From: Rhodovulum visakhapatnamense
GTDB taxonomy: Bacteria; Pseudomonadota; Alphaproteobacteria; Rhodobacterales; Rhodobacteraceae
Reading direction: 5' to 3'
Assembly (NCBI RefSeq): GCF_004365965.1
Contig: NZ_SOEB01000018.1
Location: 23,223 to 87,222, forward strand
Length of the DNA stretch: 64,000 nt
Below are positions 1 through 64,000 of the stretch, piece after piece. The notes under the pieces were generated by a model, which was not told the DNA's origin, made no database searches, and saw only the letters and a program-made list of their open reading frames with translations. The translations under genes and the position numbers were made by a program. Each line of letters begins with the position of its first letter. Positions within the stretch are counted from its first letter, which is position 1.

Positions 1-773
1 ATGGCGTGCGGCTCTCGCAGCAGGCGGGCTGGCCGCATCGGCGCGAGGACTGGGCGCTGGTCCTGTCGGTCTCGACCGGCGTGGCCGCGCTTGACGCCGA
101 GGGCCGCGTCGTGGGAACCGCCTTCTGTTCCACCTTCGGGGACCGGGCCGCGCTGAACATGATCATCGTCGATGCGGCGCTGCGCGGGCAGGGGCTGGGC
201 CGCCGTCTGATGGAGGCGGTGATCGCGCTTGCCGGCGACCGCGCGCTGTCGCTGGTCGCAACCCCCGAGGGCCGCCCGCTTTACGAAAAGCTGGGCTTTG
301 CCGCCACCGGCGAGATCGTGCAGCATCAGGGCGAGGTGGTCCGCCATCTGCCGCCGCCAGGGCTGCCGGTACGAACCGGCGGGGCCGATGATCTCGACCG
401 GATCGCCGCCATGGACCGGGCCGCGACCGGCGCCGACCGGCGCGCGCTGCTGACAAGGATCGCCGCCTCGGGCCGGATCCTGATGGCCGAAGGCGGGTTC
501 GCGATGCTGCGCGAGTTCGGCCGGGGCACCGTTCTGGGCCCGCTTGCGGCCGACACCCCGCTGACCGCCCGGGCGCTGATTGCGGCCGCGGCCCAGGGGA
601 TGCCGGGCCGGTTCCTGCGGATCGACACCCGGCCCGGCCTCGGCCTCGGGCCGCTTCTGCAAGAAATCGGCCTGCCGCATGTGGGCGGCGGGACGGAAAT
701 GCACCGGGGCCCCGCCCCCAGGCGCGACAACAGTTTCACAACCCATGCCCTCGCCTCGCAGGCCCTGGGCTGA
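1..773 (+). CDS. GNAT family N-acetyltransferase, 5' end outside the window
   Basis: The visible reading frame enters from the left edge and ends at TGA 771-773. It gives about 256 residues of a two-part GNAT protein. Residues around 40-100 hold the acetyl-CoA fold: a strand ending in NMIIVDAALRGQGLGRRLM (the Q/R-x-x-G-x-G/A pyrophosphate loop is RGQGLGRR), then the PLYEKLGF motif typical of strand 5. The second half is a weaker C-terminal acetyltransferase-like segment. A GTG at position 6 could be read as a start, but family members normally have some 15 residues before the AGWPHR segment, so truncation by the window is more likely. It sits 18 bp before the aminotransferase gene on the same strand. 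The substrate cannot be inferred. Confidence 0.8.
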   Translation, partial: GVRLSQQAGWPHRREDWALVLSVSTGVAALDAEGRVVGTAFCSTFGDRAALNMIIVDAALRGQGLGRRLMEAVIALAGDRALSLVATPEGRPLYEKLGFAATGEIVQHQGEVVRHLPPPGLPVRTGGADDLDRIAAMDRAATGADRRALLTRIAASGRILMAEGGFAMLREFGRGTVLGPLAADTPLTARALIAAAAQGMPGRFLRIDTRPGLGLGPLLQEIGLPHVGGGTEMHRGPAPRRDNSFTTHALASQALG

Positions 774-791
774 ATTTCGGAGACCGCAGCC

Positions 792-2168
792 ATGTTGTCG
801 AATTCGCTGATCGAGCTCGATCGCGCGCATCTTGTTCACCCGGTCGCCTCCTGGCAGGGCCACGAGGCGCGCGGCGTTCGTCTTCTGCAATCGGCCAAGG
901 GCGCCACCGTCACCGATGCCGAAGGCCGCGAGTTGATCGACGGCTTCGCCGGGCTCTGGTGCGTCAATGCGGGCTATGGCCATGACAGCATCGTCGAGGC
1001 CGCCGCGGAACAGATGCGCCGCCTGCCCTATGCGACGGGCTATTTCGACCTTGGCGCCGAGGCCCCGATCCGGCTGGCCGCCGCTCTGGCCGAGCGCGCC
1101 CCGGGCGATCTGAACCACATCTACTTCGCTCTCGGCGGGTCGGATTCGGTCGACAGCACGATCCGCTTCGTGCGCTATTACTGGCATGCGAAGGGCCAGC
1201 CCGGCCGCGACCAGTTCATCTCGGTCGCCCAGGGCTATCACGGCTCGACCACGATGGGCGCAGGCCTGACCGCCCTGCCGTCCTTCCATACCGGCTTCGG
1301 CGTGCCCTATGAGTGGCAGCACAAGATTTCGTCCCATTACAGCTACCGCAATCCGGTGGGCGACGATCCCGAGGCCATTACCGCCGCCTCGGTCGCCGAA
1401 CTGAAGGCCAAGATCGAACAGATCGGCCCCGAGCGTGTCGCCGCCTTCTATGTGGAACCGATCCAGGGTTCGGGGGGCGTGCTGGTGCCGCCGCCGGGCT
1501 GGGTCAAGGCGATGCGCGAGACCTGCCGCGACTATGGCGTGCTGTTCGTCGCCGACGAGGTCATCACCGGCTTCGGCCGCACCGGCCCGCTGTTCGCCTG
1601 CGAGGACGAAGGGATCGTGCCCGACCTGATGACCACCGCCAAGGGGCTGACCTCGGGCTATGTGCCGATGGGCGCGGTCTTCATGGCCGATCATGTCTAC
1701 GAGACCATCGCCGAGGGCGCCGGCGCCGCGGCCGTGGGCCATGGCTTCACCTATTCGGCGCATCCGGTCTCGGCCGCCGTCGCGCTTGAGGTGCTGCGGC
1801 TCTACGAGGACGGCGGCCTGCTGGAAAACGGCCGCAAGATGGGGGCGCGGCTGATGGCGGGGCTGCAGGGGCTTGCCGATCACCCGCTGGTGGGCGACGT
1901 GCGCGGGCGGGGCATGCTGGCCGCCATCGAGATGGTGACCGACAAGGCCAAGAAGACCCCGGTTCCGGCCGAGCTGAACGCCGCGACCCGGCTTTTCGAC
2001 CGCGCCTGGGACCAGGGCCTGGTGATCCGCGCCTTCGCCAACGGCATCTTCGGCTATGCGCCGCCGCTTTGCTGCACCGAGGCCGAGATCGACGCCATCG
2101 TCGAGCGCACCCGCAAGGTGCTGGACCTGACGCTGGACGATCCCGAGATCCGGCAGGCGATGGCCTGA
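792..2168 (+). CDS. class III PLP-dependent aminotransferase (omega-amino acid:pyruvate type)
   Basis: The 458-residue product has the usual length of class III (aspartate aminotransferase superfamily, fold type I) transaminases. These move an amino group from an omega-amino acid, amine or taurine to pyruvate or a 2-oxo acid in the cytosol. Visible marks are the glycine-rich cofactor region near residue 120, the VADEVITGFGRTG segment with the PLP-binding Asp near residue 255, and Lys284 in TTAKGLTSGYVPMGA as the Schiff-base lysine. ATG 792 follows a GGAGA Shine-Dalgarno. The stop overlaps the next start (TGATG at 2166-2170), so it is translationally coupled to the hydroxyacid dehydrogenase. 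The neighbouring peptide-type importer suggests use of an imported amino compound. The exact donor is unknown. Confidence 0.9.
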   Translation: MLSNSLIELDRAHLVHPVASWQGHEARGVRLLQSAKGATVTDAEGRELIDGFAGLWCVNAGYGHDSIVEAAAEQMRRLPYATGYFDLGAEAPIRLAAALAERAPGDLNHIYFALGGSDSVDSTIRFVRYYWHAKGQPGRDQFISVAQGYHGSTTMGAGLTALPSFHTGFGVPYEWQHKISSHYSYRNPVGDDPEAITAASVAELKAKIEQIGPERVAAFYVEPIQGSGGVLVPPPGWVKAMRETCRDYGVLFVADEVITGFGRTGPLFACEDEGIVPDLMTTAKGLTSGYVPMGAVFMADHVYETIAEGAGAAAVGHGFTYSAHPVSAAVALEVLRLYEDGGLLENGRKMGARLMAGLQGLADHPLVGDVRGRGMLAAIEMVTDKAKKTPVPAELNAATRLFDRAWDQGLVIRAFANGIFGYAPPLCCTEAEIDAIVERTRKVLDLTLDDPEIRQAMA

Positions 2169-3076
2169 TGGCCTTTCTGCTGCTGTCCTACCCAGAACGC
2201 GGTGCCATCTGGCGCCGTGTTTTTCACGAGGCGGGCGAGGATCTGTGGGTCGGCACGGACGAGGTCCGGGACGCGGCCGCCGTCACCCATCTGGCCTGCT
2301 GGCAACCGCCGGACCTGTCCGCCTATCCCAACCTGCGGGTGCTTCTGTCGGTGGGTGCAGGCGTCGATCACATGCCGCCGCTGCCGCCGGGAGTGGCGCT
2401 GGTCCGCACCGTCGCGCCGGGGATCGACAGAATGGTGCGCGACTGGGTGGTGATGGGCACGCTGATGCTGCATCGCGACATGCCCGCCTATCTGGACGCC
2501 GCCCGGCAGGGCCGCTGGTGCCAGCGCCCGGTGCGACTGGCCGGCTCGCGCCGGGTCGGAATCATGGGGATGGGGCGGATCGGGCGGCTGGCCGCGGAAA
2601 CCCTCGCGGGCCTCGGCTTCGAGGTCGCGGGCTGGAGCCGGTCCGGCACGCCGGTGCCCGGGATCGAGATCCATGGCGCGGCCGGGCTCGACGCCTTTCT
2701 TGCCCGCACCGACATCCTGATCTGCCTGCTTCCGCTGACCGGCAGCACCCGCGGCATCCTGAACGCCGGTCTCTTTGCGAAGCTGCCCCAAGGCGCGCAT
2801 CTGGTCCATGCCGGGCGTGGCGCGCAGCTCGACATGGCGGCGCTGTCGGGCGCGCTCGATGCAGGCCGTCTGGCCTCGGCCATGCTCGATGTGACCGCCC
2901 CCGAGCCGCTGCCGGCAGACCATCCCGCCTGGGCCGATCCGCGGATCGTCATCACCCCCCATGTCGCGGCCAATACCGACCCCGAGGAAGGCGCCCGCCA
3001 TGCGCTGGCGGTGCTGATGGCCTGGCGCGCAGGTCAGACCCTGCCGGGACTTGTCGATCCCGAGGCCGGGTATTGA
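2168..3076 (+). CDS. D-2-hydroxyacid dehydrogenase (glyoxylate/hydroxypyruvate reductase A-like)
   Basis: The 302-residue product matches the GhrA-like branch of D-2-hydroxyacid dehydrogenases, which reduce 2-oxo acids such as glyoxylate or hydroxypyruvate with NAD(P)H. The Rossmann motif GIMGMGRIG lies near residues 135-143. The catalytic Arg is in HAGRGAQLD (residue about 220) and the catalytic His in ITPHVAANT (about 275). ATG 2168 overlaps the upstream stop by 1 bp; a longer open frame upstream lies inside the aminotransferase gene and was not used. Pairing with an aminotransferase fits reduction of the 2-oxo acid left after transamination, which is inference. Confidence 0.88.
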   Translation: MAFLLLSYPERGAIWRRVFHEAGEDLWVGTDEVRDAAAVTHLACWQPPDLSAYPNLRVLLSVGAGVDHMPPLPPGVALVRTVAPGIDRMVRDWVVMGTLMLHRDMPAYLDAARQGRWCQRPVRLAGSRRVGIMGMGRIGRLAAETLAGLGFEVAGWSRSGTPVPGIEIHGAAGLDAFLARTDILICLLPLTGSTRGILNAGLFAKLPQGAHLVHAGRGAQLDMAALSGALDAGRLASAMLDVTAPEPLPADHPAWADPRIVITPHVAANTDPEEGARHALAVLMAWRAGQTLPGLVDPEAGY

Positions 3077-3361
3077 GCCCGGTATCGCACCGGCCAGCGC
3101 CGCAACCGGATATGCCGCGTGCGGGCCGGATTCGGTAGTTTCTGCCGCGGCGCCCGGATCTTTCGCACATTCCGCTTTTGCGCCAGCGGCACACTCAGGC
3201 GAGGCGCAGGCGCTCCGGGATCGCGGACGGCCTGAAATACAAGGGCGAAACGACAGGAAACGTCCCACCCCGCCCCGGCAAGACACCCCCGGCGCCCGGG
3301 TGCCGCAGACAGAAGAATGTTCCATGGCGGATGCCATGGCCGCATGAAGGAGAGGCCGATC

Positions 3362-4102
3362 ATGGACGACCAAACCGCCGAGACGCAGGTCATGCCGCTC
3401 ACCCGGTTCGACTATGTCAGCTTCGACGTGGTCGGCACGCTGATCGACTTCGAGGGCGCCATCAAGGCCGGGCTCGACGCCATCGCGAAAGCCGCGGGCA
3501 TCGATCTGGACGGCGAGGCTGCGCTGAGCGTCTATCGCGCCGCGCGCTACGAGCCCGACGCGCTGAAATTCCCCGACGATCTGGGCCGCTGCTACGGGCG
3601 CATCGCCGCCGCATTCGGTCTGCCCGACACCCCCGAGGCGCGCCAGAGCATGATCGACGCGGTGGGCGAGGCGCAGCCCTTCCCCGACAGCGCCGAGGCG
3701 CTGGCCCGGCTGGCCAGACGCTACAAGCTGATCGCGATGACCAATGCCCGCCGCTGGGCCTACGAGAAATACGCCGCCAAGCTGGGCGAACCGTTCTGGG
3801 CGGGCTTCACCACCGACGAGACCGGCACCGAAAAGCCCGATCCGGCCTTCTTCGAACAGGTCTTCGCCCATGTCGCGGCGACCGGCGGCAGCACGGACCG
3901 GATCCTGCATACCGCGCAAAGCCAGCATCACGACATCGGCATCTCGCGCGCGCTGGGCATGACCAATTGCTGGATCCAGCGGCGCCATGCCCAGAAAGGC
4001 TATGGCGGGACCATCGAGCCCGCCGAATTCACCAAGCCCGACTACCACTTCCACAGCCTCGCGGACCTTGCCGACGCCGTCGACCGGGCCTTCGCGGACT
4101 GA
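3362..4102 (+). CDS. HAD superfamily hydrolase, haloacid dehalogenase-like
   Basis: The 246-residue product has the HAD fold motifs. Motif I is FDVVGTLID (nucleophile Asp near residue 19), motif II is the AMTN segment, the motif III lysine is in TEKPDP, and acidic residues follow. Motif I has Val at the position where phosphatases keep a second Asp (DxDGT). L-2-haloacid dehalogenases also lack that Asp, so this favours a C-X or C-P bond hydrolase rather than an ordinary phosphatase. The start at 3362 is chosen for the GAAGGAGAGG ribosome site just before it; an in-frame ATG at 3317 is possible. The preceding 285 bp (3077-3361) contain nothing I can assign. The gene probably belongs to the operon that continues into the ABC importer. 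Confidence 0.82.
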   Translation: MDDQTAETQVMPLTRFDYVSFDVVGTLIDFEGAIKAGLDAIAKAAGIDLDGEAALSVYRAARYEPDALKFPDDLGRCYGRIAAAFGLPDTPEARQSMIDAVGEAQPFPDSAEALARLARRYKLIAMTNARRWAYEKYAAKLGEPFWAGFTTDETGTEKPDPAFFEQVFAHVAATGGSTDRILHTAQSQHHDIGISRALGMTNCWIQRRHAQKGYGGTIEPAEFTKPDYHFHSLADLADAVDRAFAD

Positions 4103-4109
4103 TCCGCCC

Positions 4110-4130
4110 TCCGGGACAGGCACTCCCGGA
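4110..4130 (+). terminator. short hairpin between HAD gene and ABC operon
   Basis: A perfect 7-bp inverted repeat, TCCGGGA and TCCCGGA, with a 7-nt loop follows the HAD stop codon. There is no T-run, so it may be only an RNA-stability element or a partial terminator before the binding-protein gene. Confidence 0.3.
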
Positions 4131-4201
4131 CACGGCACATCCGGGCCGCAAACGCATGGCAAAGGCGTCCGGCCCCCCTCCAACAGGGAGACGACAAGCC
4201 C

Positions 4202-5812
4202 ATGACCTTCAAGCCCACCAACTGGACCGGACGCGACGACGCGGCGGTCGAACATGCGATCCGGCGCGGCGCCTCGCGTCGCGAGCTTCTGAAGATGCTG
4301 ATGGCCTCGGGCGTGGCCGTAACGGCCGGGTCCTCGATCCTGCTGCGCGCCGGGGCGGCGGTGGCCGCCACGCCGGTGACGGGCGGCTCGTTTCGGGCCG
4401 CCGGCTGGTCCTCCTCGACCGCCGACACGCTCGACCCGGCCAAGGCGTCGCTCTCGACCGACTATGTGCGCTGCTGCGCCTTCTACAACCGCCTGACCTT
4501 CCTCGACGAAGCCGGTCAGGTGCAGATGGAACTGGCCGAAAGCCTTGAAACCGACGACGCGAAGGTCTGGCAGGTCAACCTGAAATCCGGCGTCACCTTC
4601 CATGATGGCAAGACCCTGACCGCGGCCGATGTGGTCTATTCGCTGAACCGCCACCTCGACGACAGCGTGGGCTCCAAGGCGAACTCGATCGCCAAGCAGA
4701 TGACCGCCATCACGGCGGTCGACGACCTGACCGTCCGGATCGAGCTGGCAGCCCCCAATGCCGACCTGCCGACGATCCTGTCGCTGCACCACTTCATGAT
4801 CCTGGCCGAGGGCACGACCGATTTCACCAAGGCCAACGGCACCGGCGCCTTCCTCTGCGAGGTGTTCGAACCGGGCGTGCGCTCGATCGGCACGAAAAAC
4901 CCCAACTACTTCAAGGCCGAAGGCCCCTATCTCGACAGTTTCGAGTTCTTCGCGATCTCGGATGACAGCGCGCGGGTCAATGCGCTTTTGTCGGGCGACA
5001 TCCAGCTGGCGGCCTCGATCAACCCGCGCTCGATGCGGCTGATCGACAGCCAGCCCAATGTGGTCAAGTCGGTCACCACGTCCGGCAACTATACCGACCT
5101 GAACATCCGGCTCGACATGGACCCCGGCACCAAGGCGGGCTTCATCGAGGGGATGCGCCACCTCATCAACCGCGAACAGATCGTCAAGGCGGTCCTGCGG
5201 GGTCTGGGCGAGATCGGCAACGACCAGCCCGTGTCCAGCGCGAACCGCTATCACAACCCCGACCTCAAACCGGCCGAGTTCGACCCCGAAAAGGCGAAAC
5301 ACATCTTCGACAAGGCCGGGCTTCTGGGCACCTCGATCCCGGTGGTGGCCTCGGATGCCGCAACCTCTTCGGTCGACATGGCGACCGTGATCCAGCAGGC
5401 CGGCGCCGAGATCGGCATGAAGCTCGACGTGCAGCGGGTGCCCTCGGACGGCTACTGGTCGAACTACTGGCTGAAGGCGCCGGTCCATTTCGGCAACATC
5501 AACCCGCGCCCGACCCCCGACATCCTGTTCTCGCTGCTTTACGCCTCGGACGCGCCCTGGAACGAAAGCCACTATGCGTCCGAGAAATTCGACAGCCTGC
5601 TGGTCGAGGCCCGCGGGTCGCTGGACGAAGCGCGGCGGACCGAGATCTACTGGGACATGCAAAAGATGGTCGCGACCCAGGCGGGCACGCTGATCCCGGC
5701 CTACATCTCGAACGTCGACGCGCTGTCGGAAAAGGTGAAGGGGCTCAAACCGAATCCGCTGGGCGGCATGCTGGGCTACGCCTTCGCCGAATATGTCTGG
5801 CTCGACGCCTAG
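4202..5812 (+). CDS. ABC transporter substrate-binding protein, family 5 (peptide/nickel type), Tat-exported
   Basis: The 536-residue product is a DppA/OppA-type solute-binding protein for the periplasm. Its N-terminus carries a Tat signal: SRRELLKMLMASG near residues 23-35, followed by a hydrophobic stretch and an Ala-rich cleavage region ending near AVAA. The family-5 signature region appears as KSGVTFHDGKTLTAADVVYSL near residues 120-140, where the ligand backbone is gripped. ATG 4202 follows an AGGGAGA site. It is the first gene of the transporter set, 82 bp before the first permease. Tat export of a peptide-type binding protein is common in Rhodobacteraceae. The ligand is unknown; neighbours suggest an amino-acid derivative. 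Confidence 0.92.
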   Translation: MTFKPTNWTGRDDAAVEHAIRRGASRRELLKMLMASGVAVTAGSSILLRAGAAVAATPVTGGSFRAAGWSSSTADTLDPAKASLSTDYVRCCAFYNRLTFLDEAGQVQMELAESLETDDAKVWQVNLKSGVTFHDGKTLTAADVVYSLNRHLDDSVGSKANSIAKQMTAITAVDDLTVRIELAAPNADLPTILSLHHFMILAEGTTDFTKANGTGAFLCEVFEPGVRSIGTKNPNYFKAEGPYLDSFEFFAISDDSARVNALLSGDIQLAASINPRSMRLIDSQPNVVKSVTTSGNYTDLNIRLDMDPGTKAGFIEGMRHLINREQIVKAVLRGLGEIGNDQPVSSANRYHNPDLKPAEFDPEKAKHIFDKAGLLGTSIPVVASDAATSSVDMATVIQQAGAEIGMKLDVQRVPSDGYWSNYWLKAPVHFGNINPRPTPDILFSLLYASDAPWNESHYASEKFDSLLVEARGSLDEARRTEIYWDMQKMVATQAGTLIPAYISNVDALSEKVKGLKPNPLGGMLGYAFAEYVWLDA

Positions 5813-5829
5813 GAGCCGGCCCTGAACGC

Positions 5830-5858
5830 GGGCGCGGGGGGCGATCCCTCCCGCGCCC
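5830..5858 (+). terminator. intra-operon hairpin between binding protein and permease genes
   Basis: GGGCGCGGG pairs perfectly with CCCGCGCCC across an 11-nt loop, 17 bp after the binding-protein stop and 36 bp before the first permease start. No T-run follows. The position is typical of RNA hairpins that keep binding-protein mRNA more abundant than permease mRNA, by partial termination or 3'-end protection. Confidence 0.5.
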
Positions 5859-5894
5859 AAAGTCGACGCCCCACGCAGGAGGAGAGCCACGTCC

Positions 5895-6854
5895 GTGCAG
5901 GCATCCCTGATCCCCTATATCCTCGTCGCCCGGCGGCTGGGCATCGCGCTGATCACCCTGATCATCGTGTCCTTCGCCGTCTTCTTCGCCACCGACCTTC
6001 TGCCCGGCGACGTGGCCGAGATCCTGCTGGGGCAGGCCGCCACCCCCGAGGCGGTCGCGGGCCTGCGCGAGGCGATGGGGCTGAACCAGCCCGCCTTCCT
6101 GCGCTTCCTGGGCTGGCTCGGCGGGCTTTTCACCGGCGATCTGGGCACGTCTTATGTCAACCAGATGCCCGTGGCCGACCTGATCGGCGACCGGCTGGCG
6201 AATTCGCTGAAACTGGCGGGCGTCACTTCCGCCGTCTCGGTGCCGCTGGCGCTGTTTCTCGGGATCACGGCGGCGATGTGGCGCGGCTCGGTCTATGACC
6301 GGCTGGTGACCGCGCTGACCATCACCGTGATCTCGGTGCCCGAATTCATGGTCGCGACGCTGGCCGTTCTGATCTTCGCGGTCTGGCTGAAATGGCTGCC
6401 CGCGCTCAGCTTCGGGGCCGAGGTCGGCACGTTCTGGGCGCTGCTGAAAGCCTATACCATGCCGGTCATCACCCTGACCTTCGTGGTCTCGGCCCAGATG
6501 ATCCGCATGACGCGCGCGGCCCTCATCGAGACCATCGACACCCCCTATGTCGAGATGGCGCGGCTGAAGGGGGCGGGCCGTATCCGCCAGGTGCTGCGCC
6601 ATGCGCTGCCGAACGCGCTGGGGCCCATCGCCAATGCCATGGCGCTGTCGCTCTCTTACCTCGTCGGCGGGGTCATCATCGTCGAAACCATCTTCAACTA
6701 TCCGGGCGTCGCCAAGCTGATGGTCGACGCGGTCGCGACCCGCGACCTGCCGCTGATCCAGTCCTGCGCGATGATCTTCTGCGTCAGCTATCTGACGCTC
6801 ATCACCCTGGCCGATCTGGTCGCGATCCTGTCCAATCCGAGGCTCCGCCGCTGA
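5895..6854 (+). CDS. ABC transporter permease, DppB/OppB family
   Basis: The 319-residue inner-membrane protein begins with a hydrophobic segment (residues about 10-32) and has about six membrane segments. The EAA-type cytoplasmic loop that contacts the ATPase appears as YVEMARLKGAGRIRQVLRHALPNALGP, near residues 217-243. The likely start is GTG 5895, preceded by AGGAGGAGAG. Its stop shares bases with the next gene's ATG (TGATG at 6852-6856), so the two permeases are probably made in equal amounts. Confidence 0.92.
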   Translation: MQASLIPYILVARRLGIALITLIIVSFAVFFATDLLPGDVAEILLGQAATPEAVAGLREAMGLNQPAFLRFLGWLGGLFTGDLGTSYVNQMPVADLIGDRLANSLKLAGVTSAVSVPLALFLGITAAMWRGSVYDRLVTALTITVISVPEFMVATLAVLIFAVWLKWLPALSFGAEVGTFWALLKAYTMPVITLTFVVSAQMIRMTRAALIETIDTPYVEMARLKGAGRIRQVLRHALPNALGPIANAMALSLSYLVGGVIIVETIFNYPGVAKLMVDAVATRDLPLIQSCAMIFCVSYLTLITLADLVAILSNPRLRR

Positions 6855-7699
6855 TGCCCAAACCGATGTTCCTGTCGCCCGCCCGCCATGGCTTTCGCTT
6901 CAACTGGGCCGGACGGATCGGTCTGGCCATCGTCCTGCTCTGGGGCGTCATCGCGCTGGTCGGGCCGCTGATAACCCCCTACCCGGTGGGCGAAATCGTC
7001 GACTGGGACTATTTCGGTCCGATGTCGCAGAAATTCCTGCTGGGCACCGACTATCTGGGCCGCGACATGCTTTCGCGCATCCTGATGGGCGCGCGCTACA
7101 CGGTGGGCATCTCGCTCGCCGCCGTCACCATCGCCTGTTCGGTCGGCGTCGTGCTGGGGATGATCGCCGCCGTGCTCGGCGGGATCTTCGATATGGGGCT
7201 CTCGCGGCTGCTGGATGCGATCAACGGCATTCCGGGGCTGCTGTTCGGGCTGGTGGTGGTCGCCGCCGTGGGCTCGTCGCTGACCGTGCTGATCCTGACG
7301 CTGGCCGCGATCTACATGCCCGGGGCCTACCGCTTTGCCCGGTCGCTTGCGGTGAACGTCAACACCATGGACTTCGTCACCGTCGCCCGGGCGCGGGGCG
7401 AGCGCACCCCCTATCTGATCGCGCGAGAGATCTTTCCCAACATCCTCGGCCCGGTGCTGGCCGATCTGGGCGTGCGTTTCGTCTTCATCGTGCTGGTGCT
7501 GTCGGGCCTGTCGTTCCTCGGGCTCGGGGTGCAGCCGCCCAATGCCGACTGGGGCGCGCTGGTGCGCGAGAATATCGGCGCGCTCAGCTTCGGGGCGCCT
7601 GCGGTGGTGTTCCCGTCGCTGGCCATCGCGTCGCTGACCATCTCGATGAACCTCTTCATCGACAACATGCCCACCCGTATCCGCGACAGGAGCGCCTGA
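6854..7699 (+). CDS. ABC transporter permease, DppC/OppC family
   Basis: The 281-residue partner permease has the OppC-type N-terminal segment, then LLGTDYLGRDMLSRILMGARYT, a hallmark near residues 57-78. The EAA loop (FVTVARARGERTPYLIAREIFPNILGP) lies around residues 175-200. The start at 6854 is fixed by the 1-bp overlap with the upstream stop; open frame further upstream overlaps the first permease. Its own stop overlaps the ATPase start in the same way. Confidence 0.92.
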   Translation: MPKPMFLSPARHGFRFNWAGRIGLAIVLLWGVIALVGPLITPYPVGEIVDWDYFGPMSQKFLLGTDYLGRDMLSRILMGARYTVGISLAAVTIACSVGVVLGMIAAVLGGIFDMGLSRLLDAINGIPGLLFGLVVVAAVGSSLTVLILTLAAIYMPGAYRFARSLAVNVNTMDFVTVARARGERTPYLIAREIFPNILGPVLADLGVRFVFIVLVLSGLSFLGLGVQPPNADWGALVRENIGALSFGAPAVVFPSLAIASLTISMNLFIDNMPTRIRDRSA

Positions 7700-9369
7700 T
7701 GCCCGACGCCAGCCAGCCTCTTGTCACCGTCCACGACCTGCATATCGGCGCCGTGACCGATGCCGGCCGCCAGGTCGAGATCATCAAGGGCGTGTCCTTC
7801 GACATCCGGCCCGGCGAGTTCGTCGCGCTGATCGGCGAATCCGGGTCGGGCAAGACCACCATCGCGCTGTCGCTGATGGGCTATTGCCGACCCGGCTGTT
7901 CGATCACGGGCGGCACCGTCACGCTGGACGGCCGCGACGTCACCGCGATGACCGAGGCCGCGCGCGCCGAGCTGCGCGGGACCGAGGTGTCCTACGTGCC
8001 GCAATCGGCCGCCGCCGCCTTCAATCCGTCCAAGCGGATCATGGATCAGGTGGTCGAGATCACCGGCATCCACCGCCTGATGCCGCGCGCCGAGGCCGAG
8101 GCCAAGGCGGTCTCGCTCTTTCGCGCGCTTGCCCTGCCCCAGCCCGAGACCATCGGGCGGCGCTATCCGCACCAGGTCTCGGGCGGCCAGCTGCAGCGGC
8201 TGGCCGCGGCGATGGCGCTGATCGGCGACCCGAAACTGGTGATCTTCGACGAACCGACCACGGCGCTTGACGTCACCACCCAGATCGAGGTGCTGCGCGC
8301 CTTCAAGGCGGTGGTACAGAAAGGCGGCGTCTCGGGCGTCTATGTCAGCCACGATCTGGCCGTGGTCGCCCAGATCGCCGACCGGATCATCGTGCTGAAG
8401 GGCGGCGAGATCCAGGAAGAGAACACCACGCCGAAGATCCTGACCGAGGCCCGCCACCCCTATACCAAGGCGCTGCTGGCGGCGGTCGATCCGGTGCCGC
8501 ACCAGCCGCGCAGCATCGCCGGCCTGCAGCCCCGCCCGCCGATCCTCGAAGCGATCGGCCTGCATGCGGGCTATGGCACCTTCCAGAACGCCGAGCCCGC
8601 CATAAAGGTCCTGAAGAACGTCAATTTCCGGCTGGAACGTGGTCGCAACCTTGGGGTGATCGGCGAATCCGGGTCCGGGAAATCGACCCTCGCCCGCGCC
8701 GTTTCGGGGATCCTGCCGCCCTATCGCGGCGCGGTCCTGCTGGACGGGCACGAGCTTGACGGCGATCTGAAAGAGCGCCGCAAGGAAGACCTCAGGCGCA
8801 TGCAGATCGTGTTTCAGCTGGCCGATACCGCGCTCAATCCGGCCCAGACGGTCGGCAGCATCCTCGCGCGTCCGCTGAAATTCTACCACGGGCTCCGCGG
8901 CGCGGCCCGCGACGCCCGGGTCGATGCGCTGCTGGACATGGTGCATCTGCCCGCCGCGCTGAAATACCGGCTGCCGCGCGAGCTGTCGGGCGGTCAGAAA
9001 CAGCGGGTGAACCTCGCCCGGGCGCTGGCCGCCGAGCCCGAGCTGATCCTTTGCGACGAAATCACCTCGGCGCTCGACACCGTGGTCGCCGCCGCGATCC
9101 TGAAGCTGCTGGAAGAGCTGCAATCCGAACTGAACCTCAGCTACATGTTCATTTCGCACGACCTTTCGACGGTCGAGGCGATCTGCGACGACGTGCTGGT
9201 CATGTACAGGGGCGAAGTGGTCGAGGAACTGCCCGCGGCCCGGATGTCGGCCGAGGCCGCGCATCCCTATTCGAAACTGCTGATCTCGTCGGTGCCGCAG
9301 CTCGACCCCGGATGGCTCGACAGTCTCGACCAGGACCCCGAATTGCTGGCCGCCTTCTCGCGCCGCTAG
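7699..9369 (+). CDS. ABC transporter ATP-binding protein with two nucleotide-binding domains (DppD-DppF type fusion)
   Basis: The 556-residue cytoplasmic protein holds two complete ABC ATPase domains. The first has Walker A GESGSGKTT (about residue 45), signature SGGQLQRL and Walker B LVIFDEPTTALD. The second has Walker A GESGSGKST (about residue 322), signature LSGGQKQRV and LILCDEITSALD, where Ile replaces the usual Pro after Glu. The two halves correspond to the separate DppD and DppF subunits of many importers. The stop overlaps by 3-4 bp the stop of the convergent Lrp gene, so there is no room for a conventional terminator between them. Confidence 0.93.
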   Translation: MPDASQPLVTVHDLHIGAVTDAGRQVEIIKGVSFDIRPGEFVALIGESGSGKTTIALSLMGYCRPGCSITGGTVTLDGRDVTAMTEAARAELRGTEVSYVPQSAAAAFNPSKRIMDQVVEITGIHRLMPRAEAEAKAVSLFRALALPQPETIGRRYPHQVSGGQLQRLAAAMALIGDPKLVIFDEPTTALDVTTQIEVLRAFKAVVQKGGVSGVYVSHDLAVVAQIADRIIVLKGGEIQEENTTPKILTEARHPYTKALLAAVDPVPHQPRSIAGLQPRPPILEAIGLHAGYGTFQNAEPAIKVLKNVNFRLERGRNLGVIGESGSGKSTLARAVSGILPPYRGAVLLDGHELDGDLKERRKEDLRRMQIVFQLADTALNPAQTVGSILARPLKFYHGLRGAARDARVDALLDMVHLPAALKYRLPRELSGGQKQRVNLARALAAEPELILCDEITSALDTVVAAAILKLLEELQSELNLSYMFISHDLSTVEAICDDVLVMYRGEVVEELPAARMSAEAAHPYSKLLISSVPQLDPGWLDSLDQDPELLAAFSRR

Positions 9370-9866
9370 GTGTCGAGCTTGCCCGCGAACAGGCTGGTCA
9401 GCGGGATCTGCGACTTGATGAAGGGCGACTTGATCACGACGAAGCTGAAATACTTGTCGATGCCGATGTCGCGGTCGATCAGGCTTTCCATGATGGTCTG
9501 ATAGTCGACGATGCCCGCGGTCACGAATTTCAGCAGATAGTCGTAGCCGCCCGACACCAGATGGCATTCGATGCAGGATTCTATCTTGGCCACGGTCTGC
9601 TGGAACCGCGAAAAGTCGATATGGCGGTGGTTCTTCAGCGTGACCTCGGTGAAGACGGTCAGGGTCTCGCCCAGCTTCGCCAGATCGATCTGCGCCGAAT
9701 AGCCGGTGATGTAGCCCGCCGCCTGCAGCTTCTTGACCCGCATCAGGCAGGGCGAGGGCGACAGGTTGACCAGTTCGGCCAGCTCGACATTGGTGATCCG
9801 TCCGTTCTTCTGCAACTCGGACAGGATCTTGATGTCGATGCGGTCAAGCTTCTGGCGGCTGTCCAT
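9366..9866 (-). CDS. Lrp/AsnC family transcriptional regulator
   Basis: The 166-residue product has an N-terminal winged helix-turn-helix (IDIKILSELQKNGRITNVELAELVNLSPSPCLMRVKKL in the first 45 residues) and a C-terminal RAM/AsnC effector domain (GGYDYLLKF near residue 105). Lrp-family proteins sense amino acids and usually control adjacent transport or catabolic genes. I chose the start at 9866, where MDSRQKLDRIDIKIL matches the family N-terminus and GAGGA lies 6 bases upstream. An alternative start at 9893 also has a GAGGA. It is divergent from a DAO-type oxidase and convergent with the importer, so either could be its target. Confidence 0.9.
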   Translation of the reverse strand: MDSRQKLDRIDIKILSELQKNGRITNVELAELVNLSPSPCLMRVKKLQAAGYITGYSAQIDLAKLGETLTVFTEVTLKNHRHIDFSRFQQTVAKIESCIECHLVSGGYDYLLKFVTAGIVDYQTIMESLIDRDIGIDKYFSFVVIKSPFIKSQIPLTSLFAGKLDT

Positions 9867-9989
9867 GGGCGGTCCTCGGCGGTAAGGCGTCATCGGGGGG
9901 CGTCCTCGGCCCCGGCGGGCGGTCTGCGGCCGTCTGACGCAACGTCCGAGAAACGCCTTCTCACGCTGTTCGGCAAGGGCAATTCCGCA

Positions 9990-10004
9990 GGAAATGCTGT
10001 TTCC
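9990..10004. promoter_or_regulatory. small dyad in the Lrp/DAO intergenic region
   Basis: GGAAATGCTGTTTCC is a 15-bp sequence with 5-bp inverted arms, between the divergent Lrp-type regulator (start 9866) and the DAO-type oxidase (start 10076). Size and placement would suit an Lrp-family operator, but there is only one copy and no proof of binding. Confidence 0.3.
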
Positions 10005-10075
10005 GGCGCGGTTTCTGGCAGGTACGGGCGCGGCGGCTGGCCTAACGTCGGCCCCGAACAGACCGGAGTCCCCTC

Positions 10076-11401
10076 ATGCCCGCGCCCCTTCACCGGATCG
10101 AAACCCCCGATATCCTGCCCGAATCCGCCGATTGCGTCGTCATCGGCGCAGGCATCGTGGGCGTGTCGGCCGCCTATTGGCTGGCCGCGGCCGGACAGAA
10201 GGTCGTGCTGCTGGAAAAGGGACTGGTCGGCGCCGAACAGTCCTCGCGCAACTGGGGCTGGTGCCGCCAGCAGAACCGCGACGCGCGCGAACTGCCGCTG
10301 GCCACCAGAAGCCTCGAGCTGTGGGAGCGCATGACCGTCGAAACCGGCGTCGATCTCGGCTTCCGCCGCTCTGGGCTTCTCTATCTCTCCAACGACCCTG
10401 CCGAAATCGAGGGCTGGGCCGACTGGGGCCGCTTTGCCCGGGGCGCGGGCATCGATACCCGGATGCTGAGCGCCGCCGAAGCCGCCGAGCGCGGCGCCGC
10501 GACCGGGAAATCCTGGGCGGGCGGGGTCTGGTCGCCGACCGACGGCATCGCCGACCCGGCCCGTGCCGCCCCCATGATCGCAACCGGCGTGACGAAGCTG
10601 GGTGGCACCGTTCTGCAGAACTGCGCCGCCCGCGGGATCGAGCGCGAGGCGGGCGCGGTCAGCGGCGTCATCACCGAAAAGGGCGTGATCCGCACCCGTC
10701 AGGTGGTGCTTGCGGGCGGCGCCTGGGCCGCGAGCTTCCTGCACCAGCTTGGGCTGCGCTTTCCGCAGGCCTCGGTCCGCAGCTCGATCCTGTCGCTCGC
10801 GCCCGGCGGCGGCGATCTGCCCGCCGCGCTTCATACCGCCGCCGTCTCGGTCACCCGGCGCGGCGATGGCGGGCATACGCTGGCGATCTCGGGCAAGGCC
10901 AGTCTCGACCCGACGCCCGGCGCGCTGATGGGCGCGCGGCACTTCCTGCCGATGTTCGCCAAGCGCTGGCAGGCGCTGGCCCCGGGCGGGTTCCAGGCCT
11001 GGGCCGCAGGCGTCGAGACCCGGCGCCGCTGGGCGATGGACGCGCCCACGCCGATGGAGACGGTCCGCATCCTCGACCCGCGCCCGGCGCCGAAGCTGAT
11101 CGCCGAGACGCTGACCCGCGCCCGCCGGCTGCTGCCTGCGCTGAAGGCGCTGCCGGTACAGGCCGAATGGGCGGGCTATATCGACAGCACGCCTGACGGG
11201 GTGCCGGTCATCGATGGCGAGATCGGCGTGCCGGGCCTGTTGCTGGCGGCCGGGTTTTCCGGGCATGGCTTCGGCATCGGCCCCGGTGCTGGCCATCTGG
11301 TGGCCGACATCCTGCTGGGCCGCCCGCCGATCACCGAAATCGCGCAATACCGGCTGGCGCGCTTCGATCGCGCGCAATGGGGCAAGGTGTCGGACTTCTG
11401 A
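10076..11401 (+). CDS. FAD-dependent oxidoreductase of the DAO family
   Basis: The 441-residue flavoprotein has the dinucleotide fold VVIGAGIVGVSAAYWL at residues about 22-37, and a C-terminal FAD-contacting segment YIDSTPDGVPVIDG with GFSGHGFGIGPGAGHLVADILLG around residues 360-410. This matches glycine/D-amino-acid oxidase or sarcosine-oxidase-type deaminating enzymes that oxidise the C-N bond of a secondary or primary amine. ATG 10076 follows GGAGTCCCCTC. It lies divergent from the Lrp regulator and convergent with a second DAO-type enzyme, 5 bp away. The substrate is unknown; the FAD site looks complete. Confidence 0.88.
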   Translation: MPAPLHRIETPDILPESADCVVIGAGIVGVSAAYWLAAAGQKVVLLEKGLVGAEQSSRNWGWCRQQNRDARELPLATRSLELWERMTVETGVDLGFRRSGLLYLSNDPAEIEGWADWGRFARGAGIDTRMLSAAEAAERGAATGKSWAGGVWSPTDGIADPARAAPMIATGVTKLGGTVLQNCAARGIEREAGAVSGVITEKGVIRTRQVVLAGGAWAASFLHQLGLRFPQASVRSSILSLAPGGGDLPAALHTAAVSVTRRGDGGHTLAISGKASLDPTPGALMGARHFLPMFAKRWQALAPGGFQAWAAGVETRRRWAMDAPTPMETVRILDPRPAPKLIAETLTRARRLLPALKALPVQAEWAGYIDSTPDGVPVIDGEIGVPGLLLAAGFSGHGFGIGPGAGHLVADILLGRPPITEIAQYRLARFDRAQWGKVSDF

Positions 11402-11406
11402 GCCGG

Positions 11407-12519
11407 TCATCGGACGAAACGCCCGATCCCGAACTCGGCCAGCGGGGTCGCGCAAGCCCCGGTCGCGATCAGCTCGGCCATGGCATCGCCGACCCCGGGG
11501 CCAAGCTGAAAGCCGTGCCCGCAAAAGCCGAAGGCATGAAAGAGACCCGGCGTCGTGGCCGAGGCGCCCATCACCGGCAACCCGTCAGCGACATAGCCCT
11601 CGCAGCCCGACCAGGTGCGGATGATCGCGGCATCCCTCAGCGCAGGCAAAAGTCGCACGAGCGCCTGTGCCTGTCCCGGCAGCCGCGCCGGATCGGCATG
11701 GGCATGGCCGGGGTCAAGCGCCACCGGCACCCGTTCGGCCGCACCGCCGAAGACGATGTTGCCGCGCTCGACCTGCCGCAGATACCCGTTCCGGCCCGCA
11801 TCCCGGGTCCAGATCCCGACCACCGGCAGCACCCGGTGCGGCAGCGGCTCGGTCACGCCCATCTGCGGGCCGAAGGCCGTCAGCGGCACCGGCTCGCCGA
11901 ACCGCGCCGCGATCCCGGCGCCCCAGGCCCCGGCCGCGTTCAGCAGGACCCCGGCGCCAAAGGTGCCTTGCGCGGTGTCGACCTCGAAGCCCGCGGCGGT
12001 CTGGCGGATCTCGGCCCGCCCCGCCTCTTCGACGATCCGCACGCCCAGCGCGCGGGCGGCGGCGGCGAAGGCGGGCGCGATCAGACGCGGATTGGCCGCC
12101 CCGTCCTCGGGCGAGAACGAGGCCGCGATGGCCTCGGGCCCGACCCCCGGAAAGCGCGCGCGGATCTCTGTCGGCGACAGTTCCTGAAGGTCGAGCCCCC
12201 AGGGACGGGCGGCCTTTGCAAAGGCGCGCATGTCCGACAGGCTGTCGGTGTCGAAGATCAGCCGCAGATGGCCGGTCGCCCGAAACTCGACATCGCGGCC
12301 CAGCAATGCCTCAGCCTCGCCCCACAGCGCCCGGGCGCGATGGGCCAGCGGCAATTGCGGCAGGTAGCGCCCGGTCCGGCGGATATTGCCAAAGGACGCA
12401 ATTGTTGCGCCAGTGCCGATCCGGCCGCGTTCGACCAGCGTCACCCGAACCCCGCGCCGGGCCAGGAAAAAGGCCGAGGCCGTGCCCATCAGCCCGCCGC
12501 CCAGAACCAGTGCATCCAT
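11407..12519 (-). CDS. FAD-dependent DAO-family dehydrogenase (opine oxidase OoxB/HcnC-like)
   Basis: The 370-residue protein starts with ALVLGGGLMGTASAFFLARRGVRVTLVERG (GxGxxG-type FAD site) and ends with GFCGHGFQLGPGVGDAMAEL, the DAO-family C-terminal FAD contact. The length fits the catalytic subunit of heterotrimeric dye-linked dehydrogenases such as opine oxidase or HCN synthase HcnC. Their other two subunits, a small [2Fe-2S] protein and an FAD/BFD protein, occur at 17.7-19.3 kb. I chose the start at 12519, preceded by AGGTGGCGGC; a start at 12549 would add ten poorly supported residues. It is divergent from lysR, with a LysR-type box 80 bp upstream. That it pairs with the distant subunits is inference. 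Confidence 0.82.
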   Translation of the reverse strand: MDALVLGGGLMGTASAFFLARRGVRVTLVERGRIGTGATIASFGNIRRTGRYLPQLPLAHRARALWGEAEALLGRDVEFRATGHLRLIFDTDSLSDMRAFAKAARPWGLDLQELSPTEIRARFPGVGPEAIAASFSPEDGAANPRLIAPAFAAAARALGVRIVEEAGRAEIRQTAAGFEVDTAQGTFGAGVLLNAAGAWGAGIAARFGEPVPLTAFGPQMGVTEPLPHRVLPVVGIWTRDAGRNGYLRQVERGNIVFGGAAERVPVALDPGHAHADPARLPGQAQALVRLLPALRDAAIIRTWSGCEGYVADGLPVMGASATTPGLFHAFGFCGHGFQLGPGVGDAMAELIATGACATPLAEFGIGRFVR

Positions 12520-12598
12520 GCTGCCGCCACCTGTCTTTGCCATCTGCAAGCTTGGCGGCGACGGGACTTTGCGTCAAAGACGGGTTCGGAATAGCCTT

Positions 12599-12614
12599 AT
12601 AAGCCCAACGTATG
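12599..12614. promoter_or_regulatory. candidate LysR-regulator operator, copy 1
   Basis: ATAAGCCCAACGTATG lies 9 bp before the lysR start and 80 bp before the divergent DAO gene. It matches 15 of 16 bases of the box at 13516-13531. Such a position suits autoregulation and control of the divergent gene. Confidence 0.6.
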
Positions 12615-12622
12615 GAAAGCCG

Positions 12623-13519
12623 ATGCGCGCACGCCAGCTGGAAGTCTTTACCGCCATCATGCGGGCGGGCACCGTCACCGCCGCCGCGCGGATGCTGAAC
12701 ATCTCGCAACCGGCACTCAGCCAGATCCTGTTGCATACCGAGGACGAACTGGGCTTTCGGCTGTTCGACCGGATCAAGGGCCGCCTGCATCCCACGCCCG
12801 AGGCCATCGAGATCTTCCCCGAGGCCGAACGGATCTTCGCCGATCTCGAAGGGCTGCGCCGCAAGACCGCCGATCTGCGGCATGGCCGGGCCGGGCTGGT
12901 GCGGATCGCTGCCTCGACCCCGCCCGCAATGGCGGTGTTGCCCGGCGCGCTGGCCGCCTTCCGGGCGCGCCACCCCGAGATCCTGCTGCGGTCTCACATC
13001 GCGCCGCTGGCCTCGATGATCCGGATGCTGCGCGAGGGCGATGCCGGGCTGGCGCTGGCGCTTGACGACCGCCATGCCCCCGATATCGCGGCCGAGGTTC
13101 TGGGCCGCGTTGGCTTTGTCTGCCTGCTGCCTTCAGGCCATCCGCTGGCCGCGCAACACAGCCTGAGCCTTGCCGATCTGGCCGAGGCGCCGCTGATCTT
13201 CTATCGCAGCGACACCCGCCCCGCCGAAGAACTGGCCCGCGCGGCCCGCACCGGAGGCGTGACCCTGACCCCCAGTCTTGAAATCGACGTCTCGATCTCG
13301 GCCGTGGGCTTCGTGCAGGCGGGGCTTGGGCTGGCCCTTGTCGATGCGCTGCTGCCCTGGGCACAGTTTCAGGGCATTGCCGTGCGGCCGCTGGCGGCCA
13401 GCCCGACCGTGCCGCTGGCATTGCTGTCGGCCCGCAACCGCCCGCTGTCGCAGGCCGAAACCCGGCTTTGCGGCCATCTGCGCCAGACCTGCCGCGCCCT
13501 GCCCACGCTTTTGGCATAA
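12623..13519 (+). CDS. LysR family transcriptional regulator
   Basis: The 298-residue product begins MRARQLEVFTAIMRAGTVTAAARMLNISQPALSQILLHTEDELGFRLFDR, the standard LysR winged helix-turn-helix, followed by a periplasmic-binding-protein-like effector domain to the C-terminus. The start is the ATG at 12623; upstream in-frame sequence overlaps the divergent DAO gene and has no family match. The gene is divergent from the DAO gene and precedes the hyuAB cluster by 86 bp. Two copies of one 16-bp box flank it, the second overlapping its own stop codon. This is strong context for control of both flanking units, including itself. The inducer is unknown. Confidence 0.92.
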   Translation: MRARQLEVFTAIMRAGTVTAAARMLNISQPALSQILLHTEDELGFRLFDRIKGRLHPTPEAIEIFPEAERIFADLEGLRRKTADLRHGRAGLVRIAASTPPAMAVLPGALAAFRARHPEILLRSHIAPLASMIRMLREGDAGLALALDDRHAPDIAAEVLGRVGFVCLLPSGHPLAAQHSLSLADLAEAPLIFYRSDTRPAEELARAARTGGVTLTPSLEIDVSISAVGFVQAGLGLALVDALLPWAQFQGIAVRPLAASPTVPLALLSARNRPLSQAETRLCGHLRQTCRALPTLLA

Positions 13520-13533
13520 GCCCAACTTATGCC
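13513..13533. promoter_or_regulatory. candidate LysR-regulator operator, copy 2 (perfect palindrome)
   Basis: GGCATAAG and CTTATGCC form perfect 8-bp inverted arms around CCCAA. The inner 16 bases repeat the box found before lysR with one change. It spans the lysR stop codon (13517-13519) and lies about 72 bp before the hyuA start, a normal LysR activation-site distance. Confidence 0.62.
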
Positions 13534-13605
13534 GCCGGTCAGGATGCGTCTTGGACCGCGCCCCGGCCCTCGTGCCAGCCTGCGGCCCGACACAGCAAGG
13601 GACAG

Positions 13606-15681
13606 ATGGCCATGGATGCAAGCGGCGCTTTGCCAGCCGACTGGAAGGTCGGCGTCGATATCGGCGGCACCTTCATCGACTTCTGCGCGCTCGAGACGCG
13701 CTCGGGCCGGGTGGCCTCGCTGAAGGTGCTGACCACGCCCGACGAGCCGGGGGCCGAGCTGATGACGGGCCTCACCCTGCTGGCCGAGCGCGAGGGGCTG
13801 GCGCCCGCCGACATCACCCGCTTCGTCCATGGCACCACGGTCGGGATCAACACGGTGATCCAGCGCAAGGGCGCGCGGCTCGCACTTGTGACCAATGCGG
13901 GCTTCGAGGACGTGATCGAACTGGCGCGCCTCAGGATGCCCGACATGTATTCGCTGTTCTGTGCGCGCCCCGATCAGCTGATCGCCCGCGACATGGTGTT
14001 CGGCATTCCCGCGCGGCTGCGGGCCGACGGGCGGGAAACCCGCGCGCCGGACATGGCCGCAGTCGCCGGGGCCGTCGCCACGGCCCGCGCCCGGGGGGCC
14101 GAGGGCATCGTCGTGGCACTGCTGCATGCCTGGCGCGATGGCGCGCAGGAGACCGCGATCAAGGCGGAAATCGAACGGCTTGCGCCCGACCTTTTCGTCT
14201 TCACCTCGTCCGAGGTCTGGCCGGTGATCCGCGAATACGAACGCACGACGACCGCAATCCTCAACGGCTATGTCCACCCGCGCGTCGCGGGCTATCTGGG
14301 CGCGCTCGAAGACCGTCTGGCCGCCCGCGGCGTGCCCGCGCGCGCGCTTCTGACCAAGTCCAATGGCGGGGTGATGAACGCCGCCGAAGGCAAGACCGCC
14401 TGCGTGAACATGCTGCTGTCGGGCACCGCCTCGGGGGTGATCGGAGCCGCCTGGCTGGCGCGGCAGGCGGGCGAGGACAAGGTGCTGACGCTCGATATCG
14501 GCGGCACCTCGGCCGATTTCGCGCTGATCGTCGACGGCGCCGCGCAATTCGGCACGGGCGAGCTGGTGGGCGAGTTTCCGTTGCACATTCCGTCGGTCTC
14601 GGTCAGCTCGATCGGGATCGGCGGCGGGTCCATCGCCTGGATCGACGATCACGGCGTGCTGCGGGTGGGGCCTGACTCGGTCGGGTCGAGCCCCGGCCCT
14701 GCCTGCTATGGGCGCGGCGGCACCAAGGCGACGGTCACCGATGCGATGGCCGTCTGCGGCTGGCTTGGCCATGCGGAAATGGCCTATGGGCAGCTCGACA
14801 TGGACCCCGCGCTGGCCCGCGCGGCGGTGGGCGATCTGGCCGCGATCCTCGATCGGCCGCTGGCCGAAACGGCGCAGGCGATCCTCGATATCGCGGTTTC
14901 CGAGATGTTCGTCGAGGTCGAGAAACTGGCCTCGCGCGCGGGGGTCGACCTGCGCGAATTCACCCTGATGCCCTTCGGCGGCGGCGGCCCGATGCTGGGT
15001 GCGTTCCTGGCGCAGGAAATGGGCATCTCGCATGTGATGGCGCCGCGCCGTCCCGGCGTCGTCTCGGCGCTGGGCGGGCTGGTGGCCGATCTCAGGGGCG
15101 ATTTCATCCGCACGGTCTTTGCCCTGCCCTCGCCCGAGGTCCTGCCAAGCCTTCGGGCCTCGCTGAAAGACCTGATCGCCGAAGGCTGCCAATGGCTGAC
15201 CGATCAGGGCCATGATGGCGCGATCGATCTGATCCTGTCGGCCGACATGCGCTATCACGGGCAAAGCTACGAGATCGAGGTGACGCTCGACCCCGCCTGG
15301 ATCGAGGCGGGCGATCTGGGCGCCATCGCGGCAACCTTTCACGCGACCCATGCCCGGATCTACGATTTCGACGACCCGACGGGCACGGTCGAGATGGTCA
15401 ACCTGCGCCTGACCGCCATCGGCGCCGGTCCCGCGCTGAGCCTGCCCGAGGCCGACCCCGCAGAGGCCCCCGCGACGCCATTGAAGACCGTGCGGGTGCA
15501 CACCGGCGGGGCCCTGCGAGACGTAACGCTCTATTCGCGGGACGATCTGACCCCGGGCACCGGGTTCGAAGGCCCCGCCGTCATCGTCCAGGAAGACACC
15601 ACCGTCGCGATCCCGCCCGGCGCGCGGGCCCGTGTCGACCGCCACCTGAACCTTCATCTGCAGATCGAGGAGCGCGCCTGA
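13606..15681 (+). CDS. hyuA: hydantoinase/oxoprolinase family protein, subunit A
   Basis: The 691-residue product has the HyuA length and begins with the acetate-kinase-like phosphate fold VGVDIGGTFIDFCALE, followed by HGTTVGINTVIQRKGA near residue 75 and a second nucleotide segment LTLDIGGTSADFALI near residue 295. The family carries out ATP-dependent hydrolysis of 5-membered cyclic amides (hydantoins, 5-oxoproline) or ATP-dependent carboxylation, always with HyuB. The start at 13606 is preceded by AAGGGA; an ATG two codons later is possible. It is coupled to hyuB by a TGATG overlap and probably controlled through the palindrome upstream. The substrate cannot be read from sequence. Confidence 0.9.
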   Translation: MAMDASGALPADWKVGVDIGGTFIDFCALETRSGRVASLKVLTTPDEPGAELMTGLTLLAEREGLAPADITRFVHGTTVGINTVIQRKGARLALVTNAGFEDVIELARLRMPDMYSLFCARPDQLIARDMVFGIPARLRADGRETRAPDMAAVAGAVATARARGAEGIVVALLHAWRDGAQETAIKAEIERLAPDLFVFTSSEVWPVIREYERTTTAILNGYVHPRVAGYLGALEDRLAARGVPARALLTKSNGGVMNAAEGKTACVNMLLSGTASGVIGAAWLARQAGEDKVLTLDIGGTSADFALIVDGAAQFGTGELVGEFPLHIPSVSVSSIGIGGGSIAWIDDHGVLRVGPDSVGSSPGPACYGRGGTKATVTDAMAVCGWLGHAEMAYGQLDMDPALARAAVGDLAAILDRPLAETAQAILDIAVSEMFVEVEKLASRAGVDLREFTLMPFGGGGPMLGAFLAQEMGISHVMAPRRPGVVSALGGLVADLRGDFIRTVFALPSPEVLPSLRASLKDLIAEGCQWLTDQGHDGAIDLILSADMRYHGQSYEIEVTLDPAWIEAGDLGAIAATFHATHARIYDFDDPTGTVEMVNLRLTAIGAGPALSLPEADPAEAPATPLKTVRVHTGGALRDVTLYSRDDLTPGTGFEGPAVIVQEDTTVAIPPGARARVDRHLNLHLQIEERA

Positions 15682-17669
15682 TGTTTGATCGCATGACCCT
15701 TCAGGTTCTCGCGAACCATGCCCGTGCCGCGGCGGAGAACATGGCCCATACGCTGCACCGCACCGCCCATTCCGCCTTCGTGAAAGAGACGCAGGATTTC
15801 ACGGTGATGCTGATGGACCGCGCGGGTCAGACCTTTGCCGTGCCGATGGAGCTGGGTGCCACCTGGTATCCGGGGCTGACCTACGGGCGCGCCATCGACA
15901 TGGTGGACGACTACCGCCCCGGCGATGTGGCCTTCACCAACGACCCCTATTCGGGCCATGTCGCGACCCACGCCCCCGACACCCATCTGTGGAAACCGAT
16001 CTTCGCGGATGGCGAGATCGTCGCCTGGTCGGGCGGGCATATCCACAATACCGACATGGGCGGCGCCGTGCCCGCCTCGCTGTCGCGCGCGCTGACCGAG
16101 ATCCATCAGGAGGGCCTCCGCTTTCCGCCGATGAAGCTGGTGAACGAAGGCGTCTTCGACGCGCAGATCCTGCGGATAATGTCGACCAACGTGCGCAAGC
16201 CCGATCTGAACATCGGCGACATCAGGGCGCTGGTCGGCGCGCTGAACACGGGCGAACGCAAGGTCCATGCGATGATCGCCAAGTTCGGCAAGGCGGCGTT
16301 TCTGGACGGGGTGGCGGGGCTTCTCGATCATGCCGAGGCGCAGGCCCGCGCGGTTCTGGCGGCGATGCCCGACGGGACATGGGAGTTCGCCGACTACGCC
16401 GACGAAGATTCCGAAAAGGCCAATCCCTGCCGGCTGAAGCTGCGCCTCACGATCCGGGGCGACGAGGCCATCCTCGATTTCACCGGGTCCGATCCGCAAC
16501 TGGCCAGTTCGCTGAACGTGCCTTCGGGCGGCGATCCGCGCCATACGATGCTTTTGGTGGGCGTCTATTACGTCCTTTACACCCTGAACCCGCAGATCCT
16601 GCTGAACACCGGGCTCACGCGCCCCTTCACCTGCATCGCGCCCGAGGGCACGGTGCTGAACCCGGTGGCACCCGCCGCGGTCGGCATGCGGTCGCTGACC
16701 TGCGCGCGGCTGCGCTCGGTGATCTTCGGCGCCTTCTCGCAGGCGGTGCCCGACCGCCTGCCTGCAGCACCGGCGGGCAATAACTGCATCGTCAATGTGA
16801 TGACGACGGACGACCGCAGCCGCCGGACCGTTATCGCGGCGGTGAACCCGGTCGTGGGCGGCGGCGGCGGCATGCCCCATCGCGACGGCACCAATGGCTC
16901 GGGCGCCGATGCGGCCTACCTGAAAAACACGCCCATCGAGATCACCGAAACCGAAACCCCGGTCGAATTCGTGAAATACGGGCTCGCGCGCGATTCCGGC
17001 GGCCCGGGGCGCTGGCGCGGCGGGCTTGCGACCGAGATGGCGTTCCGCGTCTTCGCCCCGGATACCCGCATCACCGCGCGCAACCGCGACCGGTCCTTCT
17101 TTCGCCCCTGGGGCGTGCTGGGAGGCCGGGCGGCGGGGCTGTCCGATATGGTCGTCAATCCCGGCACCCCGGACGAGAGGCGTCTGGGCAATGTCGATAC
17201 CGCCGTGCTGCAACCGGGCGACGTGCTCGAGATCCGGTCGGCCGGGGGTGGCGGGCGCGGCGATCCGATGGCGCGCGAGCCCTGGCGGGTGGCCGAGGAT
17301 GTGGCGCGCGGCTATGTCTCGGCCAAGGCCGCCGAACGGGACTATGGCGTCGTGCTGCGCGACGGCACGGTCGACGGCCCCGCGACGGCGGCACTCCGCG
17401 CCCGCGCCACGCCCGCGCCGGGCCATTTCCATTTCGGCCCCGAGCGCGACGGTTACGAGGCGCAATGGACGCCCGCGGCCTATGACGCGCTGACCGCGAT
17501 CCTGTCGGCGCTGCCGATCCACTGGCGGTTCTTCGCCAAGACCGAGATCTTCGCGCGGATGGAGGGGCGCACCGGCGCCGAAGGGGTCGCGGCCGCGTTC
17601 GAGGCCGTCTGCACCCGCTTTCCGGAGCTGCCCCGGCCCCGCGCCGAAGCCGCCGAGGCCGCTGAATGA
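15681..17669 (+). CDS. hyuB: hydantoinase B/oxoprolinase family protein, subunit B
   Basis: The 662-residue partner of HyuA has typical family segments: FVKETQDFTVMLMDRAG near residue 34, the GDVAFTNDPYSGHVATHAPD segment near residue 79 and SGGHIHNTDMGG near residue 117, whose His and Asp residues are likely metal ligands. The C-terminal half carries the GGPGRWRGG segment. ATG 15681 overlaps the hyuA stop, and its own stop overlaps the start of the [2Fe-2S] gene by 4 bp. The last roughly 80 residues beyond the usual family core include an Ala/Glu-rich tail. Confidence 0.9.
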   Translation: MFDRMTLQVLANHARAAAENMAHTLHRTAHSAFVKETQDFTVMLMDRAGQTFAVPMELGATWYPGLTYGRAIDMVDDYRPGDVAFTNDPYSGHVATHAPDTHLWKPIFADGEIVAWSGGHIHNTDMGGAVPASLSRALTEIHQEGLRFPPMKLVNEGVFDAQILRIMSTNVRKPDLNIGDIRALVGALNTGERKVHAMIAKFGKAAFLDGVAGLLDHAEAQARAVLAAMPDGTWEFADYADEDSEKANPCRLKLRLTIRGDEAILDFTGSDPQLASSLNVPSGGDPRHTMLLVGVYYVLYTLNPQILLNTGLTRPFTCIAPEGTVLNPVAPAAVGMRSLTCARLRSVIFGAFSQAVPDRLPAAPAGNNCIVNVMTTDDRSRRTVIAAVNPVVGGGGGMPHRDGTNGSGADAAYLKNTPIEITETETPVEFVKYGLARDSGGPGRWRGGLATEMAFRVFAPDTRITARNRDRSFFRPWGVLGGRAAGLSDMVVNPGTPDERRLGNVDTAVLQPGDVLEIRSAGGGGRGDPMAREPWRVAEDVARGYVSAKAAERDYGVVLRDGTVDGPATAALRARATPAPGHFHFGPERDGYEAQWTPAAYDALTAILSALPIHWRFFAKTEIFARMEGRTGAEGVAAAFEAVCTRFPELPRPRAEAAEAAE

Positions 17670-17962
17670 CCGGCAGGCTCGTCCGGCTTGCGGAAAAGGG
17701 CCGCCTGCCCGTCCGCTTCACGCTGGATGGCAGCCCCTTTCAGGCGCTGGCGGGGGATACGGTTCTGACGGCGGTGCTGACATCGGCGCGAAGCCTGCGC
17801 GCGGGCGATGCAGGCCCCGAACGGCGCGCGGGCTTCTGCCTGATGGGCGCCTGTCAGGATTGCTGGATCTGGCAGGAAGACGGGCCGCGTCTGCGTGCCT
17901 GCTCGACACCGGTCGCGCCGGGCATGCGGCTTCTGTCGCAGCCGCCGGAAAGCTGGCCATGA
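17666..17962 (+). CDS. small (2Fe-2S)-binding subunit (opine oxidase gamma/HcnA-like)
   Basis: The 98-residue protein has a ferredoxin-like cluster site with Cys58, Cys63, Cys66 and Cys79, in the spacing C-x4-C-x2-C-x12-C. This is the plant-type [2Fe-2S] pattern seen in the small subunit of HCN synthase (HcnA), opine oxidases and heterotetrameric sarcosine or proline dehydrogenases. It would relay electrons between flavin centres. It overlaps hyuB by 4 bp upstream and the FAD subunit by 4 bp (ATGA) downstream, so all three are one translational unit. Confidence 0.85.
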   Translation: MTGRLVRLAEKGRLPVRFTLDGSPFQALAGDTVLTAVLTSARSLRAGDAGPERRAGFCLMGACQDCWIWQEDGPRLRACSTPVAPGMRLLSQPPESWP

Positions 17963-19341
17963 CCAGGGTCGTCATCGTCGGTGCGGGCCCCGCGGGCATC
18001 CGCGCGGCCGAAACGCTGGCCCAAGCCGGGCTTTGCCCTGTCGTGATCGACGAGGGCGCGCGCGCGGGCGGCCAGATCTACCGCCGCCCGCCCGAGGGCT
18101 TCACCCGCCCGCCCACCAGCCTTTATGGCAGCGAGGCCGCCAAGGCCGTCGCGCTGCACGGCTGTTTCGACGGGCTGGTCGCCCAGGGCCGGATCGACCA
18201 TCGCCCCGAAAGCTCGGTCGTGGCGATCCGGGACGGGGTGCTGCATGTCCTCGGGCCAGTCGGGCTTTTGCCCTGCCCCTTCGACCGGCTGATCCTTGCG
18301 ACCGGCGCGACCGACCGGCTGGCCCCGGTGCCCGGCTGGCAGGCGCCCGGTGTCTTTTCGCTGGGCGCCGCGCAGATCGCGCTGAAGGCCCAGGGCGTGG
18401 CGCTGGGGCGGCGGATCGTGCTGGCCGGTAGCGGGCCGCTTCTGACGCTGGTCGCGGCACAGCTGCAGGCGGCCGGCGCCGGGGTCGCCGCCGTTCTCGA
18501 CACCGCGCCGCTTGGGGCTCAGGCCCGGGCGCTGCCTCTGCTGGCGGCCCGGCCCGTCGTCACGCTGCGGGGGCTGGCGATGCGGGCCCGGCTCGGGCGG
18601 CTTTACCGCGCGGGCGTCACGCTTGAGCGGATCGAGGCCGATGGCGATGGCCCGACCGCGCTCTACTGGCGCGATGCGCGCGGACGGGCGCGGGAGACCC
18701 CTTGCGATGCAGTCGCGCTTGGCTGGCATCTGCGCTCTGAAACCCATCTGGCCGAACTGGCGGGCGCGCGCCTTGTCCACGATCCGCTCTGGTCGCAATG
18801 GCGGCCCGGGGCCGACCCGATGGGCCGGGCGGGTGCCGGGCTTTATCTCGCGGGCGACGGGCTCTGCCTGCTTGGCGCCGACGGTGCCGAGATCGCCGGG
18901 CGGCTGGCCGCCATCGCCTGCCTTCAGGATCTGGGCCTGCCCCACCCCGCCCCCGATCTGCGCCGCCTCAGGCGCCTGCACCGCTTTGCAACCGGCCTCG
19001 CGCGGGCCTTTCCCTACCCCGCCGCCGGGGTCGCGGCGCTGCCCGACAGCGCCGTCATCTGCCGCTGCGAGGGCATTACCGCGGGCGCGCTGCGCGAAAG
19101 CGCCGCCCATGGCGGGGCCGAGGCCAACCGGGTCAAGTCGCTGTCGCGGGGGGGCATGGGCCGCTGTCAGGGCCGCTATTGCCAGATCGCGGTGACCGAG
19201 ATCCTGGCCGCCGCCACCGGGATCGCTCCGGCCGAGGCGGGGCGGATGCGGGCCCAGGCCCCGGCGCGGCCGCTGCCGGTCTCGGCCTGCCTGGCCGATC
19301 CTGCCCCATCGCAGACGATCCTGCCATCCGGGCGGCGCTGA
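17959..19341 (+). CDS. FAD/NAD(P)-binding dehydrogenase subunit with C-terminal [2Fe-2S] BFD-like domain (OoxA/HcnB-like)
   Basis: The 460-residue protein starts with the FAD motif TRVVIVGAGPAGIRAAETL and continues with a two-dinucleotide-domain fold. Near residues 360-420 it has a BFD-like [2Fe-2S] site: Cys-Arg-Cys in ICRCEGIT, then two cysteines in GRCQGRYC. This order matches HcnB and the large subunit of opine oxidases, which oxidise N-substituted amino acids with an electron acceptor other than oxygen. Its expected catalytic partner is a DAO-type flavoprotein; the nearest is at 11407-12519, across lysR and hyuAB. The start is fixed by the ATGA overlap with the [2Fe-2S] gene. Confidence 0.85.
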   Translation: MTRVVIVGAGPAGIRAAETLAQAGLCPVVIDEGARAGGQIYRRPPEGFTRPPTSLYGSEAAKAVALHGCFDGLVAQGRIDHRPESSVVAIRDGVLHVLGPVGLLPCPFDRLILATGATDRLAPVPGWQAPGVFSLGAAQIALKAQGVALGRRIVLAGSGPLLTLVAAQLQAAGAGVAAVLDTAPLGAQARALPLLAARPVVTLRGLAMRARLGRLYRAGVTLERIEADGDGPTALYWRDARGRARETPCDAVALGWHLRSETHLAELAGARLVHDPLWSQWRPGADPMGRAGAGLYLAGDGLCLLGADGAEIAGRLAAIACLQDLGLPHPAPDLRRLRRLHRFATGLARAFPYPAAGVAALPDSAVICRCEGITAGALRESAAHGGAEANRVKSLSRGGMGRCQGRYCQIAVTEILAAATGIAPAEAGRMRAQAPARPLPVSACLADPAPSQTILPSGRR

Positions 19342-19430
19342 CAGCGGAATATGCTGCGCGCCCCGGCGCTTCGGCAGGAAGATACGGGGGCCATCGGCTA
19401 GGATCGGCCCAAGATCACAGCGGAGGAGCC

Positions 19431-20894
19431 ATGTCGCTCAGTTTCGACCCGGCACGCCTGTCCCTGCCGGAGGGCCATTTCATCGGCGGGCGCTATCTGC
19501 CCGGCCCCGACGCCATCGAGATCCGCGCGCCCTCGGACGGCCGCATCCTTGGCGCGATCCCGCAGGCCGATGCCGAGACCGTCGACCGCGCGGTCGAGGC
19601 CGCCCGCTCAGCGCTCGGCCGTTCGGGCTGGGGCGATCTGCCCCCGCGCGACCGGGTCCGGGCGCTGCAGGCCTGGGCCGATCTGATCGAGGCCGAGGCC
19701 GAGGACCTGGCCCGGATCGAGGCCGTGGCCTCGTCCCGGCCGATTGCCGAGGCGGTGCCGGGCGATGTCGCGATCCTGGCCGAACAGATCCGCTTTTTCG
19801 CCGAATTCGCCGACAAGGAGGGCGGCAGCCTGGTGCCGACCGGCGCCGGGCGGATGGGGATGATCGCGTCCGAACCCTATGGCGTGGTCGGCGCCATCAC
19901 GCCCTGGAACTTCCCGCTGTCGATGGCGGGCTGGAAGCTTGGCCCGGCGCTGGCCGCGGGCAATGCGGTGGTGCTGAAACCCTCCGAGATGACGCCGTTC
20001 TCGACGCTGCGCCTGGCCGAGCTGTCGGTGCGCGCGGGCCTGCCGGAGGGGCTGATCAACATCGTGCTCGGCGACGGGCCGAACACCGGCGCGGCGCTGG
20101 TCGCCCATCCCGGCATCGCCAAGGTGTCGTTCACCGGCTCGACCCGGGCGGGCGCCGCGATCATGGAGAACATCGTGCGCAGCGGCATCAAGCCGATGAC
20201 GCTGGAACTGGGCGGCAAGTCGCCGCAACTGGTCTTTGCCGATGCCGATCTGGACCTTGCCGCCGACTGCATCCTGCGCGGCATCACCGCCAATGCCGGG
20301 CAGGTCTGCGTCGCCGGATCGCGCCTGATCGCCGAAGCCTCGGTGGCCGAGGCGTTGACGGCGAAGATCGCCGCGAAGATGGCCGGGATCGTTCCCGGCC
20401 CGACCTGGGAGGCGGCCACCGGCTATTCGCCGATCATCTCGGAGGCGCAGTTGTCGCGCATCGACAGCCTCGTGCAGGCCGCCCGGGCCGGTGGTGCCGA
20501 GGTGCTGTGCGGCGGCAACCGGCTCGACCGGCCGGGCAGCTTCTATGCGCCCACGATCCTGACCGGGCTTGGCGCGGACTCGCCCGCCATCACCGAAGAG
20601 ATCTTCGGCCCGGTCCTGACCGTCGAAACCTTCAAGACCGAGGACGAGGCGCTGGCCCTGGCCCGCCATCCGACCTATGGGCTCTGTTCGGGGGTCTTCA
20701 CCCGCGATCTGTCGCGCGCGCTGCGGATGACCCGCGCGATCGAGGCGGGCACGGTCTGGGTCAACCGCTATGGCCGGTCGCGCGACCATATCCTGCCCAC
20801 CGGGGGCTGGAAATCCTCAGGCCTCGGCAAGGATCTGGGCCGCGAGGCCTATCTGGCCAACCGGCGCCAGAAATCCGTTCTGATCGACCTTTGA
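19431..20894 (+). CDS. aldehyde dehydrogenase family protein
   Basis: The 487-residue NAD(P)-dependent aldehyde dehydrogenase has GAITPWNFPLSM near residue 150 (coenzyme and Asn site), the catalytic Glu in LELGGKSPQ near residue 260 and the nucleophilic Cys in GQVCVAGSR near residue 294. ATG 19431 follows CGGAGGAG. It lies 89 bp after the FAD subunit and 23 bp before the next gene, so it is likely in the same operon. It could oxidise an aldehyde released by the amine-oxidising enzymes, but family sequence alone does not fix the substrate. Confidence 0.9.
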   Translation: MSLSFDPARLSLPEGHFIGGRYLPGPDAIEIRAPSDGRILGAIPQADAETVDRAVEAARSALGRSGWGDLPPRDRVRALQAWADLIEAEAEDLARIEAVASSRPIAEAVPGDVAILAEQIRFFAEFADKEGGSLVPTGAGRMGMIASEPYGVVGAITPWNFPLSMAGWKLGPALAAGNAVVLKPSEMTPFSTLRLAELSVRAGLPEGLINIVLGDGPNTGAALVAHPGIAKVSFTGSTRAGAAIMENIVRSGIKPMTLELGGKSPQLVFADADLDLAADCILRGITANAGQVCVAGSRLIAEASVAEALTAKIAAKMAGIVPGPTWEAATGYSPIISEAQLSRIDSLVQAARAGGAEVLCGGNRLDRPGSFYAPTILTGLGADSPAITEEIFGPVLTVETFKTEDEALALARHPTYGLCSGVFTRDLSRALRMTRAIEAGTVWVNRYGRSRDHILPTGGWKSSGLGKDLGREAYLANRRQKSVLIDL

Positions 20895-20917
20895 GCCGCG
20901 CTTTTCAGGAGACGACC

Positions 20918-21964
20918 ATGACCACTCACAAGATCGCCCTGATCCCCGGCGACGGAATCGGCGTCGACGTGACCGATGCCGCGATCGAGATCGCCACCGC
21001 CGCCGCCCGGCGCTTCGGCTTCACGCTGGCGACCGAGACCTTCCCCTGGTCCTGCGACCACTACCTGGCCACGGGGCGGATGATGCCCGAGGACGGGATC
21101 GAGACGCTGCGCGGCTTCGACGCGATCTATCTGGGCGCGGTCGGCTGGCCCGCCACGGTGCCGGATTCCGTCTCGCTGCACGGGCTTTTGCTGCCGATCC
21201 GCAAGGCCTTCGCGCAATATGCCAATATCCGGCCGCACCGGCTGCTGAAGGGCGTCGAGGGGCCGCTGAGATCGGACGGCTTCGACATTCTCTGCATCCG
21301 CGAAAATACCGAGGGCGAATATTCCGGCGCGGGCGGGCGCGTGCATCAGGGCACGCCCGGCGAGGTCGCGATCCAGACCTCGGTCTTCACCCGGATGGGC
21401 GTCGAACGCATCCTGCGCTTTGGCTTCGAACAGGCGCGCGCGCGGCGCGGGCACCTGACCTCGGTGACGAAGTCGAACGCCCAGCAGTATTCGATGGTCT
21501 TCTGGGACGAGGTCACCCGCGAGGTCGCGGCCGACTATCCGGACGTGAGCGTCGAACCCATGCATATCGACGCGATGGCCGCGCGGATGGTGATGGCGCC
21601 CGAAAGCCTTGACGTGATCGTCGCCTCGAACCTCTTCGGCGACATCCTGACCGACCTGGGGGCGGCCATTCAGGGGGGCCTGGGCTTTGCGGCCTCGGCC
21701 AATATCAACCCCGACCGCAGCGCGCCCTCGATGTTCGAGCCCGTGCACGGCTCGGCCCCCGATATCGCAGGCAAGGACATCGCCAACCCCATTGCCGCGA
21801 TCTGGTCGGCGGCGATGATGCTCGATCATCTGGGCGAGGCCGAGGCCGCCGCCGCGATCCTTGCCGCCATCGAGGCCGCCACGGCGCAAGGCATCGGCAC
21901 CCGGCCCGGCAGCCATTCCACATCCGCGATCACCCAAGCCGTCAAGGCGGCGCTGGAGGCCTGA
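20918..21964 (+). CDS. tartrate dehydrogenase/decarboxylase-type member of the isopropylmalate dehydrogenase family
   Basis: The 348-residue product has the family's N-terminal PGDGIGVDV, the TTAD-like [10 protein letters not shown] segment near residue 130, Lys in [11 protein letters not shown] near residue 190 and metal-binding Asp residues in [13 protein letters not shown] near residue 232. The segment [36 protein letters not shown] is characteristic of tartrate/D-malate dehydrogenases rather than LeuB or isocitrate dehydrogenase. ATG 20918 follows CAGGAGA. It probably acts on a 2-hydroxy-diacid produced in this pathway. Direct tartrate use is possible but not shown. Confidence 0.86.
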
Positions 21965-21965
21965 G

Positions 21966-23405
21966 ATGACCCTGAACGATCCCGAACTTTTCCGCGAGGC
22001 CGCGCTGATCGGCGGCCAGTGGACCGCCCGCGCCGACATGGCGGTGACCGATCCCGCGACGGGGGCCACCATCGGCCACATGCCCGATTGCACCGCCGCC
22101 GAGACCGAGGCCGCCATTGCCGCCGCCGCGGCCGCCATGGGACCCTGGAAGGCCCGCAGCCATGCCGAACGCGCCGATCTGCTGATGGCCTGGTACGACC
22201 TGATGCGCGCCCATGAGGCCGATCTGGCCCGGATCCTGACCGCCGAGCAGGGCAAGCCACTGGCCGAGGCCCTGGGCGAGATCCGCTATGGCGCCAGCTT
22301 CGTGCGCTGGTTCGCGGAAGAAGCGCGCCGGATCAATGGCGGCATCATCCCCTCGCCCACGCCCGACAAGCGCATCCTGACCCTCAAGGAACCCGTGGGC
22401 GTCTGCGCCATCATCACGCCCTGGAACTTCCCCAACGCGATGATCACCCGCAAGGTCGCCCCGGCGCTGGCCGCGGGCTGCACCGTGGTCATCAAGCCCT
22501 CGGACTTCACCCCCTATTCGGCGCTGGCGCTTGGGGTTCTGGCAGACCGCGCGGGCATCCCCGCGGGCGTCATCAACATTCTGACCGGCCGCCCCGAAGA
22601 GATCGGCGCGACGCTGACCGGGTCCCCCATCGTGCGCAAGCTGTCCTTCACCGGCTCGACCCGGGTGGGGTCTCTGCTGATGGAGCAATGCGCGCCCACG
22701 GTGAAACGCCTCAGCCTGGAACTGGGCGGCAACGCGCCTTTCATCGTCTTCGACGACGCCGATCTCGACGCGGCGGTCGAGGGCGCGATGGCCTCGAAAT
22801 TCCGCAATGGCGGGCAGACCTGCGTCTGTTCGAACCGGATCCTCGTGCAGGCGGGCATTCACGACGCCTTCGTCGGGAAACTGGCGGCCCGGGTCGCGGC
22901 GCTGAAGGTGGGGGCGGGCACCGAGGACGGCACCCAGATCGGCCCGATGATCAACGCCGCCGCCATCGCCAAGATCGAGGCCCATGTGGCCGACGCGCTG
23001 GCGAAGGGCGCAACCCGCGCGACGCCCGCCCGCGATCTGCCGCCGCAATTCGCCGATCCGGTGGTCCTGACCGGCGCCACGACCGCGATGCGGCTGGCCT
23101 CGGAGGAAACCTTCGGCCCGGTGGCGCCCATCTTCCGCTTTAAGACCGAGGCCGAGGCGCTGGCCATCGCCAATGGCACGCCCTACGGGCTGGCCGCCTA
23201 TTTCTACACCCGCGATCTGGCCCGCGCCTTCCGGGTCGGCGAGGCGCTCGAATTCGGGCTCGTCGGGCTCAATACCGGCGCGGTCAGCCACGAGGTCTCG
23301 CCCTTCGGCGGCGTCAAGACCTCGGGGCTCGGGCGCGAAGGCGCCCAGGCCGGGATCGAGGAATACCTTGAAACCAAAGCCTTCCATCTGGGCGGCCTGC
23401 TCTGA
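21966..23405 (+). CDS. NAD(P)-dependent succinate-semialdehyde dehydrogenase-like aldehyde dehydrogenase
   Basis: The 479-residue product belongs to the GabD branch of aldehyde dehydrogenases. It has CAIITPWNFPNAMITRK near residue 145, the catalytic Glu in LELGGNAPFIVF near residue 245 and the nucleophile in GQTCVCSN, a double-Cys site typical of GabD. It starts directly after the previous stop (TGAG-ATG, 1 bp apart). A GabD-like enzyme would feed a C4 semialdehyde into succinate and so into the TCA cycle. It is the last gene before a strong terminator. Confidence 0.88.
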   Translation: MTLNDPELFREAALIGGQWTARADMAVTDPATGATIGHMPDCTAAETEAAIAAAAAAMGPWKARSHAERADLLMAWYDLMRAHEADLARILTAEQGKPLAEALGEIRYGASFVRWFAEEARRINGGIIPSPTPDKRILTLKEPVGVCAIITPWNFPNAMITRKVAPALAAGCTVVIKPSDFTPYSALALGVLADRAGIPAGVINILTGRPEEIGATLTGSPIVRKLSFTGSTRVGSLLMEQCAPTVKRLSLELGGNAPFIVFDDADLDAAVEGAMASKFRNGGQTCVCSNRILVQAGIHDAFVGKLAARVAALKVGAGTEDGTQIGPMINAAAIAKIEAHVADALAKGATRATPARDLPPQFADPVVLTGATTAMRLASEETFGPVAPIFRFKTEAEALAIANGTPYGLAAYFYTRDLARAFRVGEALEFGLVGLNTGAVSHEVSPFGGVKTSGLGREGAQAGIEEYLETKAFHLGGLL

Positions 23406-23414
23406 TCGAGGCAG

Positions 23415-23439
23415 GGGCGCGCCCTCCGGCGCGCCCTTT
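23415..23439 (+). terminator. rho-independent terminator of the hyu/aldehyde dehydrogenase cluster
   Basis: GGGCGCGCC and GGCGCGCCC form a perfect 9-bp stem with a 4-nt loop, followed by TTT, 10 bp after the aldehyde dehydrogenase stop. Confidence 0.75.
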
Positions 23440-23531
23440 CCGGGGCCCGGCGACAGAGCCCCGGCGCGGTTAATTCTTATTTCGGATGTGAGGGATAGGC
23501 AGGGATTCGTGCAAAAGAGTGAGCCCTGTTC

Positions 23532-25916
23532 ATGCAAGCTGTCCTGGCGGTTCTCGCCACCCTCCTGATCCCTGGGATTGCAACTGCCGAGACCGAGCGT
23601 TTCGCGCTTCATACCGACCTCGACCATGTCTGGACGATGACCGCCGCGGCGCTGGTCTTCTTGATGCAGGCGGGCTTCCTGCTGCTTGAGGCCGGGCAGG
23701 TCCGGTCCAAGAACTCGATCAACGTCGCCCAGAAAAACCTGGTCGATTTCATCCTGTCGACCCTGGCCTTCGGCTCGGTCGGCTTCGCGCTGATGTTCGG
23801 CCCCAGCCTCGGCGGATGGATCGGGTTTTCGGCCGATTACGCCTTCTTCAACACACAAGGCGACTGGTCGCTGACCTTCTTCGTCTTCCAGCTGATGTTC
23901 TGCGGCACCGCCGCCACCATCGTCTCGGGTGCGGTCGCCGAACGCGCGACGATGTCGGGCTACATGATCTGCACCCTGCTGATCGGCTGCCTGATCTACC
24001 CGGTCTCGGGCCACTGGGCCTGGGGCGGGCTTTTGTCGGGCGAGTCCGAGGGCTGGCTCGCGCGGCTCGGATTCATCGACTTCGCGGGGTCGACCGTGGT
24101 GCATTCGGTCGGCGCCTGGGTGGCCCTGGCCGCGATCATCCTTATCGGGCCGCGGCTCGGGCGCTATGACGCGGCGGGGCGGCCCGTCGCATTGCACGGG
24201 CATTCGCCGGTGCTGTCGACGCTGGGCGCGCTGATCCTCTGGATCGGCTGGATCGGGTTCAATGGCGGGTCGACCAATATCGGATCGGGCGCCATTGCCG
24301 GGATCGTCGCCAACACCATCGTCTCGGGCGCGGCGGGCGGCGCGGCCGGGCTGATCATCGGCGCGCGCAAGACCGGCATCTACCGGCCCGAGCATCTGAT
24401 CAACGGCTCGCTGGCCGGTCTGGTCGGCATCACCGCGGGCTGCGACGCGGTCACGACGCAATCGGCCTTCCTGATCGGGGCCAGCGCGGGCGCCGTTGCC
24501 TTTCTCGCGCATGAGATGCTGGACCGGGTCTGGCGGCTCGACGACCCGCTCGGGGCGATTTCGGTGCACGGCGTCGCAGGCGCCTGGGGCACGCTGATGG
24601 CGGGCGCCCTGGCCCGGCCCGATGCGTTGATGGCAGGCGGCCGCCTGACCCAGGTCGGTGTGCAGGCGCTGGGCGTGGGCGCGGTCTTCGTCTGGGCCTT
24701 CGGCACCGGCTTTGTTCTGCTCCGGATTGCGGACGCTCTGCTGCCCGCGCCGGACGGGCCGCGCGGCGGGCTGCGCGTTTCGCGCGAGGCCGAAGAGGCC
24801 GGGTTGAACATTTCCGAACATGACGCGCCGCTGGGGCTGTCGGGGCTGGTGCGGGCGATGGCCCGCATCGCCGAGAACCCCTCGGCCGAAATCGGCCGGA
24901 TCGACACCGAACCGGGCGAGGAATCGCACGAGGCCGCAACGCTGTTCAACGGCATCGCCGAGAACATCCGCCTCAAGGCCGAAACCGACCGGCGGCTTGC
25001 CGACCAGTCCGAAGCGTTGCTGGCCGATCTCGCTGGCACCATCGAGGCGGTGCTGGACGGGCGGCTCGACCGGCGCATGCGGATCGGGCATGAGGGCCCC
25101 TTCGCCCGGGTGCCGGGGTCGATCAATGCGATGATCGGGTCGGTCGAGACGATGGTCGGCGAGATCGCCGCCTCGGCGCAGTCGGTCGCCGCCCATGCCG
25201 CGCAGCTGAGCGCCCAGAGCGTGACGCTGACCTCAGGCTCGACCGATCAGGCCCGCCAGATCGGGTCCGTTTCGGAAGAGATGGCCGAGCTGCGCGCCGA
25301 GGTCGACCGCAACGGCGCACGGCTGGAACAGGCGTTGCTGAATTCGGAACTGGCGCGGCAGGGCGCGGCCGATGCCGCCGAGATTTCGCGGCGCGCCGTG
25401 GCCGGGATGGAACGGGCCAGCGCCGCGATCGGGCGTATCGCCGCCGGGCTCGAGATGATCGACGAGGTCGCCTTTGCCACCCGCCTGCTCAGCCTCAACG
25501 CCTCGGTCGAGGCGGCCCGGGCGAGCGGCACGGCCGGCGCGGGCTTTTCGGTGGTGGCGCAGGAGGTGCGCAGTCTTGCCGAAACCACGACCGCCTCGGC
25601 CCGCGATATCCGCGGGATGCTGAACGGCGTGCGCGAGACCGTTTCCGGCGCGGTCCGCGAGGTCGCGGGCACCGACCACGCGCTGGAGGACATTCGCGGT
25701 CGCATCGCCTCGAACGCGACGCTTCTGGCCGAGGTCGAACAGATGGAGACGCGCTCGCGCACCCTCCTGGCCCGTGTCGAAACCACGCTGTCCGATCTGG
25801 CGCAGTCCTCGCGGAGGGTACTGGAAGAGGCGGACCAGACCCGGCAGGTGGCACGCGAGCTGCATTCGAACGCCGCGCGCACAACCGCCACGGTCGAACG
25901 CTACCGCGCGGCCTGA
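23532..25916 (+). CDS. ammonium transporter (Amt) fused to a methyl-accepting chemotaxis-type signalling domain
   Basis: The 794-residue product has two parts. Residues 1-410 are a full Amt/Rh channel with a leader-like N-terminus and about 11 membrane segments. The ammonium-site Asp183 and the twin pore histidines His191 (TVVH) and His346 (SVHGVAG) are present. Residues about 460-530 look HAMP-like (LDGRLDRRMRIGHEGPFARVPGSI). Residues about 550-790 are a coiled-coil chemoreceptor domain with the hairpin IDEVAFATRLLSLNASVEAARAS from residue 643, then GAGFSVVAQEVRSLAE. The canonical QTNLLALNAAxEAARAGE tip is altered (ATRLL, NASVEA). It is probably an ammonium sensor, or a transporter reporting to CheW/CheA. 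No che genes are near. The ribosome site is weak. A dead IS abuts its stop. Confidence 0.9.
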   Translation: MQAVLAVLATLLIPGIATAETERFALHTDLDHVWTMTAAALVFLMQAGFLLLEAGQVRSKNSINVAQKNLVDFILSTLAFGSVGFALMFGPSLGGWIGFSADYAFFNTQGDWSLTFFVFQLMFCGTAATIVSGAVAERATMSGYMICTLLIGCLIYPVSGHWAWGGLLSGESEGWLARLGFIDFAGSTVVHSVGAWVALAAIILIGPRLGRYDAAGRPVALHGHSPVLSTLGALILWIGWIGFNGGSTNIGSGAIAGIVANTIVSGAAGGAAGLIIGARKTGIYRPEHLINGSLAGLVGITAGCDAVTTQSAFLIGASAGAVAFLAHEMLDRVWRLDDPLGAISVHGVAGAWGTLMAGALARPDALMAGGRLTQVGVQALGVGAVFVWAFGTGFVLLRIADALLPAPDGPRGGLRVSREAEEAGLNISEHDAPLGLSGLVRAMARIAENPSAEIGRIDTEPGEESHEAATLFNGIAENIRLKAETDRRLADQSEALLADLAGTIEAVLDGRLDRRMRIGHEGPFARVPGSINAMIGSVETMVGEIAASAQSVAAHAAQLSAQSVTLTSGSTDQARQIGSVSEEMAELRAEVDRNGARLEQALLNSELARQGAADAAEISRRAVAGMERASAAIGRIAAGLEMIDEVAFATRLLSLNASVEAARASGTAGAGFSVVAQEVRSLAETTTASARDIRGMLNGVRETVSGAVREVAGTDHALEDIRGRIASNATLLAEVEQMETRSRTLLARVETTLSDLAQSSRRVLEEADQTRQVARELHSNAARTTATVERYRAA

Positions 25917-26092
25917 GCCTGCGCGCGAAGCTGTAAGCTGCCAAGAAGTCCGCGAGGTGCGTCTGCAGCTGGTCGTGGCTGTCGTGATGGTCCCGATTGA
26001 CGTTCAGCGGGAAGACGCGCCACTGGTGCCTCGCCTGATCCGCTTCACCCGCCCTGATCGTGCGGTGCATCCGTTCGACCTGTCCGCCGCTC

Positions 26093-26130
26093 GGGAAAAA
26101 CAGTCCCCCCGGACTGTTTTCCGATCCTCC
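26093..26130. repeat. short palindromic repeat A, copy 1
   Basis: A 38-bp element with near-perfect inverted arms, GAAAAACAGTCC and GGACTGTTTTC, followed by CGATCCTCC. It interrupts the transposase remnant between NHP and GQVERM, which are nearly adjacent in intact relatives. The frame GAAAAC...GTTTTCCGATCCTC is shared with copy 2 at 26771. Confidence 0.7.
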
Positions 26131-26261
26131 GAACTCCCGGGATGGTTGGGGTTGGTCCGCCGGTGCTCGATCCCGTTTGCCTCGCAGATCATGTCAAAGC
26201 GCATCGGCCGCGAAGACGCGGTATTCCGGCTCCGGGGCTGCTCGGCGAACTGAATGCCCCT

Positions 26262-26299
26262 CGCCATTGTCTCTCAAACCAATGGCGCTCCAATGGCTC
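26262..26299 (+). repeat. short interspersed repeat B, copy 1
   Basis: A 38-bp element built from GCCATTG, a 10-bp loop, CAATGGC, 4 bp and again CAATGGC-TC. It interrupts the transposase remnant right after HTVLTD. It is about 75% identical to copy 2 at 26522-26558. Confidence 0.65.
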
Positions 26300-26405
26300 G
26301 ATCGGTGAGGACGGTGTGGACCTGATAGGGCACGGCTTCGAGCATGCATTGCAGGACCTCCCGGGCCGTCTTCCTGTCTGCGCCTCGGCGATGTTGATCT
26401 GGATC

Positions 26406-26444
26406 GAGCCTGCGTGGTCGCCATCGGTTCGAGACCCGCTGGCG
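26406..26444 (-). repeat. short interspersed repeat B, copy 3 (inverted)
   Basis: Read on the minus strand, this 39-bp stretch aligns with repeat B (CGCCAGCGGG, GAACCGATGGC, GCAGGCTC). It interrupts the transposase remnant between FKRCPVG and INIAEA. It is the most diverged of the three copies. Confidence 0.5.
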
Positions 26445-26521
26445 AGGGCCGACAGGGCAGCGTTTGAACGCCGACCGCTTCGGCTTGTCGCCCTCGACGT
26501 CCGGCAGGCGCGAGAGGCATT

Positions 26522-26558
26522 CGCCATCGGGCTTGAACCAATGGCACCGCAATGGCTC
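26522..26558 (+). repeat. short interspersed repeat B, copy 2
   Basis: A 37-bp element with GCCATCG, CAATGGC and a second CAATGGC-TC. It interrupts the transposase remnant between TRSAPQR and SRLPDVEG. It has the same architecture and orientation as copy 1. Confidence 0.65.
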
Positions 26559-26770
26559 AGCGCTGCGGTGCAGAGCGTGTCAGATGCGGGATGGACGGCT
26601 GCAGGGCACGGAGGCCGTCATCAAGCGGCAGCAGCGTGTGGCGCCGAAACGCGACGATGGCCGCCTCCTCGGCCTCGGTGAGGACCGTCGAACGTGGATC
26701 CTTAGGGCCGGTCTTGCGATCATCGACCGTCTGCCGTTTGCGCCGGTTCGCAACCGTCTCGGGGGTCGTC

Positions 26771-26808
26771 GGGAAAACGATTCACCGGATCGTTTTCCGA
26801 TCCTCTCC
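26771..26808. repeat. short palindromic repeat A, copy 2
   Basis: A 38-bp element with inverted arms GGAAAACGAT and ATCGTTTTCC around TCACCGG, followed by GATCCTCTCC. It interrupts the transposase remnant between TLSRDL and RKRQTV and introduces a stop codon. The stem differs from copy 1 by paired (compensatory) changes: ACAGTCC/GGACTGT versus ACGAT/ATCGT. Confidence 0.7.
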
Positions 26809-26970
26809 ACTCCGCAGGTCCCGGCTCAGCGTCGCGAGCGACGCCTGCGATCACTGTATCGCGGCTCTGACCGCGTACGTGGTCGTGGCGCTTCCGTGAG
26901 GAACTTGTCCCATAGGGCCTCCTTCCATTCCTTCGAAAGGATCACACCATCAAACCCTGGGATCGAACAG

Positions 26971-29556
26971 CTAGCCCGCCTGTGCGCTGCGCATGGGCGG
27001 AAGGACCGGGGTCTCTTCGACGCCGAGCCCCGGAAAGACACCCGCCGCCGACCGGCCCTCGACCTCGAGGAAGTCCTCGCGCGAGAGCGGGTGGCCCAGA
27101 AGGTACCCCTGTGCCTCGTTGCACCCGGCCTCCATCACCTGAAGCAGTTGTTCGCGGGTCTCGATCCCCTCCGCAACCACGTCGATCCCCATGCTGCCGC
27201 AGAGCATGCAGACCGCGCGCACGACCGCGGCGCCGCCCAGATCGCTGTCGATCTCCTGCACGAAGGAGGCGTCGATCTTGACCTTGTCGAAGGAGAAGAT
27301 CCTGAGATAGCGCAGCGACGAATACCCGGTGCCGAAATCGTCGAGCGAGATCCGGACGCCCATCCCCTTCAGGGCGGTCAGCTTGTCCTTCACATCGTCG
27401 GTATCCTCGAGCAGCACGCCTTCGGTGATTTCCAGCGCCAGCCGCGCGGGCGGCAAACCGCTCGATTTCAGGGCCTGGGTCACATCGCCGACGATGTCGT
27501 GGCGCCGGAACTGCACCGGCGACAGGTTGATGGCGACACTCAGCCGGTCGGGCCAGGAGGCCGCCTCGGTGCAGGCCATCCGCAGCACAAGCGCCCCGAG
27601 CGGCACGATCAGCCCCAGTTCCTCGGCCATGGGGACGAATTCGCAGGGCGGGACCAGGCCGCGCGTCGGGTGCCGCCAGCGCAGCAGCGCCTCGGCCCCG
27701 GTGATCCGCCCGGTATCGAGATTGACCAGCGGCTGGAACAGCATCGAGAACTGGTCCAGCTCGATGGCGCGCTTGAGATCGGCTTCCAGCTTGATCAGCG
27801 CATTCTGCCGGTCCAGCATGTCCCTGTCGAACAGAAGGCACTGGCCCCGGCCCGCGGATTTGGCCGCGTAAAGCGCGATATCGGCCCGCGACATGATCTT
27901 TTCGGCGCGATCGCCATGCTCGGGCGCGAGCGCGATGCCGACGCTGGCCCCGATATCCGCCAGACGCCCGTCGATCCTGAAGGGTTGCGACAGCAGGTCG
28001 ATGATCCGGTCGCCAAGCCCAAGCGCGCTGTCGGGTTGCTGCTGGCCGATCTGGATCACGGCGAACTCGTCGCCGCCGAACCGCGCCACCGTGTCGCCCT
28101 CGCGCACCGCGCCCTGCAGACGCTCGGACACATGGCGCAACAGCTGATCGCCTGCGGCATGGCCAAGCGTGTCGTTGACATGCTTGAACCGGTCGAGATC
28201 GACGAACAGGATCGCCGCAGGCCGGTTCGGGTCGGCGGTGGCAATGGCGTAATCGATGCTGTCGGCAAAGGCCCGCCGGTTCGGAAGCCCGGTCAGCGTG
28301 TCGTGCCTGGCCATGTGGAGGGCCTGTTCTTCCTGATCGACCCGTTCGGAAATGTCGCTGGCAATCATCATCCAGCCGCCGGGCACGGGCTGGACCTGCA
28401 GCAGGACATGCCGACCGTCGTCCAGTTCCCACGATGCCGAATCCGACCCGCGCTGCGCGATCAGGGCCTTCATGCGGCTGGCAAAAGCCGCCCCGCCGCC
28501 GGGGCGCGCGGCGCTCATCCGGCAGCCGACCTGCGTCAAAAGCCGGTCCAGCGTCACCGAACCCTGCCCGGAAGACAGCTCTTTCGGCATGCCGAAGAAG
28601 GACCAGAACATCGCGTTCGCCACCAGAAGCTTGCCGGTTCCGTCGAACATGCACAGGCCCGCCGGCATGTTCTGCACGGTCTCGGACAGAAGCGCCCGCT
28701 GGGTCTTCATCTCGGCGGCCAGCCGCCGGGTCTCGACGATGCTGTCGCGCAGCGCATGGGCCGAATGGGACAGGGTCGACAGCTCGTTCCGTTCGGTGCC
28801 GAAATCCGGCAGCCGGACCGTATCGTCCCCGCCAAGAAGTCGGCGCAGCGCATCGTTCAGAGCGATCAGCGGAAGGCTCAGGCGCCGCACGACCCAGATC
28901 GCCGCGCCAAGGGCGAGTGCTCCGGCGGCCGCCAGCGTCAGCACGATCAGCCGCAGGCTTTGTTCGACGATGATGTCCTGGCGCTCCAGCGCGACCGCCG
29001 TATCGGCACGGGTCAGCGTGGTCATGTCAGTGATTCGCGCGGTCAGATCGGCCGCCATCTGTTCGACGCCCACTTCGAAATGCTCTTTTGCCTTCTCGAA
29101 GTCCCCGTCCTCCGCCAGCCTGTCGGCCACGCGAAAACTGGCAAGATAGCCGTCCCAGTCCCGTTGAAGATCGTCGACGATCCGCGTTTCCTCGACCGAC
29201 AGGCCGAGCGACCTGAGCCGCAGCAGCGCCTGTCCGAAGGCCGAGGTCGCCACGCGCTGCGCCTCGCGCAGATCCTCACGCTCGAACGGATCGACCTCGA
29301 GCACGGAGCGTTCTGCGGCAATTTCGTGATCGCTCAGCGCATTCTCGATGTCATTGATGGCAAAGAGACGCGAGACCGAGACATCGCCGACAGACCGCGC
29401 CGAGGCGCCCAGTGCCTTGAATTCCACATATCCCACGACGCCAAGCGTCACGCTTGTCAGGAAAAGCGCCAGCATGATCCCGATCAGGCGCACCCCGAGC
29501 CCCGTCGCCGCAAGGCGATTGACGAGCCGCCCCCGCCCGCTGCGCGTTTCCGTCAT
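26971..29556 (-). CDS. membrane GGDEF-EAL cyclic-di-GMP signalling protein
   Basis: The 861-residue protein is anchored by two membrane segments (residues about 20-42 and 193-217) flanking a periplasmic four-helix-type sensor region, then a HAMP-like segment and a PAS-like segment (MPAGLCMFDGTGKLLVANAMFWSFF near residues 300-325). The diguanylate cyclase domain keeps GGDEF at residues 494-498. The phosphodiesterase domain keeps EAL at 622-624 and DDFGTGYSSL. Both catalytic signatures look intact, so it could make or break c-di-GMP. ATG 29556 follows GGAGACGGAC. It is convergent with the Amt-chemoreceptor across a dead IS whose end lies 1 bp from its stop codon, so the native C-terminus may have been changed by that insertion. 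Confidence 0.92.
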   Translation of the reverse strand: MTETRSGRGRLVNRLAATGLGVRLIGIMLALFLTSVTLGVVGYVEFKALGASARSVGDVSVSRLFAINDIENALSDHEIAAERSVLEVDPFEREDLREAQRVATSAFGQALLRLRSLGLSVEETRIVDDLQRDWDGYLASFRVADRLAEDGDFEKAKEHFEVGVEQMAADLTARITDMTTLTRADTAVALERQDIIVEQSLRLIVLTLAAAGALALGAAIWVVRRLSLPLIALNDALRRLLGGDDTVRLPDFGTERNELSTLSHSAHALRDSIVETRRLAAEMKTQRALLSETVQNMPAGLCMFDGTGKLLVANAMFWSFFGMPKELSSGQGSVTLDRLLTQVGCRMSAARPGGGAAFASRMKALIAQRGSDSASWELDDGRHVLLQVQPVPGGWMMIASDISERVDQEEQALHMARHDTLTGLPNRRAFADSIDYAIATADPNRPAAILFVDLDRFKHVNDTLGHAAGDQLLRHVSERLQGAVREGDTVARFGGDEFAVIQIGQQQPDSALGLGDRIIDLLSQPFRIDGRLADIGASVGIALAPEHGDRAEKIMSRADIALYAAKSAGRGQCLLFDRDMLDRQNALIKLEADLKRAIELDQFSMLFQPLVNLDTGRITGAEALLRWRHPTRGLVPPCEFVPMAEELGLIVPLGALVLRMACTEAASWPDRLSVAINLSPVQFRRHDIVGDVTQALKSSGLPPARLALEITEGVLLEDTDDVKDKLTALKGMGVRISLDDFGTGYSSLRYLRIFSFDKVKIDASFVQEIDSDLGGAAVVRAVCMLCGSMGIDVVAEGIETREQLLQVMEAGCNEAQGYLLGHPLSREDFLEVEGRSAAGVFPGLGVEETPVLPPMRSAQAG

Positions 29557-29666
29557 GTCCGTCTCCGTACACTGGCGGGGCTTTCCTCCTGCCCCGGGTC
29601 TGCGCGCCTCGGCCCGTCGCCCGGTCCGCCCTACGCCCCGTCACATCAAGGGACTGACGCCTGTGG

Positions 29667-29683
29667 CTTAAATCCGCTTTAAG
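29667..29683. promoter_or_regulatory. inverted repeat in the 377-bp gap upstream of the GGDEF-EAL gene
   Basis: CTTAAA and TTTAAG are perfect 6-bp arms around TCCGC, 111 bp upstream of the GGDEF-EAL start and next to an AT-rich stretch (29700-29735) that is the likely promoter. The rest of the gap 29557-29933 shows no gene; a loose GCCGAC/GTCGGC hairpin near 29798-29835 may end the HAF gene transcript. Confidence 0.3.
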
Positions 29684-29933
29684 ACGCCCGGGTTTGCGAA
29701 CTGCAAAAACCAAGAATTTTTATAGTCCTCGAATGGGTCAAGTTGATGGCATCTATGGGCGGCGGAGGCCGGTCCTTGCGCGGTCCGCGAAAACCGCCGA
29801 CCGACAGCCCTGAGGGCGGGCGTCGGCTTTGCCCGGCCTGCTGGAAAAGCCCGTCCTGACGCTGCAGGATCGCGGCCCGGATCGGCGCGCGGCGCGCACG
29901 CGGCGACCGGTCCTTGTCGTTCCGTCTTCCGCC

Positions 29934-31064
29934 CTATTCCGGGATCAGAACGAAACCGTGCGTCGCGCCGTTCGGCGCGATGCCATAGCCGGTGATCCAG
30001 CCATTGTCATTGATGTCCTTGGCCAGCACGAGATGCCAGCCGCTGTCGGGGTCGATGCAGTCGTTGAGATCGACCAGCCGCCGGTCGGCCCGGGTCCAGA
30101 GCACGGCGGCATTGCCGTCCCCGGCGGCGCTGTAGCCCACCACCTCGCCCCGGTCGTTCAGCCCGAAGGCGTGGCTCATGTCCTTGCCGCCGGGCAGGTC
30201 GCCGATGTCGTGCAGAACCGCCCCATCCCAGAAAAAGCCGCGATCCGTGCCGCTGTCGCCAATGCCCTTGCCGACGATCTCGCCCAAGCGGTTCATGTCG
30301 TTGACGAGGCTCGCATAGCCGCCGCCCGAAAACCCGGGCAAAAGCGTCCAGACCCCGGCTTCGTAGCGGAAGGCGCGAACCTCGTCATGGAGCGCGGCCT
30401 GGCCCGCGATCTGGCCCGCGTCGTTGATGACCATGCCATGGGCGGTGTCGAATTGCGGCCCCGGCAGGCCGATCTCGACCAGCCGCCCGCCCTGCCAGAG
30501 TGCCACGCTTTCCTTGCGGTCGGGGCGGCCGACATAGCCGGTGATGTCGCCCCGGGCATTGATCGAATGCGCCTGCCCCGGATCGGCGTCGGGTTCCAGC
30601 GCGGGCAGCAGCGAGATGCCCGACTTGTCCCAGAGCGCGACCGCCGGGCCCGCGTCGGTATAGGTGGTCCCGACGATCTGCCCGGCCTCGTTGATATCCT
30701 CGGCCTGGCTGTAGATCGGCTCGCCCATCAGCCGCAACACGCCCAGATCGCGCATCTGCCCGCCTTTCCAGTAGAAGGCATGGGTGGCGCCGGTCATGTC
30801 GACGGCCGCGCCGACCACGGCATTGTCCTCGCTGATCGCATGCGGAACGCTGGTCGCGCTGCCATCCGCCAGATCGCCCAGATCGACCACGAAATAGAAG
30901 GGCCGCTCCGGAGCGTCGGTCAGCGGCGGCATCGCGACCGCCGGTCCCGCCGCCAGGTCCGAGCCCCCCAGCACCAGAGCCAGCGGCAGGAGCGCGGCCC
31001 GGCAGGGTCGCGGAACACCGGCCGGTTCGGCAGTCTTGACGGCAGTCTTGACGAGGGCGGGCAT
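29934..31064 (-). CDS. HAF-repeat exported protein
   Basis: The 376-residue product has a signal peptide (basic start, then AALLPLALVLGGSDLAAGPAVA). It is followed by some seven repeats of about 45 residues of the HAF type: D(I/L)G-L-x-G, then SxAxxINExGxIVG, then HAFxW (for example GGKDMSHAFGLNDRGEVVGYS). HAF-repeat proteins are predicted extracellular beta-propeller-like proteins without known enzymatic function. I placed the start at 31064, where AGGAACC precedes ATG and the signal peptide begins; the open frame extends to 31235 without support. It stands alone on this strand. Confidence 0.8.
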   Translation of the reverse strand: MPALVKTAVKTAEPAGVPRPCRAALLPLALVLGGSDLAAGPAVAMPPLTDAPERPFYFVVDLGDLADGSATSVPHAISEDNAVVGAAVDMTGATHAFYWKGGQMRDLGVLRLMGEPIYSQAEDINEAGQIVGTTYTDAGPAVALWDKSGISLLPALEPDADPGQAHSINARGDITGYVGRPDRKESVALWQGGRLVEIGLPGPQFDTAHGMVINDAGQIAGQAALHDEVRAFRYEAGVWTLLPGFSGGGYASLVNDMNRLGEIVGKGIGDSGTDRGFFWDGAVLHDIGDLPGGKDMSHAFGLNDRGEVVGYSAAGDGNAAVLWTRADRRLVDLNDCIDPDSGWHLVLAKDINDNGWITGYGIAPNGATHGFVLIPE

Positions 31065-31295
31065 GAGAGGTTCCTGATCCGGGCCGCCCGCGATGCGGAG
31101 GGGGCGCGATGGCGGGCGACATAGCCCGAGCCATGTCACGGAGTCCTTGATCCAGGATAAACTTCTCTTGCGACACGAGCGCTCATATCGTACCCGGCCA
31201 GACGGAAGACGGCGTCGCCGCCCGGTGAAAGGCATTCATCACCCTTTCGCCGGGTTTCATGCCGACGAGCCCGTTCGCCACGGAGACCGCCCGCC

Positions 31296-31589
31296 ATGCC
31301 AGACCGCGCCAGCCGCACTCCCGCCCGCCGGTCCTGCCCCGGATCCTGCCGCTCGCTCTGTGCCCTGCCGCCCGCCAGGGCGCTGCCGATCCTCGCGGTC
31401 GCGCTTGGCGCCTCGGCCTTCCTGTGGCTGGGGCTTGGCGCCGGTCTCGGCCGGCTTGCGGCGGGCGCCGACAGTTCTCCCGTGCTGGCCGAGTTCTGCG
31501 TGCTCGGGATCCAGGGCTTCGGGATCTGCGCACTGGCGCTGGCGCTGCTGATCGGCCTGGCCCGCCCGCCCCGCGCCTCGCGGAACTGA
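31296..31589 (+). CDS. small hypothetical membrane protein
   Basis: A 97-residue open frame with a basic Arg/Pro-rich start and two hydrophobic segments (residues about 32-52 and 68-88), ending just before the convergent mntH. A GGAGA lies 11 bp before the ATG. I do not recognise a family. The hydrophobic pattern and ribosome site argue for a real gene, but the GC-rich context makes chance possible. Confidence 0.45.
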   Translation: MPDRASRTPARRSCPGSCRSLCALPPARALPILAVALGASAFLWLGLGAGLGRLAAGADSSPVLAEFCVLGIQGFGICALALALLIGLARPPRASRN

Positions 31590-31600
31590 AGCGCCCCGCC

Positions 31601-32899
31601 TCAGGACTGCGCGACCGGCCCGAGGACGGGAAGATCGAGCCCGAAGGCGCCGGCCAGCAGCACCGCGTTGAGGCTCAGCACCACGACCGCGCCCGCAACC
31701 GCGAGGCCCCGCACCAGTGGCCCGGCGGCATAGGTCCCCATCACGTCGCGCCGCCCGGCAAAGACGATCAGCGCGATCATCGGCACCGGCAGCGCGATCG
31801 ACAGGATCACCTGGCTGACCACCAGTGCCTGGGTCGCGTTGACCCCGGCGGCCACAACCGCGAAGGCGGGCAGCATCGTCACCAGCCGCCGCAGCCAGAT
31901 CGGGATACGCACTCTCAGAAAACCCTGCATGATCATCTGCCCGGCCATGGTGCCGACGACCGAGCTGGAAATGCCCGAAGCGATCAGCGACAGCAGGAAC
32001 ACCCCCGCGGCGGCCGCCCCCAGAAGCGGGGTCAGCGTGTGATAGGCGGTCTCGATCTCTGACACTTCGCTATGGCCGGTGTGAAAGGCGCTGGCCGCCA
32101 TCATCACCATCGCCATGTTGACGATCCCGGCAACGGCCAGCGCCGCCACCACCTCGACATCGGAAAACCGCAGCACCTTGGCGCGCTCGGCCTCGCTGTG
32201 GATGACCGCCCGGGTCTGGGTCAGGCCCGAATGCAGATAGATCGCGTGCGGCATGACGGTGGCGCCGATGATGCCGACGGCAATGGTCAGCGCGGCAGTA
32301 TCGGGCATCGCCGGTGTCACGAGCCCCAGCCCGGCCGCGCCCCAGTCGATGGGCGCGATCAGGATTTCGGCCAGATAGCAAAGCCCGATGACGCCCACGA
32401 GCGCGCCGATGATCAGCTCGATCGGCCGGAAGCCCCGGCCCTGGGCCAGCAGGATCGCATAGGTGACGATGGCGGTGATCGCCATCCCGACGATCAGCGG
32501 CAGGTCCAGCAGCAGCGACAACCCGATGGCGCCGCCCAGGAACTCGGCCAGATCGGTGGCCATGGCCGCGACCTCGCTGACCGCCCACATCACGCCCACC
32601 AGCGGGCGCGGAAAGTGGTCGCGGCACAGTTCGGCCAGGTTCTTGCCGGTAACGATGCCAAGCCGCGCCGAGAGGCCCTGAAAGAGCATCGCGATCAGGT
32701 TCGCCAGCAGAACCACCCACAAAAGCGCATAGCCGTAGCCCGCCCCGGCCTGAATGTTCGTCGCGTAGTTGCCGGGGTCCATATAGGCCACCGAGGCGAT
32801 CACAGCCGGACCCACGAACAACAGCCGGGCACGCAGCCCGTGACGCTTGCCCGCGAGAACGGCAGACATTTCCAGACGGGTACGGTCGCTCGGGCTCAC
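31601..32899 (-). CDS. mntH: Nramp family proton-coupled Mn(II)/divalent metal transporter
   Basis: The 432-residue inner-membrane protein has about 11 membrane segments. The metal-site signature DPGN is at residues 41-44, and the second signature, Met-Pro-His in TVMPHAIYLHSG, is near residue 215. These residues coordinate the transported metal in the Nramp family. The start is GTG 32899 with AGGAC six bases before it; an ATG 11 codons later is the alternative. It is divergent from mntR across a 206-bp region holding an MntR-type box, so Mn(II)-dependent repression is expected. Confidence 0.92.
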   Translation of the reverse strand: MSPSDRTRLEMSAVLAGKRHGLRARLLFVGPAVIASVAYMDPGNYATNIQAGAGYGYALLWVVLLANLIAMLFQGLSARLGIVTGKNLAELCRDHFPRPLVGVMWAVSEVAAMATDLAEFLGGAIGLSLLLDLPLIVGMAITAIVTYAILLAQGRGFRPIELIIGALVGVIGLCYLAEILIAPIDWGAAGLGLVTPAMPDTAALTIAVGIIGATVMPHAIYLHSGLTQTRAVIHSEAERAKVLRFSDVEVVAALAVAGIVNMAMVMMAASAFHTGHSEVSEIETAYHTLTPLLGAAAAGVFLLSLIASGISSSVVGTMAGQMIMQGFLRVRIPIWLRRLVTMLPAFAVVAAGVNATQALVVSQVILSIALPVPMIALIVFAGRRDVMGTYAAGPLVRGLAVAGAVVVLSLNAVLLAGAFGLDLPVLGPVAQS

Positions 32900-32939
32900 G
32901 GTTTCGTCCTGCGGGCAGGGGGTGAAAGGATGACGGTCG

Positions 32940-32961
32940 AAATTTAGCCACAGCTATATTT
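32940..32961. promoter_or_regulatory. predicted MntR operator
   Basis: Two 9-bp arms, AAATTTAGC and GCTATATTT, are inverted around a 4-bp spacer with one mismatch. This is the architecture of the enterobacterial MntR box (AAACATAGC, 4 bp, GCTATGTTT). It lies 41 bp upstream of mntH and 144 bp upstream of mntR. Confidence 0.72.
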
Positions 32962-33105
32962 CGTGCAAGTGTATTCATCATGATGATGCGCCTTTGTTTT
33001 CCTCCCGCCACGGCAAGAGGGGCTGGTCTGGACCGCCCGGCCCGGGTATATATCGGGGTCTGACAGTCCGGTCGGCCGCGGCGCCGCCCCGGGAGAGGAG
33101 ACCCG

Positions 33106-33561
33106 ATGCCGCCCGACGCGCCCCCGACCTGCGACCCGCAAACGGACCTCGCCGCCGATGCGCAGCCCGACCGGTTCCAGCGCGCCCGAGAGGCGCAGGC
33201 CGTCGCGCTGCTGGAGGATTATGTCGAGATGATCGGCGATCTGATCGCCGAGCATGGCGAGGCGCGGGTGGCCGACATCGCCCAGCGGATGGGCGTGGCG
33301 CATCCGACCGCCACCAAGGCGGTCTCGCGGCTCAAGCGCGAGGGGCTGGCGGTGTCGCGTCCCTATCGGGGTGTGTTCCTGACCGAAGACGGCGCGGCCC
33401 TGGCCGACCGGGTGCGCCAGCGCCACCGGGTGGTGGTCGATCTGCTGGTGGCGGTGGGGGTGCCGCGCGAGACCGCCGAACTTGACGCCGAAGGGATCGA
33501 ACATCACGTCTCGGACGCGACGCTGCATGCCTTCGAGGGGTTTCTGGACGCGAAGGGCTGA
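33106..33561 (+). CDS. mntR: manganese-responsive transcriptional regulator MntR (DtxR family)
   Basis: The 151-residue product resembles the gram-negative MntR group: a long polar N-terminal tail (to residue 30), the winged helix (HGEARVADIAQRMGVAHPTATKAVSRLKREGL) and a dimerisation domain with metal ligands. His and Glu residues stand in LDAEGIEHHVSD near residue 128 and HRVVVDLL near residue 107. There is no SH3-like C-terminal domain. It is divergent from mntH with the box between them. Mn-bound MntR would repress mntH. Confidence 0.92.
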   Translation: MPPDAPPTCDPQTDLAADAQPDRFQRAREAQAVALLEDYVEMIGDLIAEHGEARVADIAQRMGVAHPTATKAVSRLKREGLAVSRPYRGVFLTEDGAALADRVRQRHRVVVDLLVAVGVPRETAELDAEGIEHHVSDATLHAFEGFLDAKG

Positions 33562-33570
33562 GCGCGGCCG

Positions 33571-34077
33571 TCACTTCACCCGCAGCGGCAGGCCCGACAC
33601 CACGAATTCGACCTCGTCGGCCACCGCGGCCACGCGCTGGTTGACCCAGCCCTGGGCATCGCGAAAGGCCCGCGCCAGCGCGTTTTCCGGCACGATCCCC
33701 ATACCGACCTCGTTCGAGACCAGCACCACCGGCGCCTGCTGGCGCAAAAGCGCCGCGGTCAGGGCCTCGGCCTCGGGTTCCCAGTCCTGACCGGCGAACA
33801 TGTGATTGGACAGCCACAAAGTCAGGCAATCGACCAGACGGGGCCCGGCGCCGTCGCTGCGGTCAAGCGCGCCGACCAGATCGAGCGGTTCCTCGATCAG
33901 CGTCCAGCCCGGCCCCCGCACCGCCCGGTGGCGGGCCACGCGGTCGCGCATCTCGTCATCCTGCGGGTCCGAGGTGGCGATATAGACCGGCACGCCCGGC
34001 ATCGCCCGCACCCGCGCCTCGGCATGACTGCTCTTGCCCGACCGGGCCCCGCCGGTCACCAGAACGATCCGTCCCAT
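33571..34077 (-). CDS. cobU: adenosylcobinamide kinase/adenosylcobinamide-phosphate guanylyltransferase
   Basis: The 168-residue enzyme (CobU in enterobacteria, CobP in alphaproteobacteria) phosphorylates adenosylcobinamide and attaches GMP during assembly of the cobalamin nucleotide loop. The P-loop GGARSGKSSHAE is at residues 8-19, VYIATSDPQDDEM near residue 31 and the NEVGMGIVPENALARAFRD segment near residue 120. The start at 34077 is preceded by AGAGGAGAG. No other cobalamin gene is in the window. It is convergent with mntR, 9 bp apart. Confidence 0.9.
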   Translation of the reverse strand: MGRIVLVTGGARSGKSSHAEARVRAMPGVPVYIATSDPQDDEMRDRVARHRAVRGPGWTLIEEPLDLVGALDRSDGAGPRLVDCLTLWLSNHMFAGQDWEPEAEALTAALLRQQAPVVLVSNEVGMGIVPENALARAFRDAQGWVNQRVAAVADEVEFVVSGLPLRVK

Positions 34078-34264
34078 CGCGCTCTCCTCTTGCCGCAAGG
34101 CGCTGCATAGCCCGCGAGGCGGGGCGCTTCAATCGCCGCCCGGGAAGAGTCCGGCACGGTTCGTGCTTGGGGACGCGCGTGGAATTGGTATAAACTTCGA
34201 ACCGGACAGGACGGGCGGCCGCCGGATCCGGACGAAGACCGCGCCGCAGGGAAGGAGACATGCC

Positions 34265-34558
34265 ATGTGCCAGATCTTTGCGGGTCAGGACCCCGAACGC
34301 TATCGGTCCACCACGCGGCGGCTGCGGCTGAACGGGCAAAGCACCAGCATCCGGCTGGAAAACAGCTTCTGGGCGATCCTCGACGAAATCGCCCTGTCCG
34401 AAGGCGTGACGACGCCCGCCTTCATCTCGAAGCTGCATGCCGAGGTGCTGGAACTGCATGGCGAGCCGTCGAATTTCACCTCGCTCCTGCGCTGCACCTG
34501 CCTGATCTTCCGCGAGACCGTTCCGGCGCGCGGCCCGATGGCGATGGCCGCCGAATAG
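34265..34558 (+). CDS. ribbon-helix-helix domain protein
   Basis: The 97-residue product contains STSIRLENSFWAILDEIALSEGVTTPAFISKL, a ribbon-helix-helix signature (beta strand, then two helices) in residues 25-57. It belongs to a small family common in alphaproteobacteria and sometimes mislabelled as aryl-sulfate sulfotransferase. It is probably a DNA-binding protein or a regulator of an unknown target. ATG 34265 follows AAGGAGACATGCC. A strong palindrome lies just after it. Confidence 0.75.
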   Translation: MCQIFAGQDPERYRSTTRRLRLNGQSTSIRLENSFWAILDEIALSEGVTTPAFISKLHAEVLELHGEPSNFTSLLRCTCLIFRETVPARGPMAMAAE

Positions 34559-34579
34559 CACCGCACGGAAGGCCCGCGC

Positions 34580-34599
34580 GGTAGTATCAAGCTACTACC
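34580..34599. promoter_or_regulatory. palindrome between the ribbon-helix-helix gene and the glyoxalase gene
   Basis: GGTAGTA and TACTACC are perfect 7-bp arms around a 6-bp spacer, with GCG/CGC pairing continuing outside after one bulged base. It is 21 bp after the RHH stop and 65 bp before the next start. No T-run follows, so it may be an operator (for instance for the adjacent RHH protein) rather than a terminator. Confidence 0.4.
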
Positions 34600-34663
34600 C
34601 GCGCCCTCCCCGCCTCGCGCTAGGATCATTCCGAACGGAAGACCGAGCGAGAAGGGGACCATC

Positions 34664-35059
34664 TTGGCCAAGGCGATCCACAGCATGATCCGGGTGCTCG
34701 ACGAAGAGCGGTCGGTCGCGTTCTACGACAAGGCCTTCGGGCTCAAGGTCGCGGACCGGCTCGACTTCCCGGAGTTCACGCTGATCTACATGAGCAACCC
34801 GGAAACCGAATTCGAGGTCGAACTGACCGTCAACAAGGGCCGGACCGAGCCCTATGACCTGGGCGACGGCTATGGCCATCTCGCCGTCTCGGTCGAGGAT
34901 CTCGAGGCCGAGCATGCGCGCTTCGAGGCCGAGGGCCTCGCCCCCCGCAAGCTGGTCGCCTTCGCGCCTGCAGGCGAGGTGATCGCGCGGTTCTTCTTCG
35001 TTGCCGACCCGGACGGCTACCAGATCGAGGTGCTGGAACGCGGCGGCCGATTCAAATGA
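34664..35059 (+). CDS. VOC family lactoylglutathione lyase (glyoxalase I-like)
   Basis: The 131-residue product has the two beta-alpha-beta-beta-beta modules of glyoxalase I, which isomerises the methylglyoxal-glutathione hemithioacetal in the cytosol. The four metal ligands appear as His6 (IHSMIRV), Glu in FEVELT (near 53), His in GYGHLAVSV (near 74) and Glu in YQIEVLE (near 124). The start codon is TTG 34664, supported by AGAAGGGGACC immediately before it; there is no nearby ATG in frame. The missing alpha-helical loop of some GloA proteins leaves substrate choice slightly open. Confidence 0.82.
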   Translation: MAKAIHSMIRVLDEERSVAFYDKAFGLKVADRLDFPEFTLIYMSNPETEFEVELTVNKGRTEPYDLGDGYGHLAVSVEDLEAEHARFEAEGLAPRKLVAFAPAGEVIARFFFVADPDGYQIEVLERGGRFK

Positions 35060-35121
35060 CCAGATAACGACAAGATACCGGGCGGTTGGGACCCCGCCCG
35101 TCTGTCCAGGGAGGAGACCAG

Positions 35122-35646
35122 ATGACAGACCAGCAAGCCGTCCGGGCATTGACCCGGCGCCAGCTTCTTGCGCGCGCCAGCGCGGCGGGGGCGACTTTGG
35201 TGGTGGGGGCGGGCTTCGTTGCCGCGCCCGACGCCGCCTGGGCGCTGGAGACCGCCGTGCTGAAACCCGAAACCTTCGCGACCCTCGTGCAGATGGCGCG
35301 CGACATCTACCCCCATGACCGGGTCGGCACCGAATATTACGCGGTCGCGGTCAAGGGCTACGACACCGCCGAGGCCGCGCCCATGGTCGAGGCCGGGATC
35401 GCCGCGCTGGACGCGGCCGCCCGGGGCCATGGCTTCGGCAGCTACATGGGCACCGGCTGGGAAAGCGACCGCGCCGCAATCCTGCGCGGGATCGAGGACA
35501 GCCCGTTCTTTCAGACCGTGCGCGGCGGGCTCGTGACCGGGCTTTATAACCAGAAAGCGCTTTGGCCGCTCTTTGGCTACGAGGGCGAGAGCTATTCGAA
35601 GGGCGGCTATCTGCACCGCGGCTTCGACGACATCGCCTGGCTCTGA
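35122..35646 (+). CDS. Tat-exported small subunit, gluconate 2-dehydrogenase subunit 3-like
   Basis: The 174-residue product starts with a twin-arginine signal (LTRRQLLARASAAGATLVVGAGF, residues 10-32) and then resembles gluconate 2-dehydrogenase subunit 3, which escorts the flavoprotein subunit through the Tat pathway into the periplasm. ATG 35122 follows AGGGAGGAGA. It is 27 bp upstream of the GMC oxidoreductase, the expected partner. No cytochrome c subunit follows, unlike the classical three-subunit enzyme. Confidence 0.82.
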   Translation: MTDQQAVRALTRRQLLARASAAGATLVVGAGFVAAPDAAWALETAVLKPETFATLVQMARDIYPHDRVGTEYYAVAVKGYDTAEAAPMVEAGIAALDAAARGHGFGSYMGTGWESDRAAILRGIEDSPFFQTVRGGLVTGLYNQKALWPLFGYEGESYSKGGYLHRGFDDIAWL

Positions 35647-35673
35647 GCCATCGCCAGTCAGGGAGGAACGGAC

Positions 35674-37245
35674 ATGGCTGCGAAATTCGACAAGACCGAC
35701 GACAGTGTGGTCGTCATCATCGGCACCGGCGCGGGCGGCGGGGTGCTGGCCAACGAACTGGCCCAGAAGGGCATCAAGGTCGTGGCACTCGAGGCCGGCG
35801 GGCGCTACATGCCCGAGGATTTCATCAACGACGAATGGGAAAGCTTCGGCCAGCTTGCCTGGACCGACCCGCGCACCACCTCGGGCGACTGGCGCGTGGC
35901 GCGCGATTTCCCGGCCCTGCCCGCCTGGATCGTCAAGGCGGTGGGCGGCACCACGACCCACTGGGCCGGGGCCTCGCTGAGGTTTCAGGAGCATGAGTGG
36001 AAGGGCAAGACCACCTATGGCCCGGTCCAGGGCGCGAACCTTCTCGACTGGCCGATCGACGCGGCCGAGATGGCGCCCTGGTACGATCTGGCCGAGAAGA
36101 AGCTTGGCGTGACCCGCACCAACGGCCTGCCCGGCCTGCCGGGGAACAACAACTACAAGGTCTTCGAGGCAGGCGCGCTGGCGCTTGGCTACAAGGAGGT
36201 CAGCACCGGCCGGATGGCGATCAACTCGGTCGAGCGCGACGGGCGCGTCAGCTGCCAGCAGACGGGGTTCTGTTTCCAGGGCTGCAAATGGGGCGCCAAA
36301 TGGTCCTCGGCCTATACCGACATCCCGCGCGGCGAAGAGACCGGCAATCTCGAGGTCCGCGACCGGTCGCATGCCGCGCGCATCCTGCATGACGCGGCCG
36401 GCAAGGTGACCGGGGTCGAGTATTTCGACGCCGAGGGCAACCTGCAGATGCAGAAGGCGCGGATCGTCTGCGTCGCCGGGAACTCGTTCGAAAGCCCGCG
36501 GCTTCTGCTCAATTCGGCCTCGTCGATGTTCCCCGACGGGCTGGCCAATTCCTCGGGCCAGGTCGGACGCAACTACATGCGGCACATGACCGGATCGGTC
36601 TATGGGACCTTCGAAAAGCCGGTCAGGATGTGGCGCGGCACGACCATGGCCGGGATCGTCCGCGACGAGGCGCGCCACGATCCCGCGCGCGGCTTCGTCG
36701 GCGGCTACGAGCTGGAAACCCTGAGCCTCGGGCTGCCCTTCATGGCCGCCTTCCTCGACCCGGGCGGCTGGGGGCGCGAATTCACCTCGGCGCTCGACGC
36801 CTACGAGACCATGGCGGGCATGTGGATCGTCGGCGAGGACATGCCGCAGGAAACCAACCGCGTCACGCTCAACCACGACGTGACCGACCAGCACGGCCTG
36901 CCGGTGGTCGATGTGCATTTCGACGATCACCCGAACGACCGCGCGATGCGTGCCCATGCCTATGCTCAGGGCCGCGCGATCTACGAGGCGGTGGGCGCGA
37001 CCCGCACCTTCCCGACTCCGCCCTATCCCTCGACCCACAACCTCGGCACCAACCGGATGTCGGAGAACCCGAGGGACGGCGTGGTGAACCGCTGGGGGCA
37101 GACCCATGACGTGTCGAACCTCTTCGTCTCGGACGGCTCGCAATTCACCACCGGCGCGGCCGAGAACCCGACCCTGACCATCGTCGCGCTGGCGATCCGT
37201 CAGGCCGACCATATCGCCCGCGAGATGTCGGCACGGACGATCTGA
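35674..37245 (+). CDS. GMC family flavoprotein oxidoreductase (sugar/polyol dehydrogenase type)
   Basis: The 523-residue protein has the FAD motif VVIIGTGAGGGVLANEL (residues 10-26), GGTTTHWAGASLRF near residue 90, and the C-terminal active-site region THNLGTNRM followed by GAAENPTLTIVALA, giving the usual His and Asn catalytic pair. Cys194, Cys200 and Cys204 cluster in a short loop (C-x5-C-x3-C), as in membrane-bound FAD glucose and gluconate dehydrogenases that hold an iron-sulfur cluster there. It has no signal peptide of its own, so it likely hitch-hikes with the Tat-exported partner upstream. It probably oxidises a sugar or sugar acid in the periplasm. Confidence 0.88.
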   Translation: MAAKFDKTDDSVVVIIGTGAGGGVLANELAQKGIKVVALEAGGRYMPEDFINDEWESFGQLAWTDPRTTSGDWRVARDFPALPAWIVKAVGGTTTHWAGASLRFQEHEWKGKTTYGPVQGANLLDWPIDAAEMAPWYDLAEKKLGVTRTNGLPGLPGNNNYKVFEAGALALGYKEVSTGRMAINSVERDGRVSCQQTGFCFQGCKWGAKWSSAYTDIPRGEETGNLEVRDRSHAARILHDAAGKVTGVEYFDAEGNLQMQKARIVCVAGNSFESPRLLLNSASSMFPDGLANSSGQVGRNYMRHMTGSVYGTFEKPVRMWRGTTMAGIVRDEARHDPARGFVGGYELETLSLGLPFMAAFLDPGGWGREFTSALDAYETMAGMWIVGEDMPQETNRVTLNHDVTDQHGLPVVDVHFDDHPNDRAMRAHAYAQGRAIYEAVGATRTFPTPPYPSTHNLGTNRMSENPRDGVVNRWGQTHDVSNLFVSDGSQFTTGAAENPTLTIVALAIRQADHIAREMSARTI

Positions 37246-37256
37246 CGCCGACCCGA

Positions 37257-37286
37257 AGGGCCGGGCGGCAAAGCCCGGCCCTCTTT
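37257..37286 (+). terminator. rho-independent terminator after the GMC oxidoreductase
   Basis: AGGGCCGGGC and GCCCGGCCCT form a perfect 10-bp stem with a 6-nt loop, followed by CTTT, 12 bp after the stop codon. Confidence 0.8.
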
Positions 37287-37428
37287 CCGTCCCCGGGCCA
37301 CCAGCCGCCCGCCCGGCGGCATCGCGGTGCGGCACCGCCCAAGACCCGATCTTCAGCTTGATTTGGCCCGCGAATCCACCACATCCCTCGGACGACGCCC
37401 CGCCGGGGCCGCCGCCAAGGAGCCCATC

Positions 37429-39039
37429 GTGCCGACTGTCCGCCCGACCGCCTACCGCCTTCTGACGAGTGTCCTCTTCGCCGCCGCCACGTCCGTCGCG
37501 CTTGCCCCCCTGGCCTCGGCCGATCGGGTCCCCGCGCCCCCCGGCACCACGCCGGCGCTTTCGGGTCCGGTTCTGGCCGCCCCCGCGGCCTTCAGCTACG
37601 ACGTGCTGGCCGCCCGCGCCGCCGCGCTGGCCGCCCAGCCTTACGTGCCGACGCCGGTGCATCAGGCCGACGTGCTGGAAAAGATCGACTATGACGAACA
37701 CTGGAAGATCCGGTTCCGCCCCGAGGCCTCGCTCATGCTGGGGGGTACCCCGGCGCAGTTCTTCCATCTGGGCACCTATTTCCGCCAGCCGGTGAAGATC
37801 TTCCTGGTCGAGGACGGCGCCGCCCGCGAGGTGGTCTACAACACCGACTATTTCGACATGCCCGAAGACAGCCCGGCCCATGCGCTGAAGCCCGATGCGG
37901 GCTTTGCCGGGTTCCGCCTGATGCGGCCCGACATGAAATCCGACTGGATCTCGTTTCTGGGCGCGGCCTATTTCCGTTCGGACGGAGCGCTGAAGCAATA
38001 CGGGCTGTCGGCACGCGGCATCGCGCTGAATACCGGCATGTCGGTGCCCGAGGAATTCCCGCGCTTTACCGAATTCTATCTCGAACCCGCCGGGGACGGC
38101 CGCACCGTCGTCAACGCGCTGATGGACGGGCCAAGCGTCGCGGGCGCCTACCGGATGGTGCTGCGCGACCGGCCCGGACAGGGGCAGGTGATGGACATCA
38201 CCGCCAAGCTCTTCTTCCGCGCCCCGGTCGTGCGGCTGGGGATCGCGCCCCTCACCTCGATGTTCTGGTATTCCGAAAGCAACCGCTTCCAGTCCGCGGA
38301 CTGGCGCCCCGAGGTGCATGACACCGACGGGCTGATGATCGAGACCGGGTCGGGCGAACATATCTGGCGCCCGCTGAACAACCCCGACCGGGTCGTGACG
38401 TCGAGCTATTTCGACCGCGACATCAAGGGCTTCGGGCTGATCCAGCGGGATCGCGATTTCGACAATTACCAGGATGACGGGGTGTTCTACGACAAGCGCC
38501 CCGCAGTCTGGGTCGAACCGACCTCACCCTGGGGCGCCGGTGCCGTGCAGCTGATCGAGATCCCGACCGATGACGAGATCTTCGACAATATCGTGGCCTT
38601 CTGGAATCCCGAAACCGCGCCGCAGGCAGGCGACGAAATGGACTTTTCCTACCGGCTGCACTGGACCGCGACCCCGCCGGTCGAGATGAAGCTGGCCCAT
38701 ACCGTCGCGACCCGGATCGGCAATGGCGGCGTGCCCGGCCAGCCCCGGCCCGAGAACCAGATCAAGGTGGTGGTCGATTTCGAGGGCCCTGCGCTGGACG
38801 GGCTGACCCGGAAGGACGGGATCCTGCCCGAGGTCTCTGCGCCAGAGGGCGTCGAGTTGATCAACCCCTATGTGCTGCCGGTGGTGGGCACCGATCGCTG
38901 GCGGATGGTGTTCGACCTCAAGGCGCCGCCCGGCACCGGGACGGTGGACCTGCGGGCCTATCTGGCGCGCGACGGCAAGCCGCTGACCGAAACCTGGCTC
39001 GGGCAGATCCATCCCGACCAGATCGACCGGCTGCGCTGA
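37429..39039 (+). CDS. opgG: periplasmic glucan biosynthesis protein OpgG/MdoG
   Basis: The 536-residue product has an N-terminal signal peptide (to about residue 31, ending PLASA) and a full OpgG/OpgD body: FSYDVLAARAAALAAQPY near residue 60, the IRFRPEASL strand, and GIAPLTSMFWYSESNRF near residue 275, a hallmark of the family. OpgG is a periplasmic protein needed for backbone branching and formation of osmoregulated glucans. The start is GTG 37429, with CAAGGAG six bases upstream. The usual partner opgH, a membrane glucosyltransferase, is not adjacent; the next gene is a secreted glucanase-like protein on the other strand. Confidence 0.88.
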   Translation: MPTVRPTAYRLLTSVLFAAATSVALAPLASADRVPAPPGTTPALSGPVLAAPAAFSYDVLAARAAALAAQPYVPTPVHQADVLEKIDYDEHWKIRFRPEASLMLGGTPAQFFHLGTYFRQPVKIFLVEDGAAREVVYNTDYFDMPEDSPAHALKPDAGFAGFRLMRPDMKSDWISFLGAAYFRSDGALKQYGLSARGIALNTGMSVPEEFPRFTEFYLEPAGDGRTVVNALMDGPSVAGAYRMVLRDRPGQGQVMDITAKLFFRAPVVRLGIAPLTSMFWYSESNRFQSADWRPEVHDTDGLMIETGSGEHIWRPLNNPDRVVTSSYFDRDIKGFGLIQRDRDFDNYQDDGVFYDKRPAVWVEPTSPWGAGAVQLIEIPTDDEIFDNIVAFWNPETAPQAGDEMDFSYRLHWTATPPVEMKLAHTVATRIGNGGVPGQPRPENQIKVVVDFEGPALDGLTRKDGILPEVSAPEGVELINPYVLPVVGTDRWRMVFDLKAPPGTGTVDLRAYLARDGKPLTETWLGQIHPDQIDRLR

Positions 39040-39078
39040 GGCGCGCCGGTCCGGCCCCGACCTGACGGGTCTGGGCGC

Positions 39079-41331
39079 TCAGACGATCTGCAGATCGTCG
39101 ATCAGCGCCCAGACCGAAGAGATCCCCTCGACCACGATCCCGTTCCCGGCACCGAAATCGACCATCAGACCGGCGCCGGTCACGCTGGCAAGGCCCGGCA
39201 CCCCGGCCAGATCGGGCGGCGTGCCCCCCCAAAGCGCGTGGTCGAGCCTGAGCGTATCGAGATCGTCCTCGAAGTCCGCGATCCGGTCCCAGCCGCCGGT
39301 GAAGATGAAAAGATCGGCCCCGGCGCCGCCGATCAGCAGGTCGGACCCCGCCCCGCCATCCAGCAGGTCGGCCCCCTCGCCGCCGTCGAGCCAGTCGTTG
39401 CCCGCCCCGCCCCAAAGCCGGTCGTCCCCGGCGCCGCCCACAAGCCCGTCGTCGCCCGCCCCGCCCGACAGCGTGTCCCGCCCGCCAAGCCCGCAAAGGT
39501 AGCTGGCCCCCGCATTGCCGATCAGGACGTTGGCCAGGGCGTTGCCGGTGCCGTCAAGCGCGGCGCTGCCGCCCAGCGTCAGCTGTTCGACATGATCGCC
39601 AAGCGTCCAGCTGACGCTGGCACAGACCCGGTCCCAGCCCTCGCCCGGCCGCTCGAACGTCCGGTCGCCGGGGGTGTCGACCGCATAGATGTCATCGCCC
39701 GCCCCGCCCTCCAGCAGGTCGGCCCCGGCCCCGCCCCACAGCCGGTCACTGCCCGCCCCGCCCAGCAGCCAATCCTCGCCCGCGCCGCCCTGAAGCGTGT
39801 CGTTGCCGCCGGCGCCCTGCAGGGTGTCGTGGCCACCCCGCCCGTCCAGGAGGTTGGCCGCGCCGTTGCCGGTCAGGACGTTGGCCAGCGCATTGCCGGT
39901 GCCGTCAAGCGCGGCGCTGCCGCCCAGCGTCAGCTGTTCGACATGATCGCCAAGCGTCCAGCTGACGCTGGCACAGACCCGGTCCCAGCCCTCGCCCGGC
40001 CGCTCGAACGTCCGGTCGCCGGGGGTGTCGACCGCATAGATGTCATCGCCCGCCCCGCCCTCCAGCAGGTCGGCCCCGGCCCCGCCCCACAGCCGGTCGT
40101 GGCCCGCCCCGCCCAGCAGCCAATCCTCGCCCGCGCCGCCCTGCAAAGTGTCGTCGCCCTCCCGCCCGTCCAGGCGGTTGGCCGCGCCGGTGCCGGTCAG
40201 GACGTTGCCCAGCGCATTGCCGGTGCCGTCAAGCGCTGCGCCGCCGGTCAGGGTCAGTTGCTCGACATGATCGCCCAGCACCCAGTTGAGGCTGGCCGAA
40301 ACGCGGTCCCAGCCCTCGCCCGGACGCTCGATCAGCGTGCTTGCCGCCGACAGGACGACGTAAAGATCGTTGCCGGTGCCGCCCTCCAGCCCGTCGCCCC
40401 CGGTCCCGCCCTGCAACGTGTCGTTGCCCGCCTCGCCCCGCAGGGTGTCGGCGCCGCCGCCGCCCGAAAGCAGGTCGTCGCCCGCGCCGCCCAGGACCAG
40501 CTCGGCCCCCGCGGTGCCGGTCAGCCGGTCGTCACCCGCGCCCCCGGCGATCGGAGGCGGCGCCCCGGGCGCGGTCAGCTGGGCGAAGGTCCGCCCCACC
40601 TCGGTCAGGTTGCCCGCCGCGTCGAAGAGCCCGCTGTTCAGATACCAGCCGTCGCCGCCCTCACAGGCGGCAAACCAGGCATGCCGTTCGACGAAGTCCA
40701 GATCGTCCATCATCTCGGTCGCGGCCCGGGCGAAGGCGGCCTGGTCGGCGGCGCTGAAGCTGCGCGCGCCGGTCCAGTCGGCCAGCACCCATTCGGTCAC
40801 CCAGACCGGCTTGTCATACTGGTCATGGACGGCCTTCAGCCAGGCCTCGAACTCGGCCACGTCGCCACTGTCGGAATAGTAGTGCACGGCGATGAAATCG
40901 ACAGTCTGGCCGCGCGCCTCGGCCCCTGCCACGAACCGGCCGAGCCAGGACCCCTCGCCCAGCGTCTGGTCCAGCGAGGCGGCGGGCGAGCCAAGCCGCA
41001 GCCCGGTCGCCGCCAGCGCCGCCCAGAGATCCAGCGCCTGCGCGACGCTCATGTCCGCCTGGCGATCGAGGTCGGGCTCGTTGAACCCCAGAAGCGCCGT
41101 CGCCCCCGAGGCCCGGATGCGCTCCAGCGCTTCGGGCGTCACCAGCCGCTCGTCCCAGGTCATGCCGACGAACTCGACGGTCCCGGGCGCGGGATCGGCA
41201 TCGTAAAGCGCCCAGTCCGACCAGGTGTAATACCAGGCGACCCCGACGCTTTCGAGGTCGTTCAGCGCGCTGCCCAGGGAATCGCGGTCCCAGGTGCCAA
41301 GTCCGATCTTCTCGGGATGCTCGATGCTCAT
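39079..41331 (-). CDS. secreted glycoside hydrolase (GH128/Asl1-like) with C-terminal RTX calcium-binding repeats
   Basis: The 750-residue product has an N-terminal TIM-barrel domain (residues about 8-275). It contains LLGFNEPDL with Glu85 as likely acid/base and WVTEWV with Glu180 as likely nucleophile, the pattern of Asl1/GH128 beta-1,3-glucanases. From residue 285 to about 700 it is built from RTX nonapeptides (GGxGxDxLxG) that bind calcium outside the cell, interleaved with a repeated 'DRTFERPGEGWDRV...TLGDHVEQLTL' module. The extreme C-terminus lacks a cleavable leader, as in type I secretion substrates; there is no N-terminal signal peptide. No type I exporter is nearby. The start at 41331 is chosen for the domain boundary; the ribosome site is weak. 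Confidence 0.85.
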   Translation of the reverse strand: MSIEHPEKIGLGTWDRDSLGSALNDLESVGVAWYYTWSDWALYDADPAPGTVEFVGMTWDERLVTPEALERIRASGATALLGFNEPDLDRQADMSVAQALDLWAALAATGLRLGSPAASLDQTLGEGSWLGRFVAGAEARGQTVDFIAVHYYSDSGDVAEFEAWLKAVHDQYDKPVWVTEWVLADWTGARSFSAADQAAFARAATEMMDDLDFVERHAWFAACEGGDGWYLNSGLFDAAGNLTEVGRTFAQLTAPGAPPPIAGGAGDDRLTGTAGAELVLGGAGDDLLSGGGGADTLRGEAGNDTLQGGTGGDGLEGGTGNDLYVVLSAASTLIERPGEGWDRVSASLNWVLGDHVEQLTLTGGAALDGTGNALGNVLTGTGAANRLDGREGDDTLQGGAGEDWLLGGAGHDRLWGGAGADLLEGGAGDDIYAVDTPGDRTFERPGEGWDRVCASVSWTLGDHVEQLTLGGSAALDGTGNALANVLTGNGAANLLDGRGGHDTLQGAGGNDTLQGGAGEDWLLGGAGSDRLWGGAGADLLEGGAGDDIYAVDTPGDRTFERPGEGWDRVCASVSWTLGDHVEQLTLGGSAALDGTGNALANVLIGNAGASYLCGLGGRDTLSGGAGDDGLVGGAGDDRLWGGAGNDWLDGGEGADLLDGGAGSDLLIGGAGADLFIFTGGWDRIADFEDDLDTLRLDHALWGGTPPDLAGVPGLASVTGAGLMVDFGAGNGIVVEGISSVWALIDDLQIV
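39480..40530. repeat. tandem ~351-bp repeats inside the RTX gene
   Basis: Two adjacent copies of a 117-codon unit (about 39480-39830 and 39831-40180) are almost identical at the DNA level over more than 200 bp, including a silent-site match through the YAVDTPGDRT...ALDGTGNALANVL module. A third, more diverged unit lies at about 40181-40530. The identity points to recent duplication or gene conversion rather than protein-level selection. Confidence 0.75.
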
Positions 41332-41558
41332 GCCTGCCGTCCGTCCGGGATGCCCCTGCCCAGACCGGAGGAGGTGCCACGGCCGGGTGCTGCGCTGCGG
41401 CCGGAATTGCAGCCAAATCATGGAAATCAAGACTGTTTTTAGTCGATACTGGGTCGAGCCCAGCCCGGTCTTGCGCCGGGACGCGCAAAATGGCCTTGCC
41501 CTCGGGCGGCAGGACCACAATTGGGAGGGCACGAACCATTGCGCACAGGCAGGCGGGC

Positions 41559-42836
41559 ATGACACGAAGCTCGGACCCGGTGGTGCTGCGGCACCGACAC
41601 CTCGAACAGATCGCGATGACCGCGCTGCAGGCCGGCGTGCTGCTGACCGAAACGGGGGGCAAATCGCTTCTGGTCAAGGAGGGGATGCGCAAGATCGCCG
41701 AGGGACTCGGCGCCGAAGAGGTGCATGCGCGGATCGGCTTTGCCTCGCTCGCGATCACCGTCACCCATGGCGAGAACACCATCACCCGGATGACCGGCAC
41801 TGGCGGGCATGGGGTCAACATGCGGCTGAACCATGCCATCCGCGATCTCTGCGTCGAGGTCGAGAAGGGCGGCCAGACCGCAGAGCAGGTCCGCGAGGCG
41901 CTGACCAGGCTGAAAGCCGGGACGCCGCACCACCCGCGGGTGGTGATCGCGCTGGCCGCGGGCATCGCCTGCGCCGCCTTCGGGCGGCTGCTGGGGGTCG
42001 ACTGGGCGGCCTTCGGACCGGTGCTGGCGGCCAGCACCGCCGCGCAATGGGTCCGGGTCAGCCTGCTGCGCCGGGGCACCAACACCTTTGTGCTGACCGC
42101 CCTCGTCGCCTGCCTCGCGGCCAGCCTCGCGGGGCTGCTGGCGATCCCGGCGGGCAGCCACATGATCGAGACGGCGATGACGGCAGCGGTGCTGCTGCTG
42201 GTGCCCGGGGTCCCCGCGATGAACGCGCAGACCGACATCATGGAGGGCCATCCGACCACCGGCAGCGCGCGCTTTGTGACCGTCGGGATGATCCTCGTCT
42301 TCATCACGGTCGGGATCTCGGCCGCGCGGCTTCTGGTCCCGGCCCTGCCCGACCAGATCTTCGAGCCGCAGCGGTCGGTTCTGCATCAGGCGATCTTCGG
42401 CGCGGTCGCGGCGGCGGGGTTCGGGGTCCTGTTCAACTTCGGCTGGGTCCGGCTGGTCTGGGCGGCGGCGGCCGGCGCGCTGGCGCTGGCGGTGCGCACC
42501 GTCGGCATGGATCTGGGCTGGAGCCTCGAGGCCGCCTCTTTCGCCGCCGCCGCTGCGGTCGCGCTGGGGGTCGAGATCCTGTCCCTGCCACGGCTTCGGG
42601 TGGCGCGGATGGGGACCGCACTGGCGGTGGCGGGCTGCATCCCGATGATCCCGGGCGGCGCGGCCACGCAATGCATCATCGGCCTTCTGACGCTGACCGC
42701 AGAGGACCCGGCGACCGCCGCCGAAACGCTGGGCATGACCGCCTCGGCCGGGCTGCGGGTGGCCTTCACCATCGGCGCGATCGGTGCCGGGCTGACCATC
42801 GTGCGCAGCCTCTTCCGCCGGTCGGATTTCGTCTGA
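41559..42836 (+). CDS. threonine/serine exporter family protein (ThrE/DUF1212 type)
   Basis: The 425-residue protein has the ThrE layout: a cytoplasmic N-terminal domain (TALQAGVLLTETGGKSLLVKEGMRKIAEGLG, then ITVTHGENTITRM), followed by about ten hydrophobic segments in two halves. The first half includes VPGVPAMNAQTDIMEGH near residue 225 and the second includes CIPMIPGGAATQCIIGLL near residue 370. Such proteins export small neutral amino acids or act in amino-acid homeostasis. The start at 41559 is preceded by AGGCGGGC; the open frame reaches 41490. It is divergent from the RTX gene. Confidence 0.85.
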   Translation: MTRSSDPVVLRHRHLEQIAMTALQAGVLLTETGGKSLLVKEGMRKIAEGLGAEEVHARIGFASLAITVTHGENTITRMTGTGGHGVNMRLNHAIRDLCVEVEKGGQTAEQVREALTRLKAGTPHHPRVVIALAAGIACAAFGRLLGVDWAAFGPVLAASTAAQWVRVSLLRRGTNTFVLTALVACLAASLAGLLAIPAGSHMIETAMTAAVLLLVPGVPAMNAQTDIMEGHPTTGSARFVTVGMILVFITVGISAARLLVPALPDQIFEPQRSVLHQAIFGAVAAAGFGVLFNFGWVRLVWAAAAGALALAVRTVGMDLGWSLEAASFAAAAAVALGVEILSLPRLRVARMGTALAVAGCIPMIPGGAATQCIIGLLTLTAEDPATAAETLGMTASAGLRVAFTIGAIGAGLTIVRSLFRRSDFV

Positions 42837-42860
42837 GAGCGTCCCCTTCCGAAGGTCGCG

Positions 42861-43718
42861 CTATTCGGCGGCCAGCGGCACCTCGCCCGGGCGGCCAATC
42901 TGGGTCAGCGTACCGACCACTTCGCCCAGCAACCGCCGCACCGCGTCGAAATCGGCATTCGGGCGCACCGTGGCCTCGTCCATGTAAAGCGAGCGGTCGA
43001 TCTCGACCTGAACCGCGTGGCGCCGCCGCGAGGGCAGGCCATAGCGCTGGGTGATATAGGCCCCGGCAAAGGGCGCGTTGCGCCCGACCCTGAGCCCCGC
43101 ATTGGAAAAGGCCTGCTCGATCCGGTCGACGATCTCGCCCCCGGCCGAAGTGCCGAACCGGTCGCCCAGAACGACCTCGGGACGTGGCCGCCCGCCCGCG
43201 CGCGCGCTTTCGATGGCCTCGCGCGGCATCGAGTGACAGTCGATCAATATCGATTCGCCGAACCGGGCCAGCGCCTCCTCGACCAGCGATTCGAGTTGCC
43301 GGTGATAGGGCCGCCAGCAAGTCTCGATCCGGGTCTCGGCCTCGGTCAGGGCGATCTTGCCGCGATAGATGGCGCGACCGTTTGCCACGACCCGGGGGAT
43401 CACCCCCAGCCCCGAACTGATCCGGGGATTGTGTCCGGCCAGCCGCGCCCCGTCGATGACGGCAGGGTCGAGTTCCTCGGCCGCGCGGTTCAGATCGACA
43501 TAGGCGCGCGGGGCCGAGGCCACGATCAGCGGCGCGCCATGCTCGGGTGCATCGGAAAACAGCAAATCGACGAAGGCATCCTCGGACGACCGCACCGCAC
43601 GTTCGTCCAGCACCGTCTGGCGCAGGAACGACCAAGAATAGTCCCGCCCGCTATGGGGCGAGGAAAATACAACGCTGGTGGTCGGCCAGTCCGGCCGGAA
43701 AAGCTTGAACGCCTGCAC
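42861..43718 (-). CDS. N-formylglutamate amidohydrolase family protein
   Basis: The 285-residue product shows the family features: VVFSSPHSGRDYSWSF with the metal-site His near residue 22, PRAYVDLNRAAEELDP near residue 70 (the conserved DLNR), ILIDCHSMPRE near residue 157 and HAVQVEIDRSLYMDE near residue 234, all supplying metal or substrate ligands. The reaction releases formate from N-formylglutamate in histidine degradation or similar amidohydrolysis. It starts with GTG 43718, with GAAGGAGGA about nine bases upstream. No hut genes are near, so a role in other N-acyl amino-acid breakdown is possible. Confidence 0.87.
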   Translation of the reverse strand: MQAFKLFRPDWPTTSVVFSSPHSGRDYSWSFLRQTVLDERAVRSSEDAFVDLLFSDAPEHGAPLIVASAPRAYVDLNRAAEELDPAVIDGARLAGHNPRISSGLGVIPRVVANGRAIYRGKIALTEAETRIETCWRPYHRQLESLVEEALARFGESILIDCHSMPREAIESARAGGRPRPEVVLGDRFGTSAGGEIVDRIEQAFSNAGLRVGRNAPFAGAYITQRYGLPSRRRHAVQVEIDRSLYMDEATVRPNADFDAVRRLLGEVVGTLTQIGRPGEVPLAAE

Positions 43719-43871
43719 GCCGCCACGTCCTCCTTCGAATGTTTATAACGGTATTTCGCGGCCGACCAAAAGCCCTTGCACCCTCCTCCGACTCCTTTTA
43801 TAGACCTGCGAACCGACGCGGTCCCGCCCGCGTCCGTTTTCTTTCGGGCAGGCGGGAATGCATCGGAGACC

Positions 43872-43946
<75 letters not shown>

Positions 43947-44035
43947 TAGAGTTTCTGCCCCTGCGGTGCATGCCCAGGGTCAGCCCTTGAAACCCACGAG
44001 GCGCACGGACGCGCCGCGACATGAGGAGAAGGCCG

Positions 44036-44161
44036 ATGAAGGTCCGCAACTCGCTCCGCTCGCTCAAGCAGCGTCATCGCGACTGCCGCGTTGTGCGCCG
44101 CAAGGGCCGGGTCTATGTCATCAACAAGACCCAGCGCCGCTACAAGGCCCGTCAGGGCTGA
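44036..44161 (+). CDS. rpmJ: 50S ribosomal protein L36, zinc-independent form
   Basis: The 41-residue protein starts [19 protein letters not shown] and ends RRYKARQG. It is the C-minus type of L36, lacking the C-x2-C...C-x4-H zinc ligands of the classical form and keeping one Cys at position 17. ATG 44036 follows GAGGAGAAGG. A strong terminator follows 37 bp downstream. It is a lone gene behind tRNA-Val, the usual situation in alphaproteobacteria. Confidence 0.95.
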
Positions 44162-44197
44162 GCGCCGCACAAGGACAAGATCGCATCTGTGATCGCG

Positions 44198-44228
44198 AAA
44201 CGCCTCGAACCCCGGTTCGGGGCGTTTT
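44198..44228 (+). terminator. rho-independent terminator of rpmJ
   Basis: AACGCC and GGCGTT with inner CGAAC/GTTCG pairing form a hairpin with a short loop, followed by TT and preceded by AAA, downstream of rpmJ. Confidence 0.8.
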
Positions 44229-44335
44229 CCTGTGACGTTGCGGGAGGATTGTCGCTGCAGCGCCGCGTTGCTATCGCGGAGACGACACGCCGGCCTGTCA
44301 GACCGGCGACGGATCGAGCGACAGAGAGGCAGGGC

Positions 44336-46078
44336 ATGACCGCACCGAACGGCCATCCGAAACACGACCACCCCTACGAAACCGCCGACCGGGCCGGACG
44401 CGCGATGCTGGCGCGGATGACCTCGGGGGCCTCGCTGAACGCGGCAGCCGCCGCCTGGGCCGACTGGGCCAGCCATCTGGCCCGCGCCCCGGGCCGCCAG
44501 ATGGAACTGGCCGAGCGCGCGATGCGCAACGGCGCCAAGCTGGCGGCGCATGCCGCCGGCCTGACGCGGGACGACCCGCCGTTCCGCCCCCGCGCCGAGG
44601 ATCACCGCTTTTCCCATCCCGGCTGGTCGACCCCGCCCTTCTCGATCTGGCAGCAGGCGTTCCTGGCCGCGCAGGACTGGTGGGATGCCGCCGCCGAACC
44701 GGCCCGCGGCACCGACCCGCACAACAGCGACCGGGTCGCCTTCATGGCGCGGCAGATGCTGGACGTGCTGTCGCCCTCGAACGTGCCGCTGACCAACCCC
44801 GAGATCCTGCAGGAAACCGTCCGCACCGGCGGCGGCAACCTGATGCAGGGGATGCGCCACCTGGCCGAGGACATCCGCGCCCAGGCCACCGCCACCCCCG
44901 CCGAGACAGCGAGCGGCTTCGCCGTGGGCCGCAACCTCGCGGTCACCGAGGGTCAGGTGGTCTTTCGCAACGAGCTGTTCGAGCTGATCCAGTACGCCCC
45001 CCGCACCGAAAAGGTGCATCCCGAGCCGGTGCTGATCGTGCCCGCCTGGATCATGAAATACTACATCCTCGACCTCAGCCCGGAAAACTCGCTGATCGGC
45101 TATCTGGTCGCGCAGGGCTTCACCGTCTTTGCGATGTCCTGGGTGAACCCCTCGGCCGATTATCGCGACGTGTCGCTGGACGATTACCGCCGCGACGGCG
45201 TGATGGCCGCGCTCGACGCGGTCGGCAAGGTCATGCCCGGGCAGAAGATCCATGCCTGCGGCTATTGCCTCGGCGGCACCATCCTGTCGATCGCCGCCGC
45301 CACCATGGCGCGGGACGGCGACGACCGGCTGGGGTCGATCACGCTGCTGGCGGCACAGACCGATTTCACCGAAGCGGGCGAGCTGATGCTCTTTCTCGAC
45401 GAAAGCCAGGTGGCCTTCCTCGAGGACATGATGTGGGACCAGGGCTATCTGGCGCAGGAACAGATGGCGGGCGCGTTCCGGGCGCTGAGGGACGAGGATC
45501 TGGTCTGGACCCGCGCCGTGAGCCGCTACCTGATGGGCAAGGAGGACGAGGCCTTCGACATCACGGTCTGGAACGCCGACGCGACGCGGATGCCCGCGAA
45601 GATGCATTCCGACTATCTGCGCGCGCTTTTCCTCGACAACCGGCTGACCTCGGGCCGGTTCGCGGTCGAGGGCCAGGTGATCGCGCTGAAGGACATCCGC
45701 GCGCCGATGTTCGTGATCGGTACCGAGAAGGACCATATCGCCCCCTGGCATTCGGTCTACAAGGTGGCGCTTTTCACCCAGAACGAGCTGACCTTCGTGC
45801 TGACCAAGGGTGGCCATAACGGCGGCATCCTGTCCGAGCCCGGTCACAAGGGCCGCCATTACCGGATCGGCTGCCGGACGCCGGAGACCCGCTATACCGA
45901 CCCCGACAGCTGGTATGCCCGCCATCCGGCGACCGAGGGGTCCTGGTGGCCGGAATGGGCGCGCTGGCTGGCCGGCAAGACCGGCCCGGCCGAGGCGGCC
46001 CCGCCCGCCATGGGGGCGCCCGATGCCGGTCTGCCGCCGCTTTGCCCCGCGCCGGGCACCTATGTCTTCATGAAATAG
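44336..46078 (+). CDS. phaC: class I poly(3-hydroxyalkanoate) synthase
   Basis: The 580-residue enzyme polymerises (R)-3-hydroxyacyl-CoA on the surface of storage granules. The lipase-like box is GYCLGG with the nucleophile at Cys311. The other two catalytic residues are Asp466 (GTEKDHIAPW) and His494 (KGGHNGG). The N-terminal domain PhaC_N precedes the alpha/beta-hydrolase core, and the length is that of class I. The start at 44336 has AGAGAGGCAGGGC before it. Granule genes (phasin, phaR, phaZ) would be expected nearby; none is within the window. Confidence 0.94.
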   Translation: MTAPNGHPKHDHPYETADRAGRAMLARMTSGASLNAAAAAWADWASHLARAPGRQMELAERAMRNGAKLAAHAAGLTRDDPPFRPRAEDHRFSHPGWSTPPFSIWQQAFLAAQDWWDAAAEPARGTDPHNSDRVAFMARQMLDVLSPSNVPLTNPEILQETVRTGGGNLMQGMRHLAEDIRAQATATPAETASGFAVGRNLAVTEGQVVFRNELFELIQYAPRTEKVHPEPVLIVPAWIMKYYILDLSPENSLIGYLVAQGFTVFAMSWVNPSADYRDVSLDDYRRDGVMAALDAVGKVMPGQKIHACGYCLGGTILSIAAATMARDGDDRLGSITLLAAQTDFTEAGELMLFLDESQVAFLEDMMWDQGYLAQEQMAGAFRALRDEDLVWTRAVSRYLMGKEDEAFDITVWNADATRMPAKMHSDYLRALFLDNRLTSGRFAVEGQVIALKDIRAPMFVIGTEKDHIAPWHSVYKVALFTQNELTFVLTKGGHNGGILSEPGHKGRHYRIGCRTPETRYTDPDSWYARHPATEGSWWPEWARWLAGKTGPAEAAPPAMGAPDAGLPPLCPAPGTYVFMK

Positions 46079-46489
46079 CGGGCTCCGGAAGCGCCGGGCC
46101 TCCGGCCACCGCCAGGAAAGACGGCCCGCCAATCGCGGGTCGTTCGCTATCGGGCGCCTGGCGGTCAGTCGCCTTGGGCGCCCGGCGATGGCCGATGAGA
46201 TCCAAGGCCCTCATATCGGCTTTGCGAGAGGCGGCCGCATCGACGCCCTGACAGCCCCGATGGTGCGGCCAGAGCGCCTCCGGCGTTCTTGCCATGGTCG
46301 GCCGGAACCAAGGCGGCACGCACCCCGCAATTTTCCGCACCGGGCGCGACGGACACCGAAGGCAAGGCCGTAGAACGCTTTGGCTCGCAGGTCGCGTTCC
46401 CCCAAGCCGGGCGGGCCGTCATGCTCCCTGGCATGACGAGGGGCGGCGGCCCGGTTCGGCCACCGCCCCTTGCGGATCCTGCCCCGGCC
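46079..46489. other. 410-bp gap without a recognisable gene
   Basis: The stretch between phaC and lpd contains no reading frame with a family match on either strand. It holds one strong hairpin (46440-46469). The middle (46160-46430) has long open frames on both strands typical of GC-rich noncoding DNA; a decayed insertion element is possible but I could not identify one. Confidence 0.5.
46440..46469 (-). terminator. hairpin terminator at the end of the TCA operon
   Basis: GGGGCGG-CGGCC pairs with GGCC-A-CCGCCCC around a short loop, 20 bp beyond the lpd stop. There is no clear T-run on the minus strand, so its strength is uncertain. Confidence 0.55.
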
Positions 46490-47878
46490 TCAGCTGTGGA
46501 TCGGGCCGTCGCCGCAAGCGAGCGCCGCCTCGCGCACCGCTTCCGAATAGGTGGGATGGGCGTGGCAGGTGCGGGCGATGTCCTCGGCCGCGGCGCCGAA
46601 TTCCATCGCGACGCAGATCTCGTGGATCAGGTCGCCCGCCGAGGGCCCGAGGATATGGGCCCCGAGGATGCGGTCGGTTTCGGCATCGACGAGGATCTTG
46701 ACGAAACCGTCGGCGGCGAAATTGGCCTTGGCCCGGCCGTTGCCCATGAAGGAGAACTTGCCGACCTTGTAGGCGCGGCCCGATTCCTTGAGGCTGTCCT
46801 CGGTCTGGCCGACGGCCGCGACTTCGGGATGGGTGTAGATGACGCCCGGGATCACGCCGTAATTCACATGGCCGGCCTGCCCTGCCAGGATCTCGGCAAC
46901 GGCCATGCCCTCGTCCTCGGCCTTGTGGGCGAGCATCGGCCCCTCGATCACGTCGCCGATCGCGTAGATGCCGTCGACCGAGGTCTTGTAATGGGCATCG
47001 GTCGCGATCTGGCCGCGCTTGGTCAGCTGCAGGCCCAGCGCGTCGAGCCCGAGCCCGTCGGTGAAGGGCTTGCGGCCGGTCGCGACCAGCACGACGTCGG
47101 CGTCGAGCGTGTGTTCGCTGTCGTCTTTGCGCAGCTTGTAGGCGACCTTGGCCTTGGTCTTCAGCGCCTCGGCCGACTGGACCGCCGCGCCGGTGACGAT
47201 GTCGAGCCCCTGACGCTTGAGGAGCGAGCGGAAGCTGCGGGCAACCTCGGTGTCGATGCCGGGGGTGATCTGGTCGAGATATTCCAGCACCGTAACCTCG
47301 GCCCCGAGGCGCGCGTAGACCGAGCCCAGTTCCAGCCCGATCACGCCCGCGCCGATCACGATCATCTTCTTCGGCACCTTCGGCAGCGCCAGCGCGCCGG
47401 TCGAGGTGACGATCGTCTTCTCGTCGATCTCGATGCCCGGCAGGCTCGAGGCTTCGGACCCGCTGGCGATGACGATATGCTTGGCCTTGTGGGTCTCGTC
47501 GCCCACCTTGACCAGCCCCGCCTCGGGGATCGAGCCCCAGCCCTTGAGCCAGTCGATCTTGTTCTTCTTGAACAGGAATTCGATCCCCTTGGTGTTCTGG
47601 CCGATGACGTCGTCCTTGTAGGACAGCATCTGCGCCCAGTCGACCGAGGGCGGCTTGCCCTTCAGGCCCATCTTCTCGAAATTGTGCTGGGCCTCGTGCA
47701 GCTGGTGCGAGGCGTGCAGAAGCGCCTTGGAGGGGATGCAGCCCACGTTCAGGCAGGTGCCGCCCAGCGTTTCGCGGCCTTCGACACAGGCGGTTTTCAG
47801 GCCAAGCTGGGCGCAGCGGATGGCACAGACATAGCCTCCCGGGCCGGAGCCGATCACGATCACATCATAGCTTGCCAT
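46490..47878 (-). CDS. lpd: dihydrolipoyl dehydrogenase (E3)
   Basis: The 462-residue flavoenzyme reoxidises dihydrolipoyl groups of 2-oxo acid dehydrogenase complexes using NAD. The FAD motif is [21 protein letters not shown], the redox disulfide Cys42/Cys47 lies in [13 protein letters not shown], the NAD motif [14 protein letters not shown] is near residue 180, and the C-terminal His-Glu base is in [15 protein letters not shown]. It is the last gene of the suc operon, 119 bp after the second MAPEG gene. By position it serves the 2-oxoglutarate complex, and E3 is often shared with other complexes. Confidence 0.96.
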
Positions 47879-47997
47879 TCGGGGCCTCCTTTACGGGCGG
47901 GTGTTGGGATGGCGGCGGGGGCGTGGGGGGCTGTCTGCCCCCCTCTTGTCCGTTCCGGACAATTCACCCCCCGAGGGTATTTCCGCCAAGAAGAAGT

Positions 47998-48393
47998 TCA
48001 TATCAGACTGGCGAGCGCCATCAGGACGGTCGCGGCAAAGCCCGCGGCCCAGATCATCGAGCGTGCCGGCACCCAGCCCCGGACATAGGCGGGCACATAG
48101 GCGATGCGGGCGATCAGGTAGATCCAGGCGCAGAGCGCGGTGAACCAGCTCGACTGGCCCGAGACGGTGACGAGGACCACCGCTGCGGTGAAGAGGATCA
48201 GCCCCTCGAAATGGTTGTTCAGCGCCCGCTGCATCCGTCCGGTCCGGCGCGAGAGCTGCTGGTCGGGGGGCGTGTCGCGGGGGCTCGTGGTATATTCCGT
48301 GCCAAGCTCCATGTTGGCGGGGATCGCCATGAGGACGAATTGCACGGCCTGGACGAGGATCGCGAGGGCGAGGGCGGTGAGTTCGGGGGTCAT
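47998..48393 (-). CDS. MAPEG family membrane protein (second copy)
   Basis: The 131-residue four-helix membrane protein is of the MAPEG group (membrane-associated proteins in eicosanoid and glutathione metabolism). It has the characteristic RxxxNxxE segment RMQRALNNHFEGLILF near residue 55 and a Tyr/Arg-containing loop ARIAYVPAYVRGW. It is a paralogue of the neighbouring gene, 7 bp away. Bacterial members are of unknown function, probably glutathione-linked. It is within the 2-oxoglutarate dehydrogenase operon, between odhB and lpd. Confidence 0.85.
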   Translation of the reverse strand: MTPELTALALAILVQAVQFVLMAIPANMELGTEYTTSPRDTPPDQQLSRRTGRMQRALNNHFEGLILFTAAVVLVTVSGQSSWFTALCAWIYLIARIAYVPAYVRGWVPARSMIWAAGFAATVLMALASLI

Positions 48394-48400
48394 GCGGGCC

Positions 48401-48793
48401 TCAGAAGATGCTGGCGAGGATCATGGCGAAACAGGCCAGAAGCCCGGCCATGAAGATGACGGACCGCCAGGGCACCCAGCCGAAGGCATAGGCGGGCAGG
48501 TAAAGCGCGCGGGCGGCGACGAAGATCCAGGCGGCAAGCCCGGTGACCCAGCCATTGGAGCCAGTGAACTGCACCAGCACGACCGCGATCACGAAAAGCC
48601 CGGTATTCTCGACATGGTTGGCCAGCGCCCGGCGCAGGCGGAGGGTCAGGGGCGACAGCCGGTCCGCGATATCGTCGCGGGGGCCGGTATTGCCGTCGCG
48701 CCCCACATCGGCCTCGAGCGCGCGCTGGGACCAGAGCACGGCGGCAAGGTGGATGACGGCGGTCGCGGCGAGGGCGGCGAGTTCGGGGGTCAT
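48401..48793 (-). CDS. MAPEG family membrane protein (first copy)
   Basis: The 130-residue product aligns with its neighbour along its length: RLRRALANHVENTGLFVIAVV matches the family's RAxxNxxE motif, and ARALYLPAYAFGWVPWRS is the C-terminal loop. Four membrane helices are expected. Its ATG overlaps the stop of the upstream 64-codon gene by 4 bp (ATGA), so it is translated as part of the suc operon. The two copies differ at many positions, so the duplication is not recent. Confidence 0.85.
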   Translation of the reverse strand: MTPELAALAATAVIHLAAVLWSQRALEADVGRDGNTGPRDDIADRLSPLTLRLRRALANHVENTGLFVIAVVLVQFTGSNGWVTGLAAWIFVAARALYLPAYAFGWVPWRSVIFMAGLLACFAMILASIF

Positions 48794-48984
48794 GGATCCT
48801 CTCGGTCTACGGCAGTCTCGTCAATGGGGCGTTCCAGTTTGAACACGGAATATCCCCTTTGGTTGAACCACTTGCGGGCGTCCCGCGAATTGAAATCCAG
48901 GCATCCAGTGGCAGCGTGATAGGCGTCATTGACGCCTATCACCCAATACACCTCGCCGGGCTTCAGTCCGGTATCGCCCGACAT
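48790..48984 (-). CDS. 64-residue hypothetical protein in the suc operon
   Basis: The product is soluble and unusually rich in aromatic residues (three Tyr, two Trp, and FNSRDARKWFNQRGY). It lies 4 bp after the odhB stop and overlaps the next MAPEG start by 4 bp. GTGAGG stands just before its ATG. The tight coupling on both sides argues that it is a real gene. I do not recognise the family. Confidence 0.6.
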   Translation of the reverse strand: MSGDTGLKPGEVYWVIGVNDAYHAATGCLDFNSRDARKWFNQRGYSVFKLERPIDETAVDREDP

Positions 48985-48988
48985 TGCC

Positions 48989-50515
48989 TCACAGATCCAT
49001 CAGCAGCCGTCTCGGGTCTTCCAGCGCTTCCTTGACGCGGACGAGGAAGGTGACCGCGCCCTTGCCGTCGACGATGCGGTGATCGTAGCTGAGCGCCAGA
49101 TACATCATCGGACGGATCACGATCTGGCCGCCCTCGACCATCGGGCGGTCCTGGATCTTGTGCATGCCGAGGATGCCCGATTGCGGCGGGTTCAGGATCG
49201 GCGAGGACATCAGCGAGCCGTAGACGCCGCCGTTCGAAATGGTGAACGTGCCGCCCTGCATCTCGGCCATCGACAGCTTGCCGTCACGGGCGCGGGTGCC
49301 CATTTCGGCGATCCGCTTCTCGATTTCGGCGAAGCTCATCGAATCGGCATTGCGCAGCACCGGCACCACCAGCCCCGAGGGCGTGCCGACCGCGATGCCC
49401 ATATGGACGAAGCGCTTGTAGACGATGTCGGTGCCGTCGATCTCGGCGTTGACCTCGGGCACCTCGGACAGCGCGTGGCAGCAGGCCTTGGTGAAGAAGG
49501 ACATGAAGCCCAGTTTCACCCCGTGCTTCTTCTCGAAGAGGTCCTTGTATTCCTTCCGGAGCGCCATCACGCCGGACATGTCCACCTCGTTATAGGTGGT
49601 CAGCATCGCGGCGCTGTTCTGGGCGTCCTTCAGTCGGCGGGCGATGGTCTGGCGAAGCCGGGTCATCTTGACCCGTTCCTCGCGCTCGGCATCCTCGGCG
49701 GGGATCGGCGCGCGGGCCGCGTCCGGGATGGCGGCGGGCTTGGGGGCCTCGTGCGCGCGGGGCGCGGCGGCGGCCGGTTTCGGGGCCGAGGCGGCCTTCA
49801 GCACATCTTCCTTCATGATGCGCCCGTCGCGGCCGGTGCCCGCGACCTCGGCCGCGGTCAGGCCCTTTTCGGCCATCAGCTTCCTGGCCGAGGGGGCGTC
49901 CTCGACATCCTTGCCGCCGCCGGCGCCCTGCGCGGGGGCCGGACTTGCCGCCGGGGCAGAGGCAGCACCTTCGCCCGCCAGCAGGACGGCCAGCTGGCCG
50001 CCCGCCTCGACGGTGGTGCCTTCGCCCGCGAGGATTTCCTTCAGCACGCCCGAGGCGGGGGCGGGCACCTCGACCGAGACCTTGTCGGTTTCCAGCTCGC
50101 AGAGCATCTCGTCGCGCTCGACCGTGTCGCCGGCCTGCTTGAACCAGGTCGAGACGGTGGCCTCGGTCACGCTTTCGCCCAGGGTCGGCACCATCACCGG
50201 CACCTCTTCGGTGGCGGCCTCGGCAGCCGGGGCCGCGGCGGGGGCGCCGCCGTTCGATTTCGGCGCGGGCGCGGCGGCGCCCTCGGCGATGGTGGCCAGA
50301 AGCGCATCGACGCCCACGGTTTCGCCTTCGGCGGCGACGATCTCGGACAGGGTCCCCGCAGCAGGGGCGGGCACCTCGACCGTCACCTTGTCGGTTTCCA
50401 GCTCGCAAAGCATCTCGTCGGCCTCGACAACATCGCCGGGCTTCTTGAACCAGGTGGCGACGGTGGCCTCGGTGACGCTTTCCCCGAGCGTCGGAACACG
50501 GACTTCTGTGGACAT
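48989..50515 (-). CDS. odhB: dihydrolipoyllysine-residue succinyltransferase (E2 of 2-oxoglutarate dehydrogenase), two lipoyl domains
   Basis: The 508-residue E2 is the core of the 2-oxoglutarate dehydrogenase complex and transfers succinyl from lipoate to CoA. It carries two lipoyl domains, with lipoyl-lysines Lys43 and Lys145, both in ELETDKV(T/S)VEVPAPA. These are followed by an Ala/Pro linker, the E1/E3-binding segment ([25 protein letters not shown] near residue 215) and the catalytic domain ending [11 protein letters not shown] (His and Asp in DHR-x2-DG). Most bacteria have a single lipoyl domain in this E2. The gene is 5 bp after sucA and 4 bp before a small gene. Confidence 0.95.
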
Positions 50516-50520
50516 GGCGA

Positions 50521-53493
50521 TTATCCTTCGATGGTCAGCGCGTCGTTCACGAGCGCGGCTTGTTGTGCCTTATGCGTGCTGGCGAGGCCCGTGGCCGGCG
50601 AGGCGGCGGCGGGACGGCCCGCATAGCGGGGCCGGCCGTGCTTGGCGTTGATGCGGGTCAGGACCCATTCGAGATTGGGCTCGATGAAGGTCCAGCCGCC
50701 CTGGTTCTTGGGCTCTTCCTGACACCAGACGACTTCGGCATCGCGGAAGCGGCCCAGTTCCTTGACGAGGCTGAGCGCCGGGAACGGATAGAACTGTTCG
50801 AGCCGCATCAGATAGACATCGTCGATGCCGCGGGCGTCGCGTTCTTCCAGCAGGTCGTAATAGACCTTGCCCGAACAGATCACCACGCGCCGGATCTGAT
50901 CGTCGGGCTTGAGCCGGGTGTCGGAGGCGCGGCCCGCATCGGCATCGTCCCACAGCACCCGGTGGAACGACGACCCGGTGACGAAGTCCTGCGCTTCGGA
51001 CACCGCCAGCCGGTGCCGCAGCAGCGATTTCGGCGTCATCAGGATCAGCGGCTTGCGGAAGCTGCGATGCAGCTGGCGGCGCAAGATGTGGAAGTAGTTG
51101 GCGGGCGTCGAGCAGTTGGCGACGATCCAGTTATCCTCGGCCGACATCTGCAGGAAGCGTTCGAGCCGGGCAGAGCTGTGTTCCGGCCCCTGCCCTTCAT
51201 AGCCATGCGGCAGCAGCACCACCAGCCCCGACATCCGCAGCCACTTGCGTTCGCCCGAGCTGATGAACTGGTCGAACATGATCTGCGCGCCATTGGCGAA
51301 ATCGCCGAACTGGCCTTCCCACATCACCAGCGCATTGGGCTCGGCGAGGCTGTAGCCGTATTCGAAGCCCAAGACGGCATATTCCGAGAGCATCGAGTCG
51401 ATGACCTCGTATTTCGCCTGCCCCTTGCGGATGTGGTTCAGCGGATAATAGCGCTCCTCGCTGTTCTGGTCGATCAGCGCGGAATGGCGCTGGCTGAAGG
51501 TGCCGCGGGCACTGTCCTGACCGGCCAGCCGCACCGGATAGCCCTCGGTCAGCAGACTGCCGAAGGCCATCGCCTCGGCGGTCGCCCAGTCGAAGCCCTT
51601 GCCGGTCGCGAACATCTCTTTCTTGGCGTCAAGCAGGCGGCCCACGGTCTTGTGGACCTCGAAGCCCTCGGGCGGCGCGGTCAGGGCCTGGCCCAGCTCC
51701 TGCAGGGTTTCCTCGCCGATCGCGGTGTCGCCGCGCTGATAGTCGTCGCCGCCGCCGCGCTGGATATGCGACCAGCGCCCGTCGAGCCAGTCGGCCTTGT
51801 TGGGCTTGTATTCCTTGGCGGCTTCGAATTCCTCGTTGAGATGGGACTGGAAGGCGGCCTTCATGTCCTCGATCTCGCCCTCGGGGATCAGCCCGTCCTC
51901 GACCAGCCGCTCGGTGTAAAGCTGCAGCGTGGTCTTATGCTTCTTGATCTTCTGATACATCAGGGGGTTGGTGAACATCGGTTCATCCCCCTCGTTATGG
52001 CCGAAGCGGCGGTAGCAGAAGATGTCCAGCACCGCGTCCTTGCCGAATTTCTGGCGGAACTCGGTGGCGACCTTGGCCGCATGCACCACCGCCTCGGGGT
52101 CGTCTCCGTTGACGTGGAAGATCGGCGCCTCGACCATCAGCGCGATGTCGGTCGGATAGGGCGAGGACCGCGAGAAATGCGGCGCCGTGGTGAAGCCGAT
52201 CTGGTTGTTCACGACGATATGGATGGTGCCGCCGGTGCGGTGGCCAACCAGCCCCGACAGCCCGAAACATTCCGCCACCACGCCCTGGCCCGCGAAGGCC
52301 GCGTCGCCATGCAGAAGGACCGACAGCACCTGCTTGCGGTCGTGGTCGTTCATCTGCGCCTGCTTGGCGCGGGTCTTGCCCAGCACCACGGGGTTCACCG
52401 CCTCGAGGTGAGAGGGGTTCGCGGTCAGCGACAGGTGCACCGTGTTGCCGTCGAATTCGCGGTCGGAAGACGCGCCGAGGTGGTATTTCACGTCACCCGA
52501 GCCGTCGACATCCTCGGGCTTGAAGCTGCCGCCCTGGAATTCGTTGAAGATCGCGCGGTAGGGCTTGCCCATCACGTTGGCCAGCACCGAGAGGCGCCCG
52601 CGGTGGGGCATGCCGATGGCGATTTCCTTCAGGCCCAGCGCGCCGCCGCGCTTGATGATCTGTTCCATCGCCGGGATCAGCGCCTCGCCGCCGTCGAGGC
52701 CGAAGCGCTTGGTGCCCATATACTTCACATGCAGGAACTTCTCGAAGCCCTCGGCCTCGACCAGCTTGTTCAGGATCGCGCGCCGACCCTCGCGGGTGAA
52801 CTTGATTTCCTTGCCATAGCCCTCGATCCGCTCCTTCAGCCAGGACGACTGTTCGGGATCGGAAATGTGCATGTATTGCAGCGCGAAGGTGCCGCAATAG
52901 GTCCGCTGCACGATGGCGAGGATCTCGCGCATCGAGGCGACCTGCAGGCCCAGCACGTTGTCGATGAAGATCGGCCGCTCCATGTCGGCATCGGTGAAGC
53001 CGTAGGACCCCGGGTCGAGCTCGGGATGCGGCGTCGGATTGCGCAGCCCCAGCGGGTCGAGATCGGCCACCAGATGGCCCCGGATCCGGTAGGCCCGGAT
53101 CAGCATCAGCGCCCGGATCGAGTCGAGCACCGCGCGCTTGACCTCGTCATCGGTGACCTCGACGCCTTTTTCGTTGGCCTTCTCGCGAATCTTTTCCTCG
53201 GCCGCCTTGGCCTCGCGGGGGGCGGGCGGCGTCGGCCATTGCCCGTCAAGCGCCGCGGTCAGATCGTCATTCGGCGCGGGCGGCCAGTCGCGGCGGGCCC
53301 AGCTCGGCCCCGCCGCCTCGCGCTTGACCGAAACCTCGTCGTCGCCCAGTTCGGCGAAGAACCTCTGCCAGGCCTCGTCGACCGCGTTCGGGTCATTGGC
53401 ATAGCGGGCGTAAAGCTGTTCCACATACTCGGCATTGTGCCCCTGCAGGAAGGACGAGCTGTGAAAGATGTCGTTCGCGCTTTGCTCGGTCAT
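50521..53493 (-). CDS. sucA: 2-oxoglutarate dehydrogenase E1 component
   Basis: The 990-residue thiamine-diphosphate enzyme decarboxylates 2-oxoglutarate and passes succinyl to lipoyl-E2. It has the N-terminal E2-binding region ([23 protein letters not shown]), [15 protein letters not shown] with the active-site His near residue 290, the ThDP segment [14 protein letters not shown] and [13 protein letters not shown] near residues 400-450, and the C-terminal ARLERFLQ and EEPKNQGGW segments. The length is normal for the single-polypeptide type. Its start overlaps the DUF805 stop by 4 bp, a form of translational coupling. Confidence 0.96.
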
Positions 53494-54017
53494 GGAGCTA
53501 CCTCATGGGGGTTTGGACCGTATGGGTTGGGGCCGGGCTGGGACGGGCGGGTCAGCCACCAGATCACCAGAAGCGGCGAGATCATCAGCACCACGACCGA
53601 CAGGGCAAGCACGACGCCCGCGAGGCCGGTGAACATCTGCGCAACGTCGCCCGTGGTGGCGGCATCGAAGGCACCGATGAAATTCGCAAAACCGGCGATG
53701 CCCACCAGCACGATCAGCGGATAGAGCAGAAAGAGCCCGCTGCGGCCGCTGTCATGCATCCTGCGCCAACCGGCGGCCAGCCCGGGCACGAGGGTGACGA
53801 GACCGAAAAGCCCGTTGAGCGGCCCGCTGGTTTCGGCCGAGACACCCTCGGCCCCGACGCTGACATCGCCCCAGAACAGCAGCCCGTCCAGCACAGCGGC
53901 CAGGATACCGCCCAGCAGCATGAACAGGACGAACCACCAGTATTCGGGGCGGGACGCCCGCCCCGAAAAGGTGAAGTACTTTCTGAAACAGACCTTTACG
54001 GCAGCCGCAAAGCCCAT
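53490..54017 (-). CDS. DUF805 domain membrane protein
   Basis: The 175-residue product has the DUF805 start (CFRKYFTFSGRASRPEYWWFVLF) and RRMHDSGRSGLFLL in the middle, with about four membrane segments. Function is unknown across the family. It lies between sucD (23 bp away) and sucA (4-bp overlap), so it is expressed with TCA enzymes; in several Rhodobacteraceae the same position is used. Confidence 0.85.
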   Translation of the reverse strand: MGFAAAVKVCFRKYFTFSGRASRPEYWWFVLFMLLGGILAAVLDGLLFWGDVSVGAEGVSAETSGPLNGLFGLVTLVPGLAAGWRRMHDSGRSGLFLLYPLIVLVGIAGFANFIGAFDAATTGDVAQMFTGLAGVVLALSVVVLMISPLLVIWWLTRPSQPGPNPYGPNPHEVAP

Positions 54018-54040
54018 TCTGCCTCCCTCGGCGACCGGGC

Positions 54041-54922
54041 TCAGCCGATTGCCTTCAGCACCGCCTCGCCAAGATGCGCCGGGCTGTCCGCCACGACGAT
54101 CCCGGCCGATTTCATCGCCTCGATCTTGTCCTCGGCCCCGCCCTTGCCACCGGCGACGATGGCGCCGGCATGACCCATGCGGCGTCCGGGCGGCGCCGTG
54201 CGACCGGCGATGAAGCCCGCGACGGGTTTCTTGCGGCCCTTCTTGGCCTCGTCCTTGATGAACTGGGCCGCTTCCTCTTCGGCCGAGCCGCCGATCTCGC
54301 CGATCATGATGATCGACTGGGTCTCGTCATCGGCGAGGAACCATTCCAGCACGTCGATATGTTCGGTGCCCTTGATCGGGTCGCCGCCGATGCCGACGCA
54401 GGTCGACTGGCCCAGCCCCACATCGGTGGTCTGTTTGACCGCCTCATAGGTCAGCGTACCCGAGCGCGACACCACGCCGACCGATCCGCGCTTGTGGATA
54501 TGGCCCGGCATGATGCCGATCTTGCAGGCGTCCGGTGTAATGACGCCCGGGCAGTTCGGCCCGATCAGGATCGAGTTCGAGCCTTCCAGCGCCCGCTTGA
54601 CGGTCATCATGTCCATCACCGGGATGCCCTCGGTGATGCAGACGATCAGAGGGATCTGGGCGTCGATCGCCTCGAGGATCGAGTCGGCCGCGAAGGGCGG
54701 CGGGACGTAGATCACCGAGGCGTTGGCGCCGGTCCTGGCCACGGCCTCGTGGCACGAGTTGAAGACGGGCAGGTCCAGATGGGTCTGGCCGCCCTTGCCG
54801 GGCGTGACGCCGCCCACCATCTGGGTGCCGTAGGCGATGGCCTGTTCCGAATGGAAGGTGCCCTGGCTGCCGGTGAAGCCCTGGCAGATCACCTTGGTGT
54901 TTTCGTCGACGAGAACCGCCAT
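54041..54922 (-). CDS. sucD: succinate-CoA ligase (ADP-forming) alpha subunit
   Basis: The 293-residue subunit binds CoA and carries the phosphohistidine. The CoA-binding N-terminus is [18 protein letters not shown], followed by [13 protein letters not shown] near residue 73, GPNCPGVI near residue 122 and the phosphorylated His in [11 protein letters not shown] near residue 248. The start at 54922 follows sucC by 5 bp; open frame continuing upstream overlaps sucC. Confidence 0.96.
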
Positions 54923-54927
54923 GGATC

Positions 54928-56121
54928 TTACCCCTTCACCGCTTTGACAATTTTCTGCGCCGCATCGGACAGGTCGTCCGCCGCGATGACGTCGAGACCC
55001 GAGCCGTTGATGATGGCCTTGCCCTTCTCGACATTGGTGCCTTCGAGGCGCACGACCAGCGGCACCTTGAGACCGACTTCCTTGACCGCGGCGACCACAC
55101 CCTCGGCGATCACGTCGCAGCGCATGATGCCGCCGAAGATGTTCACCAGAATGCCCTTCACGTTCGGGTCCGAGGTGATGATCTTGAAGGCCTCGGTCAC
55201 CTTCTCCTTGGTGGCGCCGCCGCCCACATCGAGGAAGTTGGCGGGCTCGGCGCCGTACAGCTTGATGATATCCATCGTCGCCATGGCCAGGCCCGCGCCG
55301 TTGACCATGCAGCCGATCTCGCCGTCGAGCGCGATATAGTTCAGGTCGTATTTCGAGGCCTGAAGCTCCTTGGGGTCTTCCTCGGTCTCGTCGCGCAGCG
55401 CCAGGATGTCCTCCTGCCGGTAGAGCGCGTTCGAGTCGAAGCTCATCTTGGCGTCGAGGCAGCGAAGGTCGCCCTGGTCGGTCACGATCAGCGGGTTGAT
55501 TTCCAGAAGCTCGCAATCCTTCTCGGTGAACAGCTTGTAAAGCTGGCCCATCAGCCGGACGCATTGCTTGATCTGGTTGCCGGTCAGCCCCAGCGCGAAG
55601 GCGATGCGGCGGCCGTGATAGCCCTGATAGCCGGTCACGGGATCGACCGAGAAACTGAGGATGCGGTCGGGGGTCTTGGCGGCGACCTCCTCGATGTCCA
55701 TACCGCCCTCGGTCGAGCAGACGAAAGCCACCCGGCTGGTCTGACGGTCCACCAGAAGGGCCAGGTACAGTTCGCGGTCGATGCCCGCGCCTTCCTCGAT
55801 ATAGACCCGGCCGACCTGCTTGCCCGCAGGCCCGGTCTGATGGGTGACGAGGGTGCGGCCCAGCATCTTCTTGGCTTCCTCGGCGGCTTCGCCGACCGAT
55901 TTGGTCAGCCGCACGCCGCCCTTCTCGCCCGCCTCTTCCTCGATGAAGTGGCCCTTGCCGCGGCCGCCTGCGTGGATCTGTGCCTTGACGACCCAGATCG
56001 GCCCGTCGATGTCGGCCGCGATGGCCTTCGCTTCTTCGGCCTTGGTGACGACATGCCCTTTCGAGACCGGCGCGCCGTAGCTGCGCAGCAACGCCTTGGC
56101 CTGGTATTCGTGGATGTTCAT
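54928..56121 (-). CDS. sucC: succinate-CoA ligase (ADP-forming) beta subunit
   Basis: The 397-residue subunit, standard in length, has an ATP-grasp N-terminal domain ([33 protein letters not shown] near residue 46) and a C-terminal domain with GGGATKEKV and [14 protein letters not shown] near residues 305-330. It converts succinyl-CoA and ADP to succinate and ATP. The start is ATG 56121; one TTG codon upstream is also in frame. It is the first gene of the minus-strand TCA operon, and the operon promoter should lie in 56122-56446. Confidence 0.96.
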
Positions 56122-56227
56122 CAAACTGTCCCGTGCTGGTACGATTTACCGTTCTCTAAGCACGGAATCGTGGTGCGGCGAAACGCCCTTTTCCCTAAAT
56201 TCCCGTGATCATCCGATGTTTTTTGCC

Positions 56228-56262
56228 TTTGTGATCACGCTCGCGAAGAGTGTGATCGCAAA
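56228..56262. promoter_or_regulatory. inverted repeat with GTGATC half-sites upstream of sucC
   Basis: TTTGTGATCAC and GTGATCGCAAA form 11-bp arms (one mismatch) around 13 bp, about 107-141 bp upstream of sucC. A third GTGATC is at 56205-56210. The gap 56122-56446 otherwise shows no gene. A regulator site for the TCA operon is plausible; the protein is unknown. Confidence 0.45.
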
Positions 56263-56446
56263 CTTGGGCGAAAGCCCGGACGTCGTGAAGCATGGCCAAG
56301 GCAACCCTGCCGAAGATGTGGCAAGACTGGCCCGCAAGGCCCGGTTTCGGTCCCGATCGACGCCAGGGGACCACGACTCTATACCAAACCGTTACAGATC
56401 TCGCCGAAAGAAGGTGCATCCGACTCCCGAGACAGGCCCGTTCGCC

Positions 56447-57049
56447 ATGCGCTTGCCGTCCTCCTCGCTTTTGCTGCGCCCCGCCGCTCTTTCGGCGATG
56501 CTGGCGCTGGTCCTGCTTTCGGTCACTGTCGCGGACGGGCGCGCCCGCCGGACCGGCGACCATCTGCAGATCGCCCTGCCCGCCGCCGGGCTGGTCTGCG
56601 CCGCGACCCGCGGTCAGGCCCCCCTTTATGCCGGACGATACCTTCTGCTCGAAGCCGGAATCAAGCTGCCCAAGGCCGCGCTCGGCCAGCGGCCGATCAA
56701 TCGCCGCCCGGATGGCGGCAGCCATGGCTTCCCGTCGGGGCACACCGCAGCGGCCAGCTTCGGCGCGAGCGCGCTGGTGTCAAGCTGCCTGCGCGACAGC
56801 CCCGGCGCGCAGGCGGTGGCGGTGCTGTCGGCCGGGTTCGTCGGCGCCTCGCGGATCGACGCCGGGCGGCACACGATCTGGCAGACGCTTGCCGGGGCGG
56901 TGCTGGGCTGGCTGGTCGCGACGCTGAAACTGGCCGCCTTCGACCGGGCGGTCGCGGCGGCCTGGACGCGGATCGGGGCGCGGCTGGCCGTGCCGGGCCG
57001 CCTGCTGCCCGCCCTGCGCGAACGCACACCGGTGCCGGGCCGGCCTTGA
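56447..57049 (+). CDS. PAP2 family (type 2 phosphatidic acid) phosphatase
   Basis: The 200-residue membrane-associated protein contains the three PAP2 motifs in compressed form: a basic RPINRRP segment, the PSGHTAAASFG motif with catalytic His near residue 102, and SRIDAGRHTIWQT with the second His near residue 140. The N-terminal hydrophobic segment LSAMLALVLLSVTVADG may be a signal or membrane anchor. It is shorter than the six-helix type, with a hydrophobic segment near residue 155. ATG 56447 has only a weak ribosome site. Divergent from sucC. Confidence 0.75.
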   Translation: MRLPSSSLLLRPAALSAMLALVLLSVTVADGRARRTGDHLQIALPAAGLVCAATRGQAPLYAGRYLLLEAGIKLPKAALGQRPINRRPDGGSHGFPSGHTAAASFGASALVSSCLRDSPGAQAVAVLSAGFVGASRIDAGRHTIWQTLAGAVLGWLVATLKLAAFDRAVAAAWTRIGARLAVPGRLLPALRERTPVPGRP

Positions 57050-57094
57050 ACCCGGCCGTGATCCGGCTATGCCTTCTGGCAAACGGAGATCCCC

Positions 57095-59122
57095 ATGACC
57101 AATCCCCTGCTGGCGCCGCGCACGGCACCGTTCGAGCTTCCCGCCTTCGCCGCCGTCTCGGACGCGGATTTCGCCCCGGCCTTCGATCAGGCGCTGAGCG
57201 AGGCCCGGGCCGAGATCGCCGCCATCGCCGAGGCCCCCGAGCCGCCCGATTTCGCCAATACCATCGAGGCGCTGGAACGCACCGGCCAGGCGCTGTCCGA
57301 CGTGCTGTCGGTCTTCTTCCTGCTGGCCTCGGTCTCGTCGACCCCGGAACGCGAGGCACTGCAACGCGCCTTTTCACCAAAACTGGCTGAATTTTCGTCC
57401 GATGTGGTGCTGAACCGCGCGCTGTTCGCACGGATCGACGCGGTCTGGCAGGCCCGCGAGACGCTGGATCTGACCGCAGAACAGGCCCGGCTGCTGGAGC
57501 TGAAGCATCGCGATTTCGTCCGCGCGGGCGCGGCGCTGCCCGAAGAGGGGCGCGGGCGTCTTCGCGAAATCAACACAAGGCTGGCCGAGCTGTCGACCGC
57601 CTTCGCCCAGAACCTGCTGGCCGACGAGCGTGACTGGACGATGCCGCTGGCCGAGGCCGATCTGGCGGGCTTGCCCGGCTTCGTTGCCGAAGCCACCCGG
57701 GCGGCGGGCACCGAACGCGGCGCGGACGGCCCGGTCGTGACGCTGTCGCGCTCGGTGATCGTGCCTTTCCTGCAATTCTCGCCCCGGCGCGATTTGCGCA
57801 AGGCAGCCTACGAGGCCTGGACCTCGCGCGGCGCGCGCGGCGGCGCCACCGACAACCGCGCCATCGTGGCCGAGACGCTGGCGCTTCGGGCCGAGCGCGC
57901 GGCGCTTCTGGGCTATGACAGCTATGCGGCCTATGTGCTGGAAACCGAAATGGCCAGGACGCCCGGCAACGTGCGCGATCTGCTGATGCAGGTCTGGGCC
58001 CCGGCCCGGGCGCGCGCCGAAGCCGATGCGGCGATCCTTGAACAGATGCTGGTCGCAGACGGGCTGTCGGCGCCGCTCGAGCCCTGGGACTGGCATTATT
58101 ACTCCGAGAAACGCCGCCGGGCGCTGCACGATCTCGACGAGGCCGAGCTGAAACCCTACCTGCAGCTCGACCGGATGATCGAGGCGGCCTTCGACTGCGC
58201 GCACCGTCTGTTCGGGCTCGATTTCGCGCCGCTCGACGTCGATCTGCACCACCCCGACGCCCGCGCCTGGGAGGTCACCCGCGACGGCCGTCACATGGGC
58301 GTCTTCATCGGCGATTATTTCGCCCGGGCGGGCAAGCGGTCGGGGGCCTGGTGCTCGGCGCTTCGCAGCCAGCAAAAGCTGATGGGCGAGATCCGCCCGC
58401 ATGTGCTGAACGTGTGCAATTTCTCGAAACCCGCCGAGGGGCGGCCCGCGCTTCTGTCCTATGACGATGCGCGGACGCTGTTTCACGAATTCGGCCATGC
58501 CCTGCACCAGATGCTGTCGGACGTGACCTATGAAAGCCTGTCCGGCACCTCGGTGCCGCGCGATTTCGTGGAACTGCCGAGCCAGCTTTACGAACACTGG
58601 CTGGAAGTGCCCGAGGTGCTGGAGCGTTTCGCCACCCATGCCGAAACCGGGCAGCCGATGCCCGAGGCGATGCGCGACCGGGTGCTGGCGGCCGCGACCT
58701 ATGACATGGGCTTCCAGACGGTCGAGTTCATCGCCTCGGCGCTGGTCGATCTGGAATTCCACGATGGCCCCGCCCCCGCCGACCCGATGCAGAAACAGGC
58801 CGAGGTGCTGGAGGCCATCGGTCTGCCGCGCGCGATCCGGATGCGGCATGCGACGCCGCATTTCGCCCATGTCTTCGCGGGCGGTTACGCCTCGGCCTAT
58901 TATTCCTACATGTGGTCCGAGGTGATGGATGCCGACGCCTTCGCGGCCTTCGAGGAAACCGGCGACGCCTTCGACCCGGCGACGGCCCGGGCGCTGGAGG
59001 ACAACGTGCTGTCGACCGGCGGCACGGCCGAACCCGATGCGCTTTACACCGCCTTCCGGGGCCGGCTGCCCGGGGTCGAGGCGCTGCTGAAAGGGCGCGG
59101 GCTCGACCTCGAACCGGCCTGA
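57095..59122 (+). CDS. M3 family zinc metallopeptidase (oligopeptidase A/peptidyl-dipeptidase Dcp type)
   Basis: The 675-residue cytosolic peptidase has HEFGH at residues 464-468 (two zinc ligands and the catalytic Glu in LFHEFGHALHQML) and the third ligand Glu about 25 residues later in FVELPSQLYEHW. Segment YYSYMWSEVMDADAF near residue 606 holds the substrate-contacting Tyr. It lacks a signal peptide and degrades short peptides. ATG 57095 follows CGGAGA. It ends before a strong bidirectional terminator. Confidence 0.92.
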   Translation: MTNPLLAPRTAPFELPAFAAVSDADFAPAFDQALSEARAEIAAIAEAPEPPDFANTIEALERTGQALSDVLSVFFLLASVSSTPEREALQRAFSPKLAEFSSDVVLNRALFARIDAVWQARETLDLTAEQARLLELKHRDFVRAGAALPEEGRGRLREINTRLAELSTAFAQNLLADERDWTMPLAEADLAGLPGFVAEATRAAGTERGADGPVVTLSRSVIVPFLQFSPRRDLRKAAYEAWTSRGARGGATDNRAIVAETLALRAERAALLGYDSYAAYVLETEMARTPGNVRDLLMQVWAPARARAEADAAILEQMLVADGLSAPLEPWDWHYYSEKRRRALHDLDEAELKPYLQLDRMIEAAFDCAHRLFGLDFAPLDVDLHHPDARAWEVTRDGRHMGVFIGDYFARAGKRSGAWCSALRSQQKLMGEIRPHVLNVCNFSKPAEGRPALLSYDDARTLFHEFGHALHQMLSDVTYESLSGTSVPRDFVELPSQLYEHWLEVPEVLERFATHAETGQPMPEAMRDRVLAAATYDMGFQTVEFIASALVDLEFHDGPAPADPMQKQAEVLEAIGLPRAIRMRHATPHFAHVFAGGYASAYYSYMWSEVMDADAFAAFEETGDAFDPATARALEDNVLSTGGTAEPDALYTAFRGRLPGVEALLKGRGLDLEPA

Positions 59123-59149
59123 CCGCGCCCATGCAGCCCCATGCAGAAG

Positions 59150-59181
59150 AACGCCCGCCCGGTTTCCCGGGCGGGCGTTTT
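59150..59181. terminator. bidirectional terminator between M3 peptidase and DEAD-box helicase genes
   Basis: ACGCCCGCCCGG and CCGGGCGGGCGT form a perfect 12-bp stem with a 4-nt loop. A TTTT run follows on the plus strand and the two flanking genes are convergent. Confidence 0.9.
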
Positions 59182-59218
59182 CCGTAGCTTGTGAGGGTAG
59201 CGACAGCGCCCCAGGGGG

Positions 59219-60469
59219 TCAGGCCGCCGCGCGGCTCTTGTTGCGCGGACGGCGGCGCGCCCGGGCCTTGGCGGGCGGTTTGCCCGCGCCTTTGCTTGCG
59301 CCGCGCGGGCCGCCCCGCGACTGCTTCGGTTCGAGCCCTTCCCAGGGCGTGCCCGAGGCAACCGGGATCGCGCAGCCCATCACCTTGTGGATCGCCCGCA
59401 ATTCCGAGATCTCCTCGGGCGAACAGAACGCAACCGCCGCGCCATCGGCCCCGGCGCGCGCGGTGCGGCCGATCCGGTGGACATAGTTGTCGGGCACGTT
59501 CGGCAGGTCGAAATTATAGACGTGGCGCACCTCGGGGATGTCGATGCCCCGCGCCGCGACGTCGGTCGCCACCAGCACCCGCACATCGCCCGCGCGGAAC
59601 GCCTTGATCGCGCGGTCGCGCTGCCCCTGGCTCTTGTTGCCATGGATCGAGGCGGTCGCGAAGCCCGCCCGTTCAAGCTGTTTCGACAACCTCTCGGCGC
59701 CGTGCTTGGTGCGGCCGAAGACGATGGCACGGTCGTCGCGATGCCCGTCCAGAAGCTCGATCAGACGCCCGGTCTTTTCGGCCTTCTCAAGAAAATGCAC
59801 CGATTGCACGATCTTGTCGACGGCGGTGCCGGGGGGCGTCACCTCGACCCGGACCGGATTGGTCAGGTAGCTGGTCGCGATCTCGTCCATCTGCTTGGGC
59901 ATGGTGGCCGAGAACAGCATGGTCTGCCGCTCTTTCGGCAGCTTGGCCGCGATCCGGCGCAGGGCATGGATGAAGCCCAGATCCAGCATCTGGTCGGCCT
60001 CGTCCAGCACCAGGAACCGGGTCTCGGCCAGCACCACGGCGCCCCGGCCCATCAGGTCGATCAGCCGCCCAGGCGTCGCCACCAGCAGATCGGCGCCGCG
60101 CGCCATCCGCTTTTCCTGCGCCGAAAGCGAAGCGCCGCCGACCACGGTCTCGACACTGACCGGCGTGCCCGCGACCAGCGGCCGAAGGCTCTCGGCGATC
60201 TGCTTGACCAGTTCGCGGGTCGGGGCCAGCACCAGGGCGCGGGCGGTCTTGGGCACGGGCTTGCCGCGGGTTTCAGCCAGCGCGGTCAGCAGCGGCAGCC
60301 CGAAGGCCGCGGTCTTGCCGGTGCCGGTCTGCGCGAGACCGATCACGTCGCGGCCCTCCAGCGCCGGAGGAATGGCACGGGCCTGGATCGGGGTGGGCTC
60401 GGTGATGCCGGCCTCGGCCAGTCGCGTCACAAGCCGCTTGGGCAGGCCCATCATGTCGAATGTCGTCAC
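59219..60469 (-). CDS. DEAD-box RNA helicase (RhlE-like)
   Basis: The 416-residue ATP-dependent RNA helicase has all core motifs: Q motif (PTPIQARAIP), motif I AQTGTGKT, Ia PTRELVKQ, Ib TPGRL, II DEAD, III SAT, V DVAARGIDIP and VI HRIGRTARAG. The C-terminal 50 residues are a basic Arg/Lys/Ala-rich tail ([25 protein letters not shown]) suited to RNA binding. It probably acts in ribosome assembly or mRNA turnover. Which RhlE paralogue it is cannot be told. Confidence 0.93.
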   Translation of the reverse strand: MTTFDMMGLPKRLVTRLAEAGITEPTPIQARAIPPALEGRDVIGLAQTGTGKTAAFGLPLLTALAETRGKPVPKTARALVLAPTRELVKQIAESLRPLVAGTPVSVETVVGGASLSAQEKRMARGADLLVATPGRLIDLMGRGAVVLAETRFLVLDEADQMLDLGFIHALRRIAAKLPKERQTMLFSATMPKQMDEIATSYLTNPVRVEVTPPGTAVDKIVQSVHFLEKAEKTGRLIELLDGHRDDRAIVFGRTKHGAERLSKQLERAGFATASIHGNKSQGQRDRAIKAFRAGDVRVLVATDVAARGIDIPEVRHVYNFDLPNVPDNYVHRIGRTARAGADGAAVAFCSPEEISELRAIHKVMGCAIPVASGTPWEGLEPKQSRGGPRGASKGAGKPPAKARARRRPRNKSRAAA

Positions 60470-60734
60470 AGTGTCCTTTCGGGCGCCCGTCGCGGACGCC
60501 TCGTCAAAATGCGTTCGCCGCTGCGAACGGGTGAGCGGGCCCGCAACGCCTCGACCCTACTGGCCGGTTGGCGGCAGTCCCTGTACCCCTCGCGTGATGA
60601 TGGGAACGGATTTGCCCGACACCTTGCGCCGCGACCCGGTCATGCCGGGCAGGCGGCCTCTGTTCACGCGACAGAAGGTGCGGATCGGCGATCCGTACAG
60701 GATCGGGGCCTGCCGGTCAATCCGGCAACTGCCA

Positions 60735-61004
60735 TCACTTGAGCTGACTGTCCTTCGACCCCCGCCGGTTGATCCCGCCACGGATCACCGGCCGCCGGTC
60801 GCGATCGCCCTGGCACGCGACGCACAGCTTGACGCCCGGCAGGGCCTGCCGCCGCGCCTCGGGGATCGGCTCGCCGCAGTCGGCGCAGTCAGCCAGGCTG
60901 TCGCCCACCGGAGCGCGCCTGGCCTTCATCCGGTTCAGCTCGTCCTCGATAGAGGCGTCGATCTGGTCGTTCACCGCGCCGTCGCGCGCCCAGCCTCCGG
61001 CCAT
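60735..61004 (-). CDS. DksA/TraR family C4-type zinc-finger protein
   Basis: The 89-residue product ends with a zinc finger of four cysteines (CADCGEPIPEARRQALPGVKLCVACQ, residues about 40-65), the DksA/TraR signature. It lacks the long coiled-coil with the DxxDxA tip of true DksA, so it is more like short TraR-type proteins of unclear target. The 265 bp before the helicase gene (60470-60734) hold no feature I can name. Confidence 0.82.
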   Translation of the reverse strand: MAGGWARDGAVNDQIDASIEDELNRMKARRAPVGDSLADCADCGEPIPEARRQALPGVKLCVACQGDRDRRPVIRGGINRRGSKDSQLK

Positions 61005-61064
61005 CGTCAGACCTCCCTTGCAGGCGATCAGGATAGGGCAGTCCCTGGCCCTGCGTCAAAGCCT

Positions 61065-62321
61065 TCAGGCGGCGACGCGGGCGGGGGCCGGCGCCTCGCG
61101 GATCGGCAGATGCACCAGCGCCGAGAAGGCGCCGACGCCCACGCCCACCCACCAGACCAGATCGTAATTGCCGTAAAGATCGTAAAGCTTGCCGCCCAGC
61201 CAGACACCGAGGAAGCCGCCGATCTGGTGCGACAGGAAGACGAAGCCGTAAAGCGTGCCCATGTAACGCAGCCCGTAGATATGGGCGACAAGCCCGCTGG
61301 TCAGCGGCACCGTTGCCAGCCAGAGCGCGCCCATCACCATCGAGAAGACCAGCACCGTCACGGGTGTGATCGGCATCAGGATGAAGGCCGCCGCAGCGAT
61401 GGTGCGCGCCGTGTAGATCCCGGCCAGCAGGTATTTCCGGGAATAGCGGTTGCCCAGCCATCCGGCCGTCACCGTGCCGACGATGTTGAAGACCCCGATC
61501 ACCGAGATCGCGACCGCCCCCAGCGCCGAGGTCGTGGTGATCCCGATCGCCGACAGGGTCCCGCCGGGCACGATCGGGCCGCACAGCTCGGCCACGAAGG
61601 GCGGGAAATGCGCGGTGATGAAGGCAAGCTGATAGCCGCAGGAAAAGAACCCCATGAAGATCATCACATAGGACGGGTCGCGGAAGGCCCGGTTCAGGAC
61701 CTGGCCAAGGCTTTCCTCCAGCTCGGCCCGGCTCGCGACCTCGGGCGAGCGGATGAAGGGCAGCGCGAAAAGCGCGGCCAGCACCACGACCGCGAAGATC
61801 GCGAAGACGCCCTGCCAGGGCTGAAACCGCAGCAGGATCTCGGCCGCAGGCGGGCCCACGATCTGCCCGGCCGACCCGGCGGCGGTCGCGACCCCCAGCG
61901 CCATGGACCGATGCTCGGGCGCCGCCGCGCGTCCGACGATGGCCAGGATCACGCCGAATCCGGTGCCGGCGATGCCGAAGCCCACCAGCACTTCGAGCCC
62001 CTGCAGCTGCCAAGGCTGGATCGCGAAGGCCGAAAGCACCAGCCCCAGCGCGTAAAGCAGCGCGCCCGCAACGATGGCCTTGCGGTCGCCGATCTTCTCG
62101 GCCACGGCCCCGAACAGCGGCTGGCCGATGCCCCAGGCAAGGTTCTGGATCGCGATGGCCAGCGAGAACTCGGTCCGCGCCCAGCCGAATTCCTCGGCAA
62201 TCGGGATCTGGAACACCCCGAACGAGGCACGGACGGCGAATCCGATCAGCAGGATCACCGACCCGGCGATCAGCACCGGGGTCATCAGCGGCGCCTCTGC
62301 ACCGCGTTGGGCATGGGTCAT
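61065..62321 (-). CDS. MFS transporter (oxalate/formate antiporter-like)
   Basis: The 418-residue protein has 12 hydrophobic segments and the MFS loop-2/3 motif in the form GAVAEKIGDRKAIVAGALLY near residues 65-85. It starts at ATG 62321 after GGGGAGAGCCGAG; open frame upstream is GC-rich noncoding. The layout resembles monocarboxylate/oxalate-formate-type members of the family. Substrate not determinable. It stands alone. Confidence 0.85.
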   Translation of the reverse strand: MTHAQRGAEAPLMTPVLIAGSVILLIGFAVRASFGVFQIPIAEEFGWARTEFSLAIAIQNLAWGIGQPLFGAVAEKIGDRKAIVAGALLYALGLVLSAFAIQPWQLQGLEVLVGFGIAGTGFGVILAIVGRAAAPEHRSMALGVATAAGSAGQIVGPPAAEILLRFQPWQGVFAIFAVVVLAALFALPFIRSPEVASRAELEESLGQVLNRAFRDPSYVMIFMGFFSCGYQLAFITAHFPPFVAELCGPIVPGGTLSAIGITTTSALGAVAISVIGVFNIVGTVTAGWLGNRYSRKYLLAGIYTARTIAAAAFILMPITPVTVLVFSMVMGALWLATVPLTSGLVAHIYGLRYMGTLYGFVFLSHQIGGFLGVWLGGKLYDLYGNYDLVWWVGVGVGAFSALVHLPIREAPAPARVAA

Positions 62322-62718
62322 CTCGGCTCTCCCCGCGACCTGTGGGAACCGCTTGCCCCTGGTCGCAGACAGGCCTCCCGGTCGGGACCTTGGGCCACCG
62401 GGCCGGGCAGACATCTGAGGAAGGCGCGCGTTTCCCTGCCCCAATCTATGGCGGCACGACGCGGCCCGCACAAGACAAAGCCGTGTCCGCCCCGTTTTCC
62501 CGGATCGACGCGCCGCGCGGACGCTTCGATGCCGCCGGAATTGCACGTCCGGGCAGCGCCGAGGTGCGGTCCGATCCAAGATCGGCGCTGCGAAACCGGC
62601 TCCAGACGCCCCGCGAACCCCGGCCCCCGAGCTTCGATCAGGCCCTCAATTTTTCGCTTGATCTCCCTTCGCCGCTTCCATAAAAGCACGCGGGCAGACC
62701 AGACGGGATGCACAATAT
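62322..62718. other. 397-bp gap upstream of the MFS gene and tRNA-Ala
   Basis: No gene is recognisable. Open frames on both strands have no family features. The tRNA-Ala promoter should lie near its right end, where the AT-richer TTGATC and TAAAAG are spaced by 17 bp (about 62658-62686). Confidence 0.5.
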
Positions 62719-62794
<76 letters not shown>

Positions 62795-62963
62795 AAAGTC
62801 TACTGAAAAGCACCAGATAGTTCTGCCTTTATTGTCATAGGATTTGCCTCTGCCGCGCAGACCGGTGCTGTTTTCCCTACGAAAATCCATGCTGCCTCGA
62901 TCCATGCCCACGGCATGTTGATCGCTTCGCAGCCCTTCCCCCTGTCAAACCCGAGGATGGCCC

Positions 62964-63503
62964 ATGAGCGCCCCTTTCTTCGTCCTGACGGGCGGCCCCG
63001 GTGCGGGCAAGACCAGCCTGATCGCCGAGCTTGCCCGCCGCGGCTTTCACACAATCCCCGAATCCGGCCGCGCGATCATTCGCGAGGAAATGCAGAGCGA
63101 CGGAGATGCCCTCCCCTGGGCGGATCGCGCGACCTATGCCGAACGGATGTTGGAACGGGATCTGCACGCCTACAGCGCCGCACAGAAGCTCTCAGGCCCC
63201 GTAATCTTCGATCGCGGCATTCCGGATGTCCTTGGCTATCTGAAACTTTGCGGGCTTCCGGTGCCGCCCCACATCGCCGCAGCCGCCAAGGCAACCCGCT
63301 ACAACCGCCGAGTCTTCCTGGCGCCCTACTGGGACGAGATCTTCACGCAGGACCCCGAGCGCAAGCAGAGCCAGAGCGAGGCCGAAGCGACCTGTGCCGT
63401 TATGTTCGACACCTACATCGCGCTCGGCTACGAGATCATCGAGTTGCCGCGCACGGATATCGCAAGGCGCGCTGACTTTGTTTGCAAACAGCTCGCTATC
63501 TAA
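62964..63503 (+). CDS. AAA family ATPase, small predicted kinase-like protein
   Basis: The 179-residue P-loop protein has Walker A GGPGAGKTSLI at residues 10-20 and a Walker B-like VIFDRGIPDVLGY near residue 80 (DRG...D is typical of small nucleotide or metabolite kinases). The Arg-rich RYNRRVFLAPYW segment near residue 112 and the late DxxR helix fit a lid. The family is widespread as accessory 'AAA ATPase' proteins of unknown substrate, 170-190 residues long. ATG 62964 follows GAGGATGG. It lies just behind tRNA-Ala in AT-richer DNA. Confidence 0.85.
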   Translation: MSAPFFVLTGGPGAGKTSLIAELARRGFHTIPESGRAIIREEMQSDGDALPWADRATYAERMLERDLHAYSAAQKLSGPVIFDRGIPDVLGYLKLCGLPVPPHIAAAAKATRYNRRVFLAPYWDEIFTQDPERKQSQSEAEATCAVMFDTYIALGYEIIELPRTDIARRADFVCKQLAI

Positions 63504-63772
63504 CAGTCACCTCCAGATGCCGCGGCTGAACTGCTGAAGCGGACAATCCACACGGCTCCTCTGGTTCCTCTGCACTCCCCCTGTCTAACGGTCACGGCGC
63601 GTTCTTCTGCCGATAGCGGCCATTCGGCGCCTCAAGTCCGAGCCGCCCGTGGATCACGGAAGTGGCCGTTCATCCCCGTTGCAGCATGCACTCAGGCCGC
63701 CAAGGTCGGGAGAGCGGACCCTCCGGAAGTTCGTTGCCATTAATCCAAGACCTTCGGCGCTATCATCCAAAT
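63504..63772. other. 269-bp noncoding stretch after the AAA ATPase gene
   Basis: No gene is visible. TCTAACAGTCAC near 63500 and TCTAACGGTCAC near 63586 are a weak direct repeat of 12 bp with one change, perhaps from small duplications in accessory DNA. Confidence 0.4.
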
Positions 63773-63911
63773 TCAGCGTTCAAGCCAAACGAATGCCTGA
63801 CCGACGGTAAATTTGCTTTCCCCGAGATACCCGGTTCCATCCGCCAGATATGCGCTTGATCGTGAACCATATTCCAGAATCACTCCATCTGCACCCATCT
63901 GGGACGCTAGG
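63773..63911 (-). pseudogene. 3' fragment of an unidentified gene next to an IS5-type element
   Basis: A reading frame of about 45 codons (LASQMGADGVILEYGSRSS, then AYLADGTGYLGESKF and VGQAFVWLER) ends with a stop at 63773. It has protein-like composition and no start codon of its own apart from frame sharing with the transposase tail. It could be a gene cut by the IS, or a small gene fused to IS sequence. I do not recognise it. Confidence 0.4.
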
Positions 63912-64000
63912 TCATGTTGACAAATGGCGGACCCAGAGACGGATCGACGTGATGTCAATGAAGCCGAGGAAGCTCTCAGCGGTCTTGTCGTAGCGGGTCG
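63912..64000 (-). mobile_element. IS5-family transposase, C-terminal end only, cut by the window
   Basis: The minus-strand frame reads TRYDKTAESFLGFIDITSI, then RLWVRHLST and a stop codon at 63912-63914. This is the typical C-terminus of IS5-family (IS427-type) transposases: RYDK near the last acidic catalytic residue region, then a helix ending in RLWVR. The rest of the element lies beyond position 64000. Confidence 0.8.

Follow-up and report, generated by a model that had tools for sequence, protein, structure and literature searches.

The window, a stretch of 64,000 nucleotides from Rhodovulum visakhapatnamense, encodes a fusion of an ammonium channel (Amt) to a chemoreceptor signalling domain (MCP), and we consider it fairly probable that the protein is an ammonium-binding receptor whose remodelled tip connects it to the ordinary flagellar array, with a sensor Amt replacing the usual ligand-binding domain. 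Pfam matches Ammonium_transp (PF00909, E 2.6e-108) over the Amt domain given in Table 1 and MCPsignal (PF00015) over residues 607-773 (E 1.9e-21, 77.1 bits against a cut-off of 34.6), and Asp183, His191 and His346 are present, the His pair in alignment with Ks-Amt5. This bears out the claim of an earlier note on this DNA that one 794-residue frame holds an intact Amt and a chemoreceptor.

Table 1. Features of the Amt-chemoreceptor fusion, in positions of the window
Feature	Position	Strand	Basis and remarks
Amt-HAMP-HAMP-MCP fusion gene, 794 aa	23532..25916	+	open for 794 codons, no stop; Pfam
Amt domain, residues 33-431	23628..24824	+	Pfam; alignments to Ks-Amt5 and Sd-Amt1 (by eye); model and fold search
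First HAMP-like segment, residues 437-486, right after the Amt C-tail	24840..24989	+	family profile against HAMP profile; model helices
Second HAMP-like segment, residues 496-545	25017..25166	+	aligned with the pre-coil segment of receptors of the same genome; model helices
Chemoreceptor coiled coil, residues 546-794	25167..25913	+	Pfam; alignment; model helices 527-663 and 667-792
Hairpin turn, residues 664-671 (ASGTAGAG)	25521..25544	+	one residue longer than in controls

Is the fusion genuine? The gene's contig, C18, belongs to a 4.4 Mb genome that is 99.98% complete, and the closest named relative, Rhodovulum kholense, has the same 794-codon frame with 96% identity over its full length and the same order of flanking genes; a further genome of the genus with a 96% match (G497) is evidently that of R. 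kholense, and the two are counted as one witness. Among the best 120 homologues listed, drawn from a capped set of candidates, 118 carry both PF00909 and PF00015, one of them representing the protein's own cluster, and the other two are Amt-histidine kinases. As the R. kholense frame is identical in extent and 118 of these 120 are fused, a frameshift or an assembly join, which the earlier note had kept in view, is excluded. The dN/dS between the two Rhodovulum orthologs is 0.105, and the protein is genuine, under constraint and one of a widespread family of fusions.

This family is broad yet sporadic. Counting our own genome each time, Amt-MCPs occur in 5 of 248 genomes of the family (six matched, G200 being an unfused Amt), in 6 of 390 of the order sample and in 2 of 16 of the genus, in searches thresholded at E 1e-100, 1e-110 and 1e-90, so that more divergent fusions may be missed. 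Two members lie on plasmids, one of Tritonibacter mobilis and one, conjugative, of Phaeobacter inhibens P88 (L097:8022-10487), where the annotation names only an ammonium transporter; both have a canonical turn. A scan of viral contigs gave no match. Other Amt fusions among the homologues have GGDEF, GGDEF-EAL or kinase outputs. In our search of the open-licence PMC literature we recognised no paper describing an Amt-chemoreceptor fusion. A 2009 review reportedly treated Amt proteins as sensors. Amt modules joined to other domains have been observed earlier, according to PMC5764959.

By its site pattern, the Amt half is of the sensor type. Its predicted ammonium site consists of Q46, E53, N69, D72, F73, T129 and S132, aligned with Q24, E31, N47, D50, T51, T109 and T112 of Ks-Amt5, the Amt-histidine kinase of Kuenenia stuttgartiensis; five of the seven are identical, one is Ser for Thr, and Thr51 corresponds to Phe73. 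With the Shewanella denitrificans receptor Sd-Amt1 (PDB 8qj3/8qj4/8qpf) the pattern QENDFTS is identical at all seven positions in an alignment read by eye, and a fold search with the predicted model ranks 6eu6 ('Sensor Amt') and 8qj4/8qj3 ('Receptor Sd-Amt1', ON/OFF) highest in the PDB. The Q, E, N, D, T and S of this site are the same in 118/118 Amt-MCPs; the stand-alone Amt of the genome, on contig C2, reads TYCITAV and differs from the fusion at every one of the seven positions. The pattern is not exclusive to fusions: two unfused Amts in locus L078 also have it, and therefore it marks an Amt branch, not the fusion itself. The intramembrane ammonium site of Ks-Amt5 is reported to be missing from assimilatory Amts (PMC5764959).

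Could the protein nonetheless be a transporter, with uptake as its function and a receptor-like tail that localises it or reports flux? The pore would allow it: the F123/F243 gate, the W164/S247 filter and the H191/H346 pair are all intact in alignment with Ks-Amt5, D183 does not vary among the 50 sequences of a family alignment, and twin-His, Phe gate and selectivity filter are intact in all 118 Amt-MCPs. However, a separate Amt is present on C2, the fused Amt has the sensor-type pattern, and Ks-Amt5 is described as binding ammonium without efficient transport with all pore motifs kept (PMC5764959), which together make a mere transporter very improbable. Only one of the three pore-blocking residues of Ks-Amt5 is kept (F27 as F49), Y30 and F34 being replaced by Leu52 and Gln56. 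Ammonium would be the ligand of the fusion, and because the site of Ks-Amt5 and Sd-Amt1 is kept and Ks-Amt5 binds without efficient transport, binding would be the signal, making the flux that the earlier note had suggested as the stimulus less likely; the fusion may still transport ammonium. The arrangement typical of an assimilatory AmtB, a stand-alone channel beside glnK, is absent: the Amt is fused, and no P-II protein was found among the ten neighbouring frames scanned.

Like the fusion, Ks-Amt5 has an Amt as ammonium sensor with a fused output, and it is the top fold match in the PDB, but its output is a histidine kinase, and no HAMP is reported in PMC5764959. The sequence of Sd-Amt1 matches an Amt-GGDEF protein over its entire length, which makes a diguanylate cyclase its very probable output, where the fusion has a chemoreceptor. 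Within the genus, an Amt-GGDEF-EAL protein (G570, L092) shares six of the seven site residues (QENDVTS), yet differs from the fusion in its GGDEF-EAL output and in a linker that gives no HAMP match.

The connection between channel and coiled coil is predicted to consist of two HAMP-like segments in series; the earlier note had spoken of a HAMP-like segment, and such a segment is present, in fact twice, although Pfam reports no HAMP match in either one of this protein. The likeness emerges at the level of the family. A profile of linkers (148, of which 102 were used after filtering; 131 of the 148 come from Amt-MCPs) matches a HAMP profile of non-Amt receptors with a probability of 95.8 and E 7e-9 in a one-against-one comparison. 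Singly, 37 of the 148 linkers match the HAMP profile at E < 0.01, against 0/148 after shuffling; the fusion's own linker stays above E 0.01 in this single-sequence test. By output, these matches are found in 35/131 MCP linkers, 2/5 kinase linkers and 0/10 cyclase linkers, and we rejected a HAMP-like link common to the cyclase fusions, where the likeness is one by eye only. In a Pfam scan of ten segments the linkers of two relatives exceeded the HAMP cut-off and three matches fell below it. The AlphaFold model (mean pLDDT 83, joint blocks 48-76) has short helices that match the HAMP-like segments.

The coil aligns without gaps with 11 receptors of the same genome in a multiple alignment, except for one residue at the turn; pairwise, residues 541-792 are likewise gap-free to L002, L003 and L004 except for the turn residue, and more distant receptors take small local gaps. 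With Tsr/Tar-like receptors and the main receptors of this genome the protein shares HAMP-like segment, coil and tip, gap-free bar the turn, the tip having been aligned to solved receptors as well. It differs from the Tsr/Tar-like type in its polytopic channel sensor of a trimeric family, in the additional turn residue, and in three replacements (Q374A, N376R and R394A in Tsr numbering). The genome's main class of receptors is presumably 36H, and the fusion has its coil length; the receptors of the C20 and C36 clusters are without one heptad on each side, and the fusion coil is two heptads longer. According to a review, an array takes in only receptors that match in length (PMC12654446), and since the coil is of the main length class, the likely partner would be the CheA/CheW of cluster C6, which is likely the main flagellar kinase complex of the cell. 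No receptor gene belonging to the C6 cluster itself was found in the frames scanned.

A partnership of another kind had been put forward in the earlier note, which proposed a private CheW/CheA pair and made its reading depend on che genes in the genome. Such genes exist, with three CheA genes and 11 CheW-domain matches in a genome-wide search, and the search for orphans turned up a triple-CheW protein on contig C19, with no CheA match there. The protein could accordingly serve a private CheA/CheW or this orphan, apart from the motility array. This would suit its altered tip, the number of CheA genes and CheW domains, the orphan pairing of a PAS-MCP with the triple-CheW protein, and an Amt-MCP of genome G017 that stands beside a che cluster, albeit with a canonical turn. 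However, contig C18 has neither a CheA nor a CheW match and no che gene at all, and the coil is two heptads off the C20 and C36 receptors. Moreover, G127 and G306, whose Amt-MCPs have turns of 14 and 15 residues, possess one CheA and one free CheW each, closest to the C6 proteins, which argues against a private pair; we regard it as decidedly unlikely.

CheA would be the output of the fusion. It is present in 10/10 Amt-MCP genomes (nine genera) against 113 of the 248 genomes of the family sample; within this sample the figures are 5/5 for Amt-MCP genomes and 108/243 for the others (Fisher P 0.019, not corrected for kinship). The Amt-MCP genomes counted are those found in the family, order and genus samples. 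Flagellin was present in 9/9 Amt-MCP genomes checked. The methylation consensus has no strict match in residues 481-794 and a single relaxed one, at the tip.

How would such a tip meet its kinase? The turn, measured by pattern as the number of residues that separate the VEA motif from the GF motif, has eight residues canonically and nine in the fusion. It has eight in 113/113 non-Amt receptors nearest to the fusion's signalling domain and in 106/106 receptors nearest to a distant odd-turn member, the latter comprising only 23 distinct tip strings; all 219 were picked by signalling-domain similarity, not randomly. The insertion is also absent from 15/15 other aligned receptors of the same genome, a set that leaves aside one match at a contig end, whose tip cannot be read, and a divergent MCP-like frame on C20. 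Across 118 Amt-MCPs the turn ranges from 5 to 16 residues, with eight in 72 and a non-canonical length in 46; the pattern assigned 115 of these, and by eye P0015 and P0030 have eight and P0048 has nine.

A quick tree of Amt domains, with some long branches and with three locus rows that duplicate database proteins, places every odd turn except one in a single clade of 64 rows (SH-aLRT 99), comprising 48 odd turns of 7 to 16 residues, 15 canonical ones and one unassigned, while 69 of the 70 rows outside are canonical. The exception, P0115, has a turn of five residues and sits beside P0116, which has eight; its short turn could reflect an error in the sequence. Most of the odd-clade members that carry a name are Rhodobacterales, one being labelled Granulosicoccus, and this mostly rhodobacteral clade presents an unexpected loosening of the chemoreceptor tip.

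Judged by alignment, the strongest changes of the tip are the length of the turn and a lost arginine, since the position of Tsr R394 is A670 in the fusion; both go beyond what the earlier note had listed. Its claim of an altered tip stands for ATRLL in place of QTNLL, where Tsr Q374 and N376 correspond to A649 and R651 and the Ala and Arg are found in 0/113 controls, Arg at the 376 position being common among Amt-MCPs (23/70 canonical, 17/45 odd). NASVEA for NAAVEA is ordinary, as 82/113 controls have Ser there. The R394 position is basic in 111/113 controls, 57/70 canonical Amt-MCPs and 12/45 odd-turn Amt-MCPs. Kept are N381, E385 and R388 of Tsr, which we take to have a role in the trimer, as N656, E660 and R663, together with E402 and R404 as E678 and R680; in this order the five positions are conserved in 45, 44, 42, 44 and 43 of 45 odd-turn members. 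In Tsr of E. coli, R394 contacts CheA P3/P4 and CheW (PMC6746300, PMC6954272), and E402 and R404 contact CheW (PMC6954272). The CheW surface on which the earlier note's reading hinged is thus retained at E678 and R680 and altered at A670.

These changes could also mean that the receptor is decoupled: its tip would no longer control CheA, and the coil would bind some other partner or just dilute the array. Turn lengths anywhere between 7 and 16 residues in a single clade, and a basic residue at the R394 position in so few odd-turn members compared with controls, are what such a loss would lead one to expect. Speaking against it are the conservation of the five positions above, the presence of CheA in every Amt-MCP genome tested, and a comparison with R. 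kholense, in which the 51 tip residues 640-690 have no amino-acid change and eight synonymous ones; we therefore think decoupling unlikely.

The favoured reading, an ammonium-binding receptor in the flagellar array, suggests the following course of signalling. Ammonium would enter the Amt vestibule and bind the intramembrane site, whereupon the C-terminal tail of the Amt would shift; the shift would pass through the two HAMP-like segments to the coiled coil, and the tip would alter CheA activity in the ordinary array formed with the C6 CheA/CheW, by which ammonium itself would probably guide swimming. Amts are trimeric, and the working unit of receptors is a trimer of dimers; the six chains of such a unit could be provided by two Amt trimers, and the rebuilt turn would tune how the unit is seated on the kinase baseplate. 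Counted against this reading are the replacement of R394 by Ala, the altered Q374 and N376 positions, the lack of a strict methylation match in the coil, the absence of che genes from contig C18, a pore that is intact and keeps only one of the Ks-Amt5 blocking residues, and the mismatch between a trimeric Amt and the dimeric symmetry of HAMP and MCP. A bolder version, to which we would give only a modest chance, holds that the clade broke the fixed length of the tip, with Amt trimers templating the trimer of dimers and turns of 9-16 residues making new contacts to the ordinary CheA/CheW baseplate; if true, lengthened turns would give receptors a second means of holding and controlling the kinase.

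No dedicated receptor of this kind for ammonium taxis is known to us in bacteria, nor did one turn up in the open-licence PMC search, and the family would open ammonium taxis to direct testing. The fusion would also couple a trimeric channel with an array of dimeric receptors, a question of symmetry already raised for the kinase modules of Ks-Amt5 on their trimer, and its relatives are naturally occurring variants in the chemoreceptor's most rigid part, with which to ask what CheA control requires of the tip.

Upstream of the fusion gene and co-directional with it lie genes for hydantoinase/oxoprolinase A and B, a 2Fe-2S protein, an opine- or sarcosine-oxidase-like subunit, two aldehyde dehydrogenases and an isopropylmalate-dehydrogenase-like protein (window 13468-23405, +), the last of which is followed after 126 bases by the start of the Amt-MCP; from HyuB to the second aldehyde dehydrogenase the order is the same in R. 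kholense. Downstream, a convergent gene (26971-29556, -) encodes a GGDEF-EAL protein with a 4HB_MCP sensor and PAS. The fusion may have a tie to the catabolic genes or to the GGDEF-EAL gene; outside our genome, this arrangement was seen only in R. kholense.

Elsewhere in the genome, the chemoreceptor on C19 contains PAS repeats and its gene overlaps that of the triple-CheW protein, which has 530 aa (L069:3823-8219); three CheW domains in one frame occur also in G497. On C20, a 581-aa frame adjoining cheB (L067:3505-5250) has no Pfam match and contains a degenerate stretch resembling a receptor tip. Among loci L026-L033, L045, L079-L082, L091 and L093-L096, a che cluster was found near an Amt-MCP only at L082 when flanks of at most 8-10 kb were searched with the Che proteins of our genome (E 1e-10 or 1e-8), L081 and L082 being cut by contig ends. 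The truncated Amt-MCP at L082 (G017:C95), of canonical turn, adjoins genes for CheY, CheA, CheR, CheB, CheW and an MCP. In Desulfobacter latus (L040:3051-11057), an Amt fusion with an EAL-like tail is immediately preceded by CheA-, CheB- and CheW-like genes.
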